Source of the DNA: Ruminococcus sp.
GTDB taxonomy: Bacteria; Bacillota; Clostridia; Oscillospirales; Ruminococcaceae
Direction: 5' to 3'
DNA: 49,705 nt
NCBI GenBank assembly: GCA_024403995.1
Contig: JAKSQT010000009.1
Location: 1-49,705, forward strand
In this document: positions 1 to 49,705 of the stretch, one piece after another
Layout of the letters: every line of letters begins with the position of its first letter
Numbering within the stretch: position 1 is the stretch's first letter
Notes under the pieces: model-generated
Told to the model about the DNA's origin: nothing
Database searches by the model: none
What the model saw: the letters and a program-made list of their open reading frames with translations, nothing else
Position numbers and translations under genes: made by a program

Positions 1-20
1 AGTTTGTTGTAGAGGTGCCC
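1..20 (+). repeat. Right end of a family A terminal-inverted-repeat element, cut by the window edge
   Basis: The bases TAGAGGTGCCC match the right terminus of the family A elements seen complete at 5202, 35406 and 49488. The rest of the copy would lie outside the window. It abuts the stop codon (21-23) of the acetyltransferase gene. Only the end is visible, so a chance match cannot be excluded. Confidence 0.5.
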
Positions 21-479
21 TTATAATGCCTTCACATAGATCTGGCACGGATTAAGCTCGTCCCAGAATGTCGGAAAAATCTCAAATTCCTTAAAACCTA
101 CTGACTGATAGAACATATTTGTCCTGTCGTAGTCTTCGTACATTCCCATTTTTACGGTTTTGACCTGAATGAATGAGTAGCCTGAATTTTTGGCTGTCAT
201 TTCGGCATTTTCAAAAAGCTGTCTGCCGACACCTTGACGGTGATATTCTTTCAGCACACCCATGACTGCGATCTCAACAGTATCCTTTCCTGTCTCTTTC
301 AGATAGAGGAAACCAATATGCTCACCGTTTTCAACAGCACTCAGGAAAATTTTATCCTCGCTGTCACGGATATATTCCTCTCTGCTCTCCTCTACCTCAA
401 ACCATTCCGGAAGTGCTTCAAGTATTTTTCGTGTGATTGTTTTTTTCTCGTTATTGTCAGTAATTTGCTGTATTTCCAT
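21..479 (-). CDS. GNAT-family N-acetyltransferase
   Basis: A 152-aa protein with the GNAT fold, expected to transfer an acetyl group from acetyl-CoA to an unknown amine. The acetyl-CoA pyrophosphate loop is visible as EYHRQGVGRQLFENAE (about residues 78-93), after a strand reading TVEIAVMGVL. The C-terminal part, MFYQSVGFKEFEIFPTFWDE, resembles the usual FYxxxGF element. The start is the ATG at 479, with AGGAGAAG upstream. It lies 9 bases downstream of ligA on the same strand, so it is probably co-transcribed with it. Nothing points to the substrate. The family call is firm and the specific function is unknown. Confidence 0.85.
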   Translation of the reverse strand: MEIQQITDNNEKKTITRKILEALPEWFEVEESREEYIRDSEDKIFLSAVENGEHIGFLYLKETGKDTVEIAVMGVLKEYHRQGVGRQLFENAEMTAKNSGYSFIQVKTVKMGMYEDYDRTNMFYQSVGFKEFEIFPTFWDELNPCQIYVKAL

Positions 480-488
480 ATACTTCTC

Positions 489-2435
489 CTATTTTACAAG
501 TTCCTGAAATTCCTCCTCAGTAATTATCGGAACATTCAGTGACTTGGCTGTTTTGTTTTTCGTAGAATTTGATGTTGAGTCATTGTTTATCAGGTAATCT
601 GTTTTTGACGATACCGAGCCTGATACCTTTCCGCCCAATGACTCGATGTATGCTTTCAGTTCATTTCTGTTTTTCCAGATATTGACCGAACCCGTTATTA
701 CAAATGTCTTGCCCGCAATTGCAGAATCTGCGCTTATCGGCTCAGCTTCGGAAATATCAAGCTCTTTCAGCAATTCGTGATACTCCGCAAGATTTTCTTC
801 ATCTGCAAAGAAATTCACATAATCATTAGCAAGCACTTCACCTATGCCGTCAATAGCGGTAAGCTCGTCAACTGTAAGCTTTTCAATTTGTTCTGCTGTC
901 GGATATGAGGCGCAGATAAGCCTTGAAGCTGCCCTTCCGATATTCGGTATACCTACCGCATACAGTACATGGCTGAGTTCAGTATGCCTTGAAGCCTCAA
1001 CTGCTTCCTGCATTTTAGCATACGAACGCTCGCCGAAACCTTCCATCGTCACGATCTTTGCCTTATGATCGTCAAAATGATAGAAATCACTGAATTTTCT
1101 GACAAATCCCTCAGAAACGAATGTCTCAATGGTAGCAGTCGAAAGTCCGACTATATTTAATGCATCACGCTGTACAAAGTGCTCGAATTTACCGATATGC
1201 TTTGCAGGGCACTGCTTGTTCATGCAGAAAAGCGTCTCAACGTCATCATCAGAAGTCTTTATTTCAGTTTTACCGCCGCATACAGGACAAATTTCAGGTA
1301 TCGGAGCATTTCCCGATCCTGTCTTGTTTTCAAGCACCTGCGGGATTATCATGTTTGCCTTGAATATCGAAAGTGTATCGCCTATGCCGAGTTTAAGCTG
1401 TTTCACGATGCTGACATTGTGTACGGATGCCCTTGAAACCGTAGTTCCCTCAAGCTCGACAGAATCAAATATCGCAACAGGATTGAGCAGTCCGGTGCGG
1501 CTTGCAGACCATTCTATCTCACGCAGAACAGTATCAGCAGTTTCGTCCTTCCACTTGAATGCCATGCCGTTTCTTGGAGCGTGAGAAGTTTCGCCGAGAC
1601 TTAAACCGTATGCCACATCATCAAGCATCAGCACAAGTCCGTCTGACGGAAATTCATTATCAGCAATAGATGCTTCAAATTTCTTAATTTCTTCTGCAAG
1701 CGTTTCTGATTTTGTCTTAACGCCGTAAACTGTCTGAAATCCGAGAGAAGCAAGCCATTTTATTCTTTCTGCAAAGGAATTCTCCTCATATCCGTCTGCT
1801 GAAACAAGATTGAATGCAAAAAAATTGATATTTCTTTCAGCCGTGACCTTAGAATCAAGATTACGCACTGTTCCAACACAGAGATTTCGTGGATTTTTAT
1901 ACTTTGAGCCGTCCTCTATCATATCATTGACACGCTCAAAATCTTTGTATTTCATCAGCGATTCGCCTCTTACGACCATATGACCGCCAAATGGTATCTT
2001 TTTCGGTATTCCGTTGATATGACGTGCATTCTGTGTGATATCCTCGCCTGTTTCACCGTTTCCACGGGTAACAGCCTGTGTCAGTTCGCCATTGTCAAAT
2101 GTCAGGACAAGAGTAAGTCCGTCAAGTTTCCAGCTAAGAAATCCCTCGTGCTCACCAAGCCATTCTGTCAGCTCGCTGACACTTTTTGTCTTGTCAAGTG
2201 AAAGCATTTTTGAAGTATGCTTCACCTTTTTAAGCGATGATGCGACCTCATATCCTACGACCTGAGTACGGCTTCCGTTGAGAATAACGCCTGTTTCTTT
2301 TTCAAGGCGGTCAAGCTCATCATACAAAGCATCATATTCATGGTCTGACATTATTTCCTTGCCCGTATTATAGTATGCGTCTGATGCCTTTGAAAGAAGC
2401 TCATTCAGCTCTTTCATTCTCTCGATTTTATCCAT
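489..2435 (-). CDS. ligA: NAD-dependent DNA ligase LigA
   Basis: A 648-aa NAD+-dependent DNA ligase that seals nicks in replication and repair. Domains run in the usual order. Domain Ia for NMN binding comes first (about residues 1-65, with DAYYNTGKEIMSDHEYDALY). The adenylation domain carries the nucleotidyl lysine in WKLDGLTL (about residue 104) and the downstream RGNGETGEDIT. The OB fold is next, then a Cys4 zinc finger (CPVCGG ... CMNKQCPAK, about 384-408), helix-hairpin-helix repeats (IPNIGRAASRLI, IDGIGEVLAND) and a C-terminal BRCT domain (about 570-648, GKTFVITGSV). Length is near the family norm of about 670. The ATG at 2435 follows GGAGGAATT. The GNAT gene follows at 9 bases. Confidence 0.97.
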   Translation of the reverse strand: MDKIERMKELNELLSKASDAYYNTGKEIMSDHEYDALYDELDRLEKETGVILNGSRTQVVGYEVASSLKKVKHTSKMLSLDKTKSVSELTEWLGEHEGFLSWKLDGLTLVLTFDNGELTQAVTRGNGETGEDITQNARHINGIPKKIPFGGHMVVRGESLMKYKDFERVNDMIEDGSKYKNPRNLCVGTVRNLDSKVTAERNINFFAFNLVSADGYEENSFAERIKWLASLGFQTVYGVKTKSETLAEEIKKFEASIADNEFPSDGLVLMLDDVAYGLSLGETSHAPRNGMAFKWKDETADTVLREIEWSASRTGLLNPVAIFDSVELEGTTVSRASVHNVSIVKQLKLGIGDTLSIFKANMIIPQVLENKTGSGNAPIPEICPVCGGKTEIKTSDDDVETLFCMNKQCPAKHIGKFEHFVQRDALNIVGLSTATIETFVSEGFVRKFSDFYHFDDHKAKIVTMEGFGERSYAKMQEAVEASRHTELSHVLYAVGIPNIGRAASRLICASYPTAEQIEKLTVDELTAIDGIGEVLANDYVNFFADEENLAEYHELLKELDISEAEPISADSAIAGKTFVITGSVNIWKNRNELKAYIESLGGKVSGSVSSKTDYLINNDSTSNSTKNKTAKSLNVPIITEEEFQELVK

Positions 2436-2454
2436 AATAATTCCTCCGTTATAA

Positions 2455-2485
2455 ATAAAGCAGATGCTTTTTACATCTGCTTTAT
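2455..2485 (-). terminator. Rho-independent terminator after the D,D-carboxypeptidase homologue
   Basis: A 12-bp perfect stem (ATAAAGCAGATG / CATCTGCTTTAT) with a 7-base loop lies between the stop of the peptidase-like gene and the start of ligA. The tail after the stem is only moderately T-rich (TTATAA), so termination may be partial. Confidence 0.6.
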
Positions 2486-2498
2486 GATAATCTATGCT

Positions 2499-3920
2499 TT
2501 ATTTGTCCTTTGATACAGGCTTTTTCTTTCGTGGCTGAGCATTTTTGTCAACCTTTGGTACTGCGTATATCGGCTTCATCGGCTTTGCCTTGCTCTTGAA
2601 CACTGCGTATGAATAAACACACAGCACAATATAGAGCAGACTGAGCAGACCTGCAAAAATGAATGCCTTGCCGAACCAGCTTGACTTTCTGAACATCTTT
2701 GCAACATACCAGTTATACTTTGACGATGAACGCTCAACGCTGCTTACGGCTATCAGTTCAACAGTTCCAAGCTCCTCACCTGAATATTCAAGCGTTACCG
2801 TACCAAGCGGCTCATCCTTGGCAACAGGAGCCTGAAGCTTATTATTGTACCATACTATTTTATCCTTGCTGATAGTTGCGGTATCAACATCATTGTACCA
2901 GAGAAGTGAAATTTCATCCTTTGGACGTGCAAGAACATAGTCATTTCCCTCTGCAAGAGAAACAGGCAGTTCTCCGACTTCTGCCGTATTTGCAAGAACA
3001 GTCTGATATGAGAAGTACTTGAATGCCCAGTTGAATACTTTTATGCAGTCCTCAATATGATAGTACTCATCGTATCCATCCTCATTTTGAAGCGGTGCCT
3101 TGAGAAGAACAGCAAGATACTTGTTTCCGTCACGGCTTGCCATTGAAATAATGCTTCTGCCGCCCATTTCAAGATTGGATGTCTTGATGCCCTTTGCTCC
3201 GCTGTAATAAAAAGAAGTATCCTTTTCATCCATCATGATATTGGAATTTGTCCATACCCATTCTTCATGGCTCTTGTGATTCTGAGGATTCGGAACTGAC
3301 GGATTATATTTATAAGTCGTTGAAATAGTCTCAAAAAGCGGTACTGACAAAGCATACTGGGTAAGCGTTGCCATATCCCTTGCCGTGGTATACTGATTTG
3401 GATCATAAGCGCCTGATGCATTTGTAAAATGTGTATCTTCAAGACCGATCTCCTTAGCCTTGTCATTCATCATCTTTACAAAATTATCGGTATTTCCGTC
3501 ACCAACATGATATGCGATAGTTTCGGAAGCCTCCGTGGATGATGTAAGCATCATCGCATAGAGAAGGTCGGTGACTGTAAGAACATCTTCATTACATATA
3601 TCTATCCATATCAAGTCATCCTTATACTCAGACTCATAAAGATGCTCAAAAACAGACTCATGAACTGTGACTTCCTCATTGATATTCTGGCAGTTTTCAA
3701 GGCACACAACTGCTGTCATGATATTTACAAGCGTTCCCGGCATCTGCTTTGTATCTGCATTTTTCTCGTGTATGACCGTTCCGACATCGAGATTTACTAC
3801 GATAGCCGATTCGCTCTGGATAGTTTCTTTAAGCGGAAAACTGATTGCGTCCGCACTCTGTATATTTATAAGCGGCAAAGCTATAAAAGCCGCTGCAACT
3901 GCTGAAATAAACTTCTTCAT
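2499..3920 (-). CDS. Membrane-anchored D-alanyl-D-alanine carboxypeptidase (S11) homologue with altered active site
   Basis: A 473-aa protein with a signal peptide (residues 1-25, ...QSADA), an S11 peptidase-like domain (about 30-285), a beta domain, and a C-terminal membrane segment (about 418-440, AFIFAGLLSLLYIVLCVYSY) followed by a basic tail. This is the layout of DacA-type low-molecular-weight penicillin-binding proteins. All three catalytic motifs differ from the family consensus. The SxxK motif reads T63-L-V-N66 (PGTLVNIMTA, where PASxxKIMTA is usual), SxN reads S127-S-T129, and KTG reads K246-T-S248. The surrounding residues still align, so this looks like a pseudoenzyme, perhaps a peptidoglycan-binding or regulatory subunit. 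Start: ATG at 3920 with AGGAGAGC upstream. It probably has its own transcript ending at the hairpin 2455-2485. Confidence 0.85.
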   Translation of the reverse strand: MKKFISAVAAAFIALPLINIQSADAISFPLKETIQSESAIVVNLDVGTVIHEKNADTKQMPGTLVNIMTAVVCLENCQNINEEVTVHESVFEHLYESEYKDDLIWIDICNEDVLTVTDLLYAMMLTSSTEASETIAYHVGDGNTDNFVKMMNDKAKEIGLEDTHFTNASGAYDPNQYTTARDMATLTQYALSVPLFETISTTYKYNPSVPNPQNHKSHEEWVWTNSNIMMDEKDTSFYYSGAKGIKTSNLEMGGRSIISMASRDGNKYLAVLLKAPLQNEDGYDEYYHIEDCIKVFNWAFKYFSYQTVLANTAEVGELPVSLAEGNDYVLARPKDEISLLWYNDVDTATISKDKIVWYNNKLQAPVAKDEPLGTVTLEYSGEELGTVELIAVSSVERSSSKYNWYVAKMFRKSSWFGKAFIFAGLLSLLYIVLCVYSYAVFKSKAKPMKPIYAVPKVDKNAQPRKKKPVSKDK

Positions 3921-4000
3921 AAGCTCTCCTCTTTATAAAACCCGCACCCCAATCAACAGGTTGTATTGCTCTCCAAACTAAACCTTGCAAACAATACTTG

Positions 4001-4225
4001 TTAAGGCAACACCGCTCAAAGCACGTCTGATGACTTTGCACGTCATAAACTTGTATATTTTCCGTCATATCACACAGAAATTCCTTGCCATACGTGGTCT
4101 CTCCCTGTGGGAGAGGTGTCAGCGAGGCTGACCAACAGACCGGTATGCCTGCGAAATTTCTATGCAATCTGACGAAAAATCTGACTGCGTTTCTGCCGCA
4201 CAATCTTTGTGCGGTGTTGCCTTAA
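4001..4225 (+). repeat. Family B terminal-inverted-repeat element, copy 1, with nested insert
   Basis: Termini are TTAAGGCAACACCGCTCAAA and, inverted, TTTGTGCGGTGTTGCCTTAA. The body matches the copy at 43923-44102 in the same orientation, for example GACGAAAAATCTGACTGCG and AGAAATTCCTTG. It differs by about 46 extra bases in the middle (4095-4142). There is no ORF of its own, so it resembles a MITE moved by a transposase elsewhere. The TTAA/TA ends are compatible with a TA- or TTAA-targeting transposase. It lies upstream of the peptidase-like gene and may sit in its leader. Confidence 0.85.
4095..4142 (+). repeat. Nested three-helix mini-element inside family B copy 1
   Basis: A segment absent from the other family B copy. 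It can form a closing stem GGTCT (4096-4100) / AGACC (4137-4141), a hairpin CTCTCCC (4099-4105) / GGGAGAG (4109-4115), and a hairpin GTCAGC (4118-4123) / GCTGAC (4127-4132). This compact fold suggests a separate small repeat that inserted into the element. The alternative is a deletion from copy 2. Confidence 0.6.
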
Positions 4226-4413
4226 AAATCCGGTTTCTGACTTTTCCATTGGACAATGTTCATTTGGCAGAACAATAATGATATCATATTTTTACACTAA
4301 TACATATATTATAGCAGATTATTTCTGATTTTAAAAGGGTTTTTTAAAAAAAAAATTGAATTTTTTATATATTTGTAAAAAATATGTATTTATGTATTTT
4401 TTTGCTGTCAGTC

Positions 4414-4442
4414 TTTACTTTTTTGTCTGAATATGATAAAAT
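4414..4442 (+). promoter_or_regulatory. Sigma-A-type promoter for the phosphoesterase gene
   Basis: TTTACT, a 17-base spacer, then TAAAAT. Transcription would begin near 4449. That rules out the in-frame ATGs at 4384 and 4447 as useful starts and supports the ATG at 4504. The rest of the gap from 4226 to 4413 is A/T-rich with no supported gene. Confidence 0.6.
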
Positions 4443-4503
4443 ATTAATGTATGCAAAATCAGCCATTCTGCGTACAAGGTTTCAGATATCGGAGGTATAT
4501 AAA

Positions 4504-5166
4504 ATGATTTACATAACAGGAGACACCCACGGCGATATTACCCGTTTCAGAAGTTCAGAACTGAAAAAAATACGTCATGGTGACACTCTTATTATATGCG
4601 GGGATTTCGGATTTATCTGGAACAGATCAAAACAGGAACGTGCTGACCTGAAAAAGCTCATGTCAAAAGATTATACAATAGCATTCATTGACGGCTGCCA
4701 TGAAAATTTCGACCTTCTTGAAGATTATCCCGTTGCTGACTGGAACGGCGGAAAAGTCCACAAGATATCCCACAACATCGTTCATCTCATGCGTGGGCAG
4801 ATCTACACTATTGAAGGCAAAAAGATCTTCACCTTCGGCGGCGGTCACAGTCAGGACTTTGAATTCAGGCATGACGGTGACTGGTGGGAGCGTGAACAGC
4901 CTACTCATGCCGAAATTATTGACGGTATACGCAGTCTGAAAGAACATGATTTCGAGGTGGATTACATCGTTACACATGAACCGCCTGCATCTCTCAAAGA
5001 CTGCCTCGGCGTTGACGTTTTTCAGCGCATTGAGGTTCATGCATTCTTTGAAGATGTCATCAAAACCGTAAAATACGAAAAGTGGTTCTTCGGCAAATGC
5101 CATATTGATAAGCATATTCCCATGAAATTCTATGCCGTATTCAATACCGTAACTGCCCTTAAATGA
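4504..5166 (+). CDS. Metallophosphoesterase (calcineurin-like)
   Basis: A 220-aa cytosolic phosphoesterase with a metal-binding calcineurin-like fold. Visible motifs are GDTHGD (residues 6-11), CGDFGFIW (about 31-38), DGCHEN (the GNHE-type motif, about 61-66), FGGGHSQD, and late histidines VTHEPP and GKCHIDKHI. No substrate can be assigned; related small proteins act on nucleotides, phosphoproteins or diesters. The start at 4504 was chosen because GGAGG sits 7 bases upstream, the conserved strand MIYITGDTHGD begins there, and the promoter lies at 4414-4442. The gene stands alone, with a family A element directly downstream. Confidence 0.85.
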   Translation: MIYITGDTHGDITRFRSSELKKIRHGDTLIICGDFGFIWNRSKQERADLKKLMSKDYTIAFIDGCHENFDLLEDYPVADWNGGKVHKISHNIVHLMRGQIYTIEGKKIFTFGGGHSQDFEFRHDGDWWEREQPTHAEIIDGIRSLKEHDFEVDYIVTHEPPASLKDCLGVDVFQRIEVHAFFEDVIKTVKYEKWFFGKCHIDKHIPMKFYAVFNTVTALK

Positions 5167-5201
5167 CATATTTTCACAATTTTCCTCATATATTTCTATA
5201 A

Positions 5202-5356
5202 GGGCACCTCTAAAGACCCATTCTGAGGAAAAGCAGCTATGCACAATCTGCTGCGTCAAGCCATCTCATAGTGCGAAAGCACGCCTGCGATGGCTTTTCT
5301 TGCATCTACTGTACCTATCTGCTTTTCCTTACTCAAAACGGTTTTTAGAGGTGCCC
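5202..5356 (-). repeat. Family A terminal-inverted-repeat element, copy 1 (inverted), with 5-bp target duplication
   Basis: Ends are GGGCACCTCT and AGAGGTGCCC. The perfect duplication TATAA flanks it at 5197-5201 and 5357-5361. The core is the reverse complement of the copies at 35406 and 49488 (AGCTATGCACAATCTGCTGC here, against GCAGCAGATGCTGTGCATAG there). The two halves are largely complementary, so the whole unit could fold into one long hairpin. No transposase is encoded. Confidence 0.9.
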
Positions 5357-5384
5357 TATAACAAATCTTTCAGGGGGAAATGCT

Positions 5385-5858
5385 ATGAAAAAAATCAAAT
5401 GGACTGAATTATTTATTTCTGTACTTATCGCCGAACTTGCAGGTGCTTTATCAGCCTTGCTTTCCGGCGATTTTTCGTCATTTTATGCTGAAATTATCCT
5501 GCCGTCTTTTTCACCGCCGCCTTTTGTTTTCCCTGTTTTATGGACAATTCTGTATGCTCTTATGGGCATTTCGGCACATCTTGTCTGGAATGAGAAATTC
5601 TGCCCTGCAAGCAAATCTACTGCAAAAAAACTGTATATTGCACAGCTTAGCGTAAATTTTGTCTGGAGCATCATATTTTTCCGTTTTCGTCTTCCCGGCA
5701 TAGCTGCATTGACGGCATTTCTTCTGCTTGGACTGGTCGCTGCAATGATAGTTTCATTCCGAAAAATCAGCATTCCCGCAGCATGGCTGAATGTTCCCTA
5801 TCTGCTGTGGCTTACTTTTGCAGTTTATCTTGCATCAGGTGTATTTTTCCTCAACTGA
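5385..5858 (+). CDS. TspO/MBR-family membrane protein
   Basis: A 157-aa protein with five predicted membrane helices, the TspO (tryptophan-rich sensory protein / translocator) architecture. The family signature is clear in the first loop and second helix: PSFSPPPFVFPVLWTILYAL (about residues 40-59), then MGISAHLVW. The later helices are LSVNFVWSIIFFRFR, ALTAFLLLGLVAAMIV and the C-terminal PYLLWLTFAVYLASGVFFL. Bacterial TspO proteins bind tetrapyrroles and have been linked to porphyrin handling and stress, but no ligand can be deduced here. The start follows CAGGGGGAAATGCT. It sits just downstream of a family A element, which may carry or interrupt its upstream signals. It is a single gene with no obvious operon partner. 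Confidence 0.9.
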   Translation: MKKIKWTELFISVLIAELAGALSALLSGDFSSFYAEIILPSFSPPPFVFPVLWTILYALMGISAHLVWNEKFCPASKSTAKKLYIAQLSVNFVWSIIFFRFRLPGIAALTAFLLLGLVAAMIVSFRKISIPAAWLNVPYLLWLTFAVYLASGVFFLN

Positions 5859-5896
5859 TGAGCATATCTGTATATTATTTTGCCATTATTTTTGCA

Positions 5897-5925
5897 TTGA
5901 TTTAACGAATTGTCTCTGCTATAAT
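5897..5925 (+). promoter_or_regulatory. Promoter of the 17-aa peptide gene
   Basis: TTGATT, a 17-base spacer and a perfect TATAAT. The predicted start site near 5932 is about 37 bases before the peptide start codon, with AAGGAGG in between. Confidence 0.7.
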
Positions 5926-5968
5926 ATAATTGTCCCAAGGGAAAATACACAGTAAGGAGGTAGGAAGT

Positions 5969-6022
5969 ATGTGCAGTTTGTGGGAACTTATTTGCAGGCT
6001 TTTGAGCGGCTGCTGCAAATAA
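5969..6022 (+). CDS. Tiny cysteine-rich peptide (17 aa), unrecognised
   Basis: A 17-residue reading frame, MCSLWELICRLLSGCCK, with four cysteines (2, 9, 15, 16) and one tryptophan. It is not a recognised family. It deserves annotation because the whole unit is present: TTGATT-N17-TATAAT at 5897-5925, AAGGAGG at 5954-5960 eight bases before ATG, and a 12-bp terminator stem with a T run 8 bases after the stop. A leader-peptide role is unlikely, because the next gene on this strand is more than 28 kb away from a shared transcript and the adjacent rnfB is on the other strand. It could be amphipathic and membrane-active, metal- or cofactor-binding, or a toxin-like peptide. Function unknown. Confidence 0.6.
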   Translation: MCSLWELICRLLSGCCK

Positions 6023-6030
6023 CATAACAA

Positions 6031-6069
6031 AACTCTCCTCTGTATTTCGCTTGCAGAGGAGAGTTTTTC
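6031..6069 (+). terminator. Rho-independent terminator of the 17-aa peptide unit
   Basis: A perfect 12-bp stem, AACTCTCCTCTG (6031-6042) / CAGAGGAGAGTT (6054-6065), with an 11-base loop and a TTTTTCTT tail. It begins 8 bases after the peptide stop codon. Confidence 0.85.
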
Positions 6070-6073
6070 TTAA

Positions 6074-6231
6074 GGGCATCTCTAAAAACCCGTTTTGAGT
6101 AAGAAAAAACAGATAGGTGCAGCAGCTGTAAGGAAAGCCCTCGAAGGCGTGCTTGCGCACTACAAGAGGGTTTGACACAGCAGATGCTGTGCATAGCTGT
6201 TTTTTCTCAGAAGGGGTTTTTTGAGATGCCC
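6074..6231 (+). repeat. Family A terminal-inverted-repeat element, copy 2
   Basis: Ends are GGGCATCTCT and AGAGATGCCC style (one compensating base change in both arms: GGGCATCTC / GAGATGCCC). The core is as in the other copies (GCAGATGCTGTGCATAGCTG). The matched change in the two arms suggests the arms pair or co-evolve. No clear target duplication is seen (CTTAA / TTTAT). It lies between the peptide unit and the 3' end of rnfB and could act as a terminator for the rnf operon. Confidence 0.88.
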
Positions 6232-6292
6232 TTTATATAAAGCGCATTCTGTATCGTTAAATATTATATCAAATATAAGATACTTGTCAATA

Positions 6293-7111
6293 TTATAAGC
6301 TATATTTATTATCAATATTGCATTCTTTTTGTTTATGTATCGCCTTAACGGGACATATCTCCACACATTCGCCGCAGCCTTCACATTTGTCATAGTCAAT
6401 TGACGCATGGAAGTTCTCAACTTTTATCGCTCCTGACGGACATTTTTTCTCGCACATTTTACAGCCGATACAGCCGTTTTTACAGCTTTCCTTTGTCTCC
6501 CTGCCGTTTGCCGCAGATGAACACAGCACGTCAATACGCTTGGCAACAGGTTTTATTGATATCAGACCATTCGGACAGACTGCCGCACATTTTCCGCAGG
6601 CTTCACACTGTGCCGGTGAGACCTCTGCAACTCCGTTTACTACTTTTATTGCACCTTTTTCGCATACTGCCATGCAGTCGCCATATCCGAGACAGCCGAA
6701 ACGGCACATACCGTTACCGCCGTAAAAGCGCTTGGCTGCCGTACATGACTGAACACCGTCAAACTCGAAACGTTTCTGGGTTGCTTCACAATTGCCGTTA
6801 CAGTGAACTATCGCTGTCATCGGTACCACTTCAGCCGCTGAAGTACCGAGTATCGCCGCTATTTTTCCTGCCGCATCTGCACCTCCGGGACGGCAGAGAT
6901 TTGTCTCCGCTCCCTTTTCAATTATAGCCGCCGCATAATCCGAACAGCCTGCAAATCCGCATGAACCACAATTTGCCTGCGGAAGCGATTCGGCTATCCT
7001 GTCGATACGTTCATCAATTTCAACGTGAAAAACCTTTGCCGCAACCGTAAGAAGTACACCGGCAAGCACACCGCATCCCCCAAGAATAAGCACAGGTATC
7101 AGATAATTCAT
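6293..7111 (-). CDS. rnfB: Rnf complex subunit B (ferredoxin-like iron-sulfur protein)
   Basis: A 272-aa RnfB, the polyferredoxin subunit that accepts electrons from reduced ferredoxin in the membrane Rnf complex. It has an N-terminal membrane helix (about residues 4-26), the Fe-S domain NCGSCGFAGCSDYA with a later cysteine in NLCRPGG, and then repeated [4Fe-4S] motifs: CRFGCLGYGDCMAVC, CEACGKCAAVCP, CIGCKMCEKKCP and CEGCGECVEICP. It is the last gene of the rnfCDGEAB operon, 15 bases after rnfA, with GAGGGGG eight bases before ATG. The order is the usual clostridial one. No terminator hairpin directly follows; the family A element at 6074-6231 is the first strong structure downstream. Confidence 0.97.
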   Translation of the reverse strand: MNYLIPVLILGGCGVLAGVLLTVAAKVFHVEIDERIDRIAESLPQANCGSCGFAGCSDYAAAIIEKGAETNLCRPGGADAAGKIAAILGTSAAEVVPMTAIVHCNGNCEATQKRFEFDGVQSCTAAKRFYGGNGMCRFGCLGYGDCMAVCEKGAIKVVNGVAEVSPAQCEACGKCAAVCPNGLISIKPVAKRIDVLCSSAANGRETKESCKNGCIGCKMCEKKCPSGAIKVENFHASIDYDKCEGCGECVEICPVKAIHKQKECNIDNKYSL

Positions 7112-7126
7112 AAGCTATGCCCCCTC

Positions 7127-7705
7127 TCATCTGAAAAGTCCCGCAAAACCCATGAAACTGACCGAAACTATCGATGCAGCTATAAGCGTTGCAGGCATTC
7201 CCTTGAATGTTTCAGGTATATCGGCATATTCAAGCTTTTTGCGGACTCCCGAAAAAATGATAAGCGACATCATAAATCCAAGTCCGCCTCCGAGCGCATT
7301 TACTATTGACTGTACAAAAGTATAATTATTGTCGATATTAAGCACTGTTACGCCAAGTACCGCACAGTTTGTCGTTATCAGCGGCAGATAAACGCCAAGC
7401 GACTTATATAATGACGGTATGCACTTTTTCAGGAAATTTTCCACAAGCTGAACGAAAAGCGCAATTATCAGGATAAACACAACCGTGTCAAAATATTCCA
7501 GTCCGTTCGGAACAAGTATTCCGTGATGTATCGGATATGTAACAAGAGTTGCACATACCATTACAAATGTTACTGCAATTCCCATTCCTGCGGCACTTCC
7601 AAGCTTTTTAGACACACCGAGGAACGGACAGATGCCCATAAACTTAGAGAGTACAAAATTGTCCGTCAGCATTGCAGAGAGCAGTATCACTATCATTGTT
7701 TTCAC
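7127..7705 (-). CDS. rnfA: Rnf complex subunit A (integral membrane)
   Basis: A 192-aa RnfA, one of the two homologous multi-helix subunits (A and E) of the ion-pumping Rnf complex. It shows about six membrane helices and the conserved LTDNFVLSKFMGICPFLGVSKK near the N-terminus. The second-half motif LITTNCAVLGVTVLN is typical of the RnfA/NqrE family. I place the start at the GTG at 7705, which overlaps the rnfE stop as GTGA with AGGTGG upstream; the result matches the usual 190-195 aa. The ATG at 7696 is a possible alternative. A longer upstream frame would run into rnfE. Translation is probably coupled to rnfE. Confidence 0.95.
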   Translation of the reverse strand: MKTMIVILLSAMLTDNFVLSKFMGICPFLGVSKKLGSAAGMGIAVTFVMVCATLVTYPIHHGILVPNGLEYFDTVVFILIIALFVQLVENFLKKCIPSLYKSLGVYLPLITTNCAVLGVTVLNIDNNYTFVQSIVNALGGGLGFMMSLIIFSGVRKKLEYADIPETFKGMPATLIAASIVSVSFMGFAGLFR

Positions 7706-8376
7706 TGGCAGCCACCTGCCTTTCCGCATACTCCTTCATTCGGACAGCCTGAACAGCCAACCTCCTGGGGCGGTTTCTGTTTTTTCAGCTTGTTGACAAC
7801 TGCAATAAGCATTCCAAGAGTGAAAAAACCTCCTGCCGGCATAATGAACAGCAGCATCGGACTTTCGCTTATCACGGGTATTTTCAGTCCGAGCCAGCTT
7901 CCTGAACCAAGTATCTCTCTGACTGAACCCATGAGAAAAAGTGCTCCGGTGAAACCGAGTCCCATTCCTATTGCATCACACGCCGACGCAGCAACGCCAT
8001 TCTTGCTTGCAAACATTTCTGCCCTGCCGAAAATTATACAGTTTACGGTAATGAGCGTGAGATATATTCCGAGACTGTCATACAGCGACGGCACAAAACC
8101 TTCAAGCAGAAAACCAATAAGCGTTACAAAACTTGCTATTATTACGATAAATGCAGGTATCCTGACCTTGTCGGGAATAACCTTTCTTAGCAGTGAGATT
8201 ACAATATTTGAACCAAGAAGAACAAATGTCGTAGCAAGTCCCATGCCGATGCCGTTCATTGCCTGAGTTGTTACGGCAAGTGTCGGGCACATTCCGAGCA
8301 GCATCACAAAAGTCGGATTTTCTTTTATCATTCCTCTTGTCAGGTCTGAAACAAGAGATTTTTTTTCATCAGCCAT
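7702..8376 (-). CDS. rnfE: Rnf complex subunit E (integral membrane) with Cys-rich C-terminus
   Basis: A 224-aa RnfE, a membrane subunit homologous to RnfA and NqrD. Typical segments are NPTFVMLLGMCPTLAVTTQA near the N-terminus, LITVNCIIFGRAEMFASKN mid-protein, and a run of about six helices. The C-terminal cytoplasmic tail ends with four cysteines, C-x2-C-x5-C-x5-C (CSGCPNEGVCGKAGGC), which could hold a metal or Fe-S centre; I cannot tell from one sequence how common this is in the genus. The start ATG at 8376 overlaps the end of rnfG and has GGAGG 9 bases upstream. Confidence 0.96.
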   Translation of the reverse strand: MADEKKSLVSDLTRGMIKENPTFVMLLGMCPTLAVTTQAMNGIGMGLATTFVLLGSNIVISLLRKVIPDKVRIPAFIVIIASFVTLIGFLLEGFVPSLYDSLGIYLTLITVNCIIFGRAEMFASKNGVAASACDAIGMGLGFTGALFLMGSVREILGSGSWLGLKIPVISESPMLLFIMPAGGFFTLGMLIAVVNKLKKQKPPQEVGCSGCPNEGVCGKAGGCQ

Positions 8377-8896
8377 TCAGAAGCGCCTCCTTATTATTAA
8401 TGTATACCTCAAGGGCAGTCTCAACAGCGTGCTTCATTCCGTTTGATGAAAATGTTGCGCCGCTTATCGCATCAAAATCACTTGAAATATCAGAATTTCC
8501 CATAAACTGAGCACGGAAATTTATATCATCACGTACTTTTGAACCGAGTCCGGGAGTTTCACCAAGTGAAATAAACTCAATTCCGCTGACCCTGCCTGTT
8601 TTTTCAATACCAATAAGTACATTTATTCCGTCCTTTGAATAGCCGTCAGTACATACCTGAACAGCCGTTCTGCCATCGGAAGTTACTGCAACTGCCTTTA
8701 TTTCACTGTTTCCGAAATCTTTATCAATAAGCTTTATTTCAGTATCTCCAAAAAGCGCCTCAACACTTTTCGAGAATTTCAGCTCTTTCTGTTCGGCAAT
8801 GCTGTCCTTTGTCTGTTCATTCGCAAAAACAAGCAGAACAGACGCTATTACGCAAATTATTGTCAGCACAATGGTAGGCATTATCTTATCCTTCAT
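8369..8896 (-). CDS. rnfG: Rnf complex subunit G (covalent FMN protein)
   Basis: A 175-aa RnfG with one N-terminal membrane helix (about residues 6-26) and an extracytoplasmic FMN-binding domain. The flavinylation motif D-x-x-S-G-A-T is present as DAISGAT (142-148), so T148 should carry FMN attached by an ApbE-type transferase, which is not encoded here. GLGSKV (117-122) is also conserved in the family. I chose the ATG at 8896 because AAAGGAGG lies 9 bases upstream and the helix begins there. The start overlaps the last codons of rnfD. Confidence 0.95.
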   Translation of the reverse strand: MKDKIMPTIVLTIICVIASVLLVFANEQTKDSIAEQKELKFSKSVEALFGDTEIKLIDKDFGNSEIKAVAVTSDGRTAVQVCTDGYSKDGINVLIGIEKTGRVSGIEFISLGETPGLGSKVRDDINFRAQFMGNSDISSDFDAISGATFSSNGMKHAVETALEVYINNKEALLNG

Positions 8897-9839
8897 TTTT
8901 TGCCGCCTCCTTTGCACCAAAAACCTTACTGCGGCTGATTTCCTCAATATACGGCGTAAGAACGTTCATGAGCAGTATCGAAAACGACACACCCTCGGGA
9001 TATGCGCCAAAATGCCTTATCACAAATGTTAGGATGCCGCATCCAAGCCCGAATATCACCTTTCCCTTTGCGGTAATAGGTGTTGTTGCATAATCAGTAG
9101 CCATAAAAAATGCTCCGAGAAAAACTCCGCCTGCAAGAATCTGGTATACCGGATCATCACCGCCAATCCACGAAAGAACAAACAGACTTCCGATGAAAGA
9201 GAACGGCGCTGCAAGAGATATTATTTTCGTAACAGCAAGGTAAAGTCCGCCAATAAGAAGTGCAAGTGCACACGTCTCACCAAGACATCCTCCCGTTTTT
9301 CCAAGGAACATATCAACATATGACGGAACATCTCCTCCTGATTTTCCAAGAACAAGAGGCGTTGCGGATGACACGGCATCATAATCAAATTCAAGCGGCT
9401 TTATCCAGTGAGTCATTGATGCAGGGAAACTTATCATAAGCACTATTCTTGCCGTTATTGCAGGATTGGCGAAATTCTGCCCGAGTCCGCCGAAAAGCTG
9501 CTTGACTATTACTATCGCTATAAATGAACCGATAACAGCCATCCAGTAAGGCAGCGTGACAGGCATATTCATTGCAAGAAGCATCCCCGTAACAACTGCC
9601 GAAAGATCGCCGATCGTATTCTTTCTGTCCATGAGCAGACGGCACACATATTCAAATAATATACAGCTTCCGATGCATACCGATGTCAGGCTTATCACCC
9701 TTAATCCGAAAAACCACACACCCATGCACCACGCCGGCAGAAGCGCAATAATAACTTTTAGCATAATGCGTGTTGTTGATAAAAAATTCTCGTCGTGCGG
9801 TGACGGCGAAACTATAAGTCTTTTCAATTTGTTCACCAT
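8886..9839 (-). CDS. rnfD: Rnf complex subunit D (integral membrane, covalent FMN)
   Basis: A 317-aa RnfD, homologous to NqrB, with about nine or ten membrane helices and a covalent flavin site. The motif DAVSSAT (residues 154-160) fits the D-x-x-[ST]-x-A-T consensus, placing FMN on T160. The N-terminus LIVSPSPHDENFLSTTRIM is typical. The start is the ATG at 9839, which shares a base with the rnfC stop (TGATG) and has AGAGGA five bases upstream; the GTG at 9842 is an alternative one codon earlier. Coupled translation with rnfC is likely. Confidence 0.95.
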   Translation of the reverse strand: MVNKLKRLIVSPSPHDENFLSTTRIMLKVIIALLPAWCMGVWFFGLRVISLTSVCIGSCILFEYVCRLLMDRKNTIGDLSAVVTGMLLAMNMPVTLPYWMAVIGSFIAIVIVKQLFGGLGQNFANPAITARIVLMISFPASMTHWIKPLEFDYDAVSSATPLVLGKSGGDVPSYVDMFLGKTGGCLGETCALALLIGGLYLAVTKIISLAAPFSFIGSLFVLSWIGGDDPVYQILAGGVFLGAFFMATDYATTPITAKGKVIFGLGCGILTFVIRHFGAYPEGVSFSILLMNVLTPYIEEISRSKVFGAKEAAKNEG

Positions 9840-11116
9840 CACTTTCCTCTGATCAATGCTTTTGCAAGCTGATTTGTCTCCGCAAGCTTACGGTTTGCAG
9901 GACAGACAAATGTACAGCTTCCGCAGTTCATGCACAGCGATACATTCAGCTTTTTCAGTTCTTCAATATTGCGGATCCTATAAGCTCTGTCAATGTCCGC
10001 AGGTATGAGTCCGAGTGAGCATACTCTTACACATCTGCCGCACCGTATGCAGTTTGACGGCTTGCGGATATCGTATGACTTTACTGCAAGAAGAGCATTT
10101 GACGTTTTTACGACAGGCATATCTATATCGGGAATGCTCATTCCCATCATCGGACCGCCCCCGATCAGCTTTATGAGCGCATCCATATCAGTTTTGCAGA
10201 ATTCCAGCACCTCACGAAAAGGTGTTCCTATAATAGCTGAGACATTTTTCGGCTCGCCTACTGCATTTCCGTCAACTGTGATTCGACGTTTCACAAGAGG
10301 CATACCATTCTGCATATACCTGTAAAGGAACGCAACTGTTGATACATTGATAACAATTACTCCCTTATCTGACGGAAATTCACCCTCACGAACAACTCTG
10401 CCCGTGGAATTGTAGATTATGATCTTTTCCGCACCCTGCGGATAAACTGACGGCAGAGTGACAATATCTATTGTATCGTCATTTTCAGCCATTTTAATGA
10501 AATTGTTGATTGCTTCCGGCTTATTCGCCTCAATTGCAAGTTTGGCATTTTTTATCCCAAGCTGTGTTTTTATCATGTTTATGCCGCCGATTATATCATC
10601 CGGGAACTCCATCATTTCCCTGTAATCAGCCGTTATGTAGGGTTCACACTCTGCGGCATTGACTATCAGTGTATCGATCGGGCTTTTTGTTGAAAGCTTC
10701 ATATGTGTCGGGAAACCTGCGCCGCCAAGCCCGCACGCACCGCTTTCACGGACTGCATTAAGAAAGCTTTCCCTGTCTGATACCACAGGCTTTTTTACTT
10801 CTTCTGATACTGTCTGCAAACCGTCAGTCTCTATAACGACAGCTTTGCATACTGCGCCGTTTGCGGCAATATAGTCTTTCAGCAGCTTGACTTTTCCTGA
10901 TACTCCCGAATGCACAGGAGCGCTGAACATTTCAGGACAATCCCCTATTTTCTGCCCTACCCTGACTTCATCCCCGACCTTTACAAGGGGCTGACAGAAC
11001 TTTCCCATCGTCATTGACATAGGAATTGTCACCTCGGCAGGAAGCGGCAGTTCTGTAGTTACGCTGTTTTCCGTATTTTTACGGTGTTTCAGCCTTATAC
11101 CTTTCAATTTTTTCAT
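9839..11116 (-). CDS. rnfC: Rnf complex subunit C (NADH-binding iron-sulfur protein)
   Basis: A 425-aa RnfC, the peripheral subunit that passes electrons to NAD+. Order of parts: an N-terminal barrel-sandwich domain (APVHSGVSGKVKLL, about residues 68-81), the NADH/FMN-binding Rossmann-like region with GLGGAGFPTHMKLS (about 136-149) and NAAECEPYITADYREM, a SLBB-like segment, and two [4Fe-4S] motifs, CIRCGRCVRVC (about 360-370) and CMNCGSCTFVCP (about 399-410). It is the first gene of the operon. The start at 11116 has AAGGAG seven bases upstream and a good promoter at 11171-11199. Loss of the N-terminal Cys-rich extension seen in some homologues is normal for this subfamily. Confidence 0.97.
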   Translation of the reverse strand: MKKLKGIRLKHRKNTENSVTTELPLPAEVTIPMSMTMGKFCQPLVKVGDEVRVGQKIGDCPEMFSAPVHSGVSGKVKLLKDYIAANGAVCKAVVIETDGLQTVSEEVKKPVVSDRESFLNAVRESGACGLGGAGFPTHMKLSTKSPIDTLIVNAAECEPYITADYREMMEFPDDIIGGINMIKTQLGIKNAKLAIEANKPEAINNFIKMAENDDTIDIVTLPSVYPQGAEKIIIYNSTGRVVREGEFPSDKGVIVINVSTVAFLYRYMQNGMPLVKRRITVDGNAVGEPKNVSAIIGTPFREVLEFCKTDMDALIKLIGGGPMMGMSIPDIDMPVVKTSNALLAVKSYDIRKPSNCIRCGRCVRVCSLGLIPADIDRAYRIRNIEELKKLNVSLCMNCGSCTFVCPANRKLAETNQLAKALIRGK

Positions 11117-11170
11117 AAATACTCCTTAACAAGACATTTTTTGTATTTATGTCGTTATTCATATTTATAT

Positions 11171-11199
11171 ATTATACACCATTATTTCTGATTATTCAA
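11171..11199 (-). promoter_or_regulatory. Promoter of the rnfCDGEAB operon
   Basis: On the minus strand: TTGAAT, 17 bases, TATAAT, with transcription starting near 11164, about 48 bases before rnfC. The region 11200-11313 is A/T-rich with no other supported feature. Confidence 0.65.
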
Positions 11200-11313
11200 G
11201 TACTTCAATATATTTTAATATAATAATCTGCTTTTTTCTGTGTAGTATGGCATAAAAAAGGAATGGTTTGAATATTATTAATATCATAATATATTATTTA
11301 TATGCGAAAAGAC

Positions 11314-11348
11314 AAAAAATATCCGTGCAGATAAAAAACTGCACGGAT
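11314..11348 (-). terminator. Rho-independent terminator of hpt
   Basis: A perfect 10-bp stem, ATCCGTGCAG (11321-11330) / CTGCACGGAT (11339-11348), followed on the minus strand by ATTTTTTGTCTTTT. It starts 7 bases after the hpt stop codon. Confidence 0.88.
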
Positions 11349-11354
11349 AACGGA

Positions 11355-11897
11355 TCATTCCTGATATTCAGCGATATACGGAAGATTTCTGAATTTCTCA
11401 TCAAGATCAAGCCCATAACCGATCACAAACAGATCATCTATTGTAAACAACGAAATATCTGCCGAAAAGTCTACTGCCCTGCGTGACGGTTTGTCAAGCA
11501 GAGTGATTATTTTCAGCGAAAACGGATCACGCTGTCTGAGCATTTCGGCAATTTTCTTGAGCGTGCGCCCTGTATCAATGATATCCTCAACTATAATTAC
11601 ATTATATCCGCTGATATCACGGTCGATATCCAGCGTGACCGAAACATTTTCAGTTGATTCTGTGCCTGAATAATAGCTTTTTGCCGCCATAAATGCTATT
11701 TCGCATGGCACTGTTACCGCCCTTGCAAGGTCTGCAAGAAAGATAAATGCACCTTTGAGTATGCTGACAAGAAGAATCGGTGTGCCGTCATACATTTCAT
11801 CAATTAGCTTTCCGGTTCTTGCAACGGCTTCCTTGATTTCCTGTTCAGTAATAATAATATTTTTTATATGTAAAGAATAATCTGAAATTGTGTCCAT
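11355..11897 (-). CDS. hpt: Hypoxanthine phosphoribosyltransferase
   Basis: A 180-aa purine salvage enzyme that makes IMP (and usually GMP) from hypoxanthine or guanine and PRPP. The PRPP-binding signature is VIIVEDIIDTGRTLKKI (about residues 98-114). The N-terminal LLVSILKGAFIFLADLARA (about 41-59), the flexible loop MAAKSYYSGTES and the C-terminal DDLFVIGYGLDLDEKFRNLPYI motif all match the family. Length is normal. Start: ATG at 11897 with GGAGG 8 bases upstream. It is a single-gene unit with its own consensus promoter (11927-11955) and terminator (11314-11348). Confidence 0.97.
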   Translation of the reverse strand: MDTISDYSLHIKNIIITEQEIKEAVARTGKLIDEMYDGTPILLVSILKGAFIFLADLARAVTVPCEIAFMAAKSYYSGTESTENVSVTLDIDRDISGYNVIIVEDIIDTGRTLKKIAEMLRQRDPFSLKIITLLDKPSRRAVDFSADISLFTIDDLFVIGYGLDLDEKFRNLPYIAEYQE

Positions 11898-11926
11898 ATT
11901 AAATTACCTCCATTGACGATATCTCA

Positions 11927-11955
11927 ATTATACTCTATTTTACGCACTTTGTCAA
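11927..11955 (-). promoter_or_regulatory. Consensus promoter of hpt
   Basis: A perfect TTGACA, 17 bases, then TATAAT on the minus strand, about 30 bases upstream of the hpt start codon. Confidence 0.8.
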
Positions 11956-12092
11956 TGATACAAATATATTTTTTTATTTTTTCAGTATTAGTTTCTCTCT
12001 GAAATGTATATTTTGTTAATTGGTTATTTTTGTTGTTCAGGTATAAAAATCAATACCAAATTTGTGCACAACATATATTTTTTCATAAACTG

Positions 12093-12121
12093 TTGATTTT
12101 TATAAACAAAAATGATATAAT
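12093..12121 (+). promoter_or_regulatory. Promoter of the LRR-dockerin gene
   Basis: TTGATT, 17 bases, TATAAT. The start site near 12128 leaves an untranslated leader of almost 200 bases. The stretch 11956-12092 is A/T-rich and shows nothing else. Confidence 0.7.
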
Positions 12122-12140
12122 ATGCATATGTCAATATATA

Positions 12141-12309
12141 GGGATAACCCGTTGGCATTATTTAATAGCGGTTTGATATGTTAAGAATTATCATTTTATT
12201 AACAAACTCAATGCCGCATAAATCATTTCGTGCTATCATACATGAAAATGTATGCAGGTCCATCAAGCCTGATGACTAAATATGCGAAGTGAAATTTTAA
12301 GGATTATCC
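12141..12309 (+). ncRNA. Candidate structured 5' leader RNA of the LRR-dockerin gene
   Basis: The long leader can form a nested set of helices: a closing pair GGATAA (12142-12147) / TTATCC (12304-12309); GGCATT (12154-12159) / AATGCC (12210-12215) enclosing GTTTG (12171-12175) / CAAAC (12203-12207); CATACAT-gaaa-ATGTATG (12237-12254); and CATCA-agcc-TGATG (12261-12274). The closing 3' strand ends one base before the ribosome-binding region GAAAGG. This arrangement is reminiscent of a riboswitch that controls initiation, but I do not recognise a known class. Six-base pairings at this distance can occur by chance, and covariation has not been tested. Confidence 0.4.
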
Positions 12310-12324
12310 GGAAAGGTGAAAGTC

Positions 12325-15300
12325 ATGAAAAGAACAATCGCAGCCATTATGGCATTCCTCTGTATCGCCGGAGGAATTGAAACACTCTCAGTTAACCCCT
12401 CGTCCACAAGCAAGACAGCAATAACCGAAACTGCTGCTGCAACAACTATTCAGAAAGGTCTGAACGCTGCAAAATACTCATATAAGTATGCAGACCCGGC
12501 TGTCTACAAAACAAATATGGCAGCTGTAAGTATAGTTAAAGACGGAAAAACTGTTAATTCATGGGTTGACGAAACAAACGGCAATACATATTCAATTTAC
12601 AAAGTTACAGTTGATTCACTTGAAGACAACTCTAATGTTGTAACTGAGTACCGTCTCGGTCTCAACAAGATCAAGAATGCTGTTCTTGATGCAAACTTCG
12701 CAGAGGAAATAACTATTCCTGGTGAAGTTGTCACATCCGTCAATGAAAAGTATGGTGTTTCTATAGTTGGAAAAACTGCAACTGTTATTGGTGCAAGTGC
12801 CCTTGCTAATTCTTATGTAAAGAATGTTGATCTCACAGGCGTTGAATATATCGGTGCCAATGCTTTTAATAAGTGTTCATATATCACAGAGATCACCATT
12901 CCTAAAACAGTAAAATTTGTTGGTGACAGTGTTTTCGCTTACAGCGGTCTTAAAACTCTTACTGTAAACAATGAAATGATTCAGGTTCCTTCATCATTCT
13001 GCTCAGATACCGCTCTTACAAAGGTTACTTTTGCTCATCCTGAGTATATCAGAGTAATCGGTACATCAGCATTCAAAAACACTCCACTTAATGCCCCTGT
13101 ATTCAATGAATGGGCTGATATTGATACTACAAATTTTGAAAACGTTCAGGTTCTTGACAGTGCTTACGAAAATTGTAAATCTATCAAAGAAGTTCTTGTT
13201 TCTGACAATGTTCTCAGCCTCGGTAAGAATGTTTTCAAAGGCGGCACAAGTATCCAGACACTTAAATTTGGTAAGATCTGTCTCTATGCCGACAATTCAT
13301 GCTTCTATGGCTGTACCGCTCTTTCAAGCATAACATTCAATAATGTTCTTCATTCACTCGGCGGAAGCTGCTTCACAGGCTGTACTTCACTTAAAACTGT
13401 AACCGGTATCCCTACAACAATTTTTGACTGGGATCCTGAAGATGCTACATTAGGAAACGGTATGGGTGACGGTGTATTCTCCGGATGTACATCCCTTACA
13501 GGCGTTATCCTTCCTGATTCTCTTACAAGAGTTCCCGGCAGTATGTTCAAGGGCGACACAAAGCTTACAGTTGTAAAATTTGGTAAGCCTACAGATACTC
13601 TCAGTGATACCGATGCAGGTGCTTCAGGTAAAAACATCGTAAAGATCAAGAAGAACGCTTTCTCTGACTGTACAAGTCTTACTTCAGCTATTTTCCCTAA
13701 CACTACAAGAATTGAAAAGGAAGCATTCTCCAACTGTTCTTCAATGAAGACTTTCCAGTCAGGTGAATGTACTATCGTAGGTGACAGCGCACTTTCAGGC
13801 TGTTCTTCACTTACTGAGATCACTCTCCTTGCCGATCAGTACGGTGGTGATGAGACTCCAACTCAGGATCCGAATGTTACCAATTCCGCAAACGGATATG
13901 TTTTCAAGAACTGTTCATCAGCTAAGAAGATCACTATCAAGACTACAGGCAAAACAAAGCTTTCCTCCGGCCTTTTCTCAGGCTGTACTGCTCTTACTGA
14001 AGTAGGCGGTGACCTTTCAGGCATTTCCATCATCGGTAGGGAATGTTTCAACAACTGTTCGTCACTTAAAAAGCTCAACTTCGATAATCTCGTAGTAATT
14101 GAAAACTCCGGCTTTGCAAACTGTTCTGAACTTAAGAGTATCTCTGATGCAGGCAACGCACTTCAGGCTCAGGACTATGGTGATAAAGCTTTCCAGAACT
14201 GCTCAAAGCTTGATATCATCATTACAGGTAAGATCTCAACTATTGGTGCCAGTGCTTTCCAGAAGAGTGCTATAACTCAGGTTGACATCGACGGAATGGT
14301 AGGCGGTACTGTAGTTATCGGTTCAAACGCTTTCTCTGACTGTGAAAATCTCACTGCTGTAAAGATCCTTTCTCCAGGTGTTGATAAATTCCAGGTTGGT
14401 ACAGGTATCTTCACAAACTGTCCGCTTCTCAAAACCGCTGAATATCAGGGACCGATCATAACATCAGGTATGTTCAAGAACTGTCCTCTCCTCGAATCAG
14501 TTGTTACTACTGCTGATGTATTCAATTCAAGTGCATTTGAGAATTGTCCGAAGCTTGCTATGGTAACAGAAATGGGCAAGACTACACCGATAATTGCAAA
14601 ACAGATTGACAGTGCAGCTTTTGCAGGATGCAGTGCTCTTAAATCTACATCTGCTACTGCAAACACGATCTTTAATGGAACTACTCAGTATCAGGGCTGT
14701 ACTTCACTTACAGGTGCAAACGTTTCTGCCCTTACCGCTTATATGTTTAAGGATTGTATAAATCTTTCAAACGTTAAAATCACTAACGTTGAATCTGTTC
14801 CGAATTACTGCTTCCAGAACTGTACTGCACTTAAATCATTTGACTTTTCAAATATCAAGTCTATCGGACTTTTTGCTTTTGAAAAATCAGGCATTGGCGA
14901 TATCAAACTTAGCGGTATAAGCAAAATTGATACATCAGCATTCAGTGGCTGTATCAACATGACAAAGGCTGACATTTCAGCTGATTCAATCGGTGTTAAT
15001 GCATTTTCAAACTGCTCAAATCTTGCTTCTGCATCAATAAATACAGTAAAGATCGGCAGCAGTGCATTTGCAGGTGATGCAGGTCTTACCAGTGTTTCTA
15101 TAAAGAATACTGATGATACAAAGCTCGAAACTATTGACAGCAGTGCATTCAATAACTGCCCGCAGCTTAAGACTATTACCGTTCCGGGTTCTCCTGTAAT
15201 TGGTTCATATGCAATCGGTTACACAGGCGGTAAGGTTATTGACAGCTTCGTTCTTGGCGGCACAAAGGGCTCTTCTGTTGAAGAATATGCTACAAAGAAC

Positions 15301-15732
15301 AAAATTAACTTCAAGGATGAAAGCGGAAATATCGTTGTTAACCAGACTACTACAACCACAAAGGCTACTACTACAACTACTAAAAAAGTTACAACAACTA
15401 CTACAGCAAAGCCTACAACTACAACTTCCAAGCCTGTTACTACTACAACTAAGAACGGCAGCGGCTCAACTACAACTGTAAAGGTTGCAGTCAAGATGTA
15501 CGGTGATGCAAACAACGACGGACAGATCAACCTTGCAGATACTGTTATGATAATGCAGGCTCTTGTAAACTCACCTAAGTATGGCCTCAACGGTTCAGAT
15601 AAGTCCCACATCACAGCTCAGGGCTGGGCAAATGCAGACTGTGCAGGCAATAGCGACGGTGTAACAAACCTCGATGCACTTGCTATTCAGAAGTATAAGC
15701 TCGGTCTTATCGATGCACTTCCTGAAAAATAA
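12325..15732 (+). CDS. Secreted BspA-type leucine-rich-repeat protein with C-terminal dockerin
   Basis: A 1135-aa exported protein. It has a signal peptide (residues 1 to about 20, MKRTIAAIMAFLCIAGG) and then about 900 residues of LRR_5/BspA repeats in which F-x-x-C-x-x-L/I-x-x-I recurs (FSGCTSLTGVILPDSLTRVP, FKNCSSAKKITI, FQNCTALKSFDF). A Thr-rich linker (about 1010-1050, TTTTTKATTTTTKKVTTTTT) follows. A type I dockerin ends the protein, with two calcium-binding segments, GDANNDGQINLADTVMIMQA and GNSDGVTNLDALAIQKYKLG. The dockerin implies binding to a scaffoldin cohesin; the LRR part may bind plant polymer or host or partner proteins. The ATG at 12325 was preferred over the GTG at 12316 because AAGGTG lies six bases before it. 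A single-gene unit. Confidence 0.93.
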   Translation: MKRTIAAIMAFLCIAGGIETLSVNPSSTSKTAITETAAATTIQKGLNAAKYSYKYADPAVYKTNMAAVSIVKDGKTVNSWVDETNGNTYSIYKVTVDSLEDNSNVVTEYRLGLNKIKNAVLDANFAEEITIPGEVVTSVNEKYGVSIVGKTATVIGASALANSYVKNVDLTGVEYIGANAFNKCSYITEITIPKTVKFVGDSVFAYSGLKTLTVNNEMIQVPSSFCSDTALTKVTFAHPEYIRVIGTSAFKNTPLNAPVFNEWADIDTTNFENVQVLDSAYENCKSIKEVLVSDNVLSLGKNVFKGGTSIQTLKFGKICLYADNSCFYGCTALSSITFNNVLHSLGGSCFTGCTSLKTVTGIPTTIFDWDPEDATLGNGMGDGVFSGCTSLTGVILPDSLTRVPGSMFKGDTKLTVVKFGKPTDTLSDTDAGASGKNIVKIKKNAFSDCTSLTSAIFPNTTRIEKEAFSNCSSMKTFQSGECTIVGDSALSGCSSLTEITLLADQYGGDETPTQDPNVTNSANGYVFKNCSSAKKITIKTTGKTKLSSGLFSGCTALTEVGGDLSGISIIGRECFNNCSSLKKLNFDNLVVIENSGFANCSELKSISDAGNALQAQDYGDKAFQNCSKLDIIITGKISTIGASAFQKSAITQVDIDGMVGGTVVIGSNAFSDCENLTAVKILSPGVDKFQVGTGIFTNCPLLKTAEYQGPIITSGMFKNCPLLESVVTTADVFNSSAFENCPKLAMVTEMGKTTPIIAKQIDSAAFAGCSALKSTSATANTIFNGTTQYQGCTSLTGANVSALTAYMFKDCINLSNVKITNVESVPNYCFQNCTALKSFDFSNIKSIGLFAFEKSGIGDIKLSGISKIDTSAFSGCINMTKADISADSIGVNAFSNCSNLASASINTVKIGSSAFAGDAGLTSVSIKNTDDTKLETIDSSAFNNCPQLKTITVPGSPVIGSYAIGYTGGKVIDSFVLGGTKGSSVEEYATKNKINFKDESGNIVVNQTTTTTKATTTTTKKVTTTTTAKPTTTTSKPVTTTTKNGSGSTTTVKVAVKMYGDANNDGQINLADTVMIMQALVNSPKYGLNGSDKSHITAQGWANADCAGNSDGVTNLDALAIQKYKLGLIDALPEK

Positions 15733-15754
15733 TCTATACTTAATATTACATCAG

Positions 15755-15779
15755 AACCACCCGCAAAACGGGTGGTTTT
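15755..15779 (+). terminator. Rho-independent terminator of the LRR-dockerin gene
   Basis: A 9-bp stem, AACCACCCG (15755-15763) / CGGGTGGTT (15769-15777), with a short loop and a TTTTG tail, 22 bases after the stop codon. Confidence 0.8.
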
Positions 15780-15800
15780 GAATTACAGCAATAATATAAA

Positions 15801-15832
15801 GGGCACCTCTAAACGGATTTTCAGAGGTGCTC
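15801..15832 (+). repeat. 32-bp internally deleted family A element with target duplication
   Basis: The left end GGGCACCTCTAAA and right end AGAGGTGCTC are separated by only a few bases. A perfect 5-bp duplication, ATAAA, flanks it (15796-15800 and 15833-15837). This looks like a remnant with only the termini of a family A element. It could also help terminate transcription from either side. Confidence 0.65.
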
Positions 15833-15840
15833 ATAAATTT

Positions 15841-15870
15841 GCGGCAAGCCTTTTTGAAAAAGCTTGCCGC
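15841..15870 (-). terminator. Hairpin downstream of yebC
   Basis: Perfect 9-bp arms GCGGCAAGC (15841-15849) / GCTTGCCGC (15862-15870) lie 15 bases past the yebC stop. On the minus strand the tail is AAATTTATG, so the T run is weak. Confidence 0.6.
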
Positions 15871-15885
15871 AATAAATAATATTCA

Positions 15886-16620
15886 TTATTCTTCTTCAGG
15901 CATTTCCCAGTTGTGGTAAACGTTCTGAACGTCGTCATTATCCTCAAGATGTTCAAGAAGAAGATTCATCTTCTTAATATGCTCCTCATCAGTAAGAGTA
16001 GCATATGTTGAAGGAATAAGCTCAGCCTCAGCAGAAAGAACCTTATAGCCCTTTGCTTCAAGTGCCTCACGTACTGCACCTACGTTTTCCGGTGCACACT
16101 CGATCTCTGCTGTTTCCTCGCTGATCTCAAAATCATCGCCGCCGCACTCAAAGACGTCATCCATAACCTTATCTTCATCAAGACCTGTGTTTTCAATGAT
16201 AACGATGCCCTTCTTGCTGAACATGAATGATACACAGCCTACTGCGCCGAGATTTCCGCCGAATTTATCGAAATAGTGACGTACTTCGCCGGCGGTTCTG
16301 TTTCTGTTGTCTGTAAGGCACTCTACGATAACAGCAACGCCGTTAGGGCCGTAACCCTCGTAAACGGTATTCTCATAGTTGTTCTTGTCCTCACCGCCGG
16401 CAGCCTTCTTGATGATTCTGTCAATATTGTCGTTTGGCACGTTGTTAGCCTTAGCTTTTGCGATAAGGTCACGGAGCTTGCTGTTGTTGTTCGGATCAGG
16501 GCCGCCCTCACGAACTACAACTGTCATTTCTCTGCCGATCTTTGTGAAGATCTTACCCTTTACAGCATCGGTAGCTTCCTTTTTACGCTTGATATTATTC
16601 CATTTTGAATGACCTGACAT
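15886..16620 (-). CDS. yebC: YebC/PmpR-family DNA-binding protein
   Basis: A 244-aa protein of the YebC/PmpR/TACO1 family. It begins with the invariant MSGHSKWNNIKRKKEATDA and contains GRNPNNNSKLRDLIAKAKA-like helices and the AAGGEDKNNYENTVYEGYGP segment (about residues 70-89). Members are described as transcriptional regulators, and some as factors that help ribosomes through difficult sequences; this protein could be either. It is the last gene of the obgE-mrnC-yebC cluster, 16 bases after mrnC. ATG at 16620 with AGGAG upstream. Length is normal. Confidence 0.95.
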   Translation of the reverse strand: MSGHSKWNNIKRKKEATDAVKGKIFTKIGREMTVVVREGGPDPNNNSKLRDLIAKAKANNVPNDNIDRIIKKAAGGEDKNNYENTVYEGYGPNGVAVIVECLTDNRNRTAGEVRHYFDKFGGNLGAVGCVSFMFSKKGIVIIENTGLDEDKVMDDVFECGGDDFEISEETAEIECAPENVGAVREALEAKGYKVLSAEAELIPSTYATLTDEEHIKKMNLLLEHLEDNDDVQNVYHNWEMPEEE

Positions 16621-16636
16621 TGTTTAAACACTCCTA

Positions 16637-17056
16637 TCATTTAATGATAACCGAATTATCCTCGGTCTGATTTATTATCAATTCAAACAGTTCGCATATG
16701 CGTTCTTGCTGACCTGTGAGAAAAAGGTATCCGAACAGGCACTCAACAGCAGTAGCACGCCTGTATTGTGCGGCATCTGCGTGTTTAGGCACTGTATTTC
16801 CTGTTGCATTCCTGCCACGTTTAAGCACAGCAAGCTCATGCTCATCAAGTTTTTCAGCAAGCATATCATATGATGCCGACTGAAACTCAGCACACACAAG
16901 CTTTATCTTTGCAGAATGAAGCTTTGCAACAGGCATATTTGCCTGACGCAGAAGATATTCTCTCACAAGCGTATCATAAACGCTGTCTCCAAGAAAAGCA
17001 AGACTAAGCGGACTGTAATTATTTGCTTCACGTTCTGTTAAAAAGTTTTTTTCCAT
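16637..17056 (-). CDS. mrnC: Mini-ribonuclease III
   Basis: A 139-aa RNase III-type catalytic domain without a double-stranded-RNA-binding domain, the hallmark of Mini-III, which matures 23S rRNA ends in Firmicutes. Visible are the SPLSLAFLGDSVYDTLVREY helix with the catalytic acidic residues, the KLHSAKIKLVCAEFQS segment, the LKRGRNATGNTVPKHADAAQ loop, and YRRATAVECLFGYLFLTG with the second acidic site. I start it at the ATG at 17056. A longer frame from 17089 would overlap obgE; this start sits one base after the obgE stop, suggesting coupled translation without a strong ribosome site. Confidence 0.92.
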   Translation of the reverse strand: MEKNFLTEREANNYSPLSLAFLGDSVYDTLVREYLLRQANMPVAKLHSAKIKLVCAEFQSASYDMLAEKLDEHELAVLKRGRNATGNTVPKHADAAQYRRATAVECLFGYLFLTGQQERICELFELIINQTEDNSVIIK

Positions 17057-17057
17057 A

Positions 17058-18356
<1,299 letters not shown>

Positions 18357-18364
18357 TTAAAGAA

Positions 18365-18390
18365 AAATCCCAAGCGAAAGCTCGGGATTT
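18365..18390 (-). terminator. Terminator-like hairpin between rpmA and obgE
   Basis: An 11-bp stem, AAATCCCAAGC (18365-18375) / GCTCGGGATTT (18380-18390), with one G-U pair and a TTTCTTT tail on the minus strand. It probably reduces read-through from the abundant rplU-prp-rpmA transcript into obgE. Confidence 0.75.
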
Positions 18391-18409
18391 ATGTCACGCT
18401 GTTGCGTGA

Positions 18410-18694
18410 TTACTGTTCGATCTCGTAAACAGAAACCTTCTTGCGGTCTCTGCCGTAACGCTCAAACTTAACTCTTCCGCTTACTGTAGCGAATAATGTA
18501 TCATCAGAACCGATACCTACGCCTTCACCTGGGTGAATATGTGTACCTCTCTGACGAACGAGAATGTTGCCAGCCTTAACGATCTGACCGTCAGCTCTCT
18601 TGACACCAAGTCTCTTAGCTTCTGAATCACGTCCGTTCTTAGTTGAACCAACACCCTTTTTATGAGCGAAGAACTGCATACTGATCTTTAACAT
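18410..18694 (-). CDS. rpmA: 50S ribosomal protein L27 with cleavable N-terminus
   Basis: A 94-aa L27. The N-terminus [14 protein letters not shown] carries the Firmicutes extension ending QFF-A, which the cysteine protease Prp removes before L27 works at the peptidyl-transferase centre. The mature part [19 protein letters not shown] and [20 protein letters not shown] is typical. The Prp gene is directly upstream (2-base gap), matching the dependence of L27 on it. Co-transcribed with rplU and prp. Confidence 0.97.
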
Positions 18695-18696
18695 AC

Positions 18697-19008
18697 TTAC
18701 ACCTCCGAATTAGTGATTTTGATTGTTTTCGGGAATTCTTCAAGAACAGCCTCTAAATGCAGCCTGAGCTGACCGAGGACTGTATCCGAGGTTTTATCCT
18801 CATCCTTTACCATACAGCGAATAACGTTACTGCCGATCTTCACATCAGCCTCACAGCCAAGTGCGTCGAGAACATTTACAGTAAGCTGAACTGCTGACGA
18901 GACTGCCGCACAAACGACATCTTGTCCTGCATCAGCATAACCTGCGTGACCGCTTATGGAAAAGCCTTTGGTAACTCCCTTAGTTTCATAGAATTCTGCA
19001 CAGATCAT
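18697..19008 (-). CDS. prp: Ribosomal-processing cysteine protease Prp
   Basis: A 103-aa cysteine protease (formerly YsxB) that trims the L27 N-terminus. The catalytic pair lies in [21 protein letters not shown]21 and C33. It is placed between rplU and rpmA, as in most Firmicutes, with 2-base gaps on each side, so translation is likely coupled. The length fits the family. The substrate motif in rpmA is present. Confidence 0.93.
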
Positions 19009-19010
19009 GA

Positions 19011-19322
19011 TTAAGCCTTGATAGCTTCGATCTTGACCTGAGTGTAAGGCTGTCTGTGACCCTGCTTCTTCTTTTCACCCTTCTTAGGCTTGTAAGTGAA
19101 AACAGTGATCTTCTTAGACTTGCCGTTCTTCAGAACCTTAGCTTCAACAGCTGCACCGTTAACATAAGGAGCACCTATCTTGAGTCCGTCGTCTGCGCCG
19201 AGAGCAACTACCTTGTCAAAAGTAACTGTTTCGTCAGCTTCAACTGCGAGCTTTTCGATGAAGATGATATCTCCCTCATTTACCTGATACTGCTTTCCGC
19301 CGGTTTCAATAACTGCGTACAT
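19011..19322 (-). CDS. rplU: 50S ribosomal protein L21
   Basis: A 103-aa L21 with the family pattern [20 protein letters not shown] at the N-terminus and [20 protein letters not shown] near the C-terminus. It is the first gene of the rplU-prp-rpmA operon, expressed from a consensus promoter through a short leader that probably mediates autoregulation. Confidence 0.97.
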
Positions 19323-19400
19323 ATTGTGGCACCTGCCTTTTCAATAAACTCGCTGTGACGGGGCTGAATTAACAGCTTCAAATGCCCGTTTACAAGCGGC
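19323..19400 (-). promoter_or_regulatory. Probable L21 leader RNA
   Basis: The roughly 78-base transcribed leader before rplU contains paired segments and ends in GGCAGGTGCCACAAT just before the start codon. Firmicutes rplU transcripts are known to carry an L21 leader used for feedback control. Position and the GGTGCCACAAT ending fit, but the call rests on memory of the class and not on a covariance-model match. Confidence 0.5.
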
Positions 19401-19406
19401 AATAAT

Positions 19407-19435
19407 ATTTTAGCATACTGCACAGCATTTGTCAA
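19407..19435 (-). promoter_or_regulatory. Promoter of rplU-prp-rpmA
   Basis: A perfect TTGACA, 17 bases, TAAAAT on the minus strand. The start site would be near 19400. Confidence 0.75.
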
Positions 19436-19494
19436 GTACTTTTTAGCAAAAAAACGAATTTTTTTCCTGATTTAGCGTTGTTTTTCAAAAATTA

Positions 19495-19518
19495 CAGGAG
19501 ACAGCTGCCTGTCTCCTG
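19495..19518 (-). terminator. Rho-independent terminator of the 411-aa protein gene
   Basis: A perfect 10-bp stem, CAGGAGACAG / CTGTCTCCTG, with a 4-base loop and TAATTTTTG tail on the minus strand, 16 bases after the stop codon. Confidence 0.85.
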
Positions 19519-19533
19519 AAAAAAATTATATAA

Positions 19534-20769
19534 TTACCAAACCTTATAGCCTTCAACGCCGATCTTGTAAGAAGTACCCGGAACAAAGAGCTCATTTGGC
19601 TGAACTTCCTTGCCCTGCTCTTTAAGCTGATCAAATACCTTTCTCATTTCTCTGAAAGCAACGCTGTTTGAAACGATCTTGGTAACATCTTCCTTTGCAG
19701 GTCTTGTGCTGAGGTACTCAAGGCATACCTGCTGGAGATAGAAGTATGAACGGAGCTGTGTTTTCTTGAACTCAATGCTCTGCTGTTCTTCGCCTTCACC
19801 TTCAAGAAGGAACAGACTATCGCCCTCGTTATACATGAGAGTAAGCTTTGCAAGAATTTCAGGAATGAAAATTCTTACCTCAGAAGCAAGTGACTTGCCG
19901 ACTGTTGCAGCTGCATCAGCATCATCAAGATTTTCAGCAACCTTAGCTGTTATATCAGCCTCGAACTGCTTTGCAAATTCTCTGTATTCTTCAGGATTTG
20001 TTATCTTTACCATTGACTCGATAGCCTGCTTGCCTGCATCGATAACTACCTGCTTTTCAAAAGGACACTGGTCATCCTCACGCTGAATGAAGATACCGTA
20101 CTGCTTTTCTGAAATGAATGCATCATCGGCATTCCAGCTGTCAACATAGATCTGAAATCTCTTTGAAAGCTCTGTGCATACCGAACCGTTTACACGTACT
20201 TCTACGATCTGCTTTTCCTTATACTTGCAGAGGTATACTCTTACCCAGTAGTACTTCTTTGAACCAAGATACTTAGGAAGATCAGACTTGATATACTCCA
20301 TAAGCATAGTAGGCTTCTTGTCGGCCATACCGATTCTTACAACTGACTGGCAGTACATATCAAAATCATAATGCTGCTTTAAATAGTCAACTGATATCTG
20401 GATAGGATTTTTCTTGTTGAGAGCCTGATCGATAGGATGCCATACAGCGCCGTAGAACATATCAACAGCCATCTTTACAGCTTCATCCTCTGTCTTGCCC
20501 TGTGCATCAACAGGTTCGATAAGCGGTTCGTCGAAATCATCGTGTCTTACAAGGAATACTGCCTGAAGCATGATAATATCTTCATTTTTTCCCTGCTTGC
20601 CGATCTGGACATCGATCGTAAAACCTCTTGGAAGGATAAGGCATTCATCAAAGATGTTGCCCTTCAGCTTCTCGTTAAGTGCTTCAAGAAGTGCTCCCTT
20701 GAAGTCAAAAGTTGATTCATTGTTTCCTTCAGCCTCTTCCTGCTGATTTTTTTTCTTAAAAAGACTCAT
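19534..20769 (-). CDS. Unrecognised 411-aa cytoplasmic protein
   Basis: I do not recognise a family. The protein starts with a charged, Gln/Glu-rich segment (MSLFKKKNQQEEAEGNNE). It has no signal peptide or membrane helix. It then alternates beta-rich stretches (LPRGFTIDVQIGKQG, YYWVRVYLCKYKEKQIVEVRVNG) with helical ones (about residues 255-310, EYREFAKQFEADITAKVAEN). Late in the protein QLRSYFYLQQVCLEYLSTRP is a long amphipathic helix. It follows prmA by 50 bases on the same strand and ends in a strong terminator, so it closes the transcript. AGGAG lies before the ATG at 20769. Function unknown. Confidence 0.75.
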   Translation of the reverse strand: MSLFKKKNQQEEAEGNNESTFDFKGALLEALNEKLKGNIFDECLILPRGFTIDVQIGKQGKNEDIIMLQAVFLVRHDDFDEPLIEPVDAQGKTEDEAVKMAVDMFYGAVWHPIDQALNKKNPIQISVDYLKQHYDFDMYCQSVVRIGMADKKPTMLMEYIKSDLPKYLGSKKYYWVRVYLCKYKEKQIVEVRVNGSVCTELSKRFQIYVDSWNADDAFISEKQYGIFIQREDDQCPFEKQVVIDAGKQAIESMVKITNPEEYREFAKQFEADITAKVAENLDDADAAATVGKSLASEVRIFIPEILAKLTLMYNEGDSLFLLEGEGEEQQSIEFKKTQLRSYFYLQQVCLEYLSTRPAKEDVTKIVSNSVAFREMRKVFDQLKEQGKEVQPNELFVPGTSYKIGVEGYKVW

Positions 20770-20819
20770 TATAAAATAGCTCCTTACATTTGATTATTCA
20801 TGTACTGCAATATGCAGAA

Positions 20820-21785
20820 TCATAACGTAAATCTGACTGCCGCCCAGCCCTCACGAACCTGTGGTTCCGGAGCACTGAATCCGGCACTGACGAGAGCGCT
20901 GATCACCTCATCCATACGCTCCTCAATAATTCCCGATACTATGAGAATTCCGCCTTCACGCAGATAGCGTCTGAAATGCTCCTTCATTGCGATAAGAACA
21001 TCTGCAACGATATTTGCCGTTATCATATCATATTTATCATCGATATCATCAGCAAGCTTTGAGTCAGTGATGATATCGCCGAAATATGTCTTGTATTTTT
21101 CTGACGGAATATTGTTTTTTGACGCATTTTCAAGCGCAGTTTCTGCCGCATTCTGTTCTATATCCACAGCCACGGCGTGATCTGCACCCAAAAGCATGGC
21201 AGCAATGGACAGAATACCGCTTCCGCAGCCCATATCAAGAACCTTGTCTCCCTTATTCAGGTATTTTTCAACCAGTTCAAGACAAAGTCTCGTGGTATGG
21301 TGAGCACCTGTTCCGAAACTTGATGCGGGATCAATTTCGAGGATAACTCTGCCGTCGGTATTGGAATATTCCTCCCACGAAGGCTTTATAGCAAGCTTTT
21401 CGCCTACTGTAAACGGCTTGAAATACTGTTTCCAGTTATTTGCCCAGTCCTCCTCACGGATACTGTCAAGCTCAACTGCAAGTCTGCCGTAAATTCCGTC
21501 AGTATCGGCATCCTTCATTTCCTTGAGCATCGCCTTTACAGCCAGCAGTTCTTCTGCTCCCTGTTCGTTTGACGGGAGATATATCGTAATACAGGTCTCA
21601 CATTCAGACAATCCCATAAGATCATCGTCTATGTAGTCCCACCTGCCGTACTTGTTTTCAAGAAATTCCTTGAAATCCTCCGCATCACGTATAGAGAAGC
21701 CCTTGACACCGATATCTCCAAGTTTTGAGCATACCAGTTCAATTCCCTCCGTAGTGGTATAAATGTTTACTTCTGTCCATTCCAT
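20820..21785 (-). CDS. prmA: Ribosomal protein L11 methyltransferase PrmA
   Basis: A 321-aa SAM-dependent methyltransferase that trimethylates ribosomal protein L11. It has an N-terminal substrate-binding domain (1 to about 110, with MEWTEVNIYTTTEGIELV) and the Rossmann domain. The PrmA signature DPASSFGTGAHHTTRLCLEL (about residues 150-169) leads into motif I, VLDMGCGSGILSIAA, and the later motif DMITANIVADVLIAM. Normal length. The gene lies 15 bases after the C39-like dockerin gene and before the unrecognised 411-aa gene; no functional link between these is apparent. Confidence 0.95.
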   Translation of the reverse strand: MEWTEVNIYTTTEGIELVCSKLGDIGVKGFSIRDAEDFKEFLENKYGRWDYIDDDLMGLSECETCITIYLPSNEQGAEELLAVKAMLKEMKDADTDGIYGRLAVELDSIREEDWANNWKQYFKPFTVGEKLAIKPSWEEYSNTDGRVILEIDPASSFGTGAHHTTRLCLELVEKYLNKGDKVLDMGCGSGILSIAAMLLGADHAVAVDIEQNAAETALENASKNNIPSEKYKTYFGDIITDSKLADDIDDKYDMITANIVADVLIAMKEHFRRYLREGGILIVSGIIEERMDEVISALVSAGFSAPEPQVREGWAAVRFTL

Positions 21786-21800
21786 TGATATTTGCTCTCC

Positions 21801-23237
21801 TTAATCGCAGATAAGCATAAGATAAATAAGCGAATCGGTACTGTCAGCCACGCCATCACCGTTTATGTCGGCAGCTTCTATCTCACTCTGTCTCAATGCC
21901 GTTACACCGTCAGGAAGTGTCTCCTGTTTTTCGATATAGTCATTGAGAATTGCAAGATCAACTGCATTCACAGCGCCGTCGTTGTTGATATCGCCTTTTT
22001 CATGCTTTTCATCTTTGCCTGCAAAAGTAAGTGCATCCATTTTCACCCAGTATTCCCTGCCGTTGATAACTACACAGCCTGAATTTCCTGATACCCGTGA
22101 AATGAACACGATATTTCCTTTTGTAAGCTCTGCTGTTCTGCTGCTTTCTTTTCCGATATCTGCATAGATACCGGTTTTTCCGTTTCCGTTGAAATAATAT
22201 TCGCCCAACGGATAGCTATTTGAATTTGTTACTCTCGTAACGCTTGTTTTAGCAACTGATTTTTTGTGAAACGAGGCTGTAGAAGCAGCGGTAGTTTCTT
22301 CTGCGGTTGTAGAAATTACTTCTGTAGTCGTCTCAACAGCTTTTGTTTCCTGTTCGGTCGTTGCTGCGGTAGTAGTGGTTGTCGTTGTTGTTGTGGTGGT
22401 TGTGGATGTTGTTGTACTTGTAGTACTTGTGGTGGTGGTTGTCGTTGTTGTGGTGGTGTTTTCTGACGATGATGTTGTAGCCGGTGCCGCTGTCATTGTT
22501 GTCTGCTGCACTGTTGTCGGCGGCTCTGTCACCTGAACAGGCGGTTCTGTGACAGGTGCTTCATAATAACTTTCGGAATAATCATACGAAACATCGTAAT
22601 TATATTCCCACCGGTCATTATATGAGCTGTTCGGACACGGGCCTGAAACAAGCTGATAATAATTTACATAATTATTATCATAAGCTTCAAACAGATCGGT
22701 CTCATCCGAGCCGGGATCCACCATGTAAACTGTGCTGCCGCAAATGCTGTCAACATATACCCAGTGACCGCCGACTTCGCACATTACATAATAGCCGTTA
22801 TCCATGCAGCTCTGCATTTCAGCAGCTTTTCCCTCGATTGAATAAGAGGAGAAATTAAGATTGGGCGTTTCTATGCATATACCGGGCTGAACGAGATTAA
22901 CATCAGCCCATCTCATAAGTGAACCCATCCAGTCAAAAGCGCCGACATTATCAAGCTGCTGCTGAAGAACACCGGGATTGAAATAATCCGTATCAGCCGC
23001 ACATGATGCTGCCGCAATGATAGCAAGTGATGTTACATAGCATCCTATCTGCTCCATATTATAGACACTTCCGAGCGGTAGTTCTGCCCATCTTTCGTCG
23101 TACTGCCTCCATGTGTGGTAATCCTCCACAGCATGGGCTGTACTCATCGGGAACACAGTTTCTGAAACTGTTCCCGCCATCATTGTCATTGCAAGAAAAA
23201 CACCGGCCAATCCTCTTTTTTTCACTGTTTTGTCCAT
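21801..23237 (-). CDS. Secreted C39-like cysteine peptidase with SH3-like domain and dockerin
   Basis: A 478-aa exported modular protein. The signal peptide spans residues 1-36 (...STAHA). A peptidase C39-like 2 domain (about 40-205) has the candidate nucleophile in EQIGCYVTSLAIIAA, and its histidine and following acidic residue in GGHWVYVDS ... YMVDPGSDE. A Pro/Thr-rich linker (about 235-320, mostly Thr) leads to a bacterial SH3-like domain (about 355-400, with SGNSGCVVINGREYWVKMDA) and a C-terminal type I dockerin: GDINNDGAVNAVDLAILNDY and DINGDGVADSTDSLIYLM. Possible roles are scaffold-attached proteolysis or peptidoglycan-linked cleavage. The start ATG at 23237 has GGAGG five bases upstream. 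It follows the transglutaminase gene by 21 bases in the moxR cluster. Confidence 0.88.
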   Translation of the reverse strand: MDKTVKKRGLAGVFLAMTMMAGTVSETVFPMSTAHAVEDYHTWRQYDERWAELPLGSVYNMEQIGCYVTSLAIIAAASCAADTDYFNPGVLQQQLDNVGAFDWMGSLMRWADVNLVQPGICIETPNLNFSSYSIEGKAAEMQSCMDNGYYVMCEVGGHWVYVDSICGSTVYMVDPGSDETDLFEAYDNNYVNYYQLVSGPCPNSSYNDRWEYNYDVSYDYSESYYEAPVTEPPVQVTEPPTTVQQTTMTAAPATTSSSENTTTTTTTTTTSTTSTTTSTTTTTTTTTTTTAATTEQETKAVETTTEVISTTAEETTAASTASFHKKSVAKTSVTRVTNSNSYPLGEYYFNGNGKTGIYADIGKESSRTAELTKGNIVFISRVSGNSGCVVINGREYWVKMDALTFAGKDEKHEKGDINNDGAVNAVDLAILNDYIEKQETLPDGVTALRQSEIEAADINGDGVADSTDSLIYLMLICD

Positions 23238-23258
23238 AAAAGCCTCCAATAAATGGAT

Positions 23259-25505
23259 TTATGCTGCTTTATGGCGACGTTTTTTGCTTTCTGTAAGTGA
23301 CATATACGCTCTGACGTACTCCTCAAGGATCTTCGTCTTTTCAGCCTCTGACAGAATTTCTTCACCATAAACAGCTTTATCGAACATCTTGGCTGTAAAA
23401 CCGATGTCCGCACCGCTATTAACGGCTGCAAGCTCCGCAGTCTCTTTCGAGGTGCATCCGCTTTCTGCCCCGTACAAACGTCTGATTCTGTGCATTACTG
23501 CTGCCGCTGTTTCGGAAGGAGATTTTTTCCTGCACAAAACAAGGAATACCCTGTGCGATATTCTCGGATACAGCTTCGCAACACCAAGAATAAGAAGTAA
23601 TACAACGAGGATGATCATGCCTGCCCTTGCAAGCAAGTTTGTAGCACTGACATTATCGCTGCCGCTGACATTGTCAGTAAGAGTCGGCTCGAAAGTCATC
23701 CAGCCGTAGCCCTTTATATAAAGCTCAGGGAAGCCGTGAGCATCCTTTGAGGATGCTGAAAGATTTGCTTTGCCACGATAAAATCTTTCGCTGTCAAATG
23801 GTTCTGACATACTGTATCCTTCACAGAAACGTGCAGGAATACCAGCCGCCCTTGAAAGCATTATCATGGCTGTGGCATACTCATAGCATACACCTGTCTT
23901 TGTTGAGAAAATAAATGTCTCAGCGTTTTCTGAGGAAGCTTTCTTATACTTCAGATCATATATATAATTATTTTCATAGAAATAGCGTTCAAATATCTTT
24001 GCCTTTTCATAGTCGGAACTGATGCCTTGTGTAAGTTCATCTGCAAGCTGCTTGATTTTTTCATTATCATCATAATCAAGGTAAAGATCTTCATATTGAA
24101 GAAAGTTTTCCCTTTCTTCATAGAGGACATTGTAATAATCCGTATACTTTACATCTTCAACATGATGCTCGTCAAGAATATCCATAGCTTCTTCTGACAT
24201 GGCATCGTAATCGACACAGCAAAGAGCATCTGACATTTCCTTATTTCTGCCGAGATTCATGAAATCGTCTACTGCATATTTAAAAGTAAACTTGCATCCG
24301 GGGTCAAAACTATTTTTGCCTGAACTCAATACACCTGCGGTAGTAGCCGAAATGTCGCCCCTGTATTCAGTGCTTTCCATTGAAAGCGCTCTCTCAGGAA
24401 CAGGAACATAAACGGTACTGCGTGCTAAATATATTGAGCAGTCTCTTGTAGGCGGCATTTCCGGTTCAACATCAGCAAAATCGGAAAATCCGTATTTTTC
24501 AGCAAAATTTTCATCAAGCCCGGCTGCTGCAAGATAAGCCTGCAAGCATGAGGCGGGGGCTGATATCTTGTATTTTTCTTTGTCTATCCACTCAAAATCC
24601 TTATCCGGTTCTTCTACAGACCATGAATCTTTGTCAAAGTCATAAGTAGTAAACGTAGCTGTCTTTATTTTCAGCGGTTCAACTGATTCACCAACCAGAA
24701 TAAGCGTTCTGCCTGAACCTGCACTGAAATAGTTGTTATCCGTAGTTTCACGGAAAACATCAAGCATTTTATTCAGTCGGTCAGTAAATGCATCAGCATT
24801 CATAAGGGTTTCTATATAGGTTCTGTCGGCTTCAACCTGAGGCTTCGGAACAATGGCTGCTACACCCGCAAAAACCGCAGTATAGACTGCAATCGGCTTC
24901 CATATGCTGTTTTTGTTGACGATAACGGTTTTGTCGTTATTCTGAAGCTGCCTGTATTCGATCATCAGTATTATATAACCGACTGCAAGCAGAATTATGT
25001 ATATTGTCGGCATTTTCTCATATTCCTTGCCGTAAATGGCGAACGGAATAATGAATAAAAGGAAGTTCATGAAAATACGATATCTTACCTTTGTGAAATA
25101 GTAGACAGCCGAAGCCATGAACATGAAAAACAGCAGATATATCGCAACCGTGAACCATTTGTTATATTCAAGTGAATCCTGCGGAGTTATGAACCAGAGC
25201 CAGAACGGGATAGGATAATCTCTCTCTCCTAATCTGACAACATAGCCTGTTGCAGCAAGAACAAGTATCCCGGTCAGACCGTACGCAATTGCACCAAGAA
25301 ATTTGTGTTTGTTCACAAAATCAAATATTCTGAAAACCAGCCATCCGGCAATATATGAAACAATACCATAAACTATTGCAAGGCCGCTGCGGTAATGATA
25401 CATCAGAGCCGCCATGACCACCGCTGTATAGAGCAGCACCGGGTCAAGGCACGTTTTCAGAAAAAATTTTCCGGTACTTTTAGTTTCAGTATCATGCATA
25501 ATCAT
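23259..25505 (-). CDS. TgpA-type membrane transglutaminase-like protein
   Basis: A 748-aa membrane protein with an N-terminal block of about seven helices (about 20-220), an extracytoplasmic region with a transglutaminase-like domain (about 500-625), one further helix (about 635-655) and a cytoplasmic tail. The catalytic Cys lies in TGVCYEYATAMIMLSRAAG and the His in DAHGFPELYIKGYGWMTFEP, with Glu where many family members have Asp. The tail has a DUF4129-like helical character. Related proteins occur with MoxR and DUF58 partners, exactly as here, but substrates are unknown. ATG at 25505 overlaps the DUF58 stop as ATGA. Confidence 0.9.
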   Translation of the reverse strand: MIMHDTETKSTGKFFLKTCLDPVLLYTAVVMAALMYHYRSGLAIVYGIVSYIAGWLVFRIFDFVNKHKFLGAIAYGLTGILVLAATGYVVRLGERDYPIPFWLWFITPQDSLEYNKWFTVAIYLLFFMFMASAVYYFTKVRYRIFMNFLLFIIPFAIYGKEYEKMPTIYIILLAVGYIILMIEYRQLQNNDKTVIVNKNSIWKPIAVYTAVFAGVAAIVPKPQVEADRTYIETLMNADAFTDRLNKMLDVFRETTDNNYFSAGSGRTLILVGESVEPLKIKTATFTTYDFDKDSWSVEEPDKDFEWIDKEKYKISAPASCLQAYLAAAGLDENFAEKYGFSDFADVEPEMPPTRDCSIYLARSTVYVPVPERALSMESTEYRGDISATTAGVLSSGKNSFDPGCKFTFKYAVDDFMNLGRNKEMSDALCCVDYDAMSEEAMDILDEHHVEDVKYTDYYNVLYEERENFLQYEDLYLDYDDNEKIKQLADELTQGISSDYEKAKIFERYFYENNYIYDLKYKKASSENAETFIFSTKTGVCYEYATAMIMLSRAAGIPARFCEGYSMSEPFDSERFYRGKANLSASSKDAHGFPELYIKGYGWMTFEPTLTDNVSGSDNVSATNLLARAGMIILVVLLLILGVAKLYPRISHRVFLVLCRKKSPSETAAAVMHRIRRLYGAESGCTSKETAELAAVNSGADIGFTAKMFDKAVYGEEILSEAEKTKILEEYVRAYMSLTESKKRRHKAA

Positions 25506-26674
25506 ACCATCTTAAAGTTATTGTCTTCATCAAGATACCAGAGCGGATAAGAAGTTGAATTTTTGGCTCTCAGTGACTCACCGATTATGGTAATATTCTC
25601 ACATTCGCCGACAGATGAAGTAATGGCTTCAAAGCCTTCGCCTGCATCTGTGGTTGCCGCTATAAGGGCACATACCGAGCCTGAAAAATGTCTGATATCT
25701 ATTCGTGTGTTGTTCTCGATCTTTACATCAAGAACTTTGAGAAGGACCTGCGGAATATAGTCAGGGTCATCAATATTTTCGGAAACTACTTCTCCGGAAT
25801 TGCTTCTGAAAAGGAAAGTGCTTGCAACGCCCTGTTTGACGAGCGCCTCCATCAAGCCGAAAACCGAGCAGATAATGCGCTCCTCAACACGTATTGCATT
25901 TTCGATCGGGAGCGTATCAGGTCTGTAAAGGTCAAGAACGACTACAGGCTGAACAGATGCAGCCGCCTCGTCAAGACGAACCATCAGCTTTGATTTTTTG
26001 GTTGAGAGCTTCCAGTTGATGCGTTTCAGTGCATCACCCTGTATATATTCACGATGTTCGTAACCCGGAACTGTATTTGAAGTATACAGCATTGCCGTAT
26101 CATTGTCCTCATCATTTTCACTTGTGGCGACAACATTTGCTATCGAACGTACAAGTGCCGAAGATGCCTTGACATCGGGAATTTCCGGGATAACACCCAC
26201 TGAGAAATTTTCAGGAACGCAGTCCTTGATCTTAAATCTCATAAAACCAAGAAAACCGCTTGACCAGATCTCGCTTATTCCGACTTCTCCGTGACCTCCC
26301 ACATTTGCAGCAAGCTCAAAGTCAAATTTACTCTTTCCTGCATTAAACATGGAAAAACGGTATATTTTGTTGTCGGGAATGAATACATCCGATGCAAAAG
26401 GCTTTATTTCTATGAAAGGGAAAGGGATCATGTTCTTTTTTTCAACATTGACCGTCACTTTCAGTTTATTTCCTTTTTTGACGTAAGCATCGCAGTTGAA
26501 CGAAACTTTAATATTCTTTCTTGCATACAGCACAAGGGCGAGTGAAATAAGCGGCGCACCAAGCACGAATGCAATAAGTATCATTCCCATTTCACCGTCA
26601 ACATAGAATGTGAAAATATAGACAAGAAAGGCTACAGCAAGAGCGCTGACGGCATATTTGAATTTCTCTATCAT
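25502..26674 (-). CDS. DUF58-domain protein
   Basis: A 390-aa protein with two N-terminal membrane helices (about residues 8-25 and 30-50), a beta-rich region, and the DUF58 core YEHREYIQGDALKRINWKLS (about 212-231), followed by a von Willebrand-like strand PVVVLDLYRP. DUF58 proteins are typical partners of MoxR ATPases and TgpA-type transglutaminases. MoxR probably remodels or activates it; the exact role is not established. ATG at 26674 follows the moxR stop directly, and its own stop overlaps the next start. Confidence 0.93.
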   Translation of the reverse strand: MIEKFKYAVSALAVAFLVYIFTFYVDGEMGMILIAFVLGAPLISLALVLYARKNIKVSFNCDAYVKKGNKLKVTVNVEKKNMIPFPFIEIKPFASDVFIPDNKIYRFSMFNAGKSKFDFELAANVGGHGEVGISEIWSSGFLGFMRFKIKDCVPENFSVGVIPEIPDVKASSALVRSIANVVATSENDEDNDTAMLYTSNTVPGYEHREYIQGDALKRINWKLSTKKSKLMVRLDEAAASVQPVVVLDLYRPDTLPIENAIRVEERIICSVFGLMEALVKQGVASTFLFRSNSGEVVSENIDDPDYIPQVLLKVLDVKIENNTRIDIRHFSGSVCALIAATTDAGEGFEAITSSVGECENITIIGESLRAKNSTSYPLWYLDEDNNFKMV

Positions 26675-26675
26675 A

Positions 26676-27611
26676 TTACTTCATTGCCGGCACATCGCAG
26701 CTTCTGAGGACTGACTCAACATATCTTTCAGGAGTGCTGAAAGCAGTCTTTCCCTGCGGTGAAAGTATTATTCTGTGCGATAAAACCGAAACTGCCGTAT
26801 TTTTTACATCATCGGGAGTTACATAATCCCTGTCATATATGTATGCAAAAGCCTTTGAAGCTTTATACAGTGCAATACTTCCTCTCGGACTTATTCCGAG
26901 AACGGTATTTCTGTCCTCACGGGTAGCCGACGTGATCTTTACGATATACTCCTTTACGGCATCGGTAACACGTATATTCTTTACGTCATTCTGCATGGAA
27001 ATAATGTCATCCACGCTCATGACGGCTTCTGTAATATTTTGTATAGGATTGTACTTTTCGGTTCTGTCGAGAATTTTCATTTCTTCCTCAAGTGACGGAT
27101 ATCCCATGGACAGCTTCATGAAAAATCTGTCCATCTGCGCCTCAGGAAGGTGGAAGGTACCATATGTTTCAACGGGATTTTGTGTAGCCATTACAAGAAA
27201 CGGCTTCGGCAGCTCATGGGTTACGCCGTCAAGACTTACCTGACGTTCCTCCATAGCTTCAAGCAGAGCCGACTGTACTTTTGGTGAAGCACGGTTTATC
27301 TCGTCAGCAAGCAGAAAATTACACATAATTGCGCCGTCACGGTAAATAAAATCGCCTGACTTGGAATCGAGCATTGAAAATCCTGCGATATCCGACGGCA
27401 TTACATCAGGTGTAAGCTGAATGCGGTTGAATTTACCGCCGATCGAGCGGCTGAGAGCTGTGATCAGCTGTGTTTTTCCTACTCCGGGGACATCTTCAAG
27501 AAGAACATGACCTTCACAGAGCAGTGCAGAAATAAGACGGATAACAGTATCATCCTTACCGACGATAACCTTTCCTATAGTTTCTGCAAGTGCGGAAATT
27601 TTTGTATTCAT
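26676..27611 (-). CDS. MoxR-family AAA+ ATPase
   Basis: A 311-aa AAA+ ATPase of the MoxR group. Walker A is LEDVPGVGKTQLI (about residues 37-49) and Walker B is LLADEINRASPKVQSALLEA (about 99-118). The sensor-1 region VMATQNPVETYGTFHLPEAQ and arginine-finger/sensor-2 elements (LGISPRGSIALYKASKA, YVTPDDVKNTAVSVLSHRI) are all present. MoxR proteins act as chaperone-like activators. I chose the ATG at 27611, because the promoter at 27652-27680 would start transcription only about 10 bases before the alternative ATG at 27635. It leads a moxR, DUF58, transglutaminase, C39-dockerin cluster. Confidence 0.94.
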   Translation of the reverse strand: MNTKISALAETIGKVIVGKDDTVIRLISALLCEGHVLLEDVPGVGKTQLITALSRSIGGKFNRIQLTPDVMPSDIAGFSMLDSKSGDFIYRDGAIMCNFLLADEINRASPKVQSALLEAMEERQVSLDGVTHELPKPFLVMATQNPVETYGTFHLPEAQMDRFFMKLSMGYPSLEEEMKILDRTEKYNPIQNITEAVMSVDDIISMQNDVKNIRVTDAVKEYIVKITSATREDRNTVLGISPRGSIALYKASKAFAYIYDRDYVTPDDVKNTAVSVLSHRIILSPQGKTAFSTPERYVESVLRSCDVPAMK

Positions 27612-27651
27612 AACCTTTACCCCATTATTGAGCATAATATCTAATATTTAT

Positions 27652-27680
27652 ATTATAACATATTTGGGATTTGTACGCAA
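27652..27680 (-). promoter_or_regulatory. Promoter of the moxR operon
   Basis: TTGCGT, 17 bases, TATAAT on the minus strand, with transcription expected near 27645. Confidence 0.6.
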
Positions 27681-27696
27681 GTAAATGATATATCAC

Positions 27697-27745
27697 AAAA
27701 CGCCCAAGATTTTGTTGCCATTTCACAAAATCTCAGGCGTTTTTT
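27697..27745 (-). terminator. Long hairpin terminator after the 235-aa membrane protein gene
   Basis: A 19-bp stem with two mismatches (AAAACGCCCAAGATTTTGT / ACAAAATCTCAGGCGTTTT). It has T runs on the plus strand (GTTTTTT) and a shorter one on the minus strand (GTTTTG). It sits between the end of that gene and the moxR promoter. Confidence 0.75.
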
Positions 27746-27783
27746 ACCAATTTAGTTTGTAATATTTTGTCAATTTCGTCAGC

Positions 27784-28491
27784 TTACCACTGAGCAGCAG
27801 CATTTTTCTTTCTTATTCTTATACAAATAATCAGAATAACAATGCCTAAAACAGCAAGTCCGATTCCGCCGAAAAATGTTCCGTAAGCTCTGGCTGCGGT
27901 CAACTCGCCGTTTCTGAGAGTCATTTTCGCATACTGTGAAGCACTAATGCCTACATTTTCAAGGTCTTCCCTTGCATCCTGATAATATTCTTCAAACTCA
28001 ACATCATCACTTGTCTTTATGAACATACCCTTGATATTGATGCTTACCTGCGGCGGCATATCTGAATTTCCCGTATATGTAAGGAATGATATCCACTCTT
28101 TTGCAGCGCTGTCAAGACGCTTCTGCAAAGCTTCGTCACTGACCTGAAGTATCATGTAGCTCATGTCGACTTCTTCTTCATCTTCAAAATATTTCTGATA
28201 TGTTTTCTGATCAAAATTGCCGACAATATAGTAATTTGTCTCACTAGTCGAAGTAGTAATGCCGTATGTCTTATGTGATGTTTCAAGAACTGCAAAAGGG
28301 CCGTAAACAAAAGTGATATTGCCCTCAGCCATTGCCTCCTTATCAAAATCAGAGACTGTGGATTCGTTAATGTTGACAACATTTCCGCTCATGAAAATAG
28401 TAAAGTTCTTGAAACCGCCGATTGCCATTGCCACGCCGAGTATCACGAATACAAGCGGCAGTGCGCTGATAGTTGATTTTATTCTGCTCAT
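27784..28491 (-). CDS. Two-helix membrane protein, unrecognised
   Basis: A 235-aa protein that I cannot assign to a named family. It has a helix near the N-terminus (about residues 8-28, ISALPLVFVILGVAMAIGGF), an extracytoplasmic domain of about 170 residues rich in acidic and beta segments (ITTSTSETNYYIVGNFDQ, VSINIKGMFIKTSDDVEFEE), and a second helix near the end (about 202-225, TFFGGIGLAVLGIVILIICI) with a basic tail RIRKKN. It lies downstream of tsf past a terminator and has its own terminator, so it is probably a separate unit. AGGAGG lies before the ATG at 28491. Confidence 0.75.
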   Translation of the reverse strand: MSRIKSTISALPLVFVILGVAMAIGGFKNFTIFMSGNVVNINESTVSDFDKEAMAEGNITFVYGPFAVLETSHKTYGITTSTSETNYYIVGNFDQKTYQKYFEDEEEVDMSYMILQVSDEALQKRLDSAAKEWISFLTYTGNSDMPPQVSINIKGMFIKTSDDVEFEEYYQDAREDLENVGISASQYAKMTLRNGELTAARAYGTFFGGIGLAVLGIVILIICIRIRKKNAAAQW

Positions 28492-28517
28492 ATAAACCTT
28501 AACCTCCTGAAAAGAAA

Positions 28518-28547
28518 CGGGCAGCGTAGAAGGAACTATGCTGCCCG
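28518..28547 (-). terminator. Terminator of rpsB-tsf
   Basis: A 12-bp stem (CGGGCAGCGTAG / CTATGCTGCCCG, one G-U) with TTTCTTTTC following on the minus strand, 14 bases after tsf. Confidence 0.8.
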
Positions 28548-28561
28548 GTGTAAATTACGAA

Positions 28562-29482
28562 TTACTTAGTCATCATCTTTGCAACTTCGTCTGCAAGATT
28601 ATCTTCCTTCTTCTCGATGCCTTCGCCTCTCTCGAAACGTACAACCTCAGTAACCTTGATCGAACCGCCGAGCTTCTTAGCTTCTGCATCTACATATCCC
28701 TGAACAGTGAGCTTGTCATCCTTAACAAATGACTGCTCGAGGAGACAATTTTCGCTGTAGTACTTGCCGACCTTGCCCTCAGCGATCTTGGCACGAACCT
28801 GTTCCGGCTTGCTTGCCATCTTAGGATCTTCTGCCATCTGAGCAAGAATGATCTCCTTTTCCTTGTCGAGAACTTCTGCAGGAACCTGTTCACGGCAGAG
28901 GTACGGAGCATTAAGAGCTGCCGACTGCATTGCTACATCCTTACCGATCGCAGCAACCTGATCTGCTGAAAGCTCTGTATCAAGCTTAACGAGAACGCCG
29001 ATGCTGCCGCCGTTGTGGATGTATGAAGCAAGAACGCCTTCAAATCTTACGAAACGACGGATAACGATGTTTTCTCTGATCTTCATGCCTGCAAGCTCTG
29101 TAAGAGCCTCGGCAACTGTATTTGAACCACCGCTGATTGTTTCAGCCTTGAGTGCTTCAACGTCAGCCGGGTTCTTTTCAACGATCGTATTTGCAACTGC
29201 ACTTACGAAGTTTCTTACATCATCAGTATTTGCAGCAAAGTCTGTTTCTGTGTTTACTTCAAGAAGAACACCTACATTGCCGTTAACAACTGCTGTAACA
29301 ACACCTTCTGCTGCTGCTCTGCTGCTCTTCTTAGCCTGTGTAGCAAGACCTTTTTCTCTGAGGAATTCGATAGCCTTGTCCATATCGCCGTCATTTTCTT
29401 CGAGAGCCTTTTTGCAGTCCATCATGCCAACGCCAGTAGACTTCATAAGTTCCTTAATTTCTGCAACGGAAACCTTTCCCAT
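28562..29482 (-). CDS. tsf: Elongation factor Ts
   Basis: A 306-aa guanine nucleotide exchange factor for EF-Tu. The N-terminal UBA-like domain MGKVSVAEIKELMKSTGVGM leads into DCKKALEENDGDMDKAIEFL and the family signature ETDFAANTDDVRNFV (about residues 80-94, where the EF-Tu-contacting TDFV core is conserved as TDFA). The core domain follows. The start is the ATG at 29482 with GGAGG nine bases upstream; the upstream in-frame TTG was rejected. It is second in the rpsB-tsf operon. Confidence 0.97.
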   Translation of the reverse strand: MGKVSVAEIKELMKSTGVGMMDCKKALEENDGDMDKAIEFLREKGLATQAKKSSRAAAEGVVTAVVNGNVGVLLEVNTETDFAANTDDVRNFVSAVANTIVEKNPADVEALKAETISGGSNTVAEALTELAGMKIRENIVIRRFVRFEGVLASYIHNGGSIGVLVKLDTELSADQVAAIGKDVAMQSAALNAPYLCREQVPAEVLDKEKEIILAQMAEDPKMASKPEQVRAKIAEGKVGKYYSENCLLEQSFVKDDKLTVQGYVDAEAKKLGGSIKVTEVVRFERGEGIEKKEDNLADEVAKMMTK

Positions 29483-29527
29483 TGTAATTACCTCCAATAT
29501 TATGTTTTAGGTTGAGTATATGATACA

Positions 29528-29555
29528 GGGCTGCCGCAAAAACGGCAGCAGCCCT
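29528..29555 (-). promoter_or_regulatory. GC-rich hairpin between rpsB and tsf
   Basis: Arms GGGCTGCCG and CGGCAGCAGCCC flank an A-rich loop. On the minus strand the following run is not T-rich, so it more likely attenuates or stabilises the transcript than terminates it. Confidence 0.5.
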
Positions 29556-29569
29556 TTGATTTCATTGAA

Positions 29570-30325
29570 TTATTCAGCATCCTCTGCTGTTTCTTCAGCA
29601 GCAGCTTCTTCTGCAGCTTCCTGAGCTTCCTCGGTAACATCACTGCCCTGTCTGCCTTCGATTACAGCGTTAGCGATAGCGCCTGCGATGAGCTTAACTG
29701 CTCTGATAGCGTCATCGTTACCCGGGATAACGTAGTCAACTTCATCAGGATCGCAGTTTGTATCAACGATAGCAACGATCGGGATGTTAAGCTTCTTAGC
29801 TTCTGCAACAGCGATCTTTTCCTTGCGTGGGTCAACGATAAAGAGAGCTGCTGGGAGCTTCTTCATGTTCTTGATACCGCCGAGGAACTTTTCGAGCTTC
29901 TCTATTTCAAGGTTGAGCTTAACAACTTCCTTTTTAGGGAGAAGTGCGAATGTGCCGTCTTCTTCCATTGTGTGAAGCTGTTCAAGTCTCTTAATTCTTG
30001 TCTGGATCGTCTTGAAGTTTGTGAGCATACCGCCGAGCCATCTTGCGTTAACATAGTGTGCGCCTGCTCTTGTAGCTTCTTCCTTAACTGAATCGCCAGC
30101 CTGCTTCTTAGTACCTACGAAAAGTACTTCGCCGCCTTCTGCTGCGATGTCACGAACGAACATATAAGCATCTTCAAGCTTCTTAACTGTTTTCTGAAGG
30201 TCGATGATGTAAATGCCGTTTCTTTCTGTGAAAATGTATGGTGCCATTTTCGGGTTCCATCTTCTTGTCTGGTGTCCGAAGTGAACGCCTGCTTCAAGAA
30301 GCTGTTTCATTGATACTACTCCCAT
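29570..30325 (-). CDS. rpsB: 30S ribosomal protein S2
   Basis: A 251-aa S2 with the canonical start [20 protein letters not shown], the [20 protein letters not shown] segment, [20 protein letters not shown], and the conserved late motif [20 protein letters not shown]. The C-terminal tail is very rich in Ala/Glu, common in S2. AAGGAGG precedes ATG. It leads the rpsB-tsf operon from the promoter at 30440-30468. Confidence 0.97.
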
Positions 30326-30434
30326 GGTGTAGTCCTCCTTAAATTGGTTATAAAATTAATCCTCCGACGGGCTTGGCTTGGGGACAACGCCTTGCAGCGC
30401 ACCAATCCTCAAAAGCACCGACGTGCGAATTGCT
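30326..30434 (-). promoter_or_regulatory. Transcribed leader of rpsB, possible autoregulatory RNA
   Basis: About 107 transcribed bases precede rpsB and contain GC-rich complementary segments (for example CCCCAAGCCAAGCCCG and GCAAGGCGTTG). Feedback control of rpsB through its leader is known in other bacteria. I see no diagnostic motif here, so the call is inference from position and length. Confidence 0.35.
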
Positions 30435-30439
30435 TAACT

Positions 30440-30468
30440 ATTATATCATTTCATACAAAAAAAATCAA
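30440..30468 (-). promoter_or_regulatory. Promoter of rpsB-tsf
   Basis: TTGATT, 17 bases, TATAAT on the minus strand. Confidence 0.7.
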
Positions 30469-30513
30469 GTATTTTGTCACTGTTTACCTTAACAGACTTT
30501 CGGAACCTCTTTT

Positions 30514-30783
30514 TTAAATTTTTGTCCATTCTGCACCATTCTCCATATTTTTCCGTTCCGCAAGAATAACATCGCTGCCTATCACTTTGATATCGTGGCA
30601 GTTTATAATGACATCCTCTTCTTTTCCGAACAGTCCGAAAATACCTTTGCTTCCATAGATCATGATTTTCTCTACTGTGCCGGAAGCGGTATCTATCTCA
30701 ATATCATCAATATATCCGAGCCTCTCGCCCGTTGAGATGTCGATAACTTCCTTCCGGCGCAATTCTTCAAGTGTACAAAGCAA
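30514..30783 (-). CDS. YlmC/YmxH-family PRC-barrel protein
   Basis: An 89-aa single PRC-barrel domain of the YlmC/YmxH family, found in spore-forming and related Firmicutes. It starts MLCTLEELRRKEVIDISTGE, with LGYIDDIEID and the loop GSKGIFGLFGKEEDVIINCH. PRC barrels bind RNA or protein partners; the family's role is not settled. It is its own unit between the terminator at 30791-30826 and the rpsB promoter region; CGGAGGGA, 15 bases upstream, is shared with the terminator arm. Length is typical. Confidence 0.88.
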   Translation of the reverse strand: MLCTLEELRRKEVIDISTGERLGYIDDIEIDTASGTVEKIMIYGSKGIFGLFGKEEDVIINCHDIKVIGSDVILAERKNMENGAEWTKI

Positions 30784-30790
30784 AAAAATC

Positions 30791-30826
30791 CCTCCGCATA
30801 CTTAATCAGATAAGTATATGCGGAGG
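30791..30826 (-). terminator. Rho-independent terminator of the 49-aa peptide gene
   Basis: A 14-bp stem (CCTCCGCATACTTA / TAAGTATATGCGGAGG, two-base bulge) followed on the minus strand by GATTTTTTTGC. It begins 13 bases after the peptide stop. Confidence 0.85.
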
Positions 30827-30838
30827 AGCTTTCGGAAA

Positions 30839-30988
30839 TTACTTTTGTTTTTTCGATAAAATTGTCGTAACTATCGCAGCAATAACCGCAATTACAATAA
30901 CTGCGATCAGTATTCCCTTTGGAAAATTGTCGCCTGTATGAGGAACAGCGGCAGCAAGAATTAAAAGACTATTGATAAAATTACACAT
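30839..30988 (-). CDS. 49-aa membrane peptide resembling a free-standing sortase sorting signal
   Basis: A 49-residue frame: a short start (MCNFINSLLILAAA), then VPHTGDNFPKG, an 18-residue hydrophobic stretch (ILIAVIVIAVIAAIVTTI), and a basic tail LSKKQK. The order (V/L)PxTGD, hydrophobic segment, positive tail is that of an LPXTG-type cell-wall sorting signal, but the usual large surface domain is missing. The unit is complete: TTGACA-N17-TAAAAT at 31098-31126, a leader of about 100 bases, GAGGG before the ATG, and a strong terminator. It could be a small membrane protein, a sortase decoy or competitor, or a degraded surface protein. Function unknown. Confidence 0.6.
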   Translation of the reverse strand: MCNFINSLLILAAAVPHTGDNFPKGILIAVIVIAVIAAIVTTILSKKQK

Positions 30989-31097
30989 ATTTATTGTCCC
31001 TCTGTTTCCGGCAGCACTGTTTTTCCCGGAACTTGTTCGGACAAATTTCCGCTTACGATGCCGCCTTGATTTTTTCAGGAAATTTCCTGTTTTTTTA

Positions 31098-31126
31098 TTT
31101 TATCACATCATCAATGCTTTGTCAAA
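31098..31126 (-). promoter_or_regulatory. Promoter of the 49-aa peptide gene
   Basis: A perfect TTGACA, 17 bases, TAAAAT on the minus strand. The leader contains a CAGGAAATTTCCTG palindrome. Confidence 0.75.
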
Positions 31127-31143
31127 TGAAATGTATGTGAAAA

Positions 31144-31950
31144 TCAGAAGAACAAAGGGCTAAGCAGCAGAAATATCCCGGGAAGTCCGCTCAGACAGCC
31201 GAAAAGTATAAACACGGAATTTATGTTTTCTTCTTCGCTGACCTTCGTGATACATCTTATTTTATAAGGATCATTCCTGTCGATCTTGATAACACATCTC
31301 TCGCCCGTTTTTTCCTTAATTATTGTATTCATGTACTTCGGGTCAAACGCCCTGTACAGCTCGCCGTAAAGATTGAACTCAAACAGCGGTGTCCCCACAA
31401 GAAACGGCATGGGAGCATCGGCATCGCTTGCCTTCCAGACATAGCCGACAACCTCCGCATTCGGCGTAAGGTGTGTTGCTGCATACTGCTGTGCAAATCT
31501 GCTGAAAAATACAGACGAGACAAACAGGAACACAAAGCCGAAAAACATCATGAGAAGATTTTCATTCGCATCGGTAATGCCGCATATTATGAGCAGAATG
31601 CCTGTTGAAAGGAATGGTACGCTGAATATCCGGCTGCTGACAAGGGAATTGTCTGTCTTGTCATCAATATTATCCATAAGTATCATCAGACCTACAATAG
31701 TAAAAAATATACCCATCACAGCAAGTGCCGCCCTGAATATGCCGCCTATGACAAAAATGAAACACAATACCATGAGGACAAACAGAATGACAGTTACCAG
31801 TGTTACCTTCATGCCGTCTTTTTTGCCTGCCATACCGATATTTTCAGCACGGACGGCTTTCAGTCTTTCAAGCATTTCATTTCTTTCAGACGTATCAGGA
31901 TAAGACTTCGTACCGAAAAGATATTCTTTGTTATCAAAATCAAGTTTCAT
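31144..31950 (-). CDS. Four-helix membrane protein, unrecognised
   Basis: A 268-aa protein with an N-terminal cytoplasmic part, four membrane helices in two pairs (about residues 48-90 and 103-150; VTLVTVILFVLMVLCFIFVI, VPFLSTGILLIICGI), a soluble domain (about 150-235, HLTPNAEVVGYVWKASD and GELYRAFDPKYMNT) and a hydrophobic C-terminus (FILFGCLSGLPGIFLLLSPL). The soluble part recalls DUF3592-like membrane proteins, but I cannot confirm this. It follows hydG by 14 bases on the same strand and may share its transcript. GGAGCG precedes the ATG at 31950. Confidence 0.75.
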   Translation of the reverse strand: MKLDFDNKEYLFGTKSYPDTSERNEMLERLKAVRAENIGMAGKKDGMKVTLVTVILFVLMVLCFIFVIGGIFRAALAVMGIFFTIVGLMILMDNIDDKTDNSLVSSRIFSVPFLSTGILLIICGITDANENLLMMFFGFVFLFVSSVFFSRFAQQYAATHLTPNAEVVGYVWKASDADAPMPFLVGTPLFEFNLYGELYRAFDPKYMNTIIKEKTGERCVIKIDRNDPYKIRCITKVSEEENINSVFILFGCLSGLPGIFLLLSPLFF

Positions 31951-31964
31951 ATATCCGCTCCTTA

Positions 31965-33416
31965 TCAGAACCGGAAGTCTCTCTTGCCTCCGTTCTTTAT
32001 TTCGTCAAGATATTCAATTGCTCTCTGTCTGCGCTTTTCGTCAGGCACTTTCCGTATCTCACGGGCAATAAGTGCTTCACCGACTGCTCTTGTTTCAGGA
32101 GATGCATAGTCGCAGAGATATTCCTGCAATGTCATAAGTGCATTCGGGTGACAGCAGTTCTGTATCTGTCCGACTTTGCAAAGTGCCATAAATCTGTCGC
32201 CTGTGCGTCCCTCACGGTAACAGGCTGTGCAGAATGACGGGATATATCCGCCGTCCATGAGCCACTTTACAACTTCGTCAAGAGAACGCTGGTCTGATAC
32301 GTCAAACTGCTCGGTATCATGAGGTCTTTCGTCTGCGGAATAGCCTGCATAGCCGCCTACCGACGTTCTTGAACCGCCTGATATCTGTGATATGCCGAGT
32401 CCGAGCACCTTGTCACGGCAGGTCTCGTTCTCTCTTGTGGAAATTATCATGCCTGTATACGGAACTGCTATTCTTATGCAGGCAATTATTTTAGCAAATG
32501 TATCGTCATCGATGCCGTTGTCAAAAACGCTCGGATCAATGTCTGATGCCCTCTTTACTCTCGGCACGCTTATAGTATGCGGGCCTACGCCGTGAACCGC
32601 TTCAAGATGCTCGGCGTGCATGAGAAGTCCTGCAAATTCATACTTATATAAATCAAGTCCGAAGAGAACGCCAAGTCCGACATCATCGATGCCGCCGTCC
32701 ATAGCTCTGTCCATTGCCTCGGTATGATATGCATAATTGTGCTTTGGCCCTGCCGGATGGAGCTTTTCATAGCTTTCCTTGTGATATGTCTCCTGAAACA
32801 GGATATATGTTCCGATGCCGGCATCTTTAAGCTTACGGTAGTTTTCCACGGTCGTAGCGGCAATGTTCACGTTTACTCGTCTTATTGCACCATTCTTGTG
32901 CTTTACGGAATAGATCGTCTTTATGCAGTCAAGGATATACTCTATCGGATTGTTTACGGGGTCTTCTCCTGCCTCGACAGCAAGTCTCTTGTGTCCCATA
33001 TCCTGAAGGGCGATGACTTCCTCACGTACTTCATCCTGAGTGAGCTTTTTGCGTGGGATCTCTTTATTCTGTCGGTGATAAGGGCAGTAAACGCACTTAT
33101 TCACACAATAGTTTGAAAGGTAAAGCGGTGCAAACATTACAATTCTGTCGCCGTAGAATGCCTCTTTTATCTCCTTGGCAAGAGCATATATCTTTTCTGT
33201 CATTGCCTTATCGGTACAAGCTAAAAGTACACTTGCATCCCTGTGCGAAAGACCTGCACATTCAACTCCCCTGCCTGTCTTTTTCGGACGTGCCTTTTCA
33301 AGTATTTCCTCAATAAGGGCAATATTGTCCTTATTCTTTTCGGCATACTCAAGAGTAGCCCTGATCTCCTCATCATTGATGAACTCGTCTGCATTCAAAG
33401 ATCTTACGTCGTACAT
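31965..33416 (-). CDS. hydG: [FeFe]-hydrogenase maturase HydG (tyrosine lyase)
   Basis: A 483-aa radical-SAM enzyme that cleaves tyrosine to supply CO and cyanide for the H-cluster of [FeFe]-hydrogenase. The radical-SAM cluster motif is C104-VNK-C108-VY-C111, and the second cluster is at the C-terminus in FCTACYREGRTGDRF ... CHPNALM. Both are diagnostic of HydG over ThiH. The structural hydrogenase, HydE and HydF are not in the window, so they lie elsewhere. The gene directly follows the TM1266-type regulator by 10 bases, the common arrangement. ATG at 33416 with GAGGAAACG upstream. Confidence 0.95.
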   Translation of the reverse strand: MYDVRSLNADEFINDEEIRATLEYAEKNKDNIALIEEILEKARPKKTGRGVECAGLSHRDASVLLACTDKAMTEKIYALAKEIKEAFYGDRIVMFAPLYLSNYCVNKCVYCPYHRQNKEIPRKKLTQDEVREEVIALQDMGHKRLAVEAGEDPVNNPIEYILDCIKTIYSVKHKNGAIRRVNVNIAATTVENYRKLKDAGIGTYILFQETYHKESYEKLHPAGPKHNYAYHTEAMDRAMDGGIDDVGLGVLFGLDLYKYEFAGLLMHAEHLEAVHGVGPHTISVPRVKRASDIDPSVFDNGIDDDTFAKIIACIRIAVPYTGMIISTRENETCRDKVLGLGISQISGGSRTSVGGYAGYSADERPHDTEQFDVSDQRSLDEVVKWLMDGGYIPSFCTACYREGRTGDRFMALCKVGQIQNCCHPNALMTLQEYLCDYASPETRAVGEALIAREIRKVPDEKRRQRAIEYLDEIKNGGKRDFRF

Positions 33417-33426
33417 TAACGTTTCC

Positions 33427-33675
33427 TCATTTCTTAGAAATTGCAGCTTTTACCGATACTCCTTCAATTCTTCCGAGTCTGCCTGTGAGATTGCTTATTA
33501 CATCCGGTTCAGCATCAACCGCAACAGAAATGACCGAAACACCTTTGTCCCTGTAAGGTATTCCCATTCTTCCGATTATAATTGAACTGAATTCATGAAG
33601 AACACTGTTGACCTCGCCAACGGCTCCGGGTTCATCAACAACTACGGCAGCCACGGCAATTCGCTTATCTTCCAT
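33427..33675 (-). CDS. TM1266-type iron-only hydrogenase system regulator
   Basis: An 82-aa ACT-like small protein: MEDKRIAVAAVVVDEPGAVG ... IIIGRMGIPYRDKGVSVISV, matching the 'iron-only hydrogenase system regulator' family that sits next to hydG, hydE and hydF. The ACT fold suggests ligand sensing; the ligand is unknown. It is the first gene after the possible attenuator at 33703-33729, so it and hydG may be controlled together. Confidence 0.9.
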   Translation of the reverse strand: MEDKRIAVAAVVVDEPGAVGEVNSVLHEFSSIIIGRMGIPYRDKGVSVISVAVDAEPDVISNLTGRLGRIEGVSVKAAISKK

Positions 33676-33702
33676 AAGACCTCCCGAGTAATATCACGGT
33701 AT

Positions 33703-33729
33703 AAAAAAACTGCCCATGCGGACGGACAG
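33703..33729 (-). terminator. Terminator-like hairpin in the leader of the hydrogenase regulator/hydG genes
   Basis: CTGTCC/GGGCAG (minus strand, 6 bp with one G-U, 8-base loop) followed by seven T residues, 28 bases before the start codon of the regulator. A leader of about 190 bases lies between the promoter and this hairpin, as expected for attenuation or a riboswitch. The stem is short, so strength is uncertain. Confidence 0.5.
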
Positions 33730-33912
33730 AATTACCCTGAAATAATGCCTTGAATATACCTGTGCAGAATGACAATCTTTTGTCCTGCACGCTATAAGCA
33801 AAATATATCAACGGCATAAAAATGACCGCTATCCGACATTGAGGAAAATACCCCGATATCCGAAACCGAGCCTGATAAATCACCAACAGCAGAATAAATC
33901 CTGATGTCCGCT
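33730..33912 (-). promoter_or_regulatory. Long untranslated leader of the hydrogenase maturation genes
   Basis: About 180 transcribed bases precede the terminator-like hairpin. They include two direct TCGGATA repeats (minus strand, near 33831-33866) and several short complementary segments. I do not recognise a known riboswitch class. The 73-codon frame across this region has no ribosome site or family resemblance and is not called. Confidence 0.35.
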
Positions 33913-33918
33913 GATCTA

Positions 33919-33947
33919 ATTATAACTCCGCAATTTAATTAAGTCAA
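33919..33947 (-). promoter_or_regulatory. Promoter of the hydrogenase regulator/hydG genes
   Basis: TTGACT, 17 bases, TATAAT on the minus strand, with a start site near 33912, about 237 bases before the first gene. Confidence 0.7.
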
Positions 33948-34068
33948 CAATGCCAGAATTTATTTATAATATTTTTCATTATTGCATAATATTTTATTGT
34001 ATAATTTGTGCATCCTAAACAAAGCACAGCAATAAATATTAAATTTCATAATTTATTTGAAAATTTAC

Positions 34069-34097
34069 TGGACAAATCATTATTTCTATGTTATAAT
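34069..34097 (+). promoter_or_regulatory. Promoter of the Cys4/coiled-coil protein gene
   Basis: TGGACA, 17 bases, TATAAT, with transcription near 34104 and the ribosome site GAGGTGA before the ATG at 34130. Confidence 0.65.
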
Positions 34098-34129
34098 TAT
34101 ATTCAGATTTATTCATGAGGTGATAATCA

Positions 34130-35086
34130 ATGGGTTTATTCTCAATTTTTTCAGGCGGTGCTAAATATTTTGATAAGCAGATAACGCCTAAATGCGACTA
34201 CTGCCATTTTGGTAAGCGTACAAAAGACGGAAATAAGGTTCTCTGTGAAAAAAGAGGACTTCTTGACCAGAATTATTCATGCAGTAAATTTGTCTACTCA
34301 CCTTTAAAAAGAATACCTGTAAAACAGCTTAAATTTGTTGGAAGCATAGCCAACGAGGATATCTATATCGAGTCCAAGGGCGACCGTGACGAAAAGGAAG
34401 CCGAGGATCAGACAGCAAGCAAGGCTGCCGAAGAAAAAGCCGCTCGTGAAGCTGCCGAAAAGGCTGCTAAGGAGGCAGAAGAAAAAGCTGTCCGTGAAGC
34501 TGCCGAAAAAGCCGAAAGAGAGGCTCAGGAAAAAGCCGCCCGTGAAGCTGCCGAAAAAGCCGAAAGAGAGGCTCAGGAGAAAGCCGCCCGTGAAGCTGCC
34601 GAAAAGGCTGCAAGAGAGGCTCAGGAGAAAGCCGCCCGTGAAGCTGCCGAAAAGGCTGCAAGAGAGGCTCAGGAAAAAGCCGCCCGTGAAGCCGCCGAAA
34701 AAGCCGAAAGAGAGGCTCAGGAAAAAGCCGCCCGTGAAGCTCAGGAAAGAATTTCACGTGAAGCCGCACAGAAAGCTGCCGCTGCTAAAGCTGCTCAGAC
34801 TCAGAACATTCCTCAGCAGAATACAAAGCCGGTACAGCCTTTACAGAATGTACCTCAGCAGAATGTGAAACCGGTTCAGCCAATGCAGAATACAAGACCC
34901 GTTCAGCCGATGCAGAATGTTCCGCAGCAAAATGCAAGACCTGTCCAGCAGTCGGCAAAACAGCCGCAGGCTTCTGCACAGAATTCTAAACCGGCACAGC
35001 AGAAAAGTGCCAATAATGAAGCCGATGCCCTGAAAGCACTTAATGCGCTTCAAAATCAGGGTGCTTACTTTGCACATAAAAACTAA
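34130..35086 (+). CDS. Protein with N-terminal Cys4 motif and long charged helix repeats, unrecognised
   Basis: A 318-aa protein with three parts. Residues 22-51 carry C22-x2-C25 ... C39 ... C51, likely a zinc site. Residues about 88-225 are a highly charged Ala/Glu/Lys/Arg helix made of a 16-residue unit (EKAAREAAEKAEREAQ), repeated about five times and encoded by near-identical 48-bp DNA units. Residues about 230-300 are Gln/Pro/Asn-rich (QNVPQQNVKPVQPMQN). There is no signal peptide or membrane segment. The central part could be a single alpha-helix or coiled-coil spacer. I do not recognise the family and infer no function. Its own promoter is at 34069. Confidence 0.8.
   Translation: MGLFSIFSGGAKYFDKQITPKCDYCHFGKRTKDGNKVLCEKRGLLDQNYSCSKFVYSPLKRIPVKQLKFVGSIANEDIYIESKGDRDEKEAEDQTASKAAEEKAAREAAEKAAKEAEEKAVREAAEKAEREAQEKAAREAAEKAEREAQEKAAREAAEKAAREAQEKAAREAAEKAAREAQEKAAREAAEKAEREAQEKAAREAQERISREAAQKAAAAKAAQTQNIPQQNTKPVQPLQNVPQQNVKPVQPMQNTRPVQPMQNVPQQNARPVQQSAKQPQASAQNSKPAQQKSANNEADALKALNALQNQGAYFAHKN
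34434..34740 (+). repeat. Tandem 48-bp coding repeats
   Basis: Successive 48-bp units (GAAAAAGCCGCCCGTGAAGC ... GAGGCTCAG) differ at few positions, alternating GCCGAAAGA and GCTGCAAGA. High identity suggests recent duplication or gene conversion, and copy number may vary between strains. Confidence 0.85.
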
Positions 35087-35095
35087 AATATTTAT

Positions 35096-35125
35096 GGCGC
35101 TGATATTGTAAACAGTATCAGCGCC
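35096..35125 (+). terminator. Hairpin downstream of the Cys4/coiled-coil gene
   Basis: A perfect 10-bp stem, GGCGCTGATA / TATCAGCGCC, with a 10-base loop, 9 bases after the stop. The T run is weak, so read-through to the tRNA is possible. Confidence 0.6.
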
Positions 35126-35143
35126 GAATATTGAAAAACATAT

Positions 35144-35225
35144 GCGGGTGTGGTGAAACTGGCAGACACGCAAGATTTAGGTTCTTGTGCCGAAAGGTGT
35201 GCAGGTTCAAGTCCTGTCACCCGCA
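35144..35225 (+). tRNA. tRNA-Leu (anticodon UAG)
   Basis: The acceptor arms GCGGGTG (35144-35150) and CACCCGC (35218-35224) pair fully, followed by discriminator A. The anticodon stem CAAGA / TCTTG holds the loop TTTAGGT, so the anticodon is TAG, reading CUN leucine codons. A long variable arm typical of tRNA-Leu and the T-arm sequence GGTTCAAGTCC are present. CCA is not encoded. Confidence 0.96.
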
Positions 35226-35237
35226 CTGAAAGACAAA

Positions 35238-35290
35238 TCCCGATATATAGACGATCGCTTTTATAAGCCGCTATATATCGGGAGTTTTTA
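35238..35290 (+). terminator. Terminator of tRNA-Leu
   Basis: A perfect 13-bp stem, TCCCGATATATAG / CTATATATCGGGA, then GTTTTTATTT, 12 bases after the tRNA. Confidence 0.85.
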
Positions 35291-35304
35291 TTTCTGTAAT
35301 ATGA

Positions 35305-35405
35305 CGTGATGTCAGCTGCATTGAAGAAGCTGTGATCCTTACTACGGATCTTGGACCATTTTATGATGATATGGGACTGGCTGTCAGAGTTGACAACGAC
35401 GTTAT
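35305..35405 (+). pseudogene. Gene fragment cut at a family A element
   Basis: An open stretch without a start codon reads IEEAVILTTDLGPFYDDM and GLAVRVDNDVM. It ends exactly where the family A element begins (35406), after which the frame soon stops. The protein-like composition suggests the remnant of a gene lost after insertion or deletion. I do not recognise the family. Confidence 0.5.
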
Positions 35406-35563
35406 GGGCACCTCTAAAAACCCGTTTTGAGTAAGGAAAAGCAGTTAGGTACAGCAGATGCAAGAAAAGCCATCGAAGGCGTGCTTTCGCACTCTGGGAG
35501 GGCTTGACGCAGCAGATGCTGTGCATAGCTGCTTTTTCTCAGAAGGGTTTTTTAGAGGTGCCC
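35406..35563 (+). repeat. Family A terminal-inverted-repeat element, copy 3
   Basis: A full-length copy with ends GGGCACCTCT / AGAGGTGCCC and the same core and orientation as the copy at 49488. No target duplication is seen (GTTAT / TCAAT), consistent with loss of flanking sequence on one side. Confidence 0.9.
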
Positions 35564-35581
35564 TCAATTCAATTCATCCCG

Positions 35582-35628
35582 AAAAAACTCCCACAGCAGA
35601 AAATATAACTGCTGTGGGAGTTTTTTAT
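35582..35628 (+). terminator. Bidirectional hairpin downstream of the family A copy
   Basis: AAAAAACTCCCACAGCAG / CTGCTGTGGGAGTTTTTT is an 18-bp inverted repeat with a T run on both strands. The gene it originally served is not visible; it may belong to the lost gene represented by the fragment at 35305. Confidence 0.7.
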
Positions 35629-35708
35629 GCAATAATGTGTCATTAAAATATACAAATATTAACCCTGTATACTATATTGTTAATAATGTGTAAAATATAC
35701 AAAGGTGG

Positions 35709-35737
35709 TTGACATTTGTTTCTTACAATGGTACAAT
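35709..35737 (+). promoter_or_regulatory. Promoter of the McrBC-like genes
   Basis: A perfect TTGACA, 17 bases, TACAAT, with transcription near 35744. This excludes the in-frame codon at 35705 as a translation start. Confidence 0.75.
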
Positions 35738-35809
35738 AATAACAGGATAATATCGATGGGTCATAGCAAAATCTTAAAGAACAATATTATTGAAAGGCAG
35801 CATGATACT

Positions 35810-37696
35810 ATGAACAAAACTCAGATCATTGACGAACTCAAACGCAAAAACGAAATATACTCTGACGAATTCGATGGGACCCACAATTCGGTAAAAAGTG
35901 CAGTTTTTTGCTATTCAAAGCTTAAAAAAACAAGTATTATCGATTACAACGACCTTGAACTGCTTTATTTTCTGTCGCTTGGATTATGGGAAACAAGTGA
36001 CAATGCCAAAAAAAATTATATCAAAAAGACCCACCTTCTTTTTAATGACAAGATGAGCCTCGAAAGAAATATTGACAGTTGGTGGTCTGTCGGCGCAAGA
36101 AAGCTTTTTACTCATATTGTGACCGAGGAAGAAGCAGCTGCTCTGAATACGATCGTTTCATTCAGAGATACAGAGATCGCTAAGGACGCCGGAGCAGTTC
36201 AGCTTTTTATCAATATCTGCACAACTGTTTCCGACCTTGATGACGATGAACCTATGTACATCTGCACTCAGAAAATGCTCAATGACCGAATTAGAAACGC
36301 AGGTATAACCATAGACATGGTCTCAAGGATACTCCACTGTATCAAGCCGTTTACCTTCCCGATCATCAATAATTCCGAAGTATGCAGAAATTTCTATGAA
36401 AAATTGGGTTTAAAGCTTGCCGATGTTGACGATGTAAGAAAATACATTTTCAACACTCGAAAGATCAAGGAATTCAGAGACGCTAACTTTAAATTCAAAA
36501 GTATGAGAATTCTCGATTTATATTCATGGGAACTTATTGAAAAGGAAAAAAGAGAAAAAGAAAAAGAAAACGAAAAGGATGACTCTGCTCACGAAAATTC
36601 TGTTTCGGAAACCGCCCGCAAAGAAAACACCGCAAAAGAAAACTTTTCTAAGATAGCCATTACAAAACCTGAAACCGCACCCGAAAGAAAAACGATCAAG
36701 ATCGCTACTCATAAAGCAAGAGCCTCTTTTAATGCTCCTCTGAATCAGATATTGTACGGTCCTCCCGGAACAGGCAAAACCTACAATGTTATCAGATATG
36801 CGGTCGAACTTGTTGAAGGAAAAAAACTCCCAAAAGATGAAAACTATGCCGACATCAAGGAAAGATACGAACAGTATATCACGTCAGGTCAGATAAAGTT
36901 CACGACATTCCATCAGGCATACAGCTATGAGGAATTCGTTGAAGGCATCCGCCCTGTTGTTGTTGACAAGTACGGCCACGAAACAAGCGTTGCCCATGCT
37001 GATACGACAATTGTTTACCGTGTATTCAACGGCGTTTTCAAATCCCTCTGCGAAACAGCTTCTATGAGTCCTTTCAAGAATTATGTATCAATAATCGATG
37101 AAATTAACAGAGGTAATATTTCAAGAATTTTTGGTGAACTTATCACCCTTATAGAAGAATCGAAACGTGGAACACCCGCTATTCTCCCTTATTCTCAGGC
37201 ACAATTTGCTGTTCCGCCAAATCTTTACATTCTCGGAACTATGAATACTGCCGACCGTTCCATTGCAATGCTTGATACCGCCCTCCGCAGACGTTTTGAC
37301 TTCATTGAGATGATGCCTAAGCCCGAACTTCTCGGAAATTGTGCCGGTGTTGACCTGAATGAACTTCTTACTGCAATCAATGAGCGTATTGAATACTACT
37401 ATGACCGTGAACACGCTATAGGTCATGCTTATTTCATGAGGAAAAATGGCTCAATCACAACACTGGACGAGCTGAGAAACGTCTTTGATTCCAAAATAAT
37501 CCCTCTGCTTCAGGAGTATTTCTTCGATGACTATGAAAAGATCAAACTTATTTTAAATGATGAAAACAAGTTTATCGAATGTATTTCTCCAAAATATATA
37601 AGGCGCTTCGATTCGGGACAAAAACTGTACCGTCTTGGAAATCCACAGAAATGGAGCAAAGAGGATTTCATTAATATTTACAAGATAAATTCCTGA
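35810..37696 (+). CDS. McrB-like AAA+ GTPase of a modification-dependent restriction system
   Basis: A 628-aa McrB-type motor. The first ~290 residues are a putative DNA-recognition region of no family I recognise, ending in a Lys/Glu-rich linker. The AAA+ domain follows: Walker A LYGPPGTGKTYNVI (about 313-326), then FHQAYSYEEFVEGIRP, Walker B SIIDEINRGNISRIFGEL (about 425-442), and the McrB signature GTMNTADRSIAMLDTALRRR (about 473-492). McrB binds GTP and drives McrC cleavage of methylated DNA. Start: 35810 by similarity of context; 35756, with AGGA upstream, is an alternative giving 18 more residues. The partner lies 16 bases downstream. Confidence 0.88.
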   Translation: MNKTQIIDELKRKNEIYSDEFDGTHNSVKSAVFCYSKLKKTSIIDYNDLELLYFLSLGLWETSDNAKKNYIKKTHLLFNDKMSLERNIDSWWSVGARKLFTHIVTEEEAAALNTIVSFRDTEIAKDAGAVQLFINICTTVSDLDDDEPMYICTQKMLNDRIRNAGITIDMVSRILHCIKPFTFPIINNSEVCRNFYEKLGLKLADVDDVRKYIFNTRKIKEFRDANFKFKSMRILDLYSWELIEKEKREKEKENEKDDSAHENSVSETARKENTAKENFSKIAITKPETAPERKTIKIATHKARASFNAPLNQILYGPPGTGKTYNVIRYAVELVEGKKLPKDENYADIKERYEQYITSGQIKFTTFHQAYSYEEFVEGIRPVVVDKYGHETSVAHADTTIVYRVFNGVFKSLCETASMSPFKNYVSIIDEINRGNISRIFGELITLIEESKRGTPAILPYSQAQFAVPPNLYILGTMNTADRSIAMLDTALRRRFDFIEMMPKPELLGNCAGVDLNELLTAINERIEYYYDREHAIGHAYFMRKNGSITTLDELRNVFDSKIIPLLQEYFFDDYEKIKLILNDENKFIECISPKYIRRFDSGQKLYRLGNPQKWSKEDFINIYKINS

Positions 37697-37712
37697 TTGA
37701 ACGGAGCAAAAA

Positions 37713-38549
37713 ATGAACAAAATACAGATCTCGGTACCGGTCAATGAAAAAATAATCGAACTAACACCCGAATATAGCGCACAGTATGAAATGCTTGACG
37801 AATTTGCGGAATGCTGTCAGATGCGTAACAAAATGGCTGTTGTCTCTCAACAGGAAAATGACAGAAAGTTTATTGTGTCAGGCTCTTACTGCGGTTTCAT
37901 CAAGCTTATCGACGGTTCTGTCATTGATATCATTCCAAAGTATGATAAGGAAAAAAAGAATGCCCAAAAGCTTCTGTTCATGGAATTCTGCAACAGGTGC
38001 GGTTTTGAGTTTGACGACAATTTTTTCAATTATGAAGCAAGCTTTATGGAGAATATGATCTCTGTTTTTGCCCGTGAGAGCATGAAGATAATAAAAAGCG
38101 GCGTTCTTTCCCAATATTCCGCAATTGAAGAAAATCTCAACACGGTTCAGGGAAAGATCCTCTTTTCCGAAAATAACAGAATTAATCTCCTGCACCGTGA
38201 AAGAATCTATGTAAGGCATGACATTTTCAGTCCCGACCGTGCAGAAAACCGCCTCATGAAAGCGGCGGCTTCAAAGCTTATCAAAATAACGGATGATCCG
38301 CACAGTTCTCATCTTCTCAGACAGGTCACGGCTTACCTCGACGATGTAAGAAAACCTGCAAATATTGCTAACGAGTTTTCAAAATGCGTAAATACAAGAA
38401 ACACCAAAAAATACAGTACCGTTTTGAGTATCAGCCGTATGCTTCTCGATACCCATTCAGATACCTATTTTTCGGGTAAATATGTTTCGTGTTCCATGCT
38501 TTTTGACAGCGTTTCCTGTAAAAATAATGAGAAAGATATAATTTCCTGA
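37713..38549 (+). CDS. McrC-like protein lacking the nuclease domain
   Basis: A 278-aa protein with the McrC N-terminal region: SGSYCGFIKLIDGSVIDIIP (about residues 52-71), the ARESMKIIKSGVLSQYSAIE helix, LNTVQGKILFSEN and the RERIYVRHDIFSPDRAENRL core. It stops at FSGKYVSCSMLFDSVSCKNN, which in full McrC proteins is where the interdomain segment (usually LLFDMNxLFE) leads into the PD-(D/E)xK nuclease of 80-150 more residues. No nuclease remnant is visible in the 120 bases downstream, before a terminator. So the pair is either inactive, works with another nuclease, or acts without cleavage. Preceded by GGAGC; coupled to mcrB. Confidence 0.85.
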   Translation: MNKIQISVPVNEKIIELTPEYSAQYEMLDEFAECCQMRNKMAVVSQQENDRKFIVSGSYCGFIKLIDGSVIDIIPKYDKEKKNAQKLLFMEFCNRCGFEFDDNFFNYEASFMENMISVFARESMKIIKSGVLSQYSAIEENLNTVQGKILFSENNRINLLHRERIYVRHDIFSPDRAENRLMKAAASKLIKITDDPHSSHLLRQVTAYLDDVRKPANIANEFSKCVNTRNTKKYSTVLSISRMLLDTHSDTYFSGKYVSCSMLFDSVSCKNNEKDIIS

Positions 38550-38588
38550 CAACACCTGTTTATATATATCCATTCTTTATTTTAATGG

Positions 38589-38639
38589 AACACCTCACAC
38601 ATCACGCCTGACGGCTTTGTGGTGTGTGAGGTGTTTTCT
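38589..38639 (+). terminator. Terminator of the McrBC-like genes
   Basis: A 17-bp stem (AACACCTCACACATCAC / GTGGTGTGTGAGGTGTT, one G-U) with TTTTC tail, 40 bases after the truncated mcrC. Confidence 0.85.
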
Positions 38640-38668
38640 GTAAAATGAGATCTGTTTTCATAAGCTGT

Positions 38669-38827
38669 AGGGGATTTCTAAAAACCCGTTTTGAGTAAGA
38701 AAATGCAGATAGGTACAGTAGATGCAAGAAAAGCCATCGAAGGCGAGCTTTCGCACTACGAGAGGGCTTGACGCAGCAGATACTGTGCATAGCTGCCCAT
38801 ATGAATTTTTGTGAAAACGGTTTTTTA
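38669..38827 (+). repeat. Family A element, decayed copy 4
   Basis: The left half is intact (GGATTTCTAAAAACCCGTTT, then core ACGCAGCAGATACTGTGCAT). The right terminus has been replaced by unrelated A/T-rich DNA with repeated GTTTTTTATAT. The left tip also differs from GGGCACCTCT. It is probably no longer mobile. Confidence 0.8.
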
Positions 38828-38886
38828 TATAGTTCTGGGGTTTTTTATATACTTTGTACAAATTGCCGCATTGCCTTTTTTTGCCC

Positions 38887-38915
38887 TTGACAAATCACGT
38901 CAAACGTGGTATAGT
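38887..38915 (+). promoter_or_regulatory. Promoter of the ACT-protein/hom operon
   Basis: TTGACA, 17 bases, TATAGT, with transcription near 38922. Confidence 0.75.
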
Positions 38916-38939
38916 AATTAAGTAATGTACAATTGTTCA

Positions 38940-38999
38940 CCACAGGCGGACGATTTTTTCATTCGGGAGCTTTTTCTCCCGTATAAGTCTCCGCACTTT
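38940..38999 (+). promoter_or_regulatory. Y-shaped leader structure upstream of the ACT/hom operon
   Basis: The leader can pair GCGGAC with GTCTCCGC, enclosing a hairpin CGGGAG-ctttt-CTCCCG, and is followed by ACTTTTTATCC. This resembles an attenuator. No run of regulatory codons or T-box motif is seen, so the signal it would respond to is unknown. Confidence 0.4.
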
Positions 39000-39018
39000 T
39001 TATCCGAGGTTTATTTCT

Positions 39019-39462
39019 ATGGATACTAAATCACAGCTGATAGTTGCCGATTCAAGAATACTTCCCGATGTTTTCACAAAAGTTCTCGAAGTAAAAAAGC
39101 TTATGGCTCAGAAAGGCGAAAAAAGCTTCGTTTCCGCCTGCAAAAGAGTCGGCATTTCAAGAAGTGCCTATTACAAATACAAGGACTGCGTTTTCTCATA
39201 TGAGGAATTGTTCACTCAGAAGATCGTAAACCTTTACCTTCTTCTGAACGATTCCCCCGGAGTGCTTTCAAGCGTTCTTGTGTTTATTCATAGTCTGAAT
39301 GCAAATATTCTGACCGTTAACCAGTCTATTCCCGTTGACGGCGCTGCTCAGGTCAATATTTCCCTGAGACTTTCAGACAGCTCCGGCAACCAGCTTGCCG
39401 GCTTAAATTCAATTACAGAACTCGACGGCGTTCTTGAAGTCAAGATACTGTCTGCCGAGTAA
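39019..39462 (+). CDS. ACT-domain protein (UPF0735/PheB type)
   Basis: A 147-aa protein with an N-terminal helical part (residues 1-65, KRVGISRSAYYKYKDCVF, helix-turn-helix-like) and a C-terminal ACT domain (about 70-147, LLNDSPGVLSSVLVFIHSLN, the usual LxDxPGxLxxVLxxI pattern). It matches the UPF0735/PheB group of ACT proteins that lie beside amino-acid genes and may act as separate regulatory subunits. It is 19 bases upstream of hom, with CGAGG before ATG, so it could sense threonine or another amino acid for that pathway. Confidence 0.88.
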   Translation: MDTKSQLIVADSRILPDVFTKVLEVKKLMAQKGEKSFVSACKRVGISRSAYYKYKDCVFSYEELFTQKIVNLYLLLNDSPGVLSSVLVFIHSLNANILTVNQSIPVDGAAQVNISLRLSDSSGNQLAGLNSITELDGVLEVKILSAE

Positions 39463-39481
39463 TTTACGGAGGTCTTATTTT

Positions 39482-40675
39482 ATGTCAGTCAAATTCGCAG
39501 TGTTAGGTCATGGTGTTGTAGGTTCGGGCGTTGTCGAGCTTTTCTATAAGAACAAAAAGAGTATCGAAAAACGTGCCGGAACCGAAATGGATGTAAAATA
39601 TATCCTCGATTTAAGAGATTTTCCTGATTCTCCTTATGCAGATAAATTCACTAAGGATTTCAACGATATTCTCAATGATGACGAGGTTACTTCTGTTGCA
39701 GAATGTATGGGCGGCGTTGAACCTGCATTCACTTTTGTAAAGTCATGTCTCGAAAAGGGCAAAAGCGTTTCCACATCGAATAAGGAGCTTGTTGCCGAAA
39801 AAGGTGATATCCTTCTTAAAACTGCAAAAGAACATAACTGCAACTTCTTCTTTGAGGCAAGCGTTGGCGGCGCTATCCCGATAATCAGACCGCTTCACAG
39901 ATGCCTCGCCGCAAACGACATTACAAAGGTCGCAGGTATCCTCAACGGCACAACAAACTTTATCCTCACAAAAATGTACAATGACAATATGCCGTTTGCT
40001 GATGCACTCAAACTCGCTCAGGAGCTTGGCTATGCCGAAAAAGACCCGACTGCCGATATCGAAGGTCATGATGCCTGCCGCAAGATTTGCATAATCTCAT
40101 CTCTCGTTTTCGGAAAACACGTTTATCCGTCAAGTGTCTACACAAAGGGTATTTCTCAGGTCGAACTCTGCGACGTTGCTGCCGCTGATGTTCTCGGCTA
40201 TGCTATAAAGCTTGTGGCTTCCGTTACAAAACTTGATAACGGAAATATTCTCCCGTGTGTAATGCCTACACTTGTTTCATACGACAACATCATGTCAGGA
40301 GTTAACGACGTATTCAACTCAGTTCTCGTATACGGTGACGGTATCGACCAGACTATGTTCTACGGCAGAGGCGCAGGCAAATTCCCTACTGCAAGTGCTG
40401 TTCTCGGCGATGTTATTGAAGCTGTTAAACATAACGTTACTGTTTTCTCACAGAGCTGGGAGTCTGCTTCCGACAATTCGTTCGTTGAAAACGTTGACAG
40501 CTATAAGTCACGCTGGTATTTCCGTGTTCCGTCTGACAGCGCTGTTGAAGGCGTTGAGGCATATAACCACGATGACGGAATGTCATTCGTTATAAATAAT
40601 GAACTTACATTCGCAGAGGCAAAGGCTAAGGCTGAAAAGCTCGGCGCTCTTGCATTCATGCCTGTTCTTGAATAA
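39482..40675 (+). CDS. hom: Homoserine dehydrogenase
   Basis: A 397-aa NAD(P)-dependent enzyme reducing aspartate semialdehyde to homoserine, a branch point to threonine and methionine. The Rossmann motif is GHGVVGSGVVEL (about residues 9-20). The catalytic domain has VSTSNKELVAEKGD, EASVGGAIPIIRPL, and the signature AGILNGTTNFILTKM and GYAEKDPTADIEGHDACRK, with the catalytic lysine area KIC. Only about 55 residues follow the catalytic domain (SRWYFRVPSDSAVEGVE...), so the usual ACT domain is short and degenerate. The ACT protein just upstream may replace it. The ATG at 39482 with CGGAGG was chosen; the longer frame overlaps the upstream gene. Confidence 0.95.
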   Translation: MSVKFAVLGHGVVGSGVVELFYKNKKSIEKRAGTEMDVKYILDLRDFPDSPYADKFTKDFNDILNDDEVTSVAECMGGVEPAFTFVKSCLEKGKSVSTSNKELVAEKGDILLKTAKEHNCNFFFEASVGGAIPIIRPLHRCLAANDITKVAGILNGTTNFILTKMYNDNMPFADALKLAQELGYAEKDPTADIEGHDACRKICIISSLVFGKHVYPSSVYTKGISQVELCDVAAADVLGYAIKLVASVTKLDNGNILPCVMPTLVSYDNIMSGVNDVFNSVLVYGDGIDQTMFYGRGAGKFPTASAVLGDVIEAVKHNVTVFSQSWESASDNSFVENVDSYKSRWYFRVPSDSAVEGVEAYNHDDGMSFVINNELTFAEAKAKAEKLGALAFMPVLE

Positions 40676-40681
40676 ACATAC

Positions 40682-40716
40682 AAAGGCAATGCTGAAAGGT
40701 GTTGCCTTTATTTTTA
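40682..40716 (+). terminator. Terminator of hom
   Basis: An 8-bp stem, AAAGGCAA / TTGCCTTT, then ATTTTTAGG. The PAS gene's ribosome site follows directly. Confidence 0.65.
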
Positions 40717-40726
40717 GGAGGATATT

Positions 40727-41113
40727 ATGCTTGACAAATTTTTCAAAAGCGTTCTTGATACTGACAGAGCCCCTGTCGTTCTGTGTGATAAAGAGCATAC
40801 AATAGTATACATGAATGATGCGGCTATCAAAAAATATGCCGACCAAGGCGGAGCTGAACTTATCGGAAAAAGTCTCCTTGACTGCCATAATCCACATTCA
40901 AATGAAATGATAAACAAAGTCCTCGAATGGTTCAGACAGGATATTTCCCACAATATGATATATACCTATCGCAACGAAAAGGAAAACAAAGATGTTTACA
41001 TGGTCGCTATACGTGACGAAAACAATGAGCTTATAGGTTATTATGAAAAGCACGAATTCCGTAACCATGAAACTGCAAATATCTATGACTTTGACGATCC
41101 TGTTAAGTACTGA
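40727..41113 (+). CDS. Single PAS-domain protein
   Basis: A 128-aa protein that is one PAS fold: TDRAPVVLCDKEHTIVYMND (about residues 13-32), GGAELIGKSLLDCHNPHSNE (about 41-60), and the final sheet KDVYMVAIRDENNELIGYYE. No output domain is attached, so it may signal by binding another protein or carry a redox or small-molecule cofactor; H55 in CHNPHSN is a candidate haem or metal ligand but this is speculation. TAGGAGG precedes ATG. It stands after the hom terminator and before an accessory segment. Confidence 0.8.
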   Translation: MLDKFFKSVLDTDRAPVVLCDKEHTIVYMNDAAIKKYADQGGAELIGKSLLDCHNPHSNEMINKVLEWFRQDISHNMIYTYRNEKENKDVYMVAIRDENNELIGYYEKHEFRNHETANIYDFDDPVKY

Positions 41114-41150
41114 TTTAGGTCGGTACTAATATAGAAGTTTTTCAGCAACT

Positions 41151-41310
41151 ATTGCTCCGCCAATTAAGTCTTGAATATTTTATGCGAAGTAATGAAGGAG
41201 AAAGTCAAGGAAGAAAGCCGCAGGAATACTTACGTATTTCAAGGTTTTCTGACGCAGAATTTCTTCTTCAGGACAAGCAGAAAAATTCAAGATTTAGTTG
41301 GTGGAGCAAT
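41151..41310 (+). repeat. Family C terminal-inverted-repeat element, copy 1
   Basis: A 160-bp unit with 26-bp inverted ends (ATTGCTCCGCCAATTAAGTC and, inverted, ATTGCTCCACCAACTAAATC), three mismatches between the arms. It encodes no protein. An identical start is found at 49657 in the same orientation. No clear target duplication can be seen. Confidence 0.85.
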
Positions 41311-41345
41311 ATTATGTAAAGGCCTATACAGCGAGCTATGAAAAC

Positions 41346-41425
41346 GAAATACCGATACTTCATATTGTGTGAAGTATCGGTATTTCAGCCTGTCGAAAAA
41401 GCCGGTCTTAACAAAGAGACCGGCT
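41346..41425 (+). terminator. Two hairpins in the gene-free stretch 41311-41555
   Basis: The first is a perfect 17-bp stem (GAAATACCGATACTTCA at 41346-41362 with its complement at 41370-41386, 7-base loop). The second is a 9-bp stem, AGCCGGTCT / AGACCGGCT (41400-41425), followed by a few Ts. They look like terminators left from genes no longer present. I see no supported coding region in 41311-41555. Confidence 0.55.
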
Positions 41426-41555
41426 TTGGCTTGTTTATAAAGCTCATTAAAAAATCCCTGCACGATAGAAAAAACAAATGGATATAAATTCCAAATCAGC
41501 TTTTTCAACTTACAATAAACCGCTGATATAGCGATAAATGAAAGGACTTATATCT

Positions 41556-41764
41556 ATGGTCGATGCGATGTACAATTACAGACAGGGTGAAATCCACTCC
41601 GCTGAGTTCAACAAGCTCTGCATACCCTTTGAAGATTCACTTAGCGTGGAGCAGATTGATATATTCTACCGGATACTTGTTTGCGTGAGCGATCTGAAAT
41701 GAGAGCTACCTACAAGGTCGGCTTCAAGGACGATGCAACTATGATGCTGGAGATTCAGGAATAG
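41556..41764 (+). pseudogene. Frameshifted small-protein remnant
   Basis: An ATG at 41556, with AAAGGA nine bases upstream, opens a 48-codon frame (MVDAMYNYRQGEIHSAEFNK ... FYRILVCVSDLK). A second frame starts at 41699 with an ATGA overlap (MRATYKVGFKDDATMMLEIQ). The first end and second start read as one protein split by a frameshift; the final FKDDATMMLEI resembles the last helix of small DUF6809-like proteins often found near mobile DNA. That family link is tentative. Confidence 0.5.
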
Positions 41765-41777
41765 AAATAGGGAGAGG

Positions 41778-41808
41778 GACAGATACTCAAACAGGGTATC
41801 TGTCTTTT
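41778..41808 (+). terminator. Hairpin before the two-component system
   Basis: A 9-bp perfect stem, GACAGATAC / GTATCTGTC, with TTTTGT tail, just after the frameshifted remnant. Confidence 0.65.
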
Positions 41809-41819
41809 GTGCCGACAGA

Positions 41820-41848
41820 TTGACTTTTGGAGTAAGGTTTGTTATAAT
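41820..41848 (+). promoter_or_regulatory. Promoter of the two-component system genes
   Basis: TTGACT, 17 bases, TATAAT, with transcription near 41855. This sets the response-regulator start downstream of that point. Confidence 0.75.
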
Positions 41849-41911
41849 AGTCTAAGAGAAAAATTTCCGAATACACCGGTGATATCAAAACGGAGGGAGA
41901 TGGGAGAAGAT

Positions 41912-42643
41912 ATGGATAATGATAAATACAAAGTCCTGATGATAGACGATGATGAGATGATTGCCACGGCTACATCAGAGTATTTCAATATGTTTGGTGT
42001 CAGAACTGCCTATGTCACGACATATGATGATGCTGTTGCATTTCTTGATGCAAATGATGTATCTCTGCTGCTGCTTGACATCAATCTCGGTGATAAGTCG
42101 GGATTTGACCTTTGCAGGAAAATTCGGGAAAACTATGATTTGCCCATATTCTTTATCAGTGCCAGAACAAGCGATGATGATGTGCTTATCGCTTTGAATA
42201 TCGGCGGTGATGATTACATAAAAAAGCCCTACACTTTGAGCGTACTGCTTGCTAAGGTCAAAGCGGCGACAGCAAGGTACGACAGAACAAGGGGGAATGT
42301 CGACATGAAGCAAAGCGTTCCACAGACAGATGATGGTCTTGTGAAGCTCATCGGTGATATATACCTTAATACCAATATCCACAAGATTGTATCAAACGGT
42401 AAAGAAATCACTCTGAAAGCATTGGAGTACAAACTGCTGTATTATCTTTACTCGAAACGTGGCAAGGTCGTTTCAAAGGACGATCTGCTTCGTGATGTGT
42501 GGAAGGACGAATACATAAACGAAGGAACGATCGCAGTGCATATCCGTCACCTGCGTGAAAAGATCGAAGCCGACCCGAAAGAACCACAGCTTATCAAGAC
42601 GATATGGGGTGTTGGCTATATGATGGAAGAAACTGTATCATGA
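41912..42643 (+). CDS. OmpR/PhoB-type response regulator
   Basis: A 243-aa DNA-binding response regulator. The receiver domain (1 to about 120) has acidic residues D12-D14, the phosphorylation site D56 (LLLLDINLGDKSG) and K105 (DDYIKKPYTL). The C-terminal winged-helix (about 145-243) has LKALEYKLLYYLYSKRGKVV and VHIRHLREKIEADPKEPQLI, then TIWGVGYMME. The ATG at 41912 is preferred, with GGGAG five bases upstream; the ATG at 41900 is possible. The stop overlaps the kinase start (ATGA). It probably controls the ABC transporter and hydrolase genes downstream. Confidence 0.93.
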   Translation: MDNDKYKVLMIDDDEMIATATSEYFNMFGVRTAYVTTYDDAVAFLDANDVSLLLLDINLGDKSGFDLCRKIRENYDLPIFFISARTSDDDVLIALNIGGDDYIKKPYTLSVLLAKVKAATARYDRTRGNVDMKQSVPQTDDGLVKLIGDIYLNTNIHKIVSNGKEITLKALEYKLLYYLYSKRGKVVSKDDLLRDVWKDEYINEGTIAVHIRHLREKIEADPKEPQLIKTIWGVGYMMEETVS

Positions 42644-43926
42644 AAGGCTATTACAAAATTGCGATACTGCTTTTTTTGCTTCTCACTGTCGGATTATTTG
42701 CCGTGTTGAAAATAACGGATACGAACAGAATTCCGACAGATAGTAACGATGTGATCTTGCTCAATGAGATAGTGCATAAAGTAGCATCAGGTGATATTCC
42801 GTCCGAAGATACGGTACAGACACGGGAGTATGTCATACTCGACATCAACGGCAATACGCTTTTTGATAACCGCAGCGACCGTTCGGAAGTGCTGACCGTT
42901 GAAACGGCGATACAAAAACATTACTCATACAACTATATTATAGAAAATAATCAGATAACGGGCAGCGTTATCCTGACAGACGGTGAAAAGCGTTTTGACA
43001 AACTGCGTATGAATATCATTCTGATATATGCAGGGTGCAGTCTTGTGCTGATAACGGCAGTGCTGGCATTCGGTGCTTATATCCGCAAAGCGGTCATACT
43101 TCCCTTTAATAAGATGAAGGATTTTGCATCTTATGTGGCGGCAGGTGATCTGGACAAGACGCTTGAAATGGACAAGGATAATATGTTCGGTGTATTCTCC
43201 GAGAGCTTCGACATCATGCGTGAGGAGCTGAAAGCATCTAAAGATAGAGAGCTTGCCTTGCAGAAAAAGGAGCGTGAGCTTGTGGCTTCGCTCTCCCATG
43301 ACCTGAAAACGCCCGTGACGGGTATCAAACTTACCTCGGAGCTGATGACGGCGGTATTCTCGCAGAACGAAGGGCAAGAGCTTACTATTACGCCCGATAT
43401 GACCACGAAGATGAATAACATTTACAAACGTGCAGAAGAAATAAATATACTTGTGAGTGACCTGTTTTCATCCACGCTGGAGGACTTGGGCGAGTTCAAG
43501 GTGAGCTGCACCGATGAGAATTCCTCGATTATCGCAGAGATCATTTCAAAATACGATGACAGAGGACTTGTGCGAATGTCCGATATTCCGCAGGGAATGA
43601 TCCTCATTGACAAGATACGTCTTTCACAGGTGATCGGCAATATCCTCTCAAATTCTTACAAATACGCAGGCACGCAGATAGAGGTTTGTTCACATATCGA
43701 GGACGAATTTCTTGAAGTTTCGATTTCCGACAGCGGACAAGGTGTTCCCGATGATGAGATAGAGCTTATCACAAATAAATTCTATCGTGGTAAAAATCAC
43801 GGTGATAAGGAAGGAAGCGGTTTAGGACTGTATATCGCCAGAATGCTTATGGATAAAATGGGCGGAGAATTGACAGTTTCAAGCGATAACGGGCTGAGTG
43901 TCACGCTGCTTATCCCCCTCAGTTAA
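42640..43926 (+). CDS. Sensor histidine kinase
   Basis: A 428-aa membrane kinase with TM1 (about residues 5-23), an extracytoplasmic sensor loop of about 100 residues (25-123), TM2 (about 124-146), a HAMP-like linker, HisKA with the phosphoaccepting histidine H220 in VASLSHDLKTPVTGIKLTSE, and HATPase with N-box IGNILSNSYKYA, G1 ISDSGQGVPD and G2 GSGLGLYIARMLMDKMGGEL. The start overlaps the regulator stop as ATGA. The stop codon, TAA at 43924-43926, lies inside the terminal repeat of a family B element, so the insertion sets the exact C-terminus. Confidence 0.94.
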   Translation: MKGYYKIAILLFLLLTVGLFAVLKITDTNRIPTDSNDVILLNEIVHKVASGDIPSEDTVQTREYVILDINGNTLFDNRSDRSEVLTVETAIQKHYSYNYIIENNQITGSVILTDGEKRFDKLRMNIILIYAGCSLVLITAVLAFGAYIRKAVILPFNKMKDFASYVAAGDLDKTLEMDKDNMFGVFSESFDIMREELKASKDRELALQKKERELVASLSHDLKTPVTGIKLTSELMTAVFSQNEGQELTITPDMTTKMNNIYKRAEEINILVSDLFSSTLEDLGEFKVSCTDENSSIIAEIISKYDDRGLVRMSDIPQGMILIDKIRLSQVIGNILSNSYKYAGTQIEVCSHIEDEFLEVSISDSGQGVPDDEIELITNKFYRGKNHGDKEGSGLGLYIARMLMDKMGGELTVSSDNGLSVTLLIPLS

Positions 43927-44102
43927 GGCAACACCGCACAAAGCACGTCTGACGACTTTGTACGTCATAAACTTGTATCTTTTCCGTCATATTACACAGA
44001 AATTCCTTGACATACGACAGTATGCCTGCGAAATTTCTATGCAATCTGACGAAAAATCTAACTGCGTTTCTGCCGCACACTCTTTGTGCGGTGTTGCCTT
44101 AA
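43923..44102 (+). repeat. Family B terminal-inverted-repeat element, copy 2
   Basis: A 180-bp unit with ends TTAAGGCAACACCGCACAAAG-type and its inverted partner; the arms match over about 20 bp. It has the same orientation and body as copy 1 at 4001, without the nested insert. It sits between the kinase gene and the ABC transporter genes, and it may have introduced a terminator-like structure that separates their transcription. Confidence 0.88.
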
Positions 44103-44114
44103 GAAAAAAATAAG

Positions 44115-44163
44115 AATTTAACAAGATTCTGACAAAGAAATAAGTTCAGGGATCATGTATAAT
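44115..44163 (+). promoter_or_regulatory. Candidate response-regulator site and promoter of the ABC genes
   Basis: Two similar units, TTAACAAGATT and CTGACAAAGAA, lie directly adjacent as an 11-bp direct repeat upstream of a TATAAT (about 44158-44163) that lacks a good -35 element at 17 bases. Tandem repeats in place of a -35 box are typical of OmpR-type activation. Specific binding by the regulator encoded upstream is inference. Confidence 0.4.
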
Positions 44164-44206
44164 ACAATCATAGGGTACAAAACGTATTTGAAAGGTTGTG
44201 TTATAT

Positions 44207-44965
44207 ATGATCCCTGTTTTACATACAGAAAAGCTCTGCAAGTCGTTTTCCAACGGCGGTACGCAGCAGCACGTTATCAAAAACCTCGATCTTGAAATAA
44301 TGGAGGGAGATTTTACCATTATCATGGGGGCTTCGGGTTCGGGCAAGTCTACTCTGCTCTATGCCCTTTCGGGAATGGACAAGCCAACTCTCGGCAAGGT
44401 ATTCTTCGGTGATACCGAGATACAGAACTACTCAAACGACCAGCTTGCAGTGTTCAGACGCAGCAACTGCGGTTTTGTTTTTCAGAGCATCTATCTGATT
44501 GAAAACCAGACGGTGCTTGACAATGTACTGACAGGTGCATTCGTCGTGCAGAAAAATTCTCCGGAGCTTATCATGAAAGTAAAGGAACTGTTAAATAAAG
44601 TAGGACTTGATGAAAAAATGCAAAATAAATACCCCAATCAGCTTTCGGGCGGCGAGGCACAGCGAGTCGGCATTGTAAGGGCTGTTGTCAACGAGCCGAA
44701 AATACTTTTTGCAGACGAGCCGACGGGGTCACTCAACTCGGCATCAGGCAAAGACGTTCTCAACATTTTTACACAGGTACATGAAAACGGTCAAAGCATC
44801 GTCATGGTAACGCACGATATAAAAACCGCACTCAGGGGCACAAGAGTGATCTATCTCCGTGACGGAAGCATTGTCGGCGAACACCGTATGCCGAAATACG
44901 GTGAGGACGATATAAAAGTACGCCGTGAAAAGCTGACGGAGTTCCTCGATAGAATGGGCTGGTGA
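44207..44965 (+). CDS. ABC transporter ATP-binding protein (MacB/Bce type)
   Basis: A 252-aa ATPase. Walker A GASGSGKST (residues 41-49), Q-loop VFQSIYLIEN, signature LSGGEAQRVGIVRA (146-159), Walker B ILFADEPTGSLN (about 166-177) and the switch histidine in VMVTHD (H203) are all present. The layout follows the LolD/MacB/BceA group that pairs with FtsX-like permeases. I used the ATG at 44207; a GTG at 44198 is too close to the ribosome site AAAGG. The permease gene starts 4 bases downstream. Likely roles are antimicrobial-peptide sensing or resistance, or lipoprotein or peptide transfer across the membrane. Confidence 0.92.
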   Translation: MIPVLHTEKLCKSFSNGGTQQHVIKNLDLEIMEGDFTIIMGASGSGKSTLLYALSGMDKPTLGKVFFGDTEIQNYSNDQLAVFRRSNCGFVFQSIYLIENQTVLDNVLTGAFVVQKNSPELIMKVKELLNKVGLDEKMQNKYPNQLSGGEAQRVGIVRAVVNEPKILFADEPTGSLNSASGKDVLNIFTQVHENGQSIVMVTHDIKTALRGTRVIYLRDGSIVGEHRMPKYGEDDIKVRREKLTEFLDRMGW

Positions 44966-44968
44966 ATT

Positions 44969-47473
44969 ATGAAGATATTCAGACTATCATTATTCAATTT
45001 GAAGAAAAATAAGCGTGAAGCGGCGGCAATCATCTTTCTGACGCTTATCACATCATTCCTGATGTCGGTATTTTTTGTCAGCATAACAGAAATAAACAAG
45101 GCTTTCGACAAATGCTTTGAGGAAACGGGCTGTGCCGATGTTATGCTGTTGTATGATGAAAGCAAGTACCGTGATATATACCGTGAGGTACTGGAGGATG
45201 AATACAATGTTACTGAAGTCCGTGAAAGCACTGTGCTTGTTGGTTCCGCCGCAAAGACAATATCTAAGCAGGGCGAAAGTATCGCATATAATATGGTATT
45301 TACGGATGAAAGCACTGAACGTAAAATAGAGGATTTCGTGAAGCTGAAAGCACTTTCCGATGATGAGACAGAAAAACTCTCACACCCGATCTGGCTGCCG
45401 CAGTATTTTGAGATAACGGGCGAATTTTCTGCGGGAGATACATTCACGCTTGTTTCCGGCGGCAGAGAATATCCCTTTACCATTGCAGGATTTTACAATA
45501 CCGGCTTTTGCAACAGTGACAGAACACTGTTCAAATGTGTGCTGACTGATTATGATATGTCACTGTTGTCCGCAGTCTATGAAGAACACCGCATGATCGC
45601 ATTTGACACGGAAGAAAAGATCTCCTTTGAAGAATATTTTGAAAAATGTTCGGAAATATCAGGCGAGTATGTCTCAGGTATCGTGTATCCATTTGATAAG
45701 GAATCTGAGAGAGAGGAGGAGGCTACTTTTCTCAACATTTTCCTGTACATGAGTGCATTTATTTCAGTTGTCACTATGATATCTGCACTGTTTCTTATAC
45801 TGCACAAAATATCAAAGGATATTGAGCAGCAGATGGTGCAGATAGGTGTACTGGAGGCACTTGGCTATACCAGCCGTGAGCTTTCTCTTTCCTACACTTG
45901 TGAATACGTCCTTACGGGAGGTATAGGTGCTGTTATCGGAGGTATAGCGGCGGCATTTTTCTCGCCCGTGATGGACAGTCTCACAAGGGGCATGATAAAC
46001 CGTGATGTACATACCGATGTAAATATCCTGCGAATTATTATTGTTGTTGCCGCTATCATTGCGCTGGTAACGTTCTTTGCTCTGTCAAGAGCTGCAAGAG
46101 TGAAAAAGATACCTCCTGTTGTGGCTTTCCGCAAGGGCATAAAGACTCATCACTTCGACAGGAACATATTCCCACTTGAAAAGCTGAAAAAAAGCATAAA
46201 TATGCGTCTTGCTTTTAAAGGAATAGTTCACGATCTGCGTTCAAATATCGGTATGGGTATGTGTATCATTACAGCCGGAATAGCCGTGATGTTTGGCGTG
46301 TACCTCTTTGACTTTTTCAAAAACGGTCATGACGGACTGCTGAGCGTTATGGGAATGGAGATGCCCGATATAAGCATTATGACGATGAACGGCGTTGACA
46401 CTGAAGCATTCTGTGAGGAACTGCGCCAAATGCCGGATGTGGAAAAGGTGCTTCTTAACTGTGCGCTCGGAGACCATGTAGAAGTCAAGGGCAGCCCTCA
46501 AAGCCCGGCAGCAATAGTCTACAAGGATTTTTCCCTTACAGAGAATATACACGTTAAAGAAGGACGTTTCCCCGAGTACGAAAACGAGATCATGATAACC
46601 GTCAAGAGAGAAAGGACGGAAGACCGCCATATCGGTGACAGTATCATCGTCAAGAGTAATGTTGGGGAAAAAAGCTATATCATAACAGGCATAACCAATG
46701 CCATGAACAACAGCGGCTGGAGTGTCTATATGACCGATGAGGGCTATAAACGCATTCGTCCGAATGACCACCCTAACATAATTGAGATAACTCTTAAAAA
46801 CGAAAATGACCGTCCTGCATTTGAGGAAAAGCTCACAGCTTTATACGGTGCAAGTGCACAGGATATGGCAGCCGAGCAGTCTGTACAGGGAAGCCTTGAA
46901 GAACGTGTCAAAGCAAAGGCAGACGAGAAAATGGCACAGCTGATTTCGCAGTATGATGTTACGGGTGCAGACTATGCCATAAGGATAGGAGATACCATGA
47001 TAAGCGGGAACAGCAGCCGTTTTGTGATAAAGGAAATGTCCTCCATGAAAGACCTTGCAAGATCGCAAATGGAGTCAATAGCAAAAGTAACAAAGACAAT
47101 TTCTTTCTGGGCTGTGATATTCATAGCCGTTGTGGTAGCGGTGATACTCGGCATCATAGCGGCATCTGCGGTAAAAAGACAGCGTAAGGAGCTGGGTATC
47201 ATGAAAAGTATGGGTTACACTTCAAGAGACCTTATGGTGCAGCTAACTCTGCGTATCCTGACTGTCACGATAATTTCTTCTGCTATTGCCGCAGTGCTTT
47301 CAATACAAGTTCAGAGAGCCTTCTGGATGGCTTTATTTGGCGTGAACATACCCGAAAAACCTGTTCTTATCATCGGTACAGCGGCGGCACTCGTAATGTT
47401 CTGCCTGACAGTTACATACATCAGTGCAGGCAGAATCAGAAAGATATCCGTGACTGAGCTTATGGCGGAATGA
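44969..47473 (+). CDS. FtsX-like ABC transporter permease
   Basis: An 834-aa permease with two FtsX-type units. N-terminal helix about 18-40 (AAAIIFLTLITSFLMSVFFV), a large extracytoplasmic domain (about 45-250), three helices (about 255-375, including GVLEALGYTSRELSLSYTCE at the coupling region), a further helix near 425, a second large extracytoplasmic domain (about 455-700), and a final helix triplet (about 710-830, with ELGIMKSMGYTSRDLMVQLT). The duplicated GYTSR segments are the characteristic contacts with the ATPase. The next gene follows after 16 bases, so ATPase, permease and hydrolase probably form one operon. Confidence 0.9.
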   Translation: MKIFRLSLFNLKKNKREAAAIIFLTLITSFLMSVFFVSITEINKAFDKCFEETGCADVMLLYDESKYRDIYREVLEDEYNVTEVRESTVLVGSAAKTISKQGESIAYNMVFTDESTERKIEDFVKLKALSDDETEKLSHPIWLPQYFEITGEFSAGDTFTLVSGGREYPFTIAGFYNTGFCNSDRTLFKCVLTDYDMSLLSAVYEEHRMIAFDTEEKISFEEYFEKCSEISGEYVSGIVYPFDKESEREEEATFLNIFLYMSAFISVVTMISALFLILHKISKDIEQQMVQIGVLEALGYTSRELSLSYTCEYVLTGGIGAVIGGIAAAFFSPVMDSLTRGMINRDVHTDVNILRIIIVVAAIIALVTFFALSRAARVKKIPPVVAFRKGIKTHHFDRNIFPLEKLKKSINMRLAFKGIVHDLRSNIGMGMCIITAGIAVMFGVYLFDFFKNGHDGLLSVMGMEMPDISIMTMNGVDTEAFCEELRQMPDVEKVLLNCALGDHVEVKGSPQSPAAIVYKDFSLTENIHVKEGRFPEYENEIMITVKRERTEDRHIGDSIIVKSNVGEKSYIITGITNAMNNSGWSVYMTDEGYKRIRPNDHPNIIEITLKNENDRPAFEEKLTALYGASAQDMAAEQSVQGSLEERVKAKADEKMAQLISQYDVTGADYAIRIGDTMISGNSSRFVIKEMSSMKDLARSQMESIAKVTKTISFWAVIFIAVVVAVILGIIAASAVKRQRKELGIMKSMGYTSRDLMVQLTLRILTVTIISSAIAAVLSIQVQRAFWMALFGVNIPEKPVLIIGTAAALVMFCLTVTYISAGRIRKISVTELMAE

Positions 47474-47489
47474 AAGGAGCCGAACTACA

Positions 47490-49472
47490 ATGAAGAAAAA
47501 GATAATTGCAGCAATATCATTACTGTGTATAGTCGAAACTGCTTTCCTGTCTGCCGCAAGCACAGTAAAAGCCGAGTCGGTACAGCAGGAGCAGACAACT
47601 GAAACAAACACTTCGCAGGACAGGATATACAACATTGCCTCGATCAGCAAGATGTATTCAACATTGGCGGTAATGCAGCTTGTGGACGAGGGGAAGGTCA
47701 AGCTTGACGCACCCGTGACAGAGTACCTCCCCGAATTTGAAATGGACGATGAGCGTTACAAAAACCTCACGGTGCGTATGCTTATGAATCACACCAACGG
47801 TCTGGCTATGGGAAACGGCATCAATCACTATCTGTACGAAGATACGGACAGTTTTGTGCATGACAGTATTCTTGGATTTACAAAAGAGGCACATTTTAAA
47901 GCTGATCCGGGTGAATATCCCTGCTACGGAAATTACGGTTTTTTACTGCTGGAGCTTATCACGGAAAATGTCAGCGGTATGAGCTATACCGACTATATCA
48001 GAGAAAATATCGCTTCAAAAATCGGAGCAGAGCATACGGGAACAGCCTGGTCTTTATATAACGGTGATTTAGGCGATTTACGGGCGGCACTTTACAACAG
48101 TTCTATGCCTGTTGAATATCCATACGAAATGGCGGCAGGTCCGGGCGGTATTTATGCTTCTGCTTCCGATGTGGCAGATTTCGGTGCGGCTTTCTTTACG
48201 GGAAATGATACACTGCTGTCTGATGAGGCAAAATCACAGATGAGTTCCCGACAGAGCGATGACCCGAAAGCTGAAGGCTATGGTCTGGGCTGGGATTTCG
48301 TTGAGCAAGTCAAATATGAAAAAGAAAATATCAAGGTCTGCGGAAAAGGCGGAGATATGACATATATGCACTCGTTTCTGCTTGTTGCTCCGGATGAGCA
48401 GATAAGCTGTGCAGTTCTGACAGCCGGAAACGACAGCAGCACGATAGCAGGTTTTATGGCAGAAGCACTTATGGACGTTGTTCTTGAAGAACAAGGAAAA
48501 ACTGTCAGTGATATTCCGCCTGCCGAGCCGACTATGACTGATACTGTACCCAACAGCTTTAAGAAATATGATGGTCTGTATTGCGTGGGCGGTGTATACG
48601 AAACCGGAATATGCAGGATATACTTTGACAGCGGATTTATGTATAAAGAAAATGCAGGCACGGGCAATTCTTCTCCCGACAGGTTCAGATATACCGATGA
48701 GGGCGGATTTGTCAAGGTGGGTGACAGCGGAAAGATGACCTCCGATCGGGAAATCGTGTATTTTGAGGAAAAGAACGGCAAAGTCTATCTCAGAACGGAT
48801 AAGGTCATATTATTCCCCGGGCTTGGAAGCCATGAGGAGAGTATGTACTCTGGCGAGAAAATTGAGGAAAACCCGGTTCCCGACAGCGTTCAGCAAAGCT
48901 GGGACGAGATTTCACAGACTATGTTCGTTTTATACAACGAAAAATGGTCATCTCAAAGCTATGACAGTCCATTTAGTTGGTTGGTGACGGATAAGGCATT
49001 TCCGGGCTATGTTCTTTCAAAAAACAGCTTGGGAATGACAAAGGCAGATAAAATATCCGACGAGCATACTGCTCGTTTCTTTACCACAACACCGAGCAGT
49101 GCAAACAGAGATCTGTATGACATTAACATCACAGAGCATACCTATTCGGACGGTGTCAAGTCAGTCAGCCTTGACCTTAGTGACGGAACACACCGGCGTC
49201 GGGTAGATACACTTCCTATGTTTAATTCTGATATTAAAGAAGTTAAAATGAACAGCGATGAAGCACAGTGGTATCGCATCGGTCAGGATATGGCAGGAAA
49301 GACTATCACAGCCGAGCGTCCCAAAAACTCTGCTGTTTATGTCTATAACAAATTCCGTGAGCCGGTTTACAGCACACACATTAAGGGCGCAGCCAACACA
49401 ATTGATCTGCCCGCAGACGGATATATCGTTTTTTTAGGTGAGACGGGCGGTAGCGTGAAGGTATTCGGATAA
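47490..49472 (+). CDS. Secreted serine hydrolase of the beta-lactamase/penicillin-binding-protein superfamily
   Basis: A 660-aa exported protein with a signal peptide (1-28, ...STVKA). The catalytic region contains SxxK as S51-I-S-K54 (NIASISKMYSTLAV), the second motif Y146-G-N148 (PCYGNYGFLLLEL), and a late KGG in VCGKGGDMTYMHSF, in the place of the HxG/KTG triad. The first ~20 residues normally found before SxxK are missing or very short, so the fold may be trimmed. About 310 C-terminal residues (beta-rich, ending DGYIVFLGETGGSVKVF) form an additional domain or domains of unknown role. GGAGCC precedes ATG. It is encoded with an ABC transporter and a two-component system; substrate unknown. 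Confidence 0.85.
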   Translation: MKKKIIAAISLLCIVETAFLSAASTVKAESVQQEQTTETNTSQDRIYNIASISKMYSTLAVMQLVDEGKVKLDAPVTEYLPEFEMDDERYKNLTVRMLMNHTNGLAMGNGINHYLYEDTDSFVHDSILGFTKEAHFKADPGEYPCYGNYGFLLLELITENVSGMSYTDYIRENIASKIGAEHTGTAWSLYNGDLGDLRAALYNSSMPVEYPYEMAAGPGGIYASASDVADFGAAFFTGNDTLLSDEAKSQMSSRQSDDPKAEGYGLGWDFVEQVKYEKENIKVCGKGGDMTYMHSFLLVAPDEQISCAVLTAGNDSSTIAGFMAEALMDVVLEEQGKTVSDIPPAEPTMTDTVPNSFKKYDGLYCVGGVYETGICRIYFDSGFMYKENAGTGNSSPDRFRYTDEGGFVKVGDSGKMTSDREIVYFEEKNGKVYLRTDKVILFPGLGSHEESMYSGEKIEENPVPDSVQQSWDEISQTMFVLYNEKWSSQSYDSPFSWLVTDKAFPGYVLSKNSLGMTKADKISDEHTARFFTTTPSSANRDLYDINITEHTYSDGVKSVSLDLSDGTHRRRVDTLPMFNSDIKEVKMNSDEAQWYRIGQDMAGKTITAERPKNSAVYVYNKFREPVYSTHIKGAANTIDLPADGYIVFLGETGGSVKVFG

Positions 49473-49487
49473 CGGCATTTCAATTGA

Positions 49488-49645
49488 GGGCACCTCTAAA
49501 AACCCGTTTTGAGTAAGAAAAAGCAGATAGGTACAGTAGATGCAAGAAAAGCCATCGAAGGCGTGCTTTCGCACTACGAGAGGGCTTGACGCAGCAGATG
49601 CTGTACATAGCTGTTTTTTCTCACAAGGGTTTTTTAGAGGTGCCC
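49488..49645 (+). repeat. Family A terminal-inverted-repeat element, copy 5, with target duplication
   Basis: A complete copy with ends GGGCACCTCT / AGAGGTGCCC flanked by TTGA on both sides (49484-49487 and 49646-49649). It follows the hydrolase stop by 15 bases and may serve as its terminator. Confidence 0.92.
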
Positions 49646-49656
49646 TTGACATTATT

Positions 49657-49705
49657 ATTGCTCCGCCAATTAAGTCTTGAATATTTTATGCGAAGTAATG
49701 AAGGA
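49657..49705 (+). repeat. Family C element, copy 2, cut by the window end
   Basis: The first 49 bases match the copy at 41151 without a visible difference (ATTGCTCCGCCAATTAAGTC, then TTATGCGAAGTAATGAAGGA). Same orientation as the first copy. Confidence 0.85.

Follow-up and report, generated by a model that had tools for sequence, protein, structure and literature searches.

The gene at positions 2499..3920 (minus strand) of the window, i.e., the whole analysed stretch of 49,705 nucleotides from a Ruminococcus sp. genome, codes for an S11-type D,D-carboxypeptidase of 473 aa which, as judged from its sequence, has very probably lost its chemistry and has been retained by selection as a pseudoenzyme. 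The term applies because the catalytic residues are lost yet the gene is under purifying selection. The initial annotation had proposed such a pseudoenzyme, and the proposal is sustained by altered motifs that are conserved in relatives and by the mode of selection, with inactivity as a prediction. The disabled carboxypeptidase probably binds or signals rather than cuts, because the same inactivated form is retained, under strong selection, in the majority of relatives. The complete explanation that we favor, a pseudoenzyme that binds stem peptides and relays through its tail, appears reasonably likely, and its stem-peptide-binding and tail-relay part, taken by itself, is tentative.

Protein layout and catalytic motifs

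The frame of 473 codons runs on the minus strand without interruption from an ATG to the stop codon, which is included in 2499..3920; by eye, GAGGAG is seen directly 5' of the start codon. The protein begins with a signal-peptide-like stretch ending in ADA (residues 1–25; 3846..3920), followed by a Peptidase_S11 domain (residues 32–275; 3096..3827; Pfam 7.3e-39), whose score of 134 bits against a cut-off of 27.6 places the protein in the S11 family, and, C-terminal to it, by a PBP5_C domain (residues 304–397; 2730..3011; Pfam 8.6e-6). Both domains were detected in 26/26 members of alignment A1. The only other Pfam match of the window protein is Beta-lactamase2; neither an M23 nor a zinc protease domain was reported. 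A putative transmembrane (TM) helix (residues 415–438; 2607..2678), assigned like the N terminus by eye from the sequence and the alignment, precedes a predicted cytoplasmic tail with the motif KPMKPIYAVPK (residues 446–456; 2553..2585), conserved in the alignment; all these features are encoded on the minus strand. Of the S11 layout noticed initially, the two domains are found again by Pfam, and the signal peptide and the C-terminal anchor are putative, read by eye.

The 2.58-Mb draft genome that carries the window is 86% complete. A scan of window positions 2300–4500 returned one terminator-like site, against 1.2 expected, and 14 promoter-like ones, against 7.1 expected (sd 2.3). Plasmid carriage was considered and rejected, as every one of the 15 matched records had less than 60% identity.

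The catalytic motifs were placed by aligning the protein, with phmmer, to 3mfd, 4k91, and 3a3j, three S11 proteins of solved structure, the motifs being free of internal gaps; the solved relatives of the window protein (these three, 1nzo, and others) are ordinary carboxypeptidases. The alignments agree with the first reading of TLVN for SxxK, SST for SxN, and KTS for KTG, and hence none of the three motifs of an active S11 enzyme is intact. The segment P61-G62-T63-L64-V65-N66 (3723..3740, minus strand) aligns with PASxxK, with both Ser and Lys absent; S127-S128-T129 (3534..3542, minus strand) aligns with SGN/SAN and keeps S127; and K246-T247-S248 (3177..3185, minus strand) aligns with KTG and keeps K and T. 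According to one publication (PMC9953012), SxxK and SxN hold the S11 catalytic triad, and the KTG lysine possibly aids binding or reactivity. An intact SxxK, which the initial annotation had named as contrary evidence, was looked for elsewhere in the protein and not found: six S..K strings are present, of which S398-K401 alone is conserved (86/87 orthologs), and it is located past PBP5_C, just ahead of the putative membrane anchor and outside the S11 domain.

Among the 100 genomes of the genus that were searched, the window's own included, an ortholog is present in 87; the orthologs from the other genomes are 51–76% identical to the window protein, and other S11 matches have at most 34% identity among the matches listed. 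The closest named relatives are Ruminococcus flavefaciens records (FD-1, 76%). Of the 90 loci read, three were repeats and were dropped, which left 87 distinct sequences. In these, position 63 is occupied by P in 72 sequences, S in 6, Q in 4, T in 3, and A in 2; position 66 by N in 85 and D in 2, and never by K; position 129 by V in 42, I in 19, M in 17, Y in 4, F in 2, and T, C, and L in one each; and position 248 by A in 59, G in 21, and S in 7. The SxxK serine persists in 6/87 orthologs and an intact KTG in 21/87, and S127, K246, and T247 are invariant (87/87). The expectation that the T/N/S pattern is conserved in relatives therefore has to be divided: the loss of Lys and of the SxN Asn extends to all 87 orthologs and N66 to 85 of them, whereas T63 (3/87) and S248 (7/87) are uncommon. 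The near-fixed mark is the change of Lys66 to Asn, and the T63 and S248 of the window protein are variants of a looser theme. The loss of Lys is far beyond chance, because it is inherited genus-wide and is present in rows of nine further genera.

We compared 64 Lys-bearing rows, which represent homologs from many genera and not just the nearest ones, with the 48 rows of the Lys-less clade described below. Of the residues found in at least 85% of the Lys-bearing rows, K66 and S104 are gone from the clade (0%, S104 falling from 98%), and T65 (6%), S63 (19%), A62 (23%), H169 (27%, from 88%), and G248 (40%) have become rarer. S127, K246, and T247 are kept in 48/48 clade rows and R255 in 47/48. Residues common in the clade and rare in the Lys-bearing rows include, among others, S128 (47/48), D102, G241, H288, and W341; the last of these, situated in PBP5_C, is present in 87/87 genus orthologs and in every clade row having a residue at that position.

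In the S11 family, the KT pair, the SxN serine, and an arginine contact the ligand carboxylate, whereas SxxK and the Asn run the chemistry. As the carboxylate-contacting residues are kept and the chemistry residues are lost, binding may survive without cutting, and the kept Ser/Lys/Thr/Arg set may still hold a ligand; the conservation of K246, T247, and S127 may, on the other hand, be structural. A different use of the same residues would be a rewired catalysis, in which S127 and K246, whose positions are close together in the S11 fold, replace S63/K66 as a Ser-Lys pair and perform a slow or different peptidase or transfer chemistry. Such a cryptic activity would fit with the retention of S127, K246, and T247 in every clade row despite the loss of the classical pair and with the strong constraint on the active-site segments, but we know of no precedent for it in S11, S104, N129, and H169 have likewise disappeared or become rare, and two other Lys-less rows (L331, with KAS, and L259) have the KTG site altered further, so we regard it as quite improbable. 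Weak residual chemistry is possible in the six orthologs, because they keep the SxxK serine.

Selection, ancestry, and proposed order of residue loss

Ratios of dN to dS were estimated by the Nei-Gojobori method for 28 Ruminococcus pairs with 0.1 < dS < 1, regional values being pooled over 18 independent pairs. The median is 0.059 (range 0.015–0.103), well below 1, as anticipated in the initial annotation. Pooled by region, the ratio is 0.035 in the C-terminal domain, 0.044 in the active-site segments (three), 0.057 in the core, 0.059 in the tail, 0.061 in the juxtamembrane stretch together with the TM helix, and 0.18 in the signal stretch. Purifying selection is strong and extends through the C-terminal domain and the tail. 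The N66 codon in the orthologs is AAT in 69 cases and AAC in 16; since both Asn codons are used, the constancy of this residue is selected and not just recent.

These observations bear on the possibility that the gene is decaying, as a recently dead carboxypeptidase, or that it reflects an assembly or sequencing error. Key catalytic residues are indeed gone, and four genomes of the genus with at least 90% completeness (G009, G027, G040, and G077) are devoid of the gene. However, there are 87 orthologs with open frames and dN/dS of about 0.06, N66 is held with both Asn codons, and the pseudoenzyme forms one clade across 10 genera. Decay and error were rejected on the grounds of dN/dS and conservation, the probability left to them being negligible, and the original statement that the frame is open and the gene is not decayed stands.

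In 28 Ruminococcus rows, the core and the C-terminal domain have mean pairwise identities of 0.596 and 0.602. The corresponding values are 0.467 and 0.404 for the other pseudoenzyme genera (20 rows), 0.572 and 0.423 for a selection of 16 SAC-type rows, and 0.474 and 0.342 for the full set of 64 Lys-bearing rows. Constraint is shifted toward the C-terminus in the pseudoenzyme. The Ruminococcus orthologs end in a putative TM helix and then a tail with KPxKPxYAVPK, in which Y452 is present in 78/79 rows aligned at that site (8 further rows are unaligned there). The identity of the TM helix (0.547) and of the tail (0.539) in Ruminococcus does not exceed that of the core (0.596). No second protein with the tail motif was found, the degenerate coding pattern for P..YAVPK occurring once in the 2.58-Mb genome, in the pseudoenzyme gene itself. 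As a clade-wide signature, the tail was rejected: it is confined to Ruminococcus, and elsewhere in the clade the tails are different or short. The tail is thus a lead and not proof, because the TM helix and the tail are no more conserved than the core and because the tails differ in other genera.

A search of the GTDB family yielded matches at 1e-30 in 244/247 genomes (126 genera). Besides the window, 89 family rows were read (90 family loci minus L177, a repeat of the window), 64 with the SxxK lysine and 25 without it; as these rows were chosen from the best-scoring matches, their counts are not frequencies. Almost every family genome has one strong match among the matches listed (G189 has two), and hence there is no evident sign of a recent duplication. 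All three trees of the pseudoenzyme family were built with the motif columns masked. One of them unites 48 Lys-less rows of 10 GTDB genera in a single clade (SH-aLRT 95): 26 aligned rows of Ruminococcus, another two of this genus, and 20 of nine other genera. The second, a careful tree, covers 88 of the 120 rows (paralogs, near-copies, and some others were omitted for speed) and needs four changes of Lys state, three of them forced by well-supported branches; the third, of 98 rows with outgroups of another family and the Lys-less L331, needs five, of which four are so forced. Besides the main clade, the best tree needs four more losses of Lys, and well-supported branches force three.

Two of the Lys-less groups outside the main clade deserve mention. 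L240, L313, and L314, from three genomes of one genus, have PGALVD, SAC, and KTG, a separate loss of Lys kept in all three. L331, an S11 homolog from GTDB family f23 with PAYLAQ, SSC, and KAS, has an unsure tree position, and its loss of Lys looks independent.

The motif states PAQLAQ/SSC/KTG are found near the base of the main clade, and Ruminococcus has mostly PGPLVN/SSV/KTA. The SxN Asn is replaced by Cys in 40/64 Lys-bearing family rows with an intact SxxK (e.g., L200 and L202-L207), and all seven outgroup rows of family f24 have SGN. Asn-bearing rows never lack the lysine (0/21 family rows and 0/14 order rows), and the residue at the Asn site of Lys-less rows is C, A, I, M, or V (25 family and 4 order rows, the sets sharing some genomes). 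We read from the tree, and not from a reconstruction, that in the window's lineage Asn would have been lost first and Lys next, to be followed by Ser and by the Gly of KTG. A fixed sequence of losses valid for all S11 proteins was rejected, and the Asn-first order is restricted to the window's lineage, because L006, L004, and L058 (the last with GEIVK and NAN) have lost the serine but kept Asn and Lys.

The window's genome has six S11 genes. All three motifs are intact in L001 and L005; L002 has SGA for SxN; L006/L300 (contig C91, 4477-5157) has PAGLVK, i.e., Gly for the serine, with the lysine, SGN, and KTG intact; and L004 (Pfam S11 5.9e-38) has Tyr for the SxxK serine (GYMSK), NAN for SxN, and, by eye, KAT for KTG. 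In L299, at 1825-5216 (contig C35, about 13.3–16.7 kb), L002, a VanY-type gene (PF02557 8.6e-14), and L004 stand in a row. In three of the six S11 proteins of this genome, the serine or the lysine of SxxK is missing. Annotation pipelines that rely on domain hits would probably label the pseudoenzyme a D-Ala-D-Ala carboxypeptidase, and counts of carboxypeptidases or penicillin targets obtained in this way can run too high.

Gene neighborhood and a candidate partner

The divergent neighbor of the pseudoenzyme gene, at 4384..5166 on the plus strand, has no Pfam match, and we take it to be phosphoesterase-like from its GDTHGD motif. It is present in the flanks of 50/90 Ruminococcus loci (the 87 distinct ones plus L177, L178, and L179, two genomes being counted twice), 13/23 other Lys-less loci, and 17/64 Lys-bearing loci, many of the flanks being short. 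In Ruminococcus, it is on the opposite strand in 47/48 cases, with a median offset of 832 bp upstream, and at the Lys-bearing loci it is divergent and upstream in every case. Sharing of this neighbor with Lys-bearing loci supports orthology and conversion in place, and suggests that the pseudoenzyme arose from a Lys-bearing gene at the same locus.

On the other side, 63 bp downstream and on the same strand, a gene of the NAD-dependent DNA ligase family is found (489-2435, minus strand), possibly a second ligase, whose KLDGLT departs from the usual motif. It was rejected as a functional partner, a related ligase flanking just 5/87 loci. The proteins encoded at 6293-9842 (minus strand) resemble, as we assume, an Rnf electron-transport cluster.

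A gene with Amidase_3 and SH3 domains (Pfam 8.3e-12 and 1e-15) is one candidate partner, albeit a weak one. It matters for the explanation in which the pseudoenzyme is a degenerate activator of another wall hydrolase, to which its dead S11 fold would dock and which it would switch on in the manner of EnvC, NlpD, ActS, or Csd2, with this amidase as the best candidate for the hydrolase. Analogy with dead M23 proteins would make such a role conceivable: ActS is described as activating amidases (PMC8360153), and Csd2, with its degenerate active site, as dimerising with Csd1 (PMC5053510). A downstream flank of 800 bp or more was available for 88 Ruminococcus loci (two of them repeating a genome). 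At 49 of these, the amidase gene is convergent and at most 300 bp away from the pseudoenzyme gene, and at three more it is on the same strand, its frame opening 4–38 bp downstream. The pseudoenzyme is missing from 13 genus genomes; 12 of these are also without an amidase match at 1e-25, and they include three of at least 90% completeness (G009, G040, and G077). Genomes without both genes are scattered over several places of an RpoB tree, which needs four state changes, two of them forced by well-supported branches. This tree contains 25 of 30 genomes (two gave no match and three gave fragments), with 8 sequences from genomes lacking both genes; under the label used, "lacks both genes", G027 is grouped with the rest.

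Other observations argue against this activator role. Of the 13 genomes, 9 are less than 90% complete, a range in which neighbors drop out together, and claims of absence are limited by genome completeness in general. The amidase occurs without the pseudoenzyme in G027, which is 100% complete, and the 158 bases left on the contig past the amidase contain no trace of the pseudoenzyme; conversely, no amidase was matched in three genomes that do have the pseudoenzyme, G017, G046, and G066. The genome of the window carries the two genes on separate contigs. Beyond the genus, 39/50 genomes have the amidase, namely 21/30 of those with Lys-bearing homologs (20 strong matches and a weak one, 1.5e-21) and 18/20 of those from the other pseudoenzyme genera, and there it is near the gene at 1/23 Lys-less and 0/64 Lys-bearing loci (flanks mostly 1–1.5 kb). 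By eye, the amidase has no signal peptide. The partnership is weakened in particular by the presence of the amidase alongside Lys-bearing homologs and by its occurrence alone in G027, and we consider the activator explanation unlikely.

Proposed function and comparison with known systems

According to the favored explanation, a Lys-bearing S11 gene would have been converted in place, losing its nucleophile-activating machinery, and the protein, presumably exported and membrane-anchored, would then have been retained for a non-catalytic job. The groove would bind the carboxylate end of peptidoglycan stem peptides via Ser, Lys-Thr, and Arg, with no cutting, and the protein would position a partner at the wall or report the state of the wall across the membrane. 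The output would pass through the C-terminal domain and the TM helix, plus, in Ruminococcus, the KPxKPxYAVPK tail. In the most specific version, the protein is a receptor whose dead groove reads uncut stem peptides and relays the signal via the C-terminal domain and the short conserved tail, and the conversion is repeatable and ordered; this version is conceivable but doubtful.

If the protein is a wall sensor or organiser, it would offer a handle on wall control in gut and rumen bacteria. The series of motif states (SAN, SAC, SSC with Gln, and SSV with Asn and Pro) would allow the transition from an enzyme to a binding protein to be tested stepwise. Regulation of live peptidoglycan hydrolases by dead ones is known for M23, and a case with the S11/penicillin-binding fold seems to be undescribed in the open-licence literature, in which titles and the beginnings of abstracts revealed no S11 pseudoenzyme.

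The degenerate M23/LytM factors (EnvC, NlpD, ActS, and Csd2 of H. pylori) are likewise members of a peptidoglycan-hydrolase family with a dead active site and a regulatory or scaffold role. Their fold and chemistry are unrelated, however, no M23 (LytM) fold was detected by Pfam in the window protein, which sets it apart from M23 amidase activators, and their partner is known, whereas that of the pseudoenzyme is only a candidate. The sensors BlaR1 and MecR1 have a fold of the penicillin-recognising type outside the membrane, joined to the cytosol, and require an acylatable SxxK serine. A similar extracellular fold and cytosolic link are predicted for the pseudoenzyme, but it is devoid of this serine (T63 in the window protein, Pro in 72/87 orthologs) and of a zinc protease domain detectable by Pfam.

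The Lys-bearing relatives from the same GTDB family (PASLTK/SAC/KTG) are related to the pseudoenzyme by the tree, and some share its divergent neighbor; their SxN Asn is already Cys, but, unlike the pseudoenzyme, they keep the SxxK Ser and Lys and the KTG Gly. Finally, with the S11 D,D-carboxypeptidases (DacA/PBP5, DacF, and DacB; 3mfd, 4k91, 3a3j, and 1nzo), the window protein shares homology, the order of Peptidase_S11 and PBP5_C, an export-signal-like start, a putative C-terminal anchor, and S127, K246, and T247. It differs from them in the absence of the SxxK Ser and Lys, the SxN Asn, and S104, and in the addition of a putative TM helix and a 35-residue tail, partly conserved in Ruminococcus.
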